Origin: Lachnospiraceae bacterium
GTDB taxonomy: Bacteria; Bacillota; Clostridia; Lachnospirales; Lachnospiraceae
Length of the DNA: 37,082 bases
Direction: 5' to 3'
Assembly (NCBI GenBank): GCA_024682555.1
Contig: JAIKZD010000067.1
Coordinates: forward strand, 1 to 37,082
In this document: positions 1 through 37,082 of the stretch, in pieces
Position numbering within the stretch: the first letter of the stretch is position 1
How the letters are laid out: each line of letters opens with the position of its first letter
The notes under the pieces: model-generated
Databases searched by the model: none
What the model was told of the DNA's origin: nothing
Seen by the model: only the letters and a program-made list of their open reading frames with translations
Program-made: the position numbers and the translations under genes

Positions 1-128
1 CCGCCATCCATGCAGGAAGGGTTTCTTTAATAGAGAGATCCGGGCAAAGATATAAGGAACGGATTATGGTAAATAACGCAAAAGGGTAAGCACGGGGAAA
101 TTGCAATATTACCGGAAAAGAGGAGAAA

Positions 129-1019
129 ATGAGTAAGAGTCAGGCAAGTATTCTGCTGATATTTGTATTTATGGCAAGGGGTATTTCCTTTTTGTTTTCG
201 AAGGCTCTGATGAAGGACATGTCTCCGATGAGCATCCTTGCGGTCAGATTTATTCTGGCTTTTATCATTCTGGCCGTTCTGTTTCATAAGAAGTTTTTGT
301 CAGCTGACAGAAAGTGTGTCAAAAACGGGATCATTCTCGGATGCTTATATACGGTCTGCATGACATTCGAAATGTACGGATTAAGACTTGTGGATACCGG
401 TGTCAGCGCGCTTATAGAGAACATGGCTATAGTTCTCGTCCCGCTTTATGTGGCGGCCCTTACAAGAACGCTTCCGGGGGTAAAAACGATGTTATGCGCT
501 GTCTTTGCCGTAACGGGTGTCGGGTTTCTTTCCATAGATCAGGGAAGAAACAGCGGAGGAGGCCCGGGTATCATTCTCATCCTGTTAGCTGCAATGACCT
601 ACGCTGTATGCATATTGTATACGGAAAAAATAAGCCATGATTCGGATCCGGTTGCCATCGGTATCATCCAGCTGGGGACCATGGGATTTCTGAGCCTGTT
701 TATTTCATTTTTTGCAGGTGGTTTCGGACTGCCTCAGACCGGAAAACAGTGGGGAATGCTGGCGATTCTTGTTCTGGTATGCAGCTGTTTCGGATTTGCC
801 TTCCAGCCCCTCGGGCAGAAATACTTAAAGGCAGAAAGTGCCGCGGTCCTGACCGTGGTAAATCCTCTTACGGCAAGTGTCCTTGGGATATTAGCCGCCG
901 GGGAAAAGCTCACGGGACTTAAGCTCATCGGCTATATCATCATACTTGCGGTCCTGGTCTTTTATAATATTTCGGCGAAAAACCTCCATCTGACTCATTC
1001 GGGTGCGGGCAGTTCATAA
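129..1019 (+). CDS. EamA/DMT-family permease
   Basis: A 296-residue, very hydrophobic protein with about ten predicted membrane helices in two halves, the layout of the drug/metabolite transporter superfamily with two EamA repeats. The first repeat begins near residue 8 and contains the family-like stretch around residues 20-50 (FSKALMKDMSP followed by AVRFILAF); the second starts near residue 155 and ends with a helix rich in Val/Ile before a short polar tail. An AGGAG ribosome binding site lies 3-4 bases before the ATG. Length is normal for the family. Substrate cannot be told from sequence; members move metabolites, and some in polysaccharide loci move lipid-linked or nucleotide intermediates. 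It converges on the cytidylyltransferase gene with only 15 bases between the stops, so its membership in the glycan locus is positional only. Confidence 0.88.
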   Translation: MSKSQASILLIFVFMARGISFLFSKALMKDMSPMSILAVRFILAFIILAVLFHKKFLSADRKCVKNGIILGCLYTVCMTFEMYGLRLVDTGVSALIENMAIVLVPLYVAALTRTLPGVKTMLCAVFAVTGVGFLSIDQGRNSGGGPGIILILLAAMTYAVCILYTEKISHDSDPVAIGIIQLGTMGFLSLFISFFAGGFGLPQTGKQWGMLAILVLVCSCFGFAFQPLGQKYLKAESAAVLTVVNPLTASVLGILAAGEKLTGLKLIGYIIILAVLVFYNISAKNLHLTHSGAGSS

Positions 1020-1022
1020 AAT

Positions 1023-1062
1023 AAAGATCCTGCATCAGCTTTCTGCAGGATCCAGGATCTTT
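1023..1062 (-). terminator. Hairpin terminator for the cytidylyltransferase operon
   Basis: A perfect 9-bp inverted repeat (GATCCTGCA at 1026-1034, TGCAGGATC at 1044-1052) with a 9-base loop. Read on the minus strand it is followed by TTTATTTTAT, as expected of an intrinsic terminator. The stop codon of the minus-strand gene lies in the loop. A second CAGGATCTTT copy (1053-1062) can pair with 1023-1032 instead, giving an alternative 10-bp stem. On the plus strand there is no clean T-run, so termination of the permease gene is less certain. Confidence 0.6.
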
Positions 1063-1793
1063 AAACATTTTTCCAGATCATTATCCGTAGTCACTTTGAA
1101 ATTGTTTTCATCCCCTTTTATTATCGCAACGTCAAGTCCCGCAATTATGGCAGGTTCCGATGATCCGTTTATCTTAAGGATCTTATCGGGTAGTAAAGCC
1201 TTTACGGCATCGTAATATTTTTCCAGTCTGAATGCCTCGGGAGCCTGGCCTGCATATATTTTTCCCCTGTCAAGAAGAGAAGAGATGCTGACGCCGTCCT
1301 CGGAAAGGTATACCGTGTCCTTCATGGGAAGGGCAGGCATCGCTCCGTCGTGGGATCTGCAGGCATCGATGCACTCGTTAAGAAGCTTTGCGGTTACAAA
1401 AGGTCTGGCCGCATCATGTATTATGACCACGTCACTATCGGTTTCTCCGGACCTGCCCGTTGTACATACCGGATCACCGCCTTTTTTTTCATAATAAGCA
1501 AGAATGCCGGTCAGCCCGTTATAGATCGAAAGCTGTCTGTTTTCACCCGGATCGGAGAACCCGATGAAGCTTTCCGTGAATCTGCCGCCTGTCAAAGCAG
1601 CGGCATCGGATGATATGGCATCACGCCATTTTGCATCCGCAACGATCTGCACATGATCGACTGCCCTACAGCTCAGAACCGCCTGTATGCAATGACTGAT
1701 CATCATGTGTTTTCCTGTTTTGATATATTGCTTGGGGATATCGGAGCTTATCCTTGTTCCGACTCCGCCTGAAAGTATCAGTGCCGTGTTCAT
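1035..1793 (-). CDS. TarI/IspD-family cytidylyltransferase (probable polyol-phosphate cytidylyltransferase)
   Basis: 252 residues with the IspD/TarI fold signature: the nucleotide-binding start ILSGGVGTRI with the PKQY motif (residues ~6-24), the HDAARPFV block in the middle, a QAPEAF segment (the QTP-x-F position of the family), and the C-terminal GDENNFKVTT-D-DL motif. The family transfers CMP from CTP to a polyol phosphate: methylerythritol 4-phosphate for IspD, ribitol 5-phosphate for TarI. It follows a TarJ-like dehydrogenase by 48 bases in what looks like one operon, which favours a CDP-ribitol-type product over isoprenoid synthesis, but this is inference. A GGAGAGGA site sits about 6 bases before the ATG. 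It could still be the cell's IspD; no other copy can be checked here. Confidence 0.82.
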   Translation of the reverse strand: MNTALILSGGVGTRISSDIPKQYIKTGKHMMISHCIQAVLSCRAVDHVQIVADAKWRDAISSDAAALTGGRFTESFIGFSDPGENRQLSIYNGLTGILAYYEKKGGDPVCTTGRSGETDSDVVIIHDAARPFVTAKLLNECIDACRSHDGAMPALPMKDTVYLSEDGVSISSLLDRGKIYAGQAPEAFRLEKYYDAVKALLPDKILKINGSSEPAIIAGLDVAIIKGDENNFKVTTDNDLEKCLKILDPAES

Positions 1794-1841
1794 AAATATG
1801 ATCCTCTCCGGTTATGATCTTTATGGAAAACTTAAAAGTGT

Positions 1842-2894
1842 TCAGCCGTCCATAACACACATGATCTTGATATATTCCTCCGTTTTATCCCTCATTATCA
1901 GGAAACCTTTCTCGATCTCTTCGATGGGGTAACGGTGAGTGATGAGTTCCTCGGGATGTATTAGACCGTTTTTGAGCGAATCCGCAACGTATATCCAGTC
2001 ATCTTTTTCGCCCTTAAAAGAAGAATTCCATGTACCGTGAAGTGTCAGCTGGTTTCTAAGGATCTTCCAGTATGTGTCTCTTTTAAGGGCCATATCAGAG
2101 TGGGGATTGCCCACAAGACACACGCGTCCTCCGGGGGCAGAGTATTCCACCGCCTCACCGTAAGTGACACTGTTTCCGACTACTTCAAAGGATACGTCAA
2201 ATCCAAAGCCTCCGGTTTTTGAATCGATCCATTCCTTTACATTTTCATTTCTCAGGTCGCAGAAATTCTCTTTTTTCAGGCCGAGCTTCAGAGCCTTCTC
2301 TCTTTGAATGTCATGATTTCCGATAACGGAAATGTTTTCATACCCCATGGAGAGAAGATGCATAAGGATGAAAAGTCCTATCGTCCCCGATCCATATATG
2401 GCTATGGATTCATCCCTTCCGATCTCCCCGAACCGGCTGATGGCATGATGGGCAACCGACATGGGTTCAAGCATGGCAGCCTGTTCATAGGTCACATTAT
2501 CCGAAAGTTCTATGAGATTCCATTCGGGAACCCTGACATACTGTGCAAAACCTCCGTCGGATCTTGAACCGAGATAATCGTAATGCTTGCACATCTCATA
2601 TTGCCTGTTGGTGCAGGGAATGCATTCCATGCAGGGAATGAGCGGGAAGATGCCGACCTTTTTTCCAAGCCATTTTTCGGACACATCCGGACCGCATTCC
2701 GCAACCTGCCCGGCAAATTCGTGTCCGATGACAAGCGGCATATTATGGGCTCCGTCTTTATAGACTCTGGGAATGTCGGATCCGCAGATCCCGCAGTTTT
2801 TAACGTTTATAAGGACTTCATGTTCACCCGGAACCGGCCGGTCTTTATCCTGCAGCTGAAATCTGCCTATATCACTTAATATCCAAGCTTTCAT
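1842..2894 (-). CDS. Zinc-dependent polyol-phosphate dehydrogenase (GatD/TarJ-like MDR family)
   Basis: 350 residues with a full medium-chain dehydrogenase layout. Catalytic-zinc region CGICGSD and GHEFAG are near residues 34-65; the structural-zinc lobe has four cysteines spaced C-x2-C-x2-C-x7-C near residues 90-105; the Rossmann segment YGSGTIGLF lies near residue 165. Closest relatives in layout are galactitol-1-phosphate dehydrogenase (GatD) and ribulose-5-phosphate reductase (TarJ). It is first in an operon with a TarI/IspD-like enzyme; TarJ would reduce ribulose 5-phosphate to ribitol 5-phosphate for activation by that partner. I chose the ATG at 2894 (protein begins MKAWIL) because a GGAGA site lies 6 bases upstream; a longer reading to 2915 lacks one. 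Exact substrate is not proven. Confidence 0.82.
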   Translation of the reverse strand: MKAWILSDIGRFQLQDKDRPVPGEHEVLINVKNCGICGSDIPRVYKDGAHNMPLVIGHEFAGQVAECGPDVSEKWLGKKVGIFPLIPCMECIPCTNRQYEMCKHYDYLGSRSDGGFAQYVRVPEWNLIELSDNVTYEQAAMLEPMSVAHHAISRFGEIGRDESIAIYGSGTIGLFILMHLLSMGYENISVIGNHDIQREKALKLGLKKENFCDLRNENVKEWIDSKTGGFGFDVSFEVVGNSVTYGEAVEYSAPGGRVCLVGNPHSDMALKRDTYWKILRNQLTLHGTWNSSFKGEKDDWIYVADSLKNGLIHPEELITHRYPIEEIEKGFLIMRDKTEEYIKIMCVMDG

Positions 2895-2988
2895 CTTTTT
2901 TCTCCGTATGTTCATGTCATAATTCCGGGGCGGAAATCCGTCTGACCGGCACCCAATTTAACAAAAGACTGTTTTGATCCGATATCAT

Positions 2989-2997
2989 ATTATACCA
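2989..2997 (-). promoter_or_regulatory. Extended -10 promoter of the dehydrogenase-cytidylyltransferase operon
   Basis: On the minus strand the sequence reads TGGTATAAT, a perfect TATAAT with a TGn extension. No good -35 box is seen at the usual distance, which is common for extended -10 promoters. It would give a leader of roughly 90 bases before the ATG at 2894. The 271-base divergent gap (2895-3165) contains nothing else that I can recognise apart from the plus-strand candidate promoter. Confidence 0.5.
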
Positions 2998-3104
2998 TAG
3001 TTTTTTATAAAGATGATGCGGCATATAATGAAGGTTTATCCGCTTAAAGTCGGTTTCTGAGACAGATCAGGCACGGAGTAATCATTCCATTTAGGCCTTT
3101 ATTA

Positions 3105-3113
3105 TGCTATCAT
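3105..3113 (+). promoter_or_regulatory. Candidate extended -10 promoter for the NeuB-led run
   Basis: TGCTATCAT, an extended -10-like element about 50 bases before the synthase start, with a poor -35 match. It is the best candidate in the divergent gap for the plus-strand glycan genes. Support is weak. Confidence 0.3.
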
Positions 3114-3165
3114 TAAAAGCGGAAAAAAGAAAAGAGCATTAACTGCTATCAAAGGAGGGATTATC

Positions 3166-3999
3166 ATGCCCGAGCATGTATTTGTTACAGCTGAAATAGG
3201 CATCAATCACAACGGGGACATGGAGATATGTAAGAAGCTCATTGACTGGGCAGTCCTTTCGGGTTGTGATGCCGTAAAGTTCCAGAAAAGAACCATAGAT
3301 AAGGTATATACAAAGGAGTATCTCGACAGCTACAGGGAGAGCCCCTTCGGTACCACGCAGAGAGCCCAGAAGGAAGCCCTTGAGTTTGGAAAAGATGAGT
3401 ATGATGAGATCGACCGTTACTGCAAAGAGAAGAAGATAGAGTGGTATGCGTCTGCGTGGGATACCGACTCCCAGCTTTTCTTAAGACAGTATGATCTCCA
3501 TTACAACAAGGTTGCGAGCGCAATGCTGACCAATATGGAGCTCTTAAACCTTATAGCCGAGGAAAAGAAATACACCTTTATAGCCACCGGAATGAGTGAT
3601 TATGAAGAGATCGATGAGGCGGTGGACGTATTTAAAAAGTATAACTGCCCCTTTGAACTTATGCATTGTAACAGCACCTATCCAATGCCCAAGGAGGATG
3701 CCAACCTAAGACTCATTCCCGCCCTGAGGGAACGGTACGGCTGTAAAGTGGGCTACAGCGGACACGAGACCGGAAGGATCATATCCACATCCGCAGTGGC
3801 TTTGGGTGCTACAAGCATTGAGAGGCATATCACTCTTGATAATACCATGTACGGTTCGGATCAGGCCGCATCCCTCAATGTAAAGGACCTGATGAGACTG
3901 GTTGAGGATATAAGGCTTGTTGAACTGGTGCTCGGCGACGGCAAGAAGGTCCTTACCGAAAAGGAGCTTGCCACCAGAAAGAAGCTGAGAGGCTATTAA
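3166..3999 (+). CDS. neuB: NeuB-family nonulosonate synthase, short form without SAF domain
   Basis: 277 residues matching the TIM-barrel half of sialic-acid-type synthases, which condense phosphoenolpyruvate with a six-carbon amino sugar to give a nine-carbon acid. Visible motifs: AEIGINHNGD (9-18), DAVKFQK (35-41), TGMS (141-144), HCNSTYP (167-173), GYSGHE (196-201), SIERHITLD (217-225) and YGSDQAASL (229-237). Usual NeuB proteins are about 340 residues with a C-terminal SAF (antifreeze-like) domain; this one stops at the point where that domain would begin, with ELATRKKLRGY. The next gene starts at once, so there is no frameshifted remainder. An AAAGGAGGG site precedes the ATG. The neighbouring CMP-sugar synthetase supports the role. 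Sugar substrate (sialic, legionaminic, pseudaminic or other) cannot be told. Confidence 0.85.
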   Translation: MPEHVFVTAEIGINHNGDMEICKKLIDWAVLSGCDAVKFQKRTIDKVYTKEYLDSYRESPFGTTQRAQKEALEFGKDEYDEIDRYCKEKKIEWYASAWDTDSQLFLRQYDLHYNKVASAMLTNMELLNLIAEEKKYTFIATGMSDYEEIDEAVDVFKKYNCPFELMHCNSTYPMPKEDANLRLIPALRERYGCKVGYSGHETGRIISTSAVALGATSIERHITLDNTMYGSDQAASLNVKDLMRLVEDIRLVELVLGDGKKVLTEKELATRKKLRGY

Positions 4000-4073
4000 A
4001 GACCGGCGCCTTAGCGAAAATGTATGACAACAGGACCAATAATATAACCGAAAGGACCGTCAGTTTGGAACAG

Positions 4074-4805
4074 ATGTCTGAAACACGGAAAACGGCAGCC
4101 TTTATCCCGGTAAGGGGCGGCTCAAAATCCATACCGCTGAAAAACATAAAGATGCTCAACGGACATCCGCTCGTTTACTGGACCGTAAAGGCGGCATGCG
4201 AGTGCAGATATATAGATGAAGTCTATGTATCGACCGACAGCGAAGAAATAAAGGATACAGTGGAAGCCTTCAGGGGCCCGGCTGAAACCTCCGGAAACCG
4301 GGGAGAAGATCCGGATGGAATAACCGGCGTTGAAAAGCTCCGGGTGATCGGAAGATCTCCGGAAACCTGTACGGATACGGCATCCACGGAATCTGCAATG
4401 CTTGAATTTGCCGGGAATGTTACGGACTGGGACAATATTGTCCTGATACAGGCTACGTCCCCGTTACTAAGATCGGAAGATCTTGACAGGGGGATGGAGC
4501 TGTTTATGTCGGAGGGTACCGACAGTGTATTTTCGGGAGTCAGGAAAAAGCAGTTTCTGTGGCATGATGACGGCGAATATGCGGCACCGACCTATGATCC
4601 CCTTAACAGGCCGAGAAGGCAGGATTATCAGGGATATATCGTGGAAAACGGCGCTTTTTACATCACGGGAAGAGAGCAGCTGTTTGAAAGCGGGTGCAGG
4701 ATGTCGGGGCGCACAAAGGTCTGTGAGATGAGCGAATCCGCGATCTATGAGATAGATGAACCGGAAGATTTCATTGTCATGGAAGCTATTATGAAAAACA
4801 GGTAA
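4074..4805 (+). CDS. neuA: NeuA-family CMP-nonulosonate cytidylyltransferase
   Basis: About 243 residues beginning MSETRKTAAFIPVRGGSK. The IPVRGGSKSIPLKN motif (P-loop-like CTP site), VYVSTDSEEI, LIQATSPL and the C-terminal YEIDEPEDF block are those of acylneuraminate cytidylyltransferases, which activate the NeuB product with CTP to give a CMP-sugar donor. It follows the NeuB gene closely and is surely co-transcribed. The start is uncertain. The frame is open to an ATG at 4020 with no ribosome site; a TTG at 4065 has AAGGA eight bases before it; the ATG at 4074 gives the usual short N terminus, with GGA four bases upstream. I use 4074. Residues ~70-110 are a somewhat long insert (PAETSGNRGEDPDGIT) relative to compact NeuA proteins. 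Confidence 0.83.
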   Translation: MSETRKTAAFIPVRGGSKSIPLKNIKMLNGHPLVYWTVKAACECRYIDEVYVSTDSEEIKDTVEAFRGPAETSGNRGEDPDGITGVEKLRVIGRSPETCTDTASTESAMLEFAGNVTDWDNIVLIQATSPLLRSEDLDRGMELFMSEGTDSVFSGVRKKQFLWHDDGEYAAPTYDPLNRPRRQDYQGYIVENGAFYITGREQLFESGCRMSGRTKVCEMSESAIYEIDEPEDFIVMEAIMKNR

Positions 4806-4879
4806 CCGGCCATAAGAGCTGTAAGGGGACATTTTCGCAAATACGGAAAATGAGAAAGGATAAGGAGGAACAGGGGTAA

Positions 4880-5545
4880 ATGGAGAAATTCGAACTTTTG
4901 GCATCGATGATGTGTGCCGACTACAGGAATCTTGAAAAAGAGGTCAATGAACTGGACAGCGGAGGGATAGATTCGTTCCATATAGATATCATGGACGGAC
5001 GTTATGTTCCGAACTATGCCATGTCTCTGAATGACATGCGCTGCATAAGATCTCTTACGGAAAAACCCCTGGATGTACATCTGATGGTGGAGCATCCGAA
5101 CAATACGGTTGAACTCTTTATCAAGCCTCTAAAGGAGGGAGATACCATATATATCCATCCCGAGGCGGAATATCATCCTTCCACCACGCTTCAGAAGATA
5201 ATAAATGCGGGTATCACTCCGGGAATAGCAATAAATCCGGGAACCAGCGTTGAAACAATATATGAGATGTTAAGAATAGTGGATAAGGTGCTGGTAATGG
5301 CTGTTAATCCCGGAAATGCCGGACAGATGTTCATGCCTTATGTTCACAAGAAATTTGAAAAGCTTTTTGAACTGAAGGATGAGATGGGCTTTGACATATA
5401 CTGGGACGGCGCCTGCGGTGCCGACAAGATACAGAAATATGCACCCTTAGGAGTCAGGGGTTTTGTACTGGGAACCACACTTCTGTTTGGAAAGAACAGG
5501 CCCTATGGAGAAACCCTGGAAGCTATAAGAAGACTTGAGTTTTGA
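4880..5545 (+). CDS. rpe: Ribulose-phosphate 3-epimerase family protein
   Basis: 221 residues with the Rpe TIM-barrel signatures in order: HIDIMDGRYVPN (~34-45), DVHLMVEHP (~66-74), IYIHPEAEYH (~90-99), GIAINPGTS, VLVMAVNPGNAGQMF and a phosphate-loop end FVLGTTLLFG. The catalytic Asp of the usual VDGG motif is kept in WDGACG, with Trp and Ala/Cys replacing the normal Val and Gly. Rpe interconverts ribulose 5-phosphate and xylulose 5-phosphate. In this locus it may supply ribulose 5-phosphate to the TarJ/TarI-like pair or epimerise a related sugar phosphate (inference). AAGGAGG lies about 12 bases upstream, with a closer GGGG. A nine-codon ORF (start 4850) ends directly at this gene's ATG and could couple translation. 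Confidence 0.8.
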   Translation: MEKFELLASMMCADYRNLEKEVNELDSGGIDSFHIDIMDGRYVPNYAMSLNDMRCIRSLTEKPLDVHLMVEHPNNTVELFIKPLKEGDTIYIHPEAEYHPSTTLQKIINAGITPGIAINPGTSVETIYEMLRIVDKVLVMAVNPGNAGQMFMPYVHKKFEKLFELKDEMGFDIYWDGACGADKIQKYAPLGVRGFVLGTTLLFGKNRPYGETLEAIRRLEF

Positions 5546-5716
5546 GACAGGAAGATAAGAGTTTTGAGATTTCATACGAAATCATAATGTGGAAAAATCC
5601 GGTGAACCGATACTGTGAAATGATTGACGGAAAATGAAGATGAGCAGGTGAAAGATCATAGTAGAAGATCCGGAAAAGATAATAAAAAATATCAGAGAAA
5701 CAACAGGAAAACAAGC

Positions 5717-8700
5717 ATGGAAAACAACCAAAACTCATATTTTATCGCATCGGAAGATGACTACAGGAGGCTGAGCGACAAAAAGATACTGATCGTCATA
5801 GTATCCTATAATTCGGCTCATCTGATGGAGGAAAACATAAAGAGTATAAGGGCAACCCTTCCTGAGGATCTGTATAAGATCGTCGTTGTTGACAATGCCT
5901 CGACGGACGGAGTGACAGACTATCTTGAGAGGCAGGGAGATATTATCCTTATCAAAAATGACACAAACAAGGGCTTTTCTCCTGCCTGTAACCAGGGTGT
6001 AAAGGCGGCTGCCGGGACCGGGTATGAGACAGCGGATGTTTTTTTCCTTAACAATGATACAAGGCTTTGCGATAATTCCCTGTACTATCTGATGAAGGCT
6101 CTTTATGAGGATGAAAGCACAGGAGCCGTCGGAAGCATATCCAATTATGCCGGCAACAGGCAGCAGATGAGCATCGACCTTGACAGGGCCGAGAAATACC
6201 TGGATCTTGCCAGGCTCATAAACATACCTAAAGAGGACTGTACCGATGAGAGGGTAAGACTTTCGGGGTTTGCCATGCTCATAAGGAGAAAGCTTTTTGA
6301 TGATATAGGCGGGTTTGATGAGGACTTTGCCCCGGGCTATTTTGAGGATGACGCCCTTTCCATGGAGATACTGAAAAGGGGTTACCGCCTGAAGGTGGTA
6401 AATAACAGTTTTATCTACCATGCGGGCAGTCAGAGTTTTGCAAAAACAGATGATTACGAGACACTTCTTAACGATCACAGACAGCTGTTTATTAAGAAAT
6501 ATGGCTTTGATATCATTTCCTACGCATACGGAAGTGAAGTCCTGCCAATGAAACTTCCTTATAAACCCGGGGACAGTTTCGGGGTGCTTCAGCTTGGAGC
6601 GGGCTTAGGTGCCGATCTTAAGGCAATCAGAAACAGGTTCAAAAATGCATATACTGCAGGAATTGAATTTGATGAGAATCTCTGCAGAATAGCAGGGCAT
6701 ACGGAGAATATTTTTCCGTCAATAGAGGCTGTAAGGCAGGCGGATTCCGGCTTCAATGCCCTCATCATAGATCCCGACATAATAAAGAACATGTCAAAAG
6801 AGGAAAAGGAAGCCCTTGTGGCTCTTTGCCGCCCGGATGCGGTGCTGATCACAAAAGATCATGCTCTTGAAGATTTTCCCTTTGATAAGGTTAAGCTCAT
6901 CGTATGGGATATGGACGATACCTTCTGGCAGGGGACGCTCAGCGAGGAAAACGTTACGATACCTGCCGGTAATATCGAGCTTGTAAAGGAACTGACCAAT
7001 AACGGGATCATTAACAGCATTTCCTCGAAAAACGATGAGGCACCCGTGATGGAAAAGCTGAAGGAAGCGGGCGTTGACGATCTCTTTGTCTTTAATAATA
7101 TCAACTGGGAGGAGAAGGGACCCCAGCTTGCAAAGAAGATAGAGAGAATGGGTCTCAGGGATGAAAACGTTCTTCTGATAGATGATAATCCGAGGAATCT
7201 TGAGGAGGCCAGATTTGCTTCAAAAAATCTTCTTACCGCAACTCCGGATATCCTGCCCTATCTCATAAATCATGTGCTCAAACTGGGCGGAAGCGACAGG
7301 GAACATAAGAGGCTTTCCCAGTATAAGCTGCTTGAGAAAAAAACAGAGGCAATGGATACTTTTTCCTCAAAGGAAGCTTTTCTCTATGAGAGTAAGATAA
7401 GCGTTGCCGTATGTAAAAACTGTCTTGAGGAGCTTGACAGGATCGCGGAGATGGTTTCAAGGACCAACCAGCTCAACTATACCAAGAACAGGGATGATAA
7501 GGAACTCCTCACAAGGCTCATAACCAATGACTGGAATGACTGCGGATATGTCCGGGTAAGGGATAAGTTCGGTGATTACGGGATCGTCGGATTTTACTGC
7601 TATAACACCAGGGAAAAAAAGATGGAGCATTTCCTTTTTTCCTGCAGGATCCTGGGAATGGGTGTGGAGCAGTATATCTACAATCTTTTGGGGTGTCCGG
7701 ATTTCGAGGTTAAGGATCCGGTGGCTTCCGTTCTCTCAAAGGATGCGGATACGCCATGGATAACCGAGGATACGGGTGCGGAGGTTACCGCTGACAGGGT
7801 GCGGGATAACAGGATAAGGATCCTGTTAAAGGGACCCTGTGACATGAGTGCCATAGAGCCTTATCTCACAGGCGGAAATATCACGACGGAATTCAATTAC
7901 GTCAATGAGTACGGTTTTGTGACCACGGGCCAGAATCATACGGCCCACATAAGACAGAGCCTTGAACTGTCACCGGAAGAGATAGATGAGATAATAAATG
8001 ATGTCCCGTTTATAGTACATGGTGATTTTGAGACCAAGCTCTTTTCGGAGGAATATCATATCATATGTTTAAGCCTTTTACAGGATCTGAGCGCCGGTCT
8101 TTACAGAAACAGGAAAACCGGGACATATATATCCTTCAGCAGCAAAAACTTTGACCTGACATCGTCTGAGTTTAAGCAGAGGTTTATCGACAAGACGGTT
8201 CAGGGACATGATTTTGACTTTACGCAGGAGATAATCGACAGGTTTGCGGAAAACTGGGAGTTTGTCGGCAGCACGCCCCTTGATATGCTTTTGTCAAACC
8301 TTGATTTTATCTATGATCATGTCAAAGGAAATCCCCTGTTTATCCTGATGCTTGGAAGCGAACGCGATTACGAAGGATATAACGAGGAATTTGCGGGGCT
8401 TTGCGATGTCTACAGGGAGATCAATCCCATAATAGAGAGCTTTGCCGCGGATCATGACAGGATAAGGGTCATCAATCCCACGCCCTATATTCACTCACAG
8501 GAAGATTTTGCCGACTGCATCAATCATTTTTCGAGAAACGTTTATTACGGTATCGCAGGGGAGATCTGTGATCGTATCAATGAAGTGGTGGAGAGGCTTG
8601 CAAAGGAAAGAAACACTGCCTCAAAGAACATAGATAAAAAAGCCTATGATGAGTTTGTGAGAGGGCTTTCGGGGAAGAACGGTACGGACGAATATGATGT

Positions 8701-9610
8701 TCTCATAGTTATTACGCCCGATGATTATGACAGGGTAAAAAGAAATTATAAAAATATCGCAAAATACATGCCCGGCAGGAAGGTTATCTTCATCGGAAAC
8801 GATGCTGTCGGAGAAAGAGTTAAAACCGACGCGATATCAGAGAGATTTGATTTTATAAACGAAAACGATATCCTTCCTTTCGCGGAGGTGGAGGCTGTCC
8901 TTAAGGATATCCTTAAGGTCGATGATATCCCCAGGGGAATGACCGGCTGGTATTATCAGCAGTTTCTCAAGATGAGCTATTCCTTCATCTGCAGGGATGA
9001 ATACTACATGACCTGGGACGGGGATACGATTCCCTGTAAGAGTTTTGATATGTTTGCTGAGGACGGGACCCCTTTCTTTGATCTCAAGCAGGAGTACTGT
9101 GAGAATTATTTCATAACTCTTGAGCGCCTGTTTCCTTATATGAAAAAGTGCATCGAAAAATCCTTTATCTCGGAGCATATGCTTATGAAAAAGGATTTCA
9201 TGCAGGAGATGATAAAGGCTATCGAAGGGGACGAAAGACTTGCCGGAAAGACCTATTATGAGAAGATCCTTCGGACCATAGACAGGGATAAACTCAAGGC
9301 CTCAAGTTTTTCGGAATTCGAGACCTACGGCACCTTTGTGAGCATGAAGCATTTCGGAGCCTATAAGCTCAGAAACTGGCATTCCTTCAGGTACTGCGGC
9401 AATTTCTTTGATCCCGATACCATCACGGATGAGGATTATGAGTGGCTTTCACATGATTTTGAAGCGGTATCCTTTGAAAAAAGAGCAAACAGGACTGAGG
9501 AAGGAATGGCTCTGTTTAAGAATCCCAGATACAGGGAGAAGCTTTCCGCAAGGCAGATAGTGGAGGCGATCCAGGAGGAGTCGGAGGGATACAAAGAGGT
9601 CTGGGATTAA
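5717..9610 (+). CDS. Multidomain glycan enzyme: GT2 + methyltransferase-like + FkbH-like + SGNH-like + DUF6492-like
   Basis: About 1297 residues. Residues ~20-270 are a GT2 glycosyltransferase: VSYNS (29-33), VVVDNASTDG (56-65), the NNDT metal/nucleotide motif (112-115) and the FEDDALSMEILKRGY acceptor block (~209). Residues ~285-380 resemble a degenerate SAM methyltransferase (LGAGLG at 293-298, then GIEFDE). Residues ~390-680 are FkbH-like: HAD motif DMDDTFW (398-404), DDNP (489-492) and a C-terminal TNQLNYT ... GIVGFY ... SCRILGMGVE (642-651). Residues ~700-960 look SGNH-hydrolase-like, with GPCD (706-709) at the nucleophile block and an NHFSR histidine (His937). Residues ~990-1297 resemble DUF6492, with GWYYQQFLK and WDGDT (1100-1104). 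Start: ATG 5717 has AGGA eight bases upstream; the frame is open back to a TTG at 5624 without a site. Probably cytoplasmic, assembling and acyl- or glyceryl-decorating a glycan (inference). Confidence 0.85.
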   Translation: MENNQNSYFIASEDDYRRLSDKKILIVIVSYNSAHLMEENIKSIRATLPEDLYKIVVVDNASTDGVTDYLERQGDIILIKNDTNKGFSPACNQGVKAAAGTGYETADVFFLNNDTRLCDNSLYYLMKALYEDESTGAVGSISNYAGNRQQMSIDLDRAEKYLDLARLINIPKEDCTDERVRLSGFAMLIRRKLFDDIGGFDEDFAPGYFEDDALSMEILKRGYRLKVVNNSFIYHAGSQSFAKTDDYETLLNDHRQLFIKKYGFDIISYAYGSEVLPMKLPYKPGDSFGVLQLGAGLGADLKAIRNRFKNAYTAGIEFDENLCRIAGHTENIFPSIEAVRQADSGFNALIIDPDIIKNMSKEEKEALVALCRPDAVLITKDHALEDFPFDKVKLIVWDMDDTFWQGTLSEENVTIPAGNIELVKELTNNGIINSISSKNDEAPVMEKLKEAGVDDLFVFNNINWEEKGPQLAKKIERMGLRDENVLLIDDNPRNLEEARFASKNLLTATPDILPYLINHVLKLGGSDREHKRLSQYKLLEKKTEAMDTFSSKEAFLYESKISVAVCKNCLEELDRIAEMVSRTNQLNYTKNRDDKELLTRLITNDWNDCGYVRVRDKFGDYGIVGFYCYNTREKKMEHFLFSCRILGMGVEQYIYNLLGCPDFEVKDPVASVLSKDADTPWITEDTGAEVTADRVRDNRIRILLKGPCDMSAIEPYLTGGNITTEFNYVNEYGFVTTGQNHTAHIRQSLELSPEEIDEIINDVPFIVHGDFETKLFSEEYHIICLSLLQDLSAGLYRNRKTGTYISFSSKNFDLTSSEFKQRFIDKTVQGHDFDFTQEIIDRFAENWEFVGSTPLDMLLSNLDFIYDHVKGNPLFILMLGSERDYEGYNEEFAGLCDVYREINPIIESFAADHDRIRVINPTPYIHSQEDFADCINHFSRNVYYGIAGEICDRINEVVERLAKERNTASKNIDKKAYDEFVRGLSGKNGTDEYDVLIVITPDDYDRVKRNYKNIAKYMPGRKVIFIGNDAVGERVKTDAISERFDFINENDILPFAEVEAVLKDILKVDDIPRGMTGWYYQQFLKMSYSFICRDEYYMTWDGDTIPCKSFDMFAEDGTPFFDLKQEYCENYFITLERLFPYMKKCIEKSFISEHMLMKKDFMQEMIKAIEGDERLAGKTYYEKILRTIDRDKLKASSFSEFETYGTFVSMKHFGAYKLRNWHSFRYCGNFFDPDTITDEDYEWLSHDFEAVSFEKRANRTEEGMALFKNPRYREKLSARQIVEAIQEESEGYKEVWD

Positions 9611-9653
9611 GGGAACATGACGGAAATACAAAACGGCAGGACGGAAATAAAGA

Positions 9654-10907
9654 GTGGGACTTAAGGCGGTTGTCTACAGATATAATTCCATATGCGAACC
9701 GGATATAATTGAAGGCTTTGAAAGGATGGGACTTTCGGTCATTGAGATCACCGAGGAGATGCATTTAAAGTCCATCCTTCCCTCGGAGCGGGTAAAGCTT
9801 GTGGACCGGGCGATCAATGAACACTCTCCGCTGTTTGTTTTTTCCGTAAATTTTTTTCCGGATGTTTCGGATATCTGTTCCATACATGGGACATTTTATC
9901 TCTGCCAGACCGTTGACAGCCCTGTAATGACCCTGTTTTCCGGGTCGATAAAGCATGAGACCAACAGGATATTTCTATTCGACAGGGCCCAGTATCTGAG
10001 ATTTAAAAGATATAACGAAAAGAATATTTTTCACCTTCCTCTGGCTGCAAATGTTAAAAGATATGACGGCGTGATCTCAGGAATAAGTGATGGAGACACG
10101 GAGAAATATTCCTGCGATATTTCTTTTGTCGGATCGCTTTATAACGAAAAATGCGAGCTTGACAGGATCTCTCTAAGCGAGGATTCACTCAGGTGCATAA
10201 AGGCTCTTATCGATTCGCAGAAGGGGAATTACGAAGTCAGCTTTATTGAGGAAGCCCTGAGGGATCTTACCCGGGGAGGCGGATGTGAGGACGGGGAATA
10301 TCCGGCCGCAGATAAGAGAGACTTTCGTGCCTTTGTGGATATGATGACGGAGCTTAAGGAAAGTCTTCCCGAAGTCTTCAGGTTTGACAAGCCCGTTGAA
10401 CCCGCGGATCTTTACATTGCGGCACATTATCTCATCGGTTATAAGCTTGCACAGACCGAGAGGATCGAAACCCTGAACGCTCTCGCGGAAAAGTATAGGG
10501 TGACCCTTTTTACCAGAAGCGATACCTCAGGCCTTGAGGGCGTTACCGTAAGAGACGGGGTGTCGACGCATACGGAGATGCCGAAGATATTTCACTTAAG
10601 CAGGATCAATCTCAACATGACCATACGTCCCATAATTACCGGGCTTCCCCTGAGGATCTTTGATATCATGGGCTGCGGCGGTTTCGTGATGAGCAATCAT
10701 CAGGAGGAGATCCCCGAGCTGTTTGAGGTGGGAAGAGAGATCGAGACCTACAAAAGCAGGGAAGAGCTGCTGGATAAATGTGCCTATTACCTTTCTCATG
10801 AGGAGGAGAGGGAGAAGATCGCAAAGCGGGGTTACGAAAAGACGTCGTCAAAATATACCTGGGATCACAGGCTTAAAGAAATGATAAGATTAAGTATCGG
10901 GGGATAG
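9654..10907 (+). CDS. CgeB/DUF3880-type glycosyltransferase
   Basis: 417 residues. The N-terminal half (DIIEGFERMGLSV..., SVNFFPDVSDIC, FLFDRAQYLRFK, IFHLPLAANVKRY) matches the DUF3880 pattern, and CDISFVGSLYNEK opens the central region. The C-terminal half is a GT-B-like donor domain: LNMTIRPIITGLPLRIFDIMGCG, then EIPELFEVGREIETY and a final KYTWDHRL helix, as in Glyco_trans_1_2/CgeB proteins. The start is a GTG at 9654 with AGGA about 11 bases upstream; no in-frame ATG lies earlier. It follows the fusion gene by 43 bases in the same direction and presumably adds one sugar to the same glycan. Donor and acceptor are unknown. Confidence 0.78.
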   Translation: MGLKAVVYRYNSICEPDIIEGFERMGLSVIEITEEMHLKSILPSERVKLVDRAINEHSPLFVFSVNFFPDVSDICSIHGTFYLCQTVDSPVMTLFSGSIKHETNRIFLFDRAQYLRFKRYNEKNIFHLPLAANVKRYDGVISGISDGDTEKYSCDISFVGSLYNEKCELDRISLSEDSLRCIKALIDSQKGNYEVSFIEEALRDLTRGGGCEDGEYPAADKRDFRAFVDMMTELKESLPEVFRFDKPVEPADLYIAAHYLIGYKLAQTERIETLNALAEKYRVTLFTRSDTSGLEGVTVRDGVSTHTEMPKIFHLSRINLNMTIRPIITGLPLRIFDIMGCGGFVMSNHQEEIPELFEVGREIETYKSREELLDKCAYYLSHEEEREKIAKRGYEKTSSKYTWDHRLKEMIRLSIGG

Positions 10908-11014
10908 GGCTCTTCCGGCTGAAAGAGGTTATAAGTTTAAGCGTCGGGGAACAGATTTGTCAGGTACAGCAGGTTTTTCGGGATGAAATATATAAAACAA
11001 ACGGAGGGTATGAC

Positions 11015-11809
11015 ATGAGCGAATCGATGGACAAGAGATATCTTGATACGGTAAAAAAATGGCGGGAAAGGAATATAACCACCGTGGCGGACCTGGATGC
11101 CGCACTGTCGGATTTCCGCATTCTTTATGCATATCACTCAAACAAGCTGGAGGGAGCGGGACTTGATCTGTTAAGGACCAGAGAGATCTTTGATGATGAA
11201 CACATCAATGATTACAGCGGAAGCCTTATAAAAATCTTTGAGGTACAGAACCAGAAGGACTGCTACGAATACCTGAAATACAGGATCGCGGATAAGGAGC
11301 CCGTCAGCACAAAGCTCATAAAGAAGATTCACGGGATACTGAACCATGACTGTTATGATGAAGCAAGATGGAAAAAGGGCGAGAGACCCGGGGAGTACAA
11401 GGTCAATCATTACGGCGTTGCGGAAAATGCCGGCGTGCCCCCTGAAGATGTTGCGGATGAAATGGAATATCTCTGCGGTGAGATCAATTCCGTCGACACC
11501 GATGATCCCATAAAGCTTTTGAAGGCGGCTTCTTTTTTCCATTGCAACTTCGAATATATACACGGATTTGCGGACGGCAACGGACGTGCCGGAAGGACGC
11601 TTCTGAACTATTACCTTATGATAAACAATATGCCTCCCGCTATTATCTACGAGGAGGACAAGGCAACCTATTACATGGCGCTTGCGGTATTTGACAGGAC
11701 CGAAAACATGGACGGTTTTGTACAGATGATGAAGGAAGTTACGGTAAAGACCTGGGAGAAGCGGGTCAGAAAACCGTCGCTAAGTAATCTTACAAAGCTG
11801 CTTGAGTGA
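11015..11809 (+). CDS. Fic domain protein (predicted AMPylating enzyme)
   Basis: 264 residues. The Fic motif HGFADGNGRAGR is at residues 183-194 and fits HxFx(D/E)GNGRxxR fully, with the catalytic His and the anion-binding GNGR intact. An N-terminal SNKLEG (42-47) fits the S/T-xxx-E-G/N inhibitory helix seen in self-restrained Fic proteins, whose Glu blocks productive ATP binding. Fic enzymes usually transfer AMP from ATP to a hydroxyl side chain. No antitoxin gene is adjacent, in line with the built-in inhibitor. A GGAGGG site lies six bases before the ATG. It sits within the glycan run between a glycosyltransferase and glf, on the same strand; whether it acts on a glycan enzyme or is a passenger is unknown. 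Confidence 0.88.
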   Translation: MSESMDKRYLDTVKKWRERNITTVADLDAALSDFRILYAYHSNKLEGAGLDLLRTREIFDDEHINDYSGSLIKIFEVQNQKDCYEYLKYRIADKEPVSTKLIKKIHGILNHDCYDEARWKKGERPGEYKVNHYGVAENAGVPPEDVADEMEYLCGEINSVDTDDPIKLLKAASFFHCNFEYIHGFADGNGRAGRTLLNYYLMINNMPPAIIYEEDKATYYMALAVFDRTENMDGFVQMMKEVTVKTWEKRVRKPSLSNLTKLLE

Positions 11810-11847
11810 TAAAAAGACCTGATGAACATCACAGGGGAGATAAAACA

Positions 11848-12984
11848 ATGTCCAGATACGATTACCTTATAGTGGGTGCCGGGCTTTTCGGCTCGGTATT
11901 TGCCTGCGAAGCAAAAAAAGCGCATAAGACCTGTCTTGTGATAGACAAAAGACCCCATATCGGCGGAAATGTTTATACGGAAAACATCGAGGGGATCAAT
12001 GTTCACAGATACGGGGCACATATTTTTCATACCGGCAATAAAGAGGTGTGGGATTATGTGAATTCGATAGTGTCCTTTAACCGGTACACTAATTCACCTC
12101 TTGCAAGATATAAGGATGAGCTCTACAATCTTCCTTTTAATATGAATACCTTTCATCAGATGTGGGGTGTTGTGACTCCTTCGGAGGCAAGGGAGAAGAT
12201 CGATGAGCAGAAAAGAGAGGCCGTTGAAAAGATGAGGTCCGAGGGAGTGAGTGAGCCGCGGAACCTGAAGGAACAGGCTCTTTCCCTTGTGGGCAGGGAT
12301 ATCTATGAAAAGCTCGTGGAGGGTTATACCGAGAAGCAGTGGGGAAGAAGGGCGGAGGAACTGCCGGCCTTTATTATTAAAAGGCTTCCCGTAAGATTCA
12401 TTTATGATAATAATTATTTCAATGATGCATATCAGGGGATCCCTGTGGGGGGCTATACCGGTCTTGTGAAGAAGCTCCTTGAAGGCGTGGAGGTAAGGAC
12501 AGGTACGGATTATTTTTCGGACAGAGCGGGTTTTGATTCTCTTTCGGATAAAACGGTCTTTACCGGAATGATAGATGAATTCTATGATTACCGGTTTGGA
12601 GAGCTTGAATACAGGAGCTTAAGGTTTGAGACGGAAATACTCGACACACCGGATTTTCAGGGAAATGCGGTGGTGAATTATACGGAATATGAGATTCCTT
12701 ACACCAGGATAATCGAGCATAAGCATTTTGAGTTCGGGGATCAGGAAAAAACCGTTATCACCAGAGAGTATCCGGCGGCCTGGAAGAGAGGGGATGAACC
12801 CTATTATCCCGTTAATGATGAGAAAAACAGTGCGCTGTATCAAAAATACAGAGAACTTGCGGACAGAGAGGATAAAGTGATCTTTGGAGGCAGGCTCGGT
12901 CAGTACAGATATTTTGACATGCATCAGGTGGTGGAGAGTGCCCTGATGCTTGCACGCAGGGAGTTCGGACAGGAAAATCCCTGA
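11848..12984 (+). CDS. glf: UDP-galactopyranose mutase
   Basis: 378 residues. N-terminal FAD-binding Rossmann motif IVGAGLFGS (residues ~8-16), then the Glf blocks VIDKRPHIGGNVYT, INVHRYGAHIFHT, YNLPFNMNTFHQMWG, EKQWGR and FTGMIDEFYDYRFGELEYRSL, ending with FGGRLGQYRYFDMHQV. The flavoenzyme interconverts UDP-galactopyranose and UDP-galactofuranose in the cytoplasm, supplying Galf for surface polymers. I chose the ATG at 11848 (MSRYDYLIVG) because GGGGAG lies eight bases upstream; the frame is open to 11806, overlapping the Fic gene, with no site there. Length and motifs are complete, so it should be active. Confidence 0.95.
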   Translation: MSRYDYLIVGAGLFGSVFACEAKKAHKTCLVIDKRPHIGGNVYTENIEGINVHRYGAHIFHTGNKEVWDYVNSIVSFNRYTNSPLARYKDELYNLPFNMNTFHQMWGVVTPSEAREKIDEQKREAVEKMRSEGVSEPRNLKEQALSLVGRDIYEKLVEGYTEKQWGRRAEELPAFIIKRLPVRFIYDNNYFNDAYQGIPVGGYTGLVKKLLEGVEVRTGTDYFSDRAGFDSLSDKTVFTGMIDEFYDYRFGELEYRSLRFETEILDTPDFQGNAVVNYTEYEIPYTRIIEHKHFEFGDQEKTVITREYPAAWKRGDEPYYPVNDEKNSALYQKYRELADREDKVIFGGRLGQYRYFDMHQVVESALMLARREFGQENP

Positions 12985-13037
12985 AAACCTAAAGACAGGA
13001 TCCCGAAAAATAAAAACAGGATCTTCCGGATATTACC

Positions 13038-14372
13038 ATGACAGAAAAAACGACAGGCAGAACGATCATAAAACTCATTATCGTTTTTATCATTTTGGCA
13101 GCTCTTATGATGGGGCTGCTTGTTCTTGCTGCCATGATCCCGAAGGATAAGATAAGGGATAACATGCTTGAGTCCGCTGAATATCTGAGCGAAGGTGAGG
13201 TATTCGGAGAAGTGATGGAAGGGGTCAGAGCCAGCACCATCGACAGATATGCGGATTCCATTCTGCTTAACATCGCCTGGAATTATGATCCTGATGATCT
13301 GCTTGGGTCGGTAATGCTTTCTTCCTATTATTTTACGGAGTATCAGGATGAGAACATTAATCTTCTGGATGCGGTAAGAGACGGGAAGGAACCGAACCAT
13401 CAGTATTTACGCTACTGGCACGGCTCGAATGCCATAGTCAGACCGCTTATGCTTCTTTTTTCCGTCAGACAGATGTATATCCTTAATGCGGTTATCCTTG
13501 TGCTTCTGTTTCTGCTTCTGGAATTTCTGTGCATAAAAAAGCAGCTGTTCCTGCCGGCTGTGGGAATGCCCGCGGCGCTTATTCTGACCGCAGCCTTCTT
13601 TGTGCCCTTATCCCTTGAATATACCTGGATCTTCCTTATTATGTTCGTTTCAACCATCATCGCGTTGTGTATCGGAAAAAAGGGATGGGATCAATATGCG
13701 GTGCTTTTCCTTATAACGGGTATGGTCACAAGCTTTCTTGACTTTCTGACCGCAGAGACCCTGACACTCACGATTCCCCTTCTTTTTGTCCTGTTCATGA
13801 AGCGCGAAAGCAGGGATACCGCAGAAACGGATGATGTTTTGTCCGGTAAGGACGAATACGGGTTTGCAATGAGGTCGGTCATCTGCTGGGGCGCGGGCTA
13901 TATCCTGATGTGGCTTTTAAAATGGCTGATGGCTGCCCTGATCCTTGGCGAAAATGTGATGCCTTATGTTTCCGAGCACATTAAGGAAAGACTGGGCGGT
14001 GATATAAAGGTCGATGCCTTCGGATATCTCACCGGTGCAATCACGAGGAATCTAGGCAGCCTGTTTCCGATAAGCTACGGTCCCGTGGGTGCCGTGGCAG
14101 GCGTGATCCTGATAGTCATTGCGGCATATTTTTTGTATGTTTACCGGAGAAAGGACTATGACAGGAAGTGGGTTCTTTTGTGCATCCTTACGGGAGCGGT
14201 TCCTTATGTGAGATATCTGGTGCTTCATAATCATTCCTACCTGCACAGTTTCTTTACATGCAGGGCGCAGGCTGCAACGATACTGGCGTTTATATTTATC
14301 ATATTTGAAGTAACGGGTTTTGCGGACATGATGAGAGGTAAAGGATCTTGGAAGAAAAACGGGAAATCATGA
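13038..14372 (+). CDS. Polytopic membrane protein of unknown function
   Basis: 444 residues. One N-terminal helix (~11-33) is followed by a soluble stretch of about 100 residues that includes YFTEYQDENIN and YWHGSNAIVRPLM, then about nine more hydrophobic helices with a short basic cytoplasmic tail. The shape (one helix, extracytoplasmic loop, helix bundle) recalls GT-C-type glycosyltransferases or glycan-transfer membrane proteins, but I see no diagnostic motif and do not assign a family. The ribosome site is weak (CGGA). Its stop overlaps the next gene's start as ATGA, so it is translationally coupled to a DPM-type glycosyltransferase. That pairing suggests it uses the polyprenyl-linked sugar made by the partner (inference). 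Confidence 0.75.
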   Translation: MTEKTTGRTIIKLIIVFIILAALMMGLLVLAAMIPKDKIRDNMLESAEYLSEGEVFGEVMEGVRASTIDRYADSILLNIAWNYDPDDLLGSVMLSSYYFTEYQDENINLLDAVRDGKEPNHQYLRYWHGSNAIVRPLMLLFSVRQMYILNAVILVLLFLLLEFLCIKKQLFLPAVGMPAALILTAAFFVPLSLEYTWIFLIMFVSTIIALCIGKKGWDQYAVLFLITGMVTSFLDFLTAETLTLTIPLLFVLFMKRESRDTAETDDVLSGKDEYGFAMRSVICWGAGYILMWLLKWLMAALILGENVMPYVSEHIKERLGGDIKVDAFGYLTGAITRNLGSLFPISYGPVGAVAGVILIVIAAYFLYVYRRKDYDRKWVLLCILTGAVPYVRYLVLHNHSYLHSFFTCRAQAATILAFIFIIFEVTGFADMMRGKGSWKKNGKS

Positions 14373-15124
14373 AAGAAACAGCCCCTCCGATGCTTTCGAT
14401 CATCATGCCGTGCAGAAACGAGGAAAAGACCGTGGGTCTCTGCCTGGAGGAAGCAGGCAGGATGATGCGTGAAAAGGGCATAAAAGGCGAGATCATTGTT
14501 GTTGACAACGGTTCCTCGGACAGATCGGCACAGGCCGTGGATGATTTTTGCAGGAATGATCCGTATCTGACGGAACCGGGAAATTCTGCTCTTTCCGTCC
14601 GTCTCATTAAGGAAGAGGCGCCCGGTTACGGCAATGCCCTGAAAAAGGGAATGAGGGAGGCCCGCGGAGCGGTGATGATCATCGGTGACAGTGATACCAC
14701 CTATGATTTTGGTGAAGCGGCAGGGATCTATGACCTGCTTGCAAAGGGAGAATATGATATGGTCATAGGAAACCGTTTTAAGGGCAGTATCGAAAAGGGG
14801 GCCATGTCTTTTTCCCACAGGATCGGGGTGAGGATCCTTTCGTTTCTTGCAAGGCTCAGGTTTCATACCGATGTATATGATTTTCACTGCGGCCTGAGAG
14901 GCCTTACCGCCGAAGCCTATGAAAGGATCGGGGACGGTTTTTGCACGGAAGGGATGGAGTTTGCCACCGAGATGATAGCAGCTGCGGCAGGAAACGGTTT
15001 AAGGCTCGGCCAGATCCCTGTAAGCCTCAGGACCTGCAGAGGTGACAGAAGATCGAAATTAAGAACCGTCCGGGACGGTTTCAGGCATCTGGGATATATC
15101 TTCATCGGGATCGGAAAAGGGTAA
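14369..15124 (+). CDS. GT2 glycosyltransferase, polyprenyl-phosphate sugar synthase type
   Basis: About 251 residues. The GT-A fold opens with SIIMPCRNEEKTVGLCLEE, then EIIVVDNGSSDRS, the metal-binding IIGDSDTTYDF (the DxD position), MVIGNRFKGSIEKGAM and the FHCGLRG loop, typical of DPM1/DolP-mannose and UndP-sugar synthases that load a sugar on a lipid phosphate at the inner membrane face. It lacks the extra C-terminal membrane helices of GtrB-type enzymes. I chose the ATG at 14369, which overlaps the preceding stop in ATGA and has GGGA just upstream; a TTG at 14348 with AAGGA upstream is an alternative. It ends the main plus-strand glycan run. Confidence 0.85.
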   Translation: MKETAPPMLSIIMPCRNEEKTVGLCLEEAGRMMREKGIKGEIIVVDNGSSDRSAQAVDDFCRNDPYLTEPGNSALSVRLIKEEAPGYGNALKKGMREARGAVMIIGDSDTTYDFGEAAGIYDLLAKGEYDMVIGNRFKGSIEKGAMSFSHRIGVRILSFLARLRFHTDVYDFHCGLRGLTAEAYERIGDGFCTEGMEFATEMIAAAAGNGLRLGQIPVSLRTCRGDRRSKLRTVRDGFRHLGYIFIGIGKG

Positions 15125-15157
15125 AGAGACAGGAATATAAAATAACTTTGTTATATA

Positions 15158-15187
15158 TTGATTTATAAAAGGCATCTGTGATAGTAT
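15158..15187 (+). promoter_or_regulatory. Promoter of the secreted-protein gene
   Basis: TTGATT at 15158-15163 and an extended -10 TGATAGTAT (TAGTAT at 15182-15187) with 18-base spacing, about 45 bases before the ATG at 15233. The region is clearly more AT-rich than its surroundings. Confidence 0.5.
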
Positions 15188-15232
15188 TCTTATGTTAAAG
15201 ATATATCAAATGACATCGGAAGGTGGATTGTT

Positions 15233-16066
15233 ATGATAAGCAGAGAAGATTTGACCCTTAACGGGGATGAAATAAAGAAACGTAAGAAAAGGTTCGGAGC
15301 ATTTTTACTTGCGCTGATCCTAACGGTATTGCCTGTAGCTGCCGTGCTTGCATTTGAGGTTGATCAGGATGATCCTTATAATCCGCGTTTTATGTTTGAT
15401 GGCGGAGATCAGGCAGTTCCTTTAGGAGCCAGAGTAAATGTCGGCGACAATATCACTTTGTCAGGTAATGGTGGGGCCGGGTATTCAATAGTCTATATAA
15501 CCCCCGGGGGGAATGATGATGACCAGGTACCGGATAATAGTAATTATGTTGTCAGATCCGTAGGCGGTGCGCAGTCCTATCAGTTTGCCGGGCTAAGCGG
15601 GGGAAGCGGCGTTGTTACGATCATAACTCTCAGGAATACCGGGGAGGATAAAAAGGAAGGTGAGGAGGAAGAGGAAGAGGATCGCACTCCCTTAAATCCT
15701 GATGCCCTTGACGCCCATTTCTTTGACAGAGGCAGCAATCGTCTGAATGATAGGGTAAAGATCGGAAAGCAGGAGCAGGGTCCTGCGGCAAAAGCAGTTT
15801 TTTCGGCAGCCTGCCCGAGGGGATGGAAGGAAGCCTTTGCAATGACCCTTTCAAAGGATGATAAGCAGACTAATGACAAAAAGGACGGCATCTTCAGACT
15901 CTATGTTCCGAATGCGTTCCAGAAAGCCGGACGAAAGTATGCGATCCTTGCACTTGACAGGTATGGGAATGTTCGTCTTTTGAGCGATGCTGACAGTATT
16001 CCGAATGTCGTAACGGCGGATCTGGTGTTTGAAGGCTATGCACTTGAGCTGATCTATAAGGATTGA
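15233..16066 (+). CDS. Secreted protein of unknown function with acidic linker
   Basis: 277 residues; no family recognised. Residues 1-43 form a long signal peptide: a charged stretch with KKRKKR, then a hydrophobic core LLALILTVLPVAAVLA, with likely cleavage before FEVDQDD. The mature N-terminal part (~44-135) is Gly/Asp/Asn-rich with beta-type character (AVPLGARVNVGDNITLSG, YSIVYITPG). A Glu-rich linker (~140-157) follows, then a basic-to-mixed C-terminal domain of ~120 residues ending LVFEGYALELIYKD. There is no LPxTG, lipobox or C-terminal anchor. AAGGTGG precedes the ATG. It has its own promoter and a strong terminator, so it is a single-gene unit between the glycan run and the FliD-like gene. 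Confidence 0.72.
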   Translation: MISREDLTLNGDEIKKRKKRFGAFLLALILTVLPVAAVLAFEVDQDDPYNPRFMFDGGDQAVPLGARVNVGDNITLSGNGGAGYSIVYITPGGNDDDQVPDNSNYVVRSVGGAQSYQFAGLSGGSGVVTIITLRNTGEDKKEGEEEEEEDRTPLNPDALDAHFFDRGSNRLNDRVKIGKQEQGPAAKAVFSAACPRGWKEAFAMTLSKDDKQTNDKKDGIFRLYVPNAFQKAGRKYAILALDRYGNVRLLSDADSIPNVVTADLVFEGYALELIYKD

Positions 16067-16087
16067 TCCACACGGACTGAAAAATAT

Positions 16088-16115
16088 GCCGGTACCTTCG
16101 GGTGCCGGTTTTTAT
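16088..16115 (+). terminator. Intrinsic terminator with UUCG tetraloop
   Basis: An 8-bp stem (CCGGTACC at 16089-16096, GGTGCCGG at 16101-16108, one G-U pair) closed by TTCG and followed by TTTTTAT. It lies 22 bases after the secreted-protein stop. Confidence 0.88.
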
Positions 16116-16186
16116 AAAAATTTTTTTCCGGGAACCGGACCGCAAGATATAGTGGACGGATTTCGAAAAGCCCCTATTTTCCTTTA

Positions 16187-16243
16187 AAAATCAATGTTAT
16201 TTATTGATTTTCTATTGATTTTTCCCATTTGATGTAGTAGTAT
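16187..16243 (+). promoter_or_regulatory. Promoter with overlapping repeats upstream of the FliD-like gene
   Basis: TTGATT (16215-16220), 17 bases, TAGTAT (16238-16243). Overlapping the -35 is a direct repeat of TATTGATTTT (16202-16211 and 16213-16222), and just upstream a perfect 9-bp inverted repeat AAAATCAAT / ATTGATTTT (16187-16195, 16203-16211). These could be operator sites for a regulator. The transcript would have a leader of about 120 bases containing two mutually exclusive short hairpins (GGAAA/TTTCC at 16288-16304; CCTATT/AATAGG at 16303-16318). This is the only content I see in the gap 16116-16372. Confidence 0.5.
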
Positions 16244-16372
16244 ATTGGTACAATAATATCCTTATATGCCCGCGCATTTTATTATTTGGAAAAGGATCAT
16301 TTCCTATTAATAAATAGGCGAAACTGATTTTGCTGAAGCGTATTCATTTCAAGGAAGAAAGGAGGGGCACGG

Positions 16373-17680
16373 ATGGCAGATTTATCTGTATTAAGCAGCA
16401 TATACAACCAGATCAATACCACGTACAATCCTATGCGTACGAACACTAAGTACGATACGCATAAGAAGAGTGAGCTGCGTGGTGTTTATAATTCCATCGT
16501 AGAAAAAAGCAAAGATTCCCCTCTGTTCATACTGGATGACAGCGAAGAGACAAAGTCTTATGTTGTAAGCCTTAAGGAAGATGCGCGTAATCTTAAGAAT
16601 ACCATTTCCTCTCTTTCGCAGTCGGAAACCGAGGATCTTCTTTCCAAGAAGACCGTTTCCTCAAGTGATGAGAGCAAGGTTCTTGCCAATTATCTTGGCG
16701 GAAGCTATAAGGGTGAAGACGTAAGTGAGCTTGAGCTTTCCGTCAAACAGCTTGCATCCGAGCAGGAGAATACCGGTAAGTACCTGCCTTCCTCGGAAAA
16801 GATCGGTCTTGAGCCGGATACCTATTCCTTTGATATCCACTCAAGAGACATGGATTACGAGTTCCAGTTTAACATCGGCGAGAATGATTCAAACAAAACC
16901 ATTCAGGACAAGCTTGCAAGGCTTATCTCAAGATCGAATATCGGTGTCCGTGCGGAGGTCGTTTCCGACGGATCCGGAAACACAGCCTTAAAGCTTACTT
17001 CCAACGATACCGGTTACAAGAATGACACCCGGACTTCCTTCAATGTATCCGATAACCGGACCAGTAAGGCAAGCGGCGTTGTTGATTACCTCGGACTTTC
17101 CAATATTTCCAGGGCTCCGGAGAATGCGGAATTTGTTATAAACGGCATTGAGAGAAGTGCCACCTCCAATCACTTTACCGTTGACAGGATGTATGACCTG
17201 ACTCTCGTTGCTCCCACCGCAGAGGATGAAAAGGTAACGGTGGGCTTCAAGACGGATACCGAATCCCTGACCGAAAACGTTACAAAACTTATCGACGGAT
17301 ATAATACCTTTATTGAAAAGACAAAGAGTTATGTGGAGAATCAGCCTCAGGCCAAGGCGCTTCTCAATGAAATGAGGCTCCTTACCACAAGGTTCGGAAA
17401 AGAGCTTGAGGACATCGGCGTGGGTCTTTCTACGGACGGACTGATCGCCCTTGACAATGAAAAGCTTAAAAAGACGGTGGAATCACCTGATGCCGTTGAT
17501 AAGCTTAAGACCATCAAGGATTTCGCCAATTCGGTACTTAAAAAGACTTCGGAGGTTGCTCTTGATCCGATGCAGTATACAAGGAGAAAGGTTGTGGAGT
17601 ACAAGAATCCGGGCCATAATTTCTCCGCTCCCTATGCCGCCAGCAATTATTCGGGCATGATGTTCTCGGGATACTGCTAA
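16373..17680 (+). CDS. FliD-like flagellar hook-associated/capping protein
   Basis: 435 residues. The C-terminal two thirds show FliD-like features: a domain of the form AEFVINGIERSATSNHFTVDRMYDLTLVA, then VTVGFKTDTESLTENVTKLIDGYNTFIEKTKSYV, and near the end a helix with ELEDIGVGLSTDGLIALDNEKLKK, the usual FliD closing motif. FliD caps the growing filament and folds flagellin. The N terminus (SIYNQINTTYNPMRTNTKYDTHKKSELRGVYNSIV) lacks the standard FliD opening with GLDT, so it may be a lineage-specific variant or paralogue. It is unlinked to other flagellar structural genes in this window. A strong AAAGGAGGGG site lies 5-6 bases upstream. Confident that it is FliD-related, less so that it is the sole cap protein. 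Confidence 0.65.
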   Translation: MADLSVLSSIYNQINTTYNPMRTNTKYDTHKKSELRGVYNSIVEKSKDSPLFILDDSEETKSYVVSLKEDARNLKNTISSLSQSETEDLLSKKTVSSSDESKVLANYLGGSYKGEDVSELELSVKQLASEQENTGKYLPSSEKIGLEPDTYSFDIHSRDMDYEFQFNIGENDSNKTIQDKLARLISRSNIGVRAEVVSDGSGNTALKLTSNDTGYKNDTRTSFNVSDNRTSKASGVVDYLGLSNISRAPENAEFVINGIERSATSNHFTVDRMYDLTLVAPTAEDEKVTVGFKTDTESLTENVTKLIDGYNTFIEKTKSYVENQPQAKALLNEMRLLTTRFGKELEDIGVGLSTDGLIALDNEKLKKTVESPDAVDKLKTIKDFANSVLKKTSEVALDPMQYTRRKVVEYKNPGHNFSAPYAASNYSGMMFSGYC

Positions 17681-17724
17681 GGAACAACAGGCATGAACAG
17701 GATAGTTTGAAATGATGAAAATGA

Positions 17725-17768
17725 CACGGACGGCACAGATCACTGATCTTGCCGTCTGTTTTATTTTC
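17725..17768 (+). terminator. Terminator of the FliD-like gene
   Basis: GACGGC (17729-17734) pairs with GCCGTC (17751-17756), with an inner AGATC/GATCT stem and a 3-base loop; TGTTTTATTTT follows. Confidence 0.75.
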
Positions 17769-17840
17769 CGAAGACCGGGCTGTTTTTTGTCAAAAATCGA
17801 TACAAATGTAACAAAAAGGGTGGTATTATACGATCGTCTT

Positions 17841-17849
17841 TGGTAGAAT
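17841..17849 (+). promoter_or_regulatory. Candidate promoter of the chemoreceptor gene
   Basis: TGGTAGAAT, an extended -10-like element about 60 bases before the ATG. A second TGGTATTAT is at 17821-17829. Neither has a good -35 box and I do not see a clear SigD (TAAA-N15-CCGATAA) promoter, so the choice is tentative. Confidence 0.3.
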
Positions 17850-17910
17850 AAACCGTGAATGAACCAAAAGATTCATTAATAATATATACATAAAAACTAG
17901 GAGTCAGATC

Positions 17911-19950
17911 ATGAAAAACAAAAAGGGTACTTCATTAAGAACACAGCTGATCATCATAACACTGATCAATGTTATAGTGATCGCCGCGATCGTAGGCCTG
18001 ATCGCATCTGTCAGCAGTACAAAGCTTGTTCAGGAAAAATCCGAGCAGAGACTTCGGAATAATACCATCCTCACCGCAGACGAGCTTAATGCCGAGATGA
18101 GCAGGGTCGAGACAAGCGTGGGCATTTTAGCCGATGCGGTTATGGATAATCTTGACTGGACCGCATTTAAGTCGGGTGACGAGGCTGTTGATGCTCTTAC
18201 CGAGAGCATAAGGCAGACGGCCATCGACTGTGCCAAGAATACACCGGGCGCCATAACCTATTATGTAAGGTATAATCCTGATTTTGCCTATCCCACATCC
18301 GGTATATTTGCGCAGCTGAACGATTCGGGTGATTATGACCAGCTGACACCCACCGACTTTACCGAATTTGACAAGAATGATACTGCCGTAAGCTGGTATT
18401 ACGGGCCGGTGAACTACGGACAGCCGATCTGGATGAGCCCCTATTTCAATTCAAATATAAATGTATTCATGATATCCTACGTTATCCCGCTGTTCAGCGG
18501 AAACGAATCCGTCGGAATCGTAGGTATGGATATCTCCCTTGAGAATATCAACAATATAGTTGCACAGTTAAACAACGGTTCTGAGAACGGTTTTCTCCTT
18601 ACTGCGGAGAACACCACACTGAATCATCCTTCAATACCGGATGGTGAGGCATTTACCGATGCTCTTCCCGGTGAAACCGGATATACTTCCGTTGGCGATA
18701 AGGTGTATGTATATGATACCCTGAGAAACGGTTTCAAGGTTGTACTTTTAACGGATACAAAGAGCGTGCATAAGGAAGCATCACAGCTGAACAATAAGCT
18801 TGTCATAGGATCTCTTGCCGGAATCCTCTTTGGCTTTATCTTCGGTTTCATATGCATTACGGGACTTGTCAATCCCTTAAAGTCGGTTACCCGCATCGTT
18901 GATCAGATGGGACAGCTGAACCTGCAGGTTGATGAGGCTGAAACCGAAAGGTTGGGAAAGATCGGAAATGAGATAGGACAGATCGCAAGAGCGGTCGGAA
19001 ATCTCAGAGAAAGACTTGTGGAAGTGGTTCGGGGTCTTACCAGTTCGGCATCGGATCTTGAGGATACGGTGGGTGAACTTACCATGAATACCGAAAGGAC
19101 CATGGACATCATGGATACCATCGATTCGGCCTGCCGTGATATCGCACAGGGTGCAATGAACCAGGCGGACAGTACAACGGAAGCTACGGCATCCGTTAAG
19201 GAGATGAGTGAGCTTATAAGTGAGTCAAAGACCAGGCTTGACGGTATCAGAGGAGTTTCCGACAGCGTTAAGGAATCCACCTACTCGGCAAGCGACGGAC
19301 TAAAGAAACTGCAGGAATCCAATATTCAGGTGACCAAGGTGACCGACGAGATCGCAGAGGCTATATCCGGAACCTCCAAGTCGGCCGACAAGATAAAAGA
19401 GGCTGCAAACCTGATCACAAGCATAGCGGGACAGACCAACCTCCTTTCCCTTAATGCTTCGATCGAAGCGGCAAGGGCCGGAGAAGCCGGCAGAGGATTT
19501 GCGGTTGTTGCGACGGAGATATCCGATCTGTCCGAAAAATCCAATCAGGCTGCATCCGAAATACAGAGTATCATTGATGAACTTGTAAACAATTCGGAAG
19601 TATCCGTATCAAAGATCAATCTTGCCAAGCAGATCACGGAACAGCAGACAACACTCCTTACAGAGGCCATCAACGAATTCTCGGCTGCAAAAGGCGGACT
19701 GGATGAGAGCATTCAGGGTATATCCGATGTGGGCAATGCCACCGATCTTATCGATTCGTCCAAGCAGACGGTTTATGAAGCGGTATACGGACTTGCATCC
19801 ATTGCGGAGGCAAATGCAAACTCCACCCAGGAGACGGCTGCCAGCATAACAAGGGCAAAAGAGTGTGCTTCCGATGTTGATACCAAGGCGCGTGAGCTGT
19901 CAAAGACTGCGGCCGCCCTGTCGGAAGAAGCCGCGAAATGGACACTGTAA
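17911..19950 (+). CDS. Methyl-accepting chemotaxis protein with Cache-type sensor
   Basis: 679 residues. Membrane helix 1 (~12-33), an extracellular domain (~34-293) of double-Cache type with [18 protein letters not shown] and [13 protein letters not shown], membrane helix 2 (~295-317), HAMP (~318-370), then a long helical signalling domain. The hairpin tip is intact: [21 protein letters not shown] ending in [10 protein letters not shown] (about 500-535). Such receptors bind small ligands outside and steer CheA. The C terminus carries no CheR-binding pentapeptide. AGGAG lies about 9 bases before the ATG. It stands alone next to the FliD-like gene. Ligand unknown; the first Cache lobe often binds amino acids. 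Confidence 0.93.
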
Positions 19951-19977
19951 CAGATATCCGTAAATGGAAAAAATAAG

Positions 19978-20006
19978 TTGACGCTGGGGCCCCCGTGTGT
20001 TATATT
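19978..20006 (+). promoter_or_regulatory. Promoter of rpmG-secE-nusG
   Basis: TTGACG (19978-19983), 17 bases, TATATT (20001-20006), with CGTGTGT directly before the -10. The same block precedes the -10 of the rplJ promoter. Confidence 0.8.
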
Positions 20007-20038
20007 AATCTTCGACGCGGGGGCTTAGCCCTTTTTTT
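19989..20038 (+). terminator. Inverted repeat and T-run spanning the rpmG promoter
   Basis: GCCCCCGTGT (19989-19998) can pair with ACGCGGGGGC (20015-20024, one G-U), and GGGC-TTA-GCCC (20021-20031) forms a short hairpin followed by seven T (20032-20038). Read through from the chemoreceptor gene it could terminate that transcript; within the rpmG transcript the short hairpin could attenuate. Function is inferred. Confidence 0.45.
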
Positions 20039-20063
20039 AGTGCATATACTGGAGGTAAGGATA

Positions 20064-20213
20064 ATGCGTACAAGGATCACTCTTGCATGCACAGAGTGCA
20101 AGAATCGTAACTACGATACTACAAAGGATAAGAAGACTCATCCTGACAGGATGGAGACTAAGAAATATTGCAGATTCTGCAAAAGGCATACTCTTCATAA
20201 GGAGACAAAGTAA
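20064..20213 (+). CDS. rpmG: Ribosomal protein L33
   Basis: 49 residues, complete. It has the zinc-binding form of L33 with cysteine pairs C9-x2-C12 and C36-x2-C39 ([11 protein letters not shown] and [13 protein letters not shown]), part of the large subunit near the E site. The ATG at 20064 has GGAGG eight bases upstream; the open frame upstream to 19995 runs through the promoter and hairpin and is not coding. First gene of the rpmG-secE-nusG unit, the normal order in Clostridia. Confidence 0.96.
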
Positions 20214-20233
20214 ACAAGTCATAACGGTTTTCT

Positions 20234-20260
20234 GACTCCGATAAGGGAATGAACGGAGTC
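20234..20260 (+). other. RNA hairpin between rpmG and secE
   Basis: Perfect 7-bp inverted repeat GACTCCG / CGGAGTC with a 13-base loop and no T-run. It could be a processing or stability element; it is not a tRNA, although a tRNA-Trp often sits at this place in related genomes. Confidence 0.4.
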
Positions 20261-20300
20261 CGGTTTAATGAAAAAGCCGCAGTACCGAAAGGAGTTTTTC

Positions 20301-20528
20301 ATGAGTGAAGAGAAAAATGCAAAGAATGCAGCTGCAGCCGGAGTAAAGAACGGCAATGCATGGTTTAAAGGCCTCAAGGCTGAGTTTAACAAGATAATCT
20401 GGGAAAACAAAGAGAATGTCACCAAACAGACGATAGCTGTAGTAGCCGTATCGGTCGTATTGGGGATCATAATAGCCGTACTGGATATGATCCTTCAGTA
20501 TGGTGTTGACTTTATAGTTGGTTTATGA
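20301..20528 (+). CDS. secE: Preprotein translocase subunit SecE
   Basis: 75 residues. An Ala/Lys-rich start is followed by the SecE core WFKGLKAEFNKIIWENKENVTKQT and one C-terminal membrane helix (VVAVSVVLGIIIAVLDMILQYG). SecE clamps SecY in the SecYEG channel. Single-helix short form as usual in Gram-positives. The ATG at 20301 (MSEEKN) has AAGGAG six bases before it; an in-frame ATG at 20268 lacks a site. Followed 18 bases later by nusG. Confidence 0.93.
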   Translation: MSEEKNAKNAAAAGVKNGNAWFKGLKAEFNKIIWENKENVTKQTIAVVAVSVVLGIIIAVLDMILQYGVDFIVGL

Positions 20529-20546
20529 TCATAAAAGGAGACTGAT

Positions 20547-21080
20547 ATGGCAGAATATAACAGTTCGGAAGCCGGCTGGTATGTGGTGCACACCTACTCC
20601 GGATATGAGAATAAGGTTAAGGCCAATATAGAGAAGGCTATCGAAAACAGACATCTTGAAGAGGAGATATTAGAGGTAAGAGTTCCCATGCAGGATGTCA
20701 CGGAGCTTAAGAACGGAGTCAGAAAGACTACCGCCAAAAAGCTTTTCCCCGGATATGTTCTCATAAATATGTATATGAACGACGTTACCTGGTATGTCGT
20801 AAGAAACACCAGAGGTGTTACAGGCTTCGTGGGTCCCGGGAGCAAACCGGTTCCCCTGAGCGAGAACGAGATGAAGCCTCTCGGCATCAAGACGGATAAC
20901 GTATTTATTGATTTCGAAGAAGGCGATACGGTTTCCGTTGTCGCAGGCGTCTGGAAGGATACCATCGGTGTTATCCAGCGTATGGATATGGGTAAGCAGA
21001 CGGCTACCATCAATGTGGAGCTTTTTGGCCGTGAGACACCCGTTGAGATAAGCTTCGACGAGATCAGCAAACTTGATTAG
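20547..21080 (+). CDS. nusG: Transcription elongation/antitermination factor NusG
   Basis: 177 residues. The NGN domain starts at AGWYVVHTYSGYENKVKANI and contains FPGYVLINMYMNDVTWYVVRNTRGVTGFVG; the C-terminal KOW domain begins at EEGDTVSVVAGVWKDTIGVIQ and ends with FGRETPVEISFDEI. Binds RNA polymerase at the clamp and links it to ribosome or Rho. AAAGGAG site before the ATG. Normal length and place. Confidence 0.97.
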   Translation: MAEYNSSEAGWYVVHTYSGYENKVKANIEKAIENRHLEEEILEVRVPMQDVTELKNGVRKTTAKKLFPGYVLINMYMNDVTWYVVRNTRGVTGFVGPGSKPVPLSENEMKPLGIKTDNVFIDFEEGDTVSVVAGVWKDTIGVIQRMDMGKQTATINVELFGRETPVEISFDEISKLD

Positions 21081-21140
21081 GAGTTCAAAGGATTTATTCC
21101 TGTATATACAGGTGCGGCCGCAAGGACGCATTAGCTGTCC

Positions 21141-21182
21141 TGTGAACTGTGGGAGGAGAATGGTTCTCCGCCACTACCACAT
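21141..21182 (+). promoter_or_regulatory. Probable L1-binding leader of rplK-rplA
   Basis: Hairpin GGAGAA-TGG-TTCTCC (21155-21169) enclosed by GTGG (21149-21152) and CCAC (21077-type partner at 21177-21180), shortly before the rplK ribosome site. A GTGGGAGG...ACCAC element at this place is typical of Firmicutes rplK leaders that resemble the 23S L1 site and give autoregulation by L1. Upstream, 21081-21140 holds a CTGTATATACAG palindrome and no gene. Confidence 0.6.
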
Positions 21183-21202
21183 TACATTAGGAGGAAGTAA
21201 AA

Positions 21203-21628
21203 ATGGCAAAAAAGGTTGAAGGCTACATTAAGCTGCAGATCCCTGCCGGAAAGGCAACACCGGCACCCCCTGTTGGTCCTGCTCTCGGTCAGCACGGCGT
21301 TAACATCGTGGAATTTACCAAGCAGTTTAATGCAAGAACAGCAGACAAGGGTGATGTACTCATCCCTGTCGTGATCACGGTTTATGCAGACAGAAGCTTC
21401 AGTTTTATCACGAAGACACCGCCTGCCGCAGTGCTTATCAAGAAGGCATGCAACATCAAGTCCGGTTCGGGTGTTCCCAACAAGCAGAAGGTTGCAACCA
21501 TTTCAAAGGATAAGCTCAGAGAGATAGCAGAGCTGAAGATGCCCGATCTTAATGCGGCATCCGTAGAAGCAGCAATGAGTATGATAGCCGGAACGGCCAG
21601 AAGCATGGGCGTTACGGTAGAAGAATAA
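21203..21628 (+). CDS. rplK: Ribosomal protein L11
   Basis: 141 residues, full length. Starts [20 protein letters not shown], with the [22 protein letters not shown] signature, and ends with the RNA-binding domain ([12 protein letters not shown]). Part of the GTPase-associated centre. Strong AGGAGG site. Followed 13 bases later by rplA. Confidence 0.98.
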
Positions 21629-21641
21629 GGAGGTAGCGGAT

Positions 21642-22331
21642 TTGAAACACGGTAAGAGATACAATGAGGCCGCAAAGTCAGTGGATCGTGCTACCCAGTA
21701 CGAACCTGCAGAGGCTATTTCACTTGTAAAAAAGACAGCAGTAGCAAAATTTGATGAAACCGTAGAGGTTCATATAAGAACAGGCTGCGACGGACGTCAT
21801 GCCGAGCAGCAGATCAGAGGAGCAGTTGTTCTTCCCAACGGTACCGGACGTGTTACAAGAGTTCTGGTATTTGCAAAGGGCGATAAGATCAACGAGGCAG
21901 AAGAGGCCGGTGCGGATCATGTTGGCGGAGAGGAGCTCATCCCCAAGATCCAGAACGAAGGATGGCTTGATTTTGACGTGGTAGTTGCCACACCTGATAT
22001 GATGGGTGTTGTAGGACGTCTCGGTAAGGTACTCGGACCTAAAGGCTTAATGCCCAATCCCAAGGCCGGAACCGTTACCATGGATGTTGCAAAGGCTGTT
22101 AAGGATATCAAAGCCGGTAAGATCGAGTATCGTCTCGACAAGACAAACATCATCCATGTGCCCGTTGGTAAGGCATCATTCTCCGAGGAGAAGCTTACGG
22201 AGAACTTTGACACTCTGATGGATGCCATCGTTAAGGCTAAGCCCAGCGCACTCAAGGGTCAGTACTTAAGAAGCATTGTTCTTTCGACAACCATGGGACC
22301 CGGCGTGAAGGTTTCAACGGCAAAATATTAA
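21642..22331 (+). CDS. rplA: Ribosomal protein L1
   Basis: 229 residues. Begins [15 protein letters not shown] and contains [32 protein letters not shown] split over the usual L1 signature. The start is a TTG with AAGGAGGT seven bases upstream; no ATG is available at the conserved N terminus, so the TTG is real. L1 forms the L1 stalk and probably represses its own operon through the leader at 21141-21182. Confidence 0.97.
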
Positions 22332-22407
22332 AGAACGGTTTTTATCTCATCAGGCCCGCGAGTGGGACTGAGAGAAAATGAAGGTACTTTATAAAATGTA
22401 AAAAGAG

Positions 22408-22460
22408 CGGAGATATGTGTGAGGGATCCTGAATCTGTTATTGCGCATATCTCCGTTTTT
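22408..22460 (+). terminator. Terminator of rplK-rplA
   Basis: 10-bp perfect stem CGGAGATATG (22408-22417) / CATATCTCCG (22446-22455) followed by TTTTT. It separates rplA from the CapA-like gene. Confidence 0.85.
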
Positions 22461-22653
22461 CTGTGAGGATGATCCCGGAAGTTTAGGGCCATCTCGATGA
22501 ACATTCATATTTAAACGAATATACCGGAAAGGGTAGCTCCGGTTTAGCATGGGAAAATATCGGCAAAGCTCAGGCTAAGCCCGAAGAAGGTCCGGCAAGC
22601 CGGACTTAAATATATGGAAAAGATCAAGTTGCGGGAAAGAAGCGGCTCTTAAT
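22461..22653 (+). other. Structured, unidentified untranslated stretch before the CapA-like gene
   Basis: This 193-base gap holds no gene. It has two stable hairpins: ACCGGA/TCCGGT and GTCCGG/CCGGAC, with a purine-rich core between them (GGCAAAGCTCAGGCTAAG). The core recalls parts of GEMM-I (c-di-GMP) riboswitches, but the required flanking helices are not obvious. I do not assign a class. No clear promoter was found here. Confidence 0.35.
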
Positions 22654-24189
22654 ATGACAGCACCTGAAAAAACAGTATCTGGAAAAAACAGGTCAAAACT
22701 GAATACTCTGTATGTCGCTGTGGTCGTGGCAGTTTTATTTGCAGGCTGCTCAGAAAAGCCTGATACTGCGGCGGCGCCTGCTTTTGTTGTGGAAAAAAAT
22801 GATCGGGAAATGTCTGAAGATCCGGTCAAGGATCCGGAAGCACAGGCCGGTATCGGAACCATAACCGAAAACGGCGGTCAGACGGATGAAGAACCTGTGA
22901 TCGTCATGAATACCGAGGGCGACATTACATATGAACCCTTTGATATGTCCGTTTATGAAGAAGACGAATATGTCAGAGATTTTGATGCGAGAGTCTTCTC
23001 TATGGAGACGGCATCAAAGGAAGAAGCTGTTTTTACCTTCGTAGGGGATATCTCCTTTGCCGAGGGCTACAGTATAATGACCAAGCTGCGGGACGTGGGA
23101 CATGATCTGAGCCAGGTGATAAGGCCAGAGGTAATGTCCGCTTTAAGGGACAGCGATGTTTTTATGGCAAACAATGAGTTCCCGTACAGTGACAGGGGTA
23201 CACCTAAGGCCGGGAAGACTTTCACATTCAGGGCTAAGCCCGAAAGCGTAAAGTATCTTACGGAGATGGGGGTTGATATAGTATCCCTTGCCAATAATCA
23301 TGCCTTTGATTACGGTGAGGAGGCTCTTGTTGATTCCCTCGATATTTTAAGGAATGCGGATATTCCGGTGGTCGGTGCGGGAAAAAACATTTCCGAAGCC
23401 ATGCAGCCGGTATATTTTAAGGTAAATAAAAAGACGGTGGCCATTACTTCGGCCACCCAGATCGAAAGGACACCGAATCCCGAAAGCAGGGAGGCAACCG
23501 AAACAAGCGCCGGCGTATTGAGGACCCTCGATCCTTCAAAGATGGTGCAGTGCATAAAGACAGCTGAGGAGAATGCCGATTTTGTGATAGTCTTTGTACA
23601 CTGGGGCTCGGAGAATACCGACCTTGTGGAAGATTCCCAGAGAAAGCTTGCAAAGGCCTATGTTGAGGCCGGCGCGGACCTTATTGTGGGAGGTCATCCT
23701 CATTGTCTGCAGGGTGCGGACTATGTTGACGGAGTTCCCGTTTTTTACAGTCTCGGGAATTTCTGGTTCAATTCAAGAAGGGTGGAAACGGGATATTTAA
23801 AGCTGACCCTTGATACCACGGGAGACGGCTGTTCCATAAAGGAACTTAAGTTTGTGCCCTGCCTTCAGAACGGCTGTGTAACAAGACTGTCGGAGGGAGA
23901 GGAAGGACAGAAGATCCTTAAGTATCTGCAGGGTGTGTCCGATCATGCGCTGATATCGGAAGATGGTGTGATAACCTATTCGGAAGAGAATCACAATATA
24001 GAGAACGGTCAGAACACTTCGCCCTCCAAGGCCTATATCAGAAAGGATACCGAGGAAGAGGAAGCGGCGGATCCGGACCTGGAAGCACTTTTTCAGCTAA
24101 TGCAGCAGCAGAATCCGAATCCGGACGCCATGCCTGCGGAAACCGAAGCATCCGCCCCGCCGGATGAAACAGAAACGCCCGCGGAATAA
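22654..24189 (+). CDS. CapA-family (PGA_cap) lipoprotein
   Basis: 511 residues. The N-terminal helix AVVVAVLFAGC ends in a lipobox-like FAGC (Cys32), so it is probably a lipoprotein on the outer face. A low-complexity acidic linker runs to ~125. The CapA fold of the metallophosphoesterase superfamily follows: FTFVGDISFAEGY (metal Asp), MANNEFPYSDRG, SLANNHAFDYG, VVFVHWGSENTD and LIVGGHPHCLQ, all intact. The last ~70 residues are acidic and Pro/Gln-rich. CapA proteins act in poly-gamma-glutamate or other wall and capsule polymer metabolism; the exact reaction is unsettled. The ribosome site before the ATG is weak. It sits between rplA and the rplJ leader, an unusual place. Confidence 0.85.
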   Translation: MTAPEKTVSGKNRSKLNTLYVAVVVAVLFAGCSEKPDTAAAPAFVVEKNDREMSEDPVKDPEAQAGIGTITENGGQTDEEPVIVMNTEGDITYEPFDMSVYEEDEYVRDFDARVFSMETASKEEAVFTFVGDISFAEGYSIMTKLRDVGHDLSQVIRPEVMSALRDSDVFMANNEFPYSDRGTPKAGKTFTFRAKPESVKYLTEMGVDIVSLANNHAFDYGEEALVDSLDILRNADIPVVGAGKNISEAMQPVYFKVNKKTVAITSATQIERTPNPESREATETSAGVLRTLDPSKMVQCIKTAEENADFVIVFVHWGSENTDLVEDSQRKLAKAYVEAGADLIVGGHPHCLQGADYVDGVPVFYSLGNFWFNSRRVETGYLKLTLDTTGDGCSIKELKFVPCLQNGCVTRLSEGEEGQKILKYLQGVSDHALISEDGVITYSEENHNIENGQNTSPSKAYIRKDTEEEEAADPDLEALFQLMQQQNPNPDAMPAETEASAPPDETETPAE

Positions 24190-24191
24190 TA

Positions 24192-24226
24192 GAATAAGAC
24201 AAAAGAACCGTCCCCCTGTCCTATTC
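24192..24226 (+). repeat. REP-like element containing AAAGAACCGTCCCC
   Basis: An imperfect inverted repeat (GAATAAGACA at 24192-24201 and TGTCCTATTC at 24217-24226, 9 of 10 pairs) encloses AAAGAACCGTCCCCC. From memory, the GACAAAAGAACCGTCCCC type of motif recurs between genes in many Clostridia. Only one copy is visible here. Confidence 0.45.
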
Positions 24227-24245
24227 CCCCGTCCTAAAAAAGCCC

Positions 24246-24274
24246 TTGACTTAGGTCTTTACGTGTGTTATTTT
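24246..24274 (+). promoter_or_regulatory. Promoter of the rplJ leader
   Basis: TTGACT (24246-24251), 17 bases, TATTTT (24269-24274), with CGTGTGT directly before the -10, as at rpmG. Confidence 0.75.
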
Positions 24275-24284
24275 AGACAAGGTC

Positions 24285-24450
24285 GCAAAAACGACCGTAT
24301 ATCACCGAAGACAGCAGGTGCCGAAAGCGGAGGCCGTTTATCGGAGAGACAGGATACCGAGAAAGTCAGGTACCGGTCCCGAAGAGAGACCCTGAAGCAG
24401 ATGGCGTAAGCGGATACCGCCTGCCGAGGCGAAATAAGCATATTTGATTT
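24285..24450 (+). ncRNA. L10 leader (autoregulatory RNA of rplJ-rplL)
   Basis: The leader between promoter and attenuator contains GAAGACAGCAGGTG (24307-24320) and the matching CCTGCCGAGGC (24420-24430), the conserved ends of the ribosomal L10 leader, with several helices between them. L10 (with L12) binds it to repress its own synthesis. Confidence 0.82.
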
Positions 24451-24488
24451 CATATGCCTTACTTCGTGTCTTCGAAGTGAGGTTTTTT
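24438..24488 (+). terminator. Attenuator downstream of the L10 leader
   Basis: 10-bp stem CCTTACTTCG (24457-24466) / CGAAGTGAGG (24473-24482, one G-U) followed by six T. A competing hairpin GCATAT/ATATGC (24438-24443, 24452-24457) abuts it. Typical transcription attenuation ahead of rplJ. From 24489 to 24586 I see only the ribosome site. Confidence 0.75.
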
Positions 24489-24586
24489 ATACCTCACAGT
24501 GTTACTGCTCCCGGGCAGATCCATGAACATACGGATAAGCTGGACCGGGAACAGTGAAAAAACAAAAATAACATAGGAGGTAAAAA

Positions 24587-25117
24587 ATGGCTAAGGTTGA
24601 GTTGAAAAAACCTGTGATCGACGAGATTTCCGAGAATGTTAAGGATGCCCAGTCGGTGGTAGTGGTGGATTATCGTGGCCTTACGGTTGCCGAGGATACT
24701 GATCTCAGAAGACAGCTTCGTACAGCCGGTATCACATACAAGGTTTACAAGAACACCATGATGAACTTTGCCTTCAAGGGAACGGACTTTGAGAGTCTTG
24801 CTCCTCATCTTGAGGGACCCAGCGCAATAGCAATATCCAGGGATGATGCTACAGCACCCGCAAGAGTACTGGCAAAGTTTGCAAAGACAGCCCCCAAGCT
24901 TGAGATCAAGGGCGGTGTAGTAGAGGGCGTTTACTATGATGCCAAGGGAATGGAATCGATCGCAAAGATCCCTTCAAGGGAAGAACTGTTATCAAAGCTG
25001 CTTGGTTCTATCCAGTCACCTATCACAAACTTTGCAAGAGTTATGAAACAGCTTGCTGAAAAAGGCGGTGCAGGTGCAGCGGCAGAGGCAAAGGCTGAAG
25101 AAGCTCCCGCAGAATAA
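24587..25117 (+). CDS. rplJ: Ribosomal protein L10
   Basis: 176 residues. Starts MAKVELKKPVIDEI, with VVVDYRGLTVAEDTDLRRQLR and YKVYKNTMMNFAF, the L10 N-terminal RNA-binding domain; the C-terminal helix that carries L12 dimers ends in an Ala/Glu-rich tail. AGGAGG site upstream. Co-transcribed with rplL. Confidence 0.98.
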   Translation: MAKVELKKPVIDEISENVKDAQSVVVVDYRGLTVAEDTDLRRQLRTAGITYKVYKNTMMNFAFKGTDFESLAPHLEGPSAIAISRDDATAPARVLAKFAKTAPKLEIKGGVVEGVYYDAKGMESIAKIPSREELLSKLLGSIQSPITNFARVMKQLAEKGGAGAAAEAKAEEAPAE

Positions 25118-25190
25118 ATCCGTGCTGAAGCGGACACATCATGAAATGCGAAGAGCAGTTTGAATCAATATTAATTCGGAGGAAATAAAA

Positions 25191-25568
25191 ATGGCAAAAT
25201 TATCAACAGCAGAAATCATTGATGCTATCAAAGAGTTAACCGTTTTAGAGTTAAATGACCTTGTAAAGGCATGTGAGGAAGAGTTCGGCGTATCTGCAGC
25301 AGCAGGTGTTGTTGTAGCGGCAGCAGGCGGAGATGCAGGTCCCGCAGCAGAAGAGAAGAGCGAATTTGATGTAGAGCTTTCGGAAGTAGGCGCTGAGAAG
25401 GTTAAGGTTATCAAGGTTGTTCGTGAGATCACCGGTCTCGGACTTAAGGAAGCCAAGGAACTCGTTGACGGCGCTCCCAAGGTTGTTAAGGAAGCTGCAG
25501 CCAAGGAAGAGGCTGAGGATATCAAGAAGAAACTCGAAGAAGTTGGAGCTAAGGTTACTCTGAAGTAA
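25191..25568 (+). CDS. rplL: Ribosomal protein L7/L12
   Basis: 125 residues. N-terminal dimer domain ([20 protein letters not shown]), an Ala-rich hinge (~35-55) and the C-terminal domain with [20 protein letters not shown] and [11 protein letters not shown]. Acidic stalk protein that recruits translation GTPases. Good GGAGG site. Confidence 0.98.
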
Positions 25569-25592
25569 TCCGCAAAAAAAACAAAATATTTG

Positions 25593-25622
25593 TTGACAAC
25601 TAAGAAGAGCTTGTGTTATTAT
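25593..25622 (+). promoter_or_regulatory. Promoter of rpoB-rpoC
   Basis: Perfect TTGACA (25593-25598), 18 bases, TATTAT (25617-25622), again with TTGTGT just before the -10. The short gap after rplL has no strong terminator; an AAGAGC/GCTCTT pair with T-run (25605-25658) is weak. rpoBC may be read both from here and from rplJ. Confidence 0.78.
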
Positions 25623-25703
25623 GTACGATGCGTTATTTTGGAAACATGGGCTCTTTTTATTGTTTTCGAAATACAAAAAAATAAAAAACGGGGTGAAACG
25701 TCG

Positions 25704-28700
25704 ATGGAAAAAAACAGGATACGTCCGACTTCCGCAGGCAGGAATCTGCGAATGAGTTACTCCAGGCAGAAAGAAGTTCTTTCAATGCCCAACCTCATTG
25801 AGGTACAGAAGGATTCCTACAAGTGGTTTTTGGATGAAGGTCTTAGAGAGGTATTTGACGACATCTCTCCCATCACAGATTACAACGGACACTTAAGCCT
25901 TGAGTTCGTTGACTTTAAGCTGTGTGAGGAAGACGTTAAGTATTCGATCGAAGAGTGCAAGGAAAGAGACGCTACTTATGCCGCTCCTCTGAAGGTTAAT
26001 GTAAGACTTTACAATAAGGAAAGCGGCGAGATAATCAGCCATGACATTTTCATGGGTGATCTTCCTCTTATGACGGCCACAGGAACCTTTGTAATTAACG
26101 GAGCCGAGAGAGTCATCGTCAGCCAGTTAGTCAGGTCGCCCGGCATATACTATGCCATAAGCCACGACAAATTCGGTAAGAGATTATTTTCATCGACAGT
26201 AATTCCCAACAGGGGAGCATGGTTGGAATACGAAACGGATTCCAATGATGTTTTCTTTGTGCGCGTGGACAGGACCAGAAAGGTTCCCGTTACGGTGCTC
26301 ATCAGATCCCTTGGAATAGGTACCAACAGTGAGATACTGGAGCTTTTCGGTGATGAGCCGAAGATCACGGCCTCTTTTGCCAAGGATCCTTCAACAAACT
26401 ATCAGGACGGACTTTTGGAGCTCTACAGAAAGATCCGCCCGGGTGAGCCTCTTACCGTAGAAAGCGCGGAGAGCCTTATCCATGCCATGTTCTTCGATCC
26501 CAGAAGATACGACCTTGCAAAGGTCGGAAGACATAAATTCAATAAAAAGCTTTCCTTCAGGAAGAGGATAACGGGATGCATCCTTGCCGAGGATGTGGCA
26601 GATACCCAGACCGGTGAGATCCTTGCACACAAGGGTGACAAGGTCGATGCCGAAATGGCTGACAATATCCAGAATGCGGCTGTTGCAAGTGTCCTGATCC
26701 AGACAGAGGAAAGAAATGTCAGGGTATTGTCCAACATGATGGTGGATATCCGCAGCTATATAGAATGCAATCCCAAGGAATTCGGGATCGGCGAGCTTGT
26801 TTATTATCCCAAGCTTCGTGAGATCATAGACGAGTTCGGTTCGGATCCGGAGGCTCTTTCGGATGCCATCATGGTAAGCGTTCATGAGCTTATTCCCAAG
26901 CATATCACAAAGGAGGATATTTTAGCCTCCATTAACTATAATATACATCTTGAGTACGGAATCGGAAACGATGATGATATCGATCATCTCGGAAACAGAC
27001 GTATCAGAGCCGTAGGAGAGCTTTTACAGAACCAGTATCGTATCGGTCTGTCAAGACTCGAAAGAGTGGTAAGGGAGCGTATGACTACCCAGGACCTTGA
27101 AGGGATCTCTCCCCAGGCCCTTATCAATATCAAACCCGTAACCGCTGCTGTCAAAGAATTCTTCGGATCATCACAGCTGTCGCAGTTCATGGACCAGAAC
27201 AATCCTCTCGGCGAGCTTACGCATAAGAGACGTCTTTCCGCCCTGGGACCCGGAGGTCTGTCAAGAGACCGTGCCGGATTTGAGGTCCGTGACGTACATT
27301 ATTCGCATTACGGCAGGATGTGCCCCATTGAGACCCCCGAAGGTCCCAACTTCGGTCTTATCAATTCACTTGCTACCTATGCAAGGATCAATGAGTACGG
27401 TTTTGTTGAGGCGCCCTACAGAAGAATAGATCATTCGGATCCGGAAAATCCCGTGGTTACGGATGAGGTTGTTTACATGACAGCCGATGAAGAGGATAAC
27501 TACCACGTTGCACAGGCTAACGAGCCTCTTGATGAAGACGGACATTTCTTGAAGAACATGGTAGCCGGTCGTTACAAGGATGAGACACAGGAATATCCCA
27601 AGTCCATGTATGAATTCATGGATGTGTCGCCCAAGATGGTGTTCTCCGTTGCTACGGCCCTCATTCCCTTCCTTGAGAATGATGATGCAAACCGTGCTCT
27701 TATGGGATCCAACATGCAGCGTCAGGCAGTGCCTCTTATGATGACCGAGGCTCCGGTTGTAGGAACGGGTATGGAACCCAAGGCAGCCGTTGACTCCGGT
27801 GTCTGCGTGGTTGCAAAGAAATCCGGTAAGGTGGAGTATGCCGTATCCGATGAGATAATGATGAAGAATGATGACGGTACCAAGGACGTATATCATCTTA
27901 CCAAGTTCATGAGATCCAACCAGAGCAACTGCTATAACCAGAGGCCCATAGTGGCAAAGGGTGAGCATGTTGAAGAAGGACAGGTCATTGCCGACGGTCC
28001 TTCCACCTCTAACGGTGAGCTTGCTCTCGGAAAGAACCCGCTTATCGCGTTCATGACCTGGGAAGGCTACAACTATGAGGACGCCGTTCTCTTAAGTGAA
28101 AGACTTGTACAGGATGATGTTTATACTTCGATCCACCTTGAGGAGCATGAATCCGAGGCCAGAGATACCAAGCTCGGTGCCGAGGAGATCACAAGAGATG
28201 TTCCCGGTGTCGGCGAGGATGCCTTAAAGGATCTTGATGACAGAGGTATCATAAGGATCGGTGCCGAGGTCCGTGCGGGAGATATCCTTGTGGGAAAGGT
28301 AACACCCAAGGGTGAGACCGAACTTACAGCGGAGGAAAGGCTTCTTCGTGCGATATTCGGTGAAAAGGCAAGAGAAGTGAGAGATACTTCACTCAAGGTT
28401 CCTCACGGTGAATACGGTATCGTTGTTGATGCCAAGATCTTTTCAAGGGATCAGGGGGACGAGCTTCCTCCCGGAGTAAACCAGTCGGTAAGGATCTATA
28501 TAGCCCAGAAGAGAAAGATCTCCGTGGGTGATAAGATGGCCGGACGTCACGGTAACAAGGGTGTTGTATCAAGAGTGCTTCCCGTTGAGGATATGCCTTA
28601 TCTTCCCAACGGACGTCCCGTTGATATAGTACTTAATCCCCTTGGCGTGCCTTCACGTATGAATATCGGGCAGGTACTTGAGATCCATCTGTCACTAGCC

Positions 28701-29615
28701 GCAAAGGCACTCGGGTTTAATGTTTCGACCCCGGTATTTGACGGCGCGGACGAGGAAGATATCGTAGGCACCTTAAAGCTTGCCAATGATTACGTTAATC
28801 TTCCCTTTGATGATGCGGAGGCAAAAGAGCAGGCGGAATCAAAGGGCGAAAAATACAACAAAAAAACACCTACCTTTGCAGGCCTTCATGAGAAGGAGCT
28901 GCTGCCCGAGGTATTTGCTTATCTGTCGGAGAACAGGGATCACAGAGAGGTATGGAAGGGCGTTCCCATTAACGAGGACGGAAAGGTAAGGCTTCGTGAC
29001 GGACGTACGGGAGAATTCTTTGATAATCCCGTAACCATCGGACACATGCACTACCTCAAGCTCCATCACCTGGTTGATGATAAGATCCATGCACGTTCCA
29101 CAGGACCGTATTCACTTGTTACGCAGCAGCCTCTCGGCGGTAAGGCACAGTTCGGAGGACAGCGTTTCGGTGAGATGGAAGTATGGGCTCTTGAAGCTTA
29201 CGGCGCATCCTACACACTGCAGGAGATACTGACGGTTAAGTCCGATGATGTCATCGGCCGTGTAAAGACCTATGAAGCGATCATAAAGGGCGAGAATGTT
29301 CCGGAATCCGGAATCCCCGAATCCTTCAAGGTTCTCTTAAAAGAGCTTCAGTCACTGGGTCTTGATGTCAGGGTACTCAGGGATGACATGAGCGAGGTTG
29401 AGATAGGTGAGACGGTTGATTACGGAAACACCGATTTCAAGTCGATCTTAGATGAGGATTCCAGAAGGTACAGAGACGAACAGTCCTTTGCAGAAAACGG
29501 TTATACCGAACAGGAGTTCAACTCGGACGGTGAGTTGAGCAATATTGAAGAGGATTATCCGGATGATCAGTCCGAATACGAGTTCAGCGGAGAAGATGCG
29601 GACGAAGACATGTGA
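25704..29615 (+). CDS. rpoB: RNA polymerase beta subunit
   Basis: 1303 residues, normal length for the group. Contains the rifampicin-region block [22 protein letters not shown] followed by [23 protein letters not shown] (cut by the usual spacing), [13 protein letters not shown], the [14 protein letters not shown] motif and the C-terminal [14 protein letters not shown]. The final ~60 residues are strongly acidic. I chose the ATG at 25704 (MEKNRIRP) with GGGGTGA upstream; the frame is open to 25590 but that part covers the promoter. Residues of the rifampicin pocket ([20 protein letters not shown]) look wild-type. Confidence 0.99.
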
Positions 29616-29689
29616 TCTCTGTCTGAATTTACCGGATACTGATCAGGAGTATGCAAAATAACATGATTTTTGGGAAGGAGTACCAAAAA

Positions 29690-33631
<3,942 letters not shown>

Positions 33632-33654
33632 AAAGACTGTATTAAACAAATAAG

Positions 33655-33702
33655 CAATAAAAAAGCTGCCGCACCATGATATGCAGGTGCGGCAGCTTTT
33701 TT
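33655..33702. terminator. Bidirectional terminator between rpoC and pilT
   Basis: A perfect 15-bp stem (33661-33675 with 33686-33700; core GCTGCCGCACC) and a 10-base loop, with A-run on the left and T-run on the right, so it serves both converging genes. Confidence 0.92.
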
Positions 33703-33709
33703 CGAAGAG

Positions 33710-34915
33710 TCAGCGTCTTCCGAAGAAGCCTCTCTTTTCGCCGGATCCGGAGTTATTGTCCGATGCCGTTGCGGTCTGCGAACCCGCCGAAGGCTGGGCT
33801 GCCTGTGCAGTTGATGCGCCTCCCTGAGGACCGAGAGCCCCGGTCTTTGATGCATAATAGAGCTTGTTTGAAAGATTCTCCGGATTAGTGGTAAAGGAAT
33901 AAGCCGTCTTTTCGGAGATCCTGCCTGCTTTTATGAGATTCAGGAGGCTTGTGTTCATGGATACCATACCCTCGGAAGAGGAAGTGTCGATAATGGAATC
34001 TATGCTCTGGACCTTCTGATCCCTGATGTTTGTACGGATGGCGGGATTCAGGGTCATTATCTCAAATGCGGGTACGATGCCGCCGTCTATGGTGGGTATC
34101 AGCTGCTGTGATACAACGGCCTGAAGGACCATGGAGAGCTGGATGTATATCTGATGCTGCTGGTTGGGCGGAAATGCATCGATTATTCGCTCTATGGTAT
34201 TGGCTGCACCGATGGTATGCAGTGTCGACAGCACCAGATGACCTGTTTCCGCTGCGGTCATGGCAACGCTTATAGTCTCCGAATCACGCATCTCACCAAG
34301 GAGTATTACGTCCGGACTCTGTCTTAAGGATGCCCTCAGAGCGGTCAGGTAGCTGTCCGTATCGGAGGATACCTCACGCTGGGATACTATGCTCATCTTA
34401 TGCATGTGCAGATACTCAAGCGGATCCTCAAGAGTTATTATATGGGCCTGTCTCGTATTGTTGATATGATCGATCATGCAGGCAAGGGTAGTGGATTTTC
34501 CCGATCCGGCAGGTCCCGTAACAAGGACGAGCCCCTTCTTTTTATCGGAGAGTTCCACAACACCGTTTGGAATATCCAGTTCATCGGGTTTGGGAATATG
34601 GAAGGTGATGACCCTTATTACCGCAGAGAGGGATCCACGCTGCTTATAGGCCGAAACCCTGTATCTTGCCACGCCCTTTAAGGCAAAGGAAAAATCGTCG
34701 TCTCCGGTTTCCGTGAGCTTTTCCATGGTACGTCCGCCGGCAAGCTCGTATATTGCCGTGATATACTCGGCGCACTGTGCGGGCATGAGCTTGGTCTCGT
34801 CATCCTGTTCCATCCTTCCGTTTGCCCGGTAAGTGAGGGGACGTCCCGCAACTATGAAGATGTCGGAAGCCTTTCCTTCAAGTGTAACTCTCGATAAGAT
34901 ATCTGTTATTGACAT
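33710..34915 (-). CDS. pilT: Type IV pilus retraction ATPase PilT
   Basis: 401 residues. Walker A GPAGSGKST (~133-141), Asp box around ITLEDPLEY, Walker B region SPDVILLGEMRD (~199-210) and His box GHLVLSTLHT (~224-233), all intact. PilT is a hexameric ATPase that depolymerises pili for twitching or DNA uptake. Family length is about 345-370; this has a ~45-residue Gly/Ser/Gln/Ala tail ending GEKRGFFGRR. AGGAGA six bases before the ATG. Last gene of the minus-strand pilus run, separated by 57 bases from the gene before it. Confidence 0.95.
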   Translation of the reverse strand: MSITDILSRVTLEGKASDIFIVAGRPLTYRANGRMEQDDETKLMPAQCAEYITAIYELAGGRTMEKLTETGDDDFSFALKGVARYRVSAYKQRGSLSAVIRVITFHIPKPDELDIPNGVVELSDKKKGLVLVTGPAGSGKSTTLACMIDHINNTRQAHIITLEDPLEYLHMHKMSIVSQREVSSDTDSYLTALRASLRQSPDVILLGEMRDSETISVAMTAAETGHLVLSTLHTIGAANTIERIIDAFPPNQQHQIYIQLSMVLQAVVSQQLIPTIDGGIVPAFEIMTLNPAIRTNIRDQKVQSIDSIIDTSSSEGMVSMNTSLLNLIKAGRISEKTAYSFTTNPENLSNKLYYASKTGALGPQGGASTAQAAQPSAGSQTATASDNNSGSGEKRGFFGRR

Positions 34916-34972
34916 TTGGGTTCTCCTATCTGTGTGTATAAAGTGATCTTTCCGATGTCCGGATGTTTTATT

Positions 34973-35473
34973 TCAGTCGAAAGTCATAAGCCTGTTTGCG
35001 TTATCGTCATCCGAGGTGTCATGCCAGCCGGGATTTGCTTCAACCTTGTAGGTGTTTATGTTGAATACCGACCGGTTACCTTCTTTGGGATAGTTGAGAT
35101 CGATAACAACATGCAGGTTCTGCCTCTCATTGACGGAGAGCATGAAGCCTATCTGTTTTTCATCATCCTCTTCATGGTAGTCATAAAAATGGTCGGCACC
35201 GTATTTGCCGGATACTGTTTTGTAAAAGTCTGCCTCGTCTTTACTGTCTGCCGCCATCTGCTTTAATTCCTTTTCCAGGGATGAGAGGTGTTCATCCGCT
35301 TCGGCGCAGGTGTTATAGTATTCCTTCGTCTTGGCGGCGGCCTGTTTGCTCAGCAGATTATCCGTACTGGCGCTTAAAAACGCCAGTGCCGAAAAGGTCA
35401 CCAGACACAGTATAACGAAAGCAGAGAGCACGGATGAAGTACCGATGTTCATCCCGCCTGTCACCTTTTTCAT
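34973..35473 (-). CDS. Single-pass membrane protein of the pilus operon, unknown
   Basis: 166 residues. One N-terminal helix (~9-33: SSVLSAFVILCLVTFSALAFLSA), then a coiled, charged stretch (~38-75) and a mixed C-terminal domain (QIGFMLSVNERQNLHVVIDLNYP). The layout, short positive N terminus plus helix plus ectodomain, resembles minor pilins or pilus-assembly accessory proteins, but the GxxxxE prepilin motif is missing. ATG 35473 (MKKVTGG) has AGGAG eight bases upstream; a TTG two codons earlier is less likely. It starts 14 bases after the preceding gene. Confidence 0.7.
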   Translation of the reverse strand: MKKVTGGMNIGTSSVLSAFVILCLVTFSALAFLSASTDNLLSKQAAAKTKEYYNTCAEADEHLSSLEKELKQMAADSKDEADFYKTVSGKYGADHFYDYHEEDDEKQIGFMLSVNERQNLHVVIDLNYPKEGNRSVFNINTYKVEANPGWHDTSDDDNANRLMTFD

Positions 35474-35487
35474 TTGCAAATCTCCTG

Positions 35488-35934
35488 TCAGTTATCCGCA
35501 ATATATTTGGTTGCGGAAAGTGTATAGATCTCCCTGAATTCCTTCAGATCGGAAATGACCACATCCATTTTTTCAATGGAAGATCCCGGCCTGTTATCAA
35601 GCGAAACATCGCAGACATAAACGGCGCTCTGATCCATGGGTCCCACGGATTTGAAATTTTTGTCAAAATACAGCTGAAAATAGCTGTCATCCTCACCGAC
35701 CACCGCACCTCTGTAAACGGCCGTGATGCTGTAGATGGAACCTTCGGTTCCCCGCATGGCATCGCAGAGTCCCTGGGCGATGTTTACCGACGAGTTCAGT
35801 TCCTTAGTCCTGTCATCAAGGATCTTTGACGTGACGAAGCTCTGTACGCAGACCGCACAGGCAACGGAAAAGAACATTATGGTGATTATCAGCTCCATCA
35901 AAAACAGAGAGGTTCCGGATGTTCTTCTTTTCAT
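35488..35934 (-). CDS. Pilin-like protein with non-canonical N terminus
   Basis: 148 residues. The start MKRRTSGTSLFLMELIITIMFF looks like a type IV prepilin: basic leader, Gly, then a hydrophobic helix with a Glu. In standard prepilins the Glu is at +5 after the cleaved Gly; here it is at +7 if Gly7 is the site. The ectodomain (~35-148) has two Cys and no recognisable family. Good GGAGG site. Its position between a DUF4860-like gene and the single-pass protein, all in pilus order, supports a minor-pilin role. Confidence 0.65.
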   Translation of the reverse strand: MKRRTSGTSLFLMELIITIMFFSVACAVCVQSFVTSKILDDRTKELNSSVNIAQGLCDAMRGTEGSIYSITAVYRGAVVGEDDSYFQLYFDKNFKSVGPMDQSAVYVCDVSLDNRPGSSIEKMDVVISDLKEFREIYTLSATKYIADN

Positions 35935-35952
35935 TAAAAATATCCTCCGGGC

Positions 35953-36441
35953 TCAGAATGCCCCCGAATTAACAGCTGAGAAGAAAACGTATTCTTCATC
36001 AAAAGAATCGGTAATGTAAAATTTCAGTAAAGACGGACTTATCATATCCACATCAAAGCTGTGTACCTCAAGGATCTTCTGTCCGGTGGAATAGTATGGC
36101 TCATGTTCCTCGGCACTGGTTATTTCCTTGATATATCCGTCATTTTCATATAAATAGGTACAGTAGGTAACACCGTCATAGACCTCGTTCAGCTTGAGGA
36201 CCGGTTTATCCTCTTCATAGATCACCTCGATACCGCCGTCGTGATCGTGTTGGTGTATTTTTTCCGTGATATATGCCTGGGTGGTCCTTGCGCTGAAATT
36301 AACATCCGAGTCGGCTACGACCTTTTTATAGATCTTGGCGCCGAACAGCACGATGAACATTGAACAGAGCATGAACACCGCAAACAATGCAAGTATGAAT
36401 AAAAGGTCCACTATGGATCTGTCTCTTTTTCCGAAACTCAT
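35953..36441 (-). CDS. DUF4860-like membrane protein of the pilus operon
   Basis: 162 residues. A charged N terminus (MSFGKRDRSIVD), one membrane helix (~12-34) and an ectodomain with DGVTYCTYLYENDGYIKE and FDEEYVFFSAVNSGAF. From memory, DUF4860 proteins of this size and layout occur in Clostridia pilus clusters. The start overlaps the preceding stop as ATGA, so translation is coupled. Likely a minor pilin or platform partner; the activity is unknown. Confidence 0.65.
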   Translation of the reverse strand: MSFGKRDRSIVDLLFILALFAVFMLCSMFIVLFGAKIYKKVVADSDVNFSARTTQAYITEKIHQHDHDGGIEVIYEEDKPVLKLNEVYDGVTYCTYLYENDGYIKEITSAEEHEPYYSTGQKILEVHSFDVDMISPSLLKFYITDSFDEEYVFFSAVNSGAF

Positions 36442-36773
36442 TGGCTCTTCCTTTCCACGATCATTACCGTAGGCATGATATTCGAACCTATTGATTCATA
36501 GCTTATCAGATATTTTTCATGATCGTAGGTCAGTCCGTAATGATCCTCGATGTATTTTAAGGACGGCGGATATATCCCCTCGATGGCATAGCAGTGGACG
36601 ATATCCTTGTTGATCGCATTCTCGAGCATGGATCTTTCGTTGTTTACCGAGGTGTTGGAGATCATGTTTACTCCTGCCACAAACAATCCGATTATCAGTA
36701 AAAAAATGAGAATGGAAAGATTTGCGGAAGTAAATATTCTTTTGGCAAGATCCGGTTTGCTGAATCTGTTCAT
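36438..36773 (-). CDS. Small pilin-like membrane protein
   Basis: 111 residues. One helix (~19-40: LSILIFLLIIGLFVAGVNMIS) and a short ectodomain with YAIEGIYPPSLKYIEDHYGL, a pattern seen in small pseudopilins and minor pilins (Tyr-Pro followed by a helix). No prepilin peptidase site is evident. A GGAGG site precedes the ATG. It follows the platform protein by 100 bases without a clear terminator and overlaps the next gene by four bases. Confidence 0.6.
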   Translation of the reverse strand: MNRFSKPDLAKRIFTSANLSILIFLLIIGLFVAGVNMISNTSVNNERSMLENAINKDIVHCYAIEGIYPPSLKYIEDHYGLTYDHEKYLISYESIGSNIMPTVMIVERKSQ

Positions 36774-36873
36774 AAACCTTATCCTCCATGTTATTTCATA
36801 TAAAAGTCCCGTAAAACATGCCTTTTTTAGTGTATGGATCCCGTGAAATCATATCAGGCATTCAGGGAGGGCC

Positions 36874-37082
36874 TCAGCCTATGCTTGACATTATGCTCAT
36901 TAAGGGCATCATTACCGATAAAAGTATCAGACAGACAATGACCGAAAATACGATCACGAGAGTAGGCTCTATTATGGCAATGATATTGCTTATCTTGTCA
37001 TCTATCTCGATCTCGTAGTTCCTGGAGATTTTTTCAAGGGCTTTGTCTATAGCGCCTGATTTGCCTCCCACGGCGATCATTC
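36874..37082 (-). CDS. Type II secretion/type IV pilus platform protein (GspF/PilC), C-terminal end
   Basis: Only the last ~69 residues are in the window; the gene continues past the right edge, so the start is not seen. IAVGGKSGAIDKALEKISRNYEIEIDDKIS followed by a hydrophobic helix with IIEPTLVIVFSVIVCLILL is the standard end of GspF/PilC proteins, the inner-membrane platform that couples the ATPases to pilus assembly. It heads the visible part of the minus-strand pilus run. Confidence 0.88.
   Translation of the reverse strand, partial: MIAVGGKSGAIDKALEKISRNYEIEIDDKISNIIAIIEPTLVIVFSVIVCLILLSVMMPLMSIMSSIG

Follow-up and report, generated by a model that had tools for sequence, protein, structure and literature searches.

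A five-module GT2–FkbH–SGNH–DUF6492 protein of a Lachnospiraceae bacterium from a module-shuffling family, with a probable role in flagellar sugar assembly

The locus and its reading frame

The window, a stretch of 37,082 nucleotides of a Lachnospiraceae contig (JAIKZD010000067.1), contains the genes and modules listed in Table 1. A single unbroken frame on the plus strand starts at 5624 (TTG) or 5717 (ATG) and ends at 9610, encoding 1328 or 1297 amino acids. By eye, an AGGA lies about 8 bases 5′ of the ATG; residues are counted here from the TTG. The frame is confirmed as real and is not a product of chance, because residues 45–997, or large parts of them, are kept at about 40–74% identity in other Lachnospiraceae. 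The original prediction had read one uninterrupted frame joining a GT2, a degenerate SAM-binding-like stretch, a HAD/FkbH unit, an SGNH-like region and a DUF6492-like block. Both the frame and the five assignments hold; the window protein belongs to a family in which such modules are shuffled.

Table 1. Features at the locus (positions in the window; residues counted from TTG 5624)
Feature	Position	Strand	Basis and remarks
IspD-family cytidylyltransferase and zinc alcohol dehydrogenase	1035..2915	-	Family matches; both recur in L060
NeuB-family synthase and CMP-sugar cytidylyltransferase genes	3166..4805	+	Family matches
Ribulose-phosphate 3-epimerase family gene, directly upstream	4880..5545	+	Family match
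Five-module protein	5717..9610	+	ATG start; in-frame TTG upstream at 5624 possible
GT2 glycosyltransferase module, residues 51-290	5774..6493	+	PF00535, E 7.5e-19; conserved in relatives
Short methyltransferase-like segment of class I, about residues 300-415	6521..6868	+	Weak profile matches
FkbH unit, C-terminally shortened: HAD-IIIC (D429, D431) and GNAT-like part with SCR (C674)	6878..7789	+	TIGR01686; canonical FkbH alignment
SGNH-fold domain, residues 726-1000; Cys739 and His968 at expected nucleophile and block V positions	7799..8623	+	AlphaFold model, fold search, alignment
DUF6492 module, residues 1016-1328; WDGDT (D1132, D1134)	8669..9607	+	PF20102; model and fold search
CgeB/DUF3880-type glycosyltransferase, directly downstream	9654..10907	+	DUF3880 and Glyco_trans_1_2
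FliD (flagellar cap) C-terminal family gene, same locus	16373..17680	+	PF07195, 2.5e-9

Identity of the modules

The GT2 assignment is secured by PF00535, which covers residues 57–227 with 68.7 bits and passes its cut-off of 23.3. The methyltransferase-like stretch that follows is matched at E 0.16 in the whole protein. When 15 members, including that of the window, are aligned, the best match is Methyltransf_23 at 1.6e-4, and the profile of these members finds solved methyltransferases at 8.8e-4. These weak matches are consistent with a degenerate SAM-binding-like stretch. The segment is short, at about 115 residues, and is optional, being unscored in 3 of 18 GT2-containing records; L018 carries a longer methyltransferase after its GT2. 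The short segment may be a non-catalytic remnant or a spacer.

In the third module, the HAD-IIIC part scores above its cut-off (TIGR01681, 46.4 bits), and the FkbH model TIGR01686 matches residues 423–689 with 140.3 bits, below the curated cut-off of 146.65. That cut-off is passed by five of the nine C-terminal-SGNH relatives scanned (L042, L046, L047, L075 and L093) and missed by L034, L044, L045 and L092. The HAD catalytic residues and the characteristic FkbH motifs NQxN, GD.G and SCR, as read off the alignment, are all present. Aligned with nine canonical FkbH proteins, the window unit shares DxDxTxW, S(K/N)N, W..K, DD, NQ(F/L)N and SCR with all of them and GD.G with eight. The window unit aligns to model positions 3–285 of 323, and the match ends at 282–286 in all nine relatives scanned. 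Canonical FkbH (FkbH_N-HAD-GNAT with an ACP) has a complete GNAT end, whereas the window unit and these nine relatives do not. The window unit lacks the cap piece and the canonical PTAKN...FY..MGF end, and its substrate may therefore differ. It also differs from canonical FkbH in its fusion to glycosyltransferases and in the position of SGNH, which precedes in the canonical protein and comes after FkbH in the window family. Homology of the C-terminal SGNH to canonical FkbH_N was rejected at an hhalign probability of 1.8%, and a permutation of canonical FkbH is therefore not claimed.

The SGNH region is invisible to Pfam, both in the window protein and as an isolated segment. A scan of 19 SGNH members gave PF19040 in 2 (best E 0.032) and other families in one member each, and a profile searched against PDB sequences returned just two weak matches, to other proteins. 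The AlphaFold model of this part (pLDDT 89.7) matches GDSL-type esterases. Most of the fold matches are esterases, with many acetyl esterases among them; PatB-type acetyltransferases also occur, including the O-acetyltransferase PatB, and BF1531 (3slr) is one among many of like Z. In all 16 aligned rows, Cys replaces the catalytic Ser of block I, and the block V His is present. The family thus departs from PatB and other SGNH/GDSL acyltransferases, where the nucleophile is Ser. It departs from them as well in a block III that reads GSE and, by eye, in the block V Asp, which mostly lies at −4 from the His rather than at the usual −3. Profiles and fold together relate the middle regions to FkbH and SGNH.

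The C-terminal module is matched by PF20102 at residues 1033–1289 (E 2.6e-7, 30.5 bits, over the cut-off of 22.9). Searched against PDB sequences, its profile gave no match at E up to 1. The model has a GT-A-type fold, closest to GlcNAc-1-phosphotransferase (GNPTAB) and CpsY, two members of the 'Stealth' group; this likeness is one of predicted fold alone, at 8–11% identity and an rmsd of 3.8–5.2. The DUF6492 end is therefore predicted to have a transferase fold nearest to sugar-1-phosphotransferases, and it may act as a phosphotransferase. Together with the GT2, this predicted fold agrees with the proposal of two transferase-like ends.

Module exchange among relatives

FkbH–SGNH relatives occur in Bacillota and Pseudomonadota, and SGNH directly follows FkbH in 25 of 25 records with both scored. 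A search with the SGNH profile alone found seven other genomes, six with FkbH directly before SGNH; the seventh (L080) has a 217-residue frame without FkbH. The order GT2–FkbH–SGNH is kept in 18 records, and what is attached to it varies. DUF6492 is C-terminal in the window only and N-terminal in eight relatives, LicD is C-terminal in three, and an MptE-like/Maf-type domain is C-terminal in one. No Pfam family matches the additional N-terminal module of L033 and L010 at E 0.01. In the tree, the N-terminal DUF6492 fusions fall apart from that of the window and are separate fusions. In G017 and G018, DUF6492 is a separate gene directly after the core protein, and the window DUF6492 groups with those copies. 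The C-terminal join, seen once, therefore looks recent. A conserved core with several partner modules makes the window protein a member of a module-shuffling family.

The original prediction knew of no enzyme with this order. The full order GT2-MT-FkbH-SGNH-DUF6492 is indeed confined to the window among the records scored, but the core GT2-(MT)-FkbH-SGNH forms a family conserved among Lachnospiraceae. A literature search on FkbH, SGNH, DUF6492 and flagellin glycosylation found no description of the architecture. In the plasmid collection, the query is matched in part by 312 records, none of which covers 80% of it in a single place.

Flagellar neighbourhood and possible function

Flagellar genes (flagellin, FliS, FliD, FlgM/FlgN/FlgK or FliW) occur in 11 of the 18 stretches with a GT2-containing record, but in just 1 of 8 where FkbH–SGNH lacks GT2. 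These are raw counts from stretches of unequal length, with few flagellar genes as queries. A flagellar match is absent from the other 7 of the 18 GT2-containing stretches, and from L044, L046, L047, L076, L077, L092 and L093 among those without GT2. An MptE-like domain (PF01973, 1.5e-28) is joined to this chain in L075, where flagellin, FliS and FliD genes lie alongside; a partial match there to the flagellin modification protein PseD (E 6e-8, 31.8 bits) is far below the cut-off. In L036, the MptE-like domain is the next gene after the chain. In the assembly from which the window comes (95.7% complete), a search for an MptE-like/Maf-type gene gave no match. Among the other neighbours, the CgeB/DUF3880-type relative recurs in 13 of the 18 GT2-containing stretches, window included, and the ribulose-phosphate 3-epimerase family gene in L060, L061 and L064. 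The IspD-family cytidylyltransferase and zinc alcohol dehydrogenase form a pair which we take to resemble CDP-pentitol synthesis genes.

The flagellar link of the window-type enzyme is fairly well supported. Since the relatives shuffle modules, often beside flagellum genes, the window protein probably builds and decorates flagellar sugars, and the earlier suggestion of a chain that 'builds and decorates a sugar' agrees with this neighbourhood. A comparable setting is found in Campylobacter jejuni, where flagellin carries di-O-methylglyceroyl pseudaminic acid (PMC3068675) and the flagellar glycosylation locus includes the fkbH-domain gene cj1302 (PMC7099621). The C. jejuni locus likewise places an fkbH-domain gene in flagellin glycosylation, with a glyceroyl-substituted nonulosonate on flagellin, but has separate genes in another organism; cj1302 may account for the glyceroyl group.

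FkbH-like enzymes 'likely' load glyceryl from 1,3-bisphosphoglycerate onto an ACP (PMC7489565). Glyceryl loading has been proposed for FkbH-type domains, and activation of D-3-phosphoglycerate was shown for a vioprolide domain (PMC10099666). We give about an even chance to the window protein being a modular enzyme of flagellin-glycan assembly and decoration, whose FkbH–SGNH part passes on a glyceryl-type acyl group without a dedicated carrier. Such a multi-active-site enzyme, presumably cytoplasmic, would belong to a flagellin glycosylation island. The GT2 would extend a growing glycan, probably one attached to flagellin, by a sugar. FkbH–SGNH would form the thioester of an acyl group, most likely glyceryl derived from 1,3-bisphosphoglycerate, which the SGNH cysteine would pass on to the glycan at a hydroxyl or an amino group. 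The DUF6492 end may transfer a second sugar, perhaps as sugar-phosphate. If true, the chemistry of flagellar sugars in gut Lachnospiraceae draws on a polyketide-style building-block loader, module exchange is seen in flagellin glycan enzymes, and DUF6492 and a group of thiol SGNH domains gain a testable role.

Alternatively, the chain may serve glycan O-acetylation and trimming with no glyceryl involved, the HAD unit acting as a phosphatase on sugar-phosphates or the like while the GNAT and SGNH parts remove or move acetyl. Matches of HAD-IIIC as a phosphatase family, the esterases, acetyl esterases and PatB-type acetyltransferases among the fold matches, and the loss of FkbH similarity at the acyl end agree with this reading. 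It is nevertheless rather doubtful, as the FkbH motifs beyond the HAD part are kept and more than half of the relatives scanned pass the FkbH cut-off. The target could also be capsule or exopolysaccharide instead of flagellin, with the flagellar neighbours coincidental. In Komagataeibacter the unit does accompany genes for GT61 and further glycosyltransferases, in L046 its neighbours include GT2 and LicD-type genes, and the GT2-containing stretches without flagellar genes would fit. We regard this as unlikely in view of the 11 stretches that have them and of the fusion to an MptE-like/Maf-type domain. A very improbable explanation is that neighbouring genes were run together by a recent deletion or misassembly and have no joint function. 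It draws on the single C-terminal DUF6492 join and the separate genes of G017 and G018. The eight N-terminal DUF6492 fusions in another part of the tree speak against it, since they indicate that linking of these modules recurs, as does the order of the core in 18 records.

Within the glyceryl-transferring reading, it is a possible, if tentative, proposal that the FkbH cysteine takes glyceryl and passes it directly to the SGNH cysteine (Cys674 to Cys739), which acylates the sugar added by the GT2, the two domains acting as a swappable cartridge. Such a relay would make an acyl carrier protein unnecessary. Canonical FkbH usually has a partner ACP nearby, whereas none was found adjoining the window-type unit where searched. 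A phmmer search with two ACPs of the same genome against ORFs of at least 55 residues in the window, L033–L048 and L058–L069 matched the ACP loci alone; L075–L078 and L092–L093 lay outside this search. PF00550 was absent from the core contig among the matches listed in 11 of 11 genomes with that contig identified; the search also took in 13 genomes without an assigned core contig. An ordinary FkbH and ACP pair is encoded at another locus of the same genome (C86). Two FkbH architectures therefore stand in one genome, one with an ACP and one with none found beside it, and the use of a carrier is directly testable.

A five-module chain with a shortened FkbH unit

The joining of GT2, methyltransferase-like (MT), FkbH, SGNH and DUF6492 parts in one chain, as given in the original prediction, was borne out by a single open frame, by profile matches (GT2, MT, FkbH, DUF6492) and by the predicted fold (SGNH). 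The ATG is the more likely start, since AGGA lies, by eye, about 8 bases upstream; residues are numbered from the TTG. The FkbH score falls slightly under the curated cut-off, which is passed by 5 of the 9 scanned relatives with a C-terminal SGNH.

Features in the window and in fetched stretches with relatives (L-numbers)
Stretch	Position	Feature	Basis
Window	5624 (TTG) or 5717 (ATG) to 9610	Five-module open frame
Window	residues 57–227	GT2	profile search
Window	residues 300–415	MT segment	profile search
Window	residues 423–689	FkbH, 140.3 bits (cut-off 146.65)	profile search
Window	residues 1033–1289	DUF6492	profile search
Window	3166–3999	NeuB-family protein, 277 aa, model 1–274 of 329, without usual C-terminal part
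Window	11015–11809	Fic/DOC family gene within glycan locus
Window	22654–24189	PGA_cap gene, for a capsule synthesis protein, flanked by those for ribosomal proteins L1 and L10
L033; L010	4999–6000; 4336–5376	Extra 330-residue N-terminal module fused to core, two genomes; no Pfam hit
L035	2402–4450	Second protein of locus, DUF6492-GT2-MT, without FkbH-SGNH
L044	8955–13217	PEP mutase/cytidylyltransferase fusion and TPP enzyme beside FkbH-SGNH gene
L068 (G000:C86)	661–2677	FkbH_N-HAD-GNAT gene and ACP gene; natural in-genome comparison for carrier use
L092 (Komagataeibacter plasmid)	7669–10755	FkbH-SGNH after N-terminus annotated DUF1796 and TPR-like stretch
Window, L058, L059		FliD
L061, L064		FlgM/FlgN/FlgK	Pfam on L064, L061 by cluster
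L034, L036, L037, L039		Flagellin	Pfam on L034, phmmer for other three
L075		Flagellin, FliS, FliD
L078		FlgK, FliW

In an alignment with nine canonical FkbH proteins (ten FkbH_N-bearing loci were fetched, one without a usable frame), the window module keeps DxDxTxW, S(K/N)N, W..K, DD, NQ(F/L)N and SCR, as well as GD.G, present in 8 of the 9. Two parts of the canonical proteins are missing from the module, a cap piece and the end of the GNAT-like domain. The module's match ends at model position 285 of 323, and those of all nine relatives end at 282–286. The ordinary FkbH on contig C86 of the window's own genome covers model positions 3–320 at 271.6 bits, with FkbH_N N-terminal to it and an acyl carrier protein (ACP) gene directly behind. 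The canonical FkbH_N nucleophile is Ser in six and Cys in two of the eight sequences readable among the ten fetched.

The MT segment is matched at E 0.16 in the window protein alone. Methyltransf_25 was matched at E up to 1 by 10 of 15 aligned MT members, the window included; the best family match among the 15 was 1.6e-4, and their profile reached solved phosphoethanolamine methyltransferases at 8.8e-4. Being short, and unscored in 3 of 18 GT2-containing records (L045, L075, L078), the segment of the window protein is taken as a probable remnant.

Module order and the origin of the DUF6492 fusion

SGNH directly follows FkbH in 25 of 25 distinct records with both scored by phmmer, most of which came from a query containing both domains. 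Records fetched twice, among them L007, L058 and L033, were counted once; L047 (SGNH unscored), L092 and L093 (fetched later) and L048 and L080 (incomplete) were left out. An SGNH-only profile found seven other genomes, with FkbH directly before SGNH in six; the seventh (L080) holds a 217-aa frame without FkbH. The partners vary. GT2 precedes FkbH-SGNH in 18 of the 25, in 15 with MT in between; a LicD-type domain is C-terminal in three (L033, where Pfam LicD was tested, L008 and L009), an MptE-like domain ends the L075 chain, and DUF6492 is N-terminal in eight (L034, L035, L036, L037, L043, L045, L075, L078). The window protein combines enzyme types that are already known; what sets it apart is the FkbH-SGNH(Cys) unit, which is unusual, and the shuffling of that unit's partners.

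A C-terminal DUF6492 was seen once in the 25, in the window, and this join, known from one record, may be an assembly error. In the DUF6492 tree, the window copy groups with four own-genus copies unfused to the core (5 rows, support 100/97), and every N-terminal fusion lies in a neighbouring 14-row group (100/98) alongside 5 unfused copies. Judged by these different groups, the two kinds of fusion arose separately. In two genomes (G017, G018) a matching DUF6492 gene lies directly behind the core gene; therefore the window chain looks like a fusion formed after losing the LicD part and the leader of the next gene.

Flagellar setting and proposed acylation

A flagellar structural or assembly gene occurs in 11 of 18 GT2-containing stretches versus 1 of 8 FkbH-SGNH stretches without GT2, as raw counts over stretches of unequal length. 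No flagellar gene was found in the GT2-containing L060, L063, L035, L040, L041, L043 and L045; among the eight without GT2 (L042, L044, L046, L047, L076, L077, L092, L093), the positive one is L042, with flagellin. An MptE-like gene adjoins the core in L036, and the in-chain MptE-like domain of L075 partly matches the flagellin modification protein PseD, far below the model's cut-off. The absence of an MptE-like match from the window's own genome counts against the flagellar link. Butyrivibrio is listed among genera with flagellar O-glycosylation in a passage of PMC13317340 citing Kalmokoff 2000.

In contrast to the C86 pair, no ACP adjoined the core FkbH-SGNH in the stretches searched. Phmmer with two own-genome ACPs over frames of at least 55 aa in the window, L033–L048 and L058–L069 returned no ACP besides the ACP loci themselves. 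Similarly, among the matches listed, no PP-binding domain lies on the core contig in 11 of 11 genomes where that contig is known, the 13 other searched genomes being unmapped. FkbH-like enzymes likely charge an ACP with glyceryl from 1,3-bisphosphoglycerate, according to PMC7489565. For an assembly-line FkbH domain, a passage of PMC10099666 describes glyceryl loading from 1,3-bisphosphoglycerate as proposed and D-3-phosphoglycerate activation as shown. Campylobacter flagellin carries di-O-methylglyceroyl pseudaminic acid (in a passage of PMC3068675), and its glycosylation locus has an fkbH-domain gene (in one of PMC7099621). From the missing carrier, the C86 contrast, the loading literature and this precedent, we infer that FkbH-SGNH may acylate a flagellar glycan, the SGNH Cys, at the usual nucleophile Ser position, putatively standing in for a separate carrier. 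The idea of a single-chain glycan enzyme holds in part: the modules and flagellar setting favour it, and the replacement of the carrier by Cys is putative.

Neighbouring genes and distribution

NeuB and CMP-sugar genes lie upstream of the window protein gene. Three genes, coding for an IspD-family protein, a zinc alcohol dehydrogenase and an epimerase of pentulose phosphates, occur near the core in the window and again in L060; L061 and L064 likewise have the epimerase there. This set suggests, as a lead only, a CDP-pentitol, which is usable by LicD-type enzymes.

The distribution of FkbH-SGNH is patchy, given the low counts: within the genus, 7 of 37 genomes gave full-core matches, and in samples of the family (397 genomes) and the class (391 genomes) the SGNH profile was matched by 5 and 4, the genome that carries the window being counted in each. 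Such patchiness is usual for surface-glycan genes. In L092, GT61 and other glycosyltransferase genes lie behind the unit. The FkbH-SGNH gene of L047 (Pseudoalteromonas) adjoins aconitase-family and CmlA-type hydroxylase genes, a setting that resembles a natural-product cluster. The TPP enzyme of L044 is, by eye, like phosphonopyruvate decarboxylase, and the locus suggests a phosphonate-bearing product.
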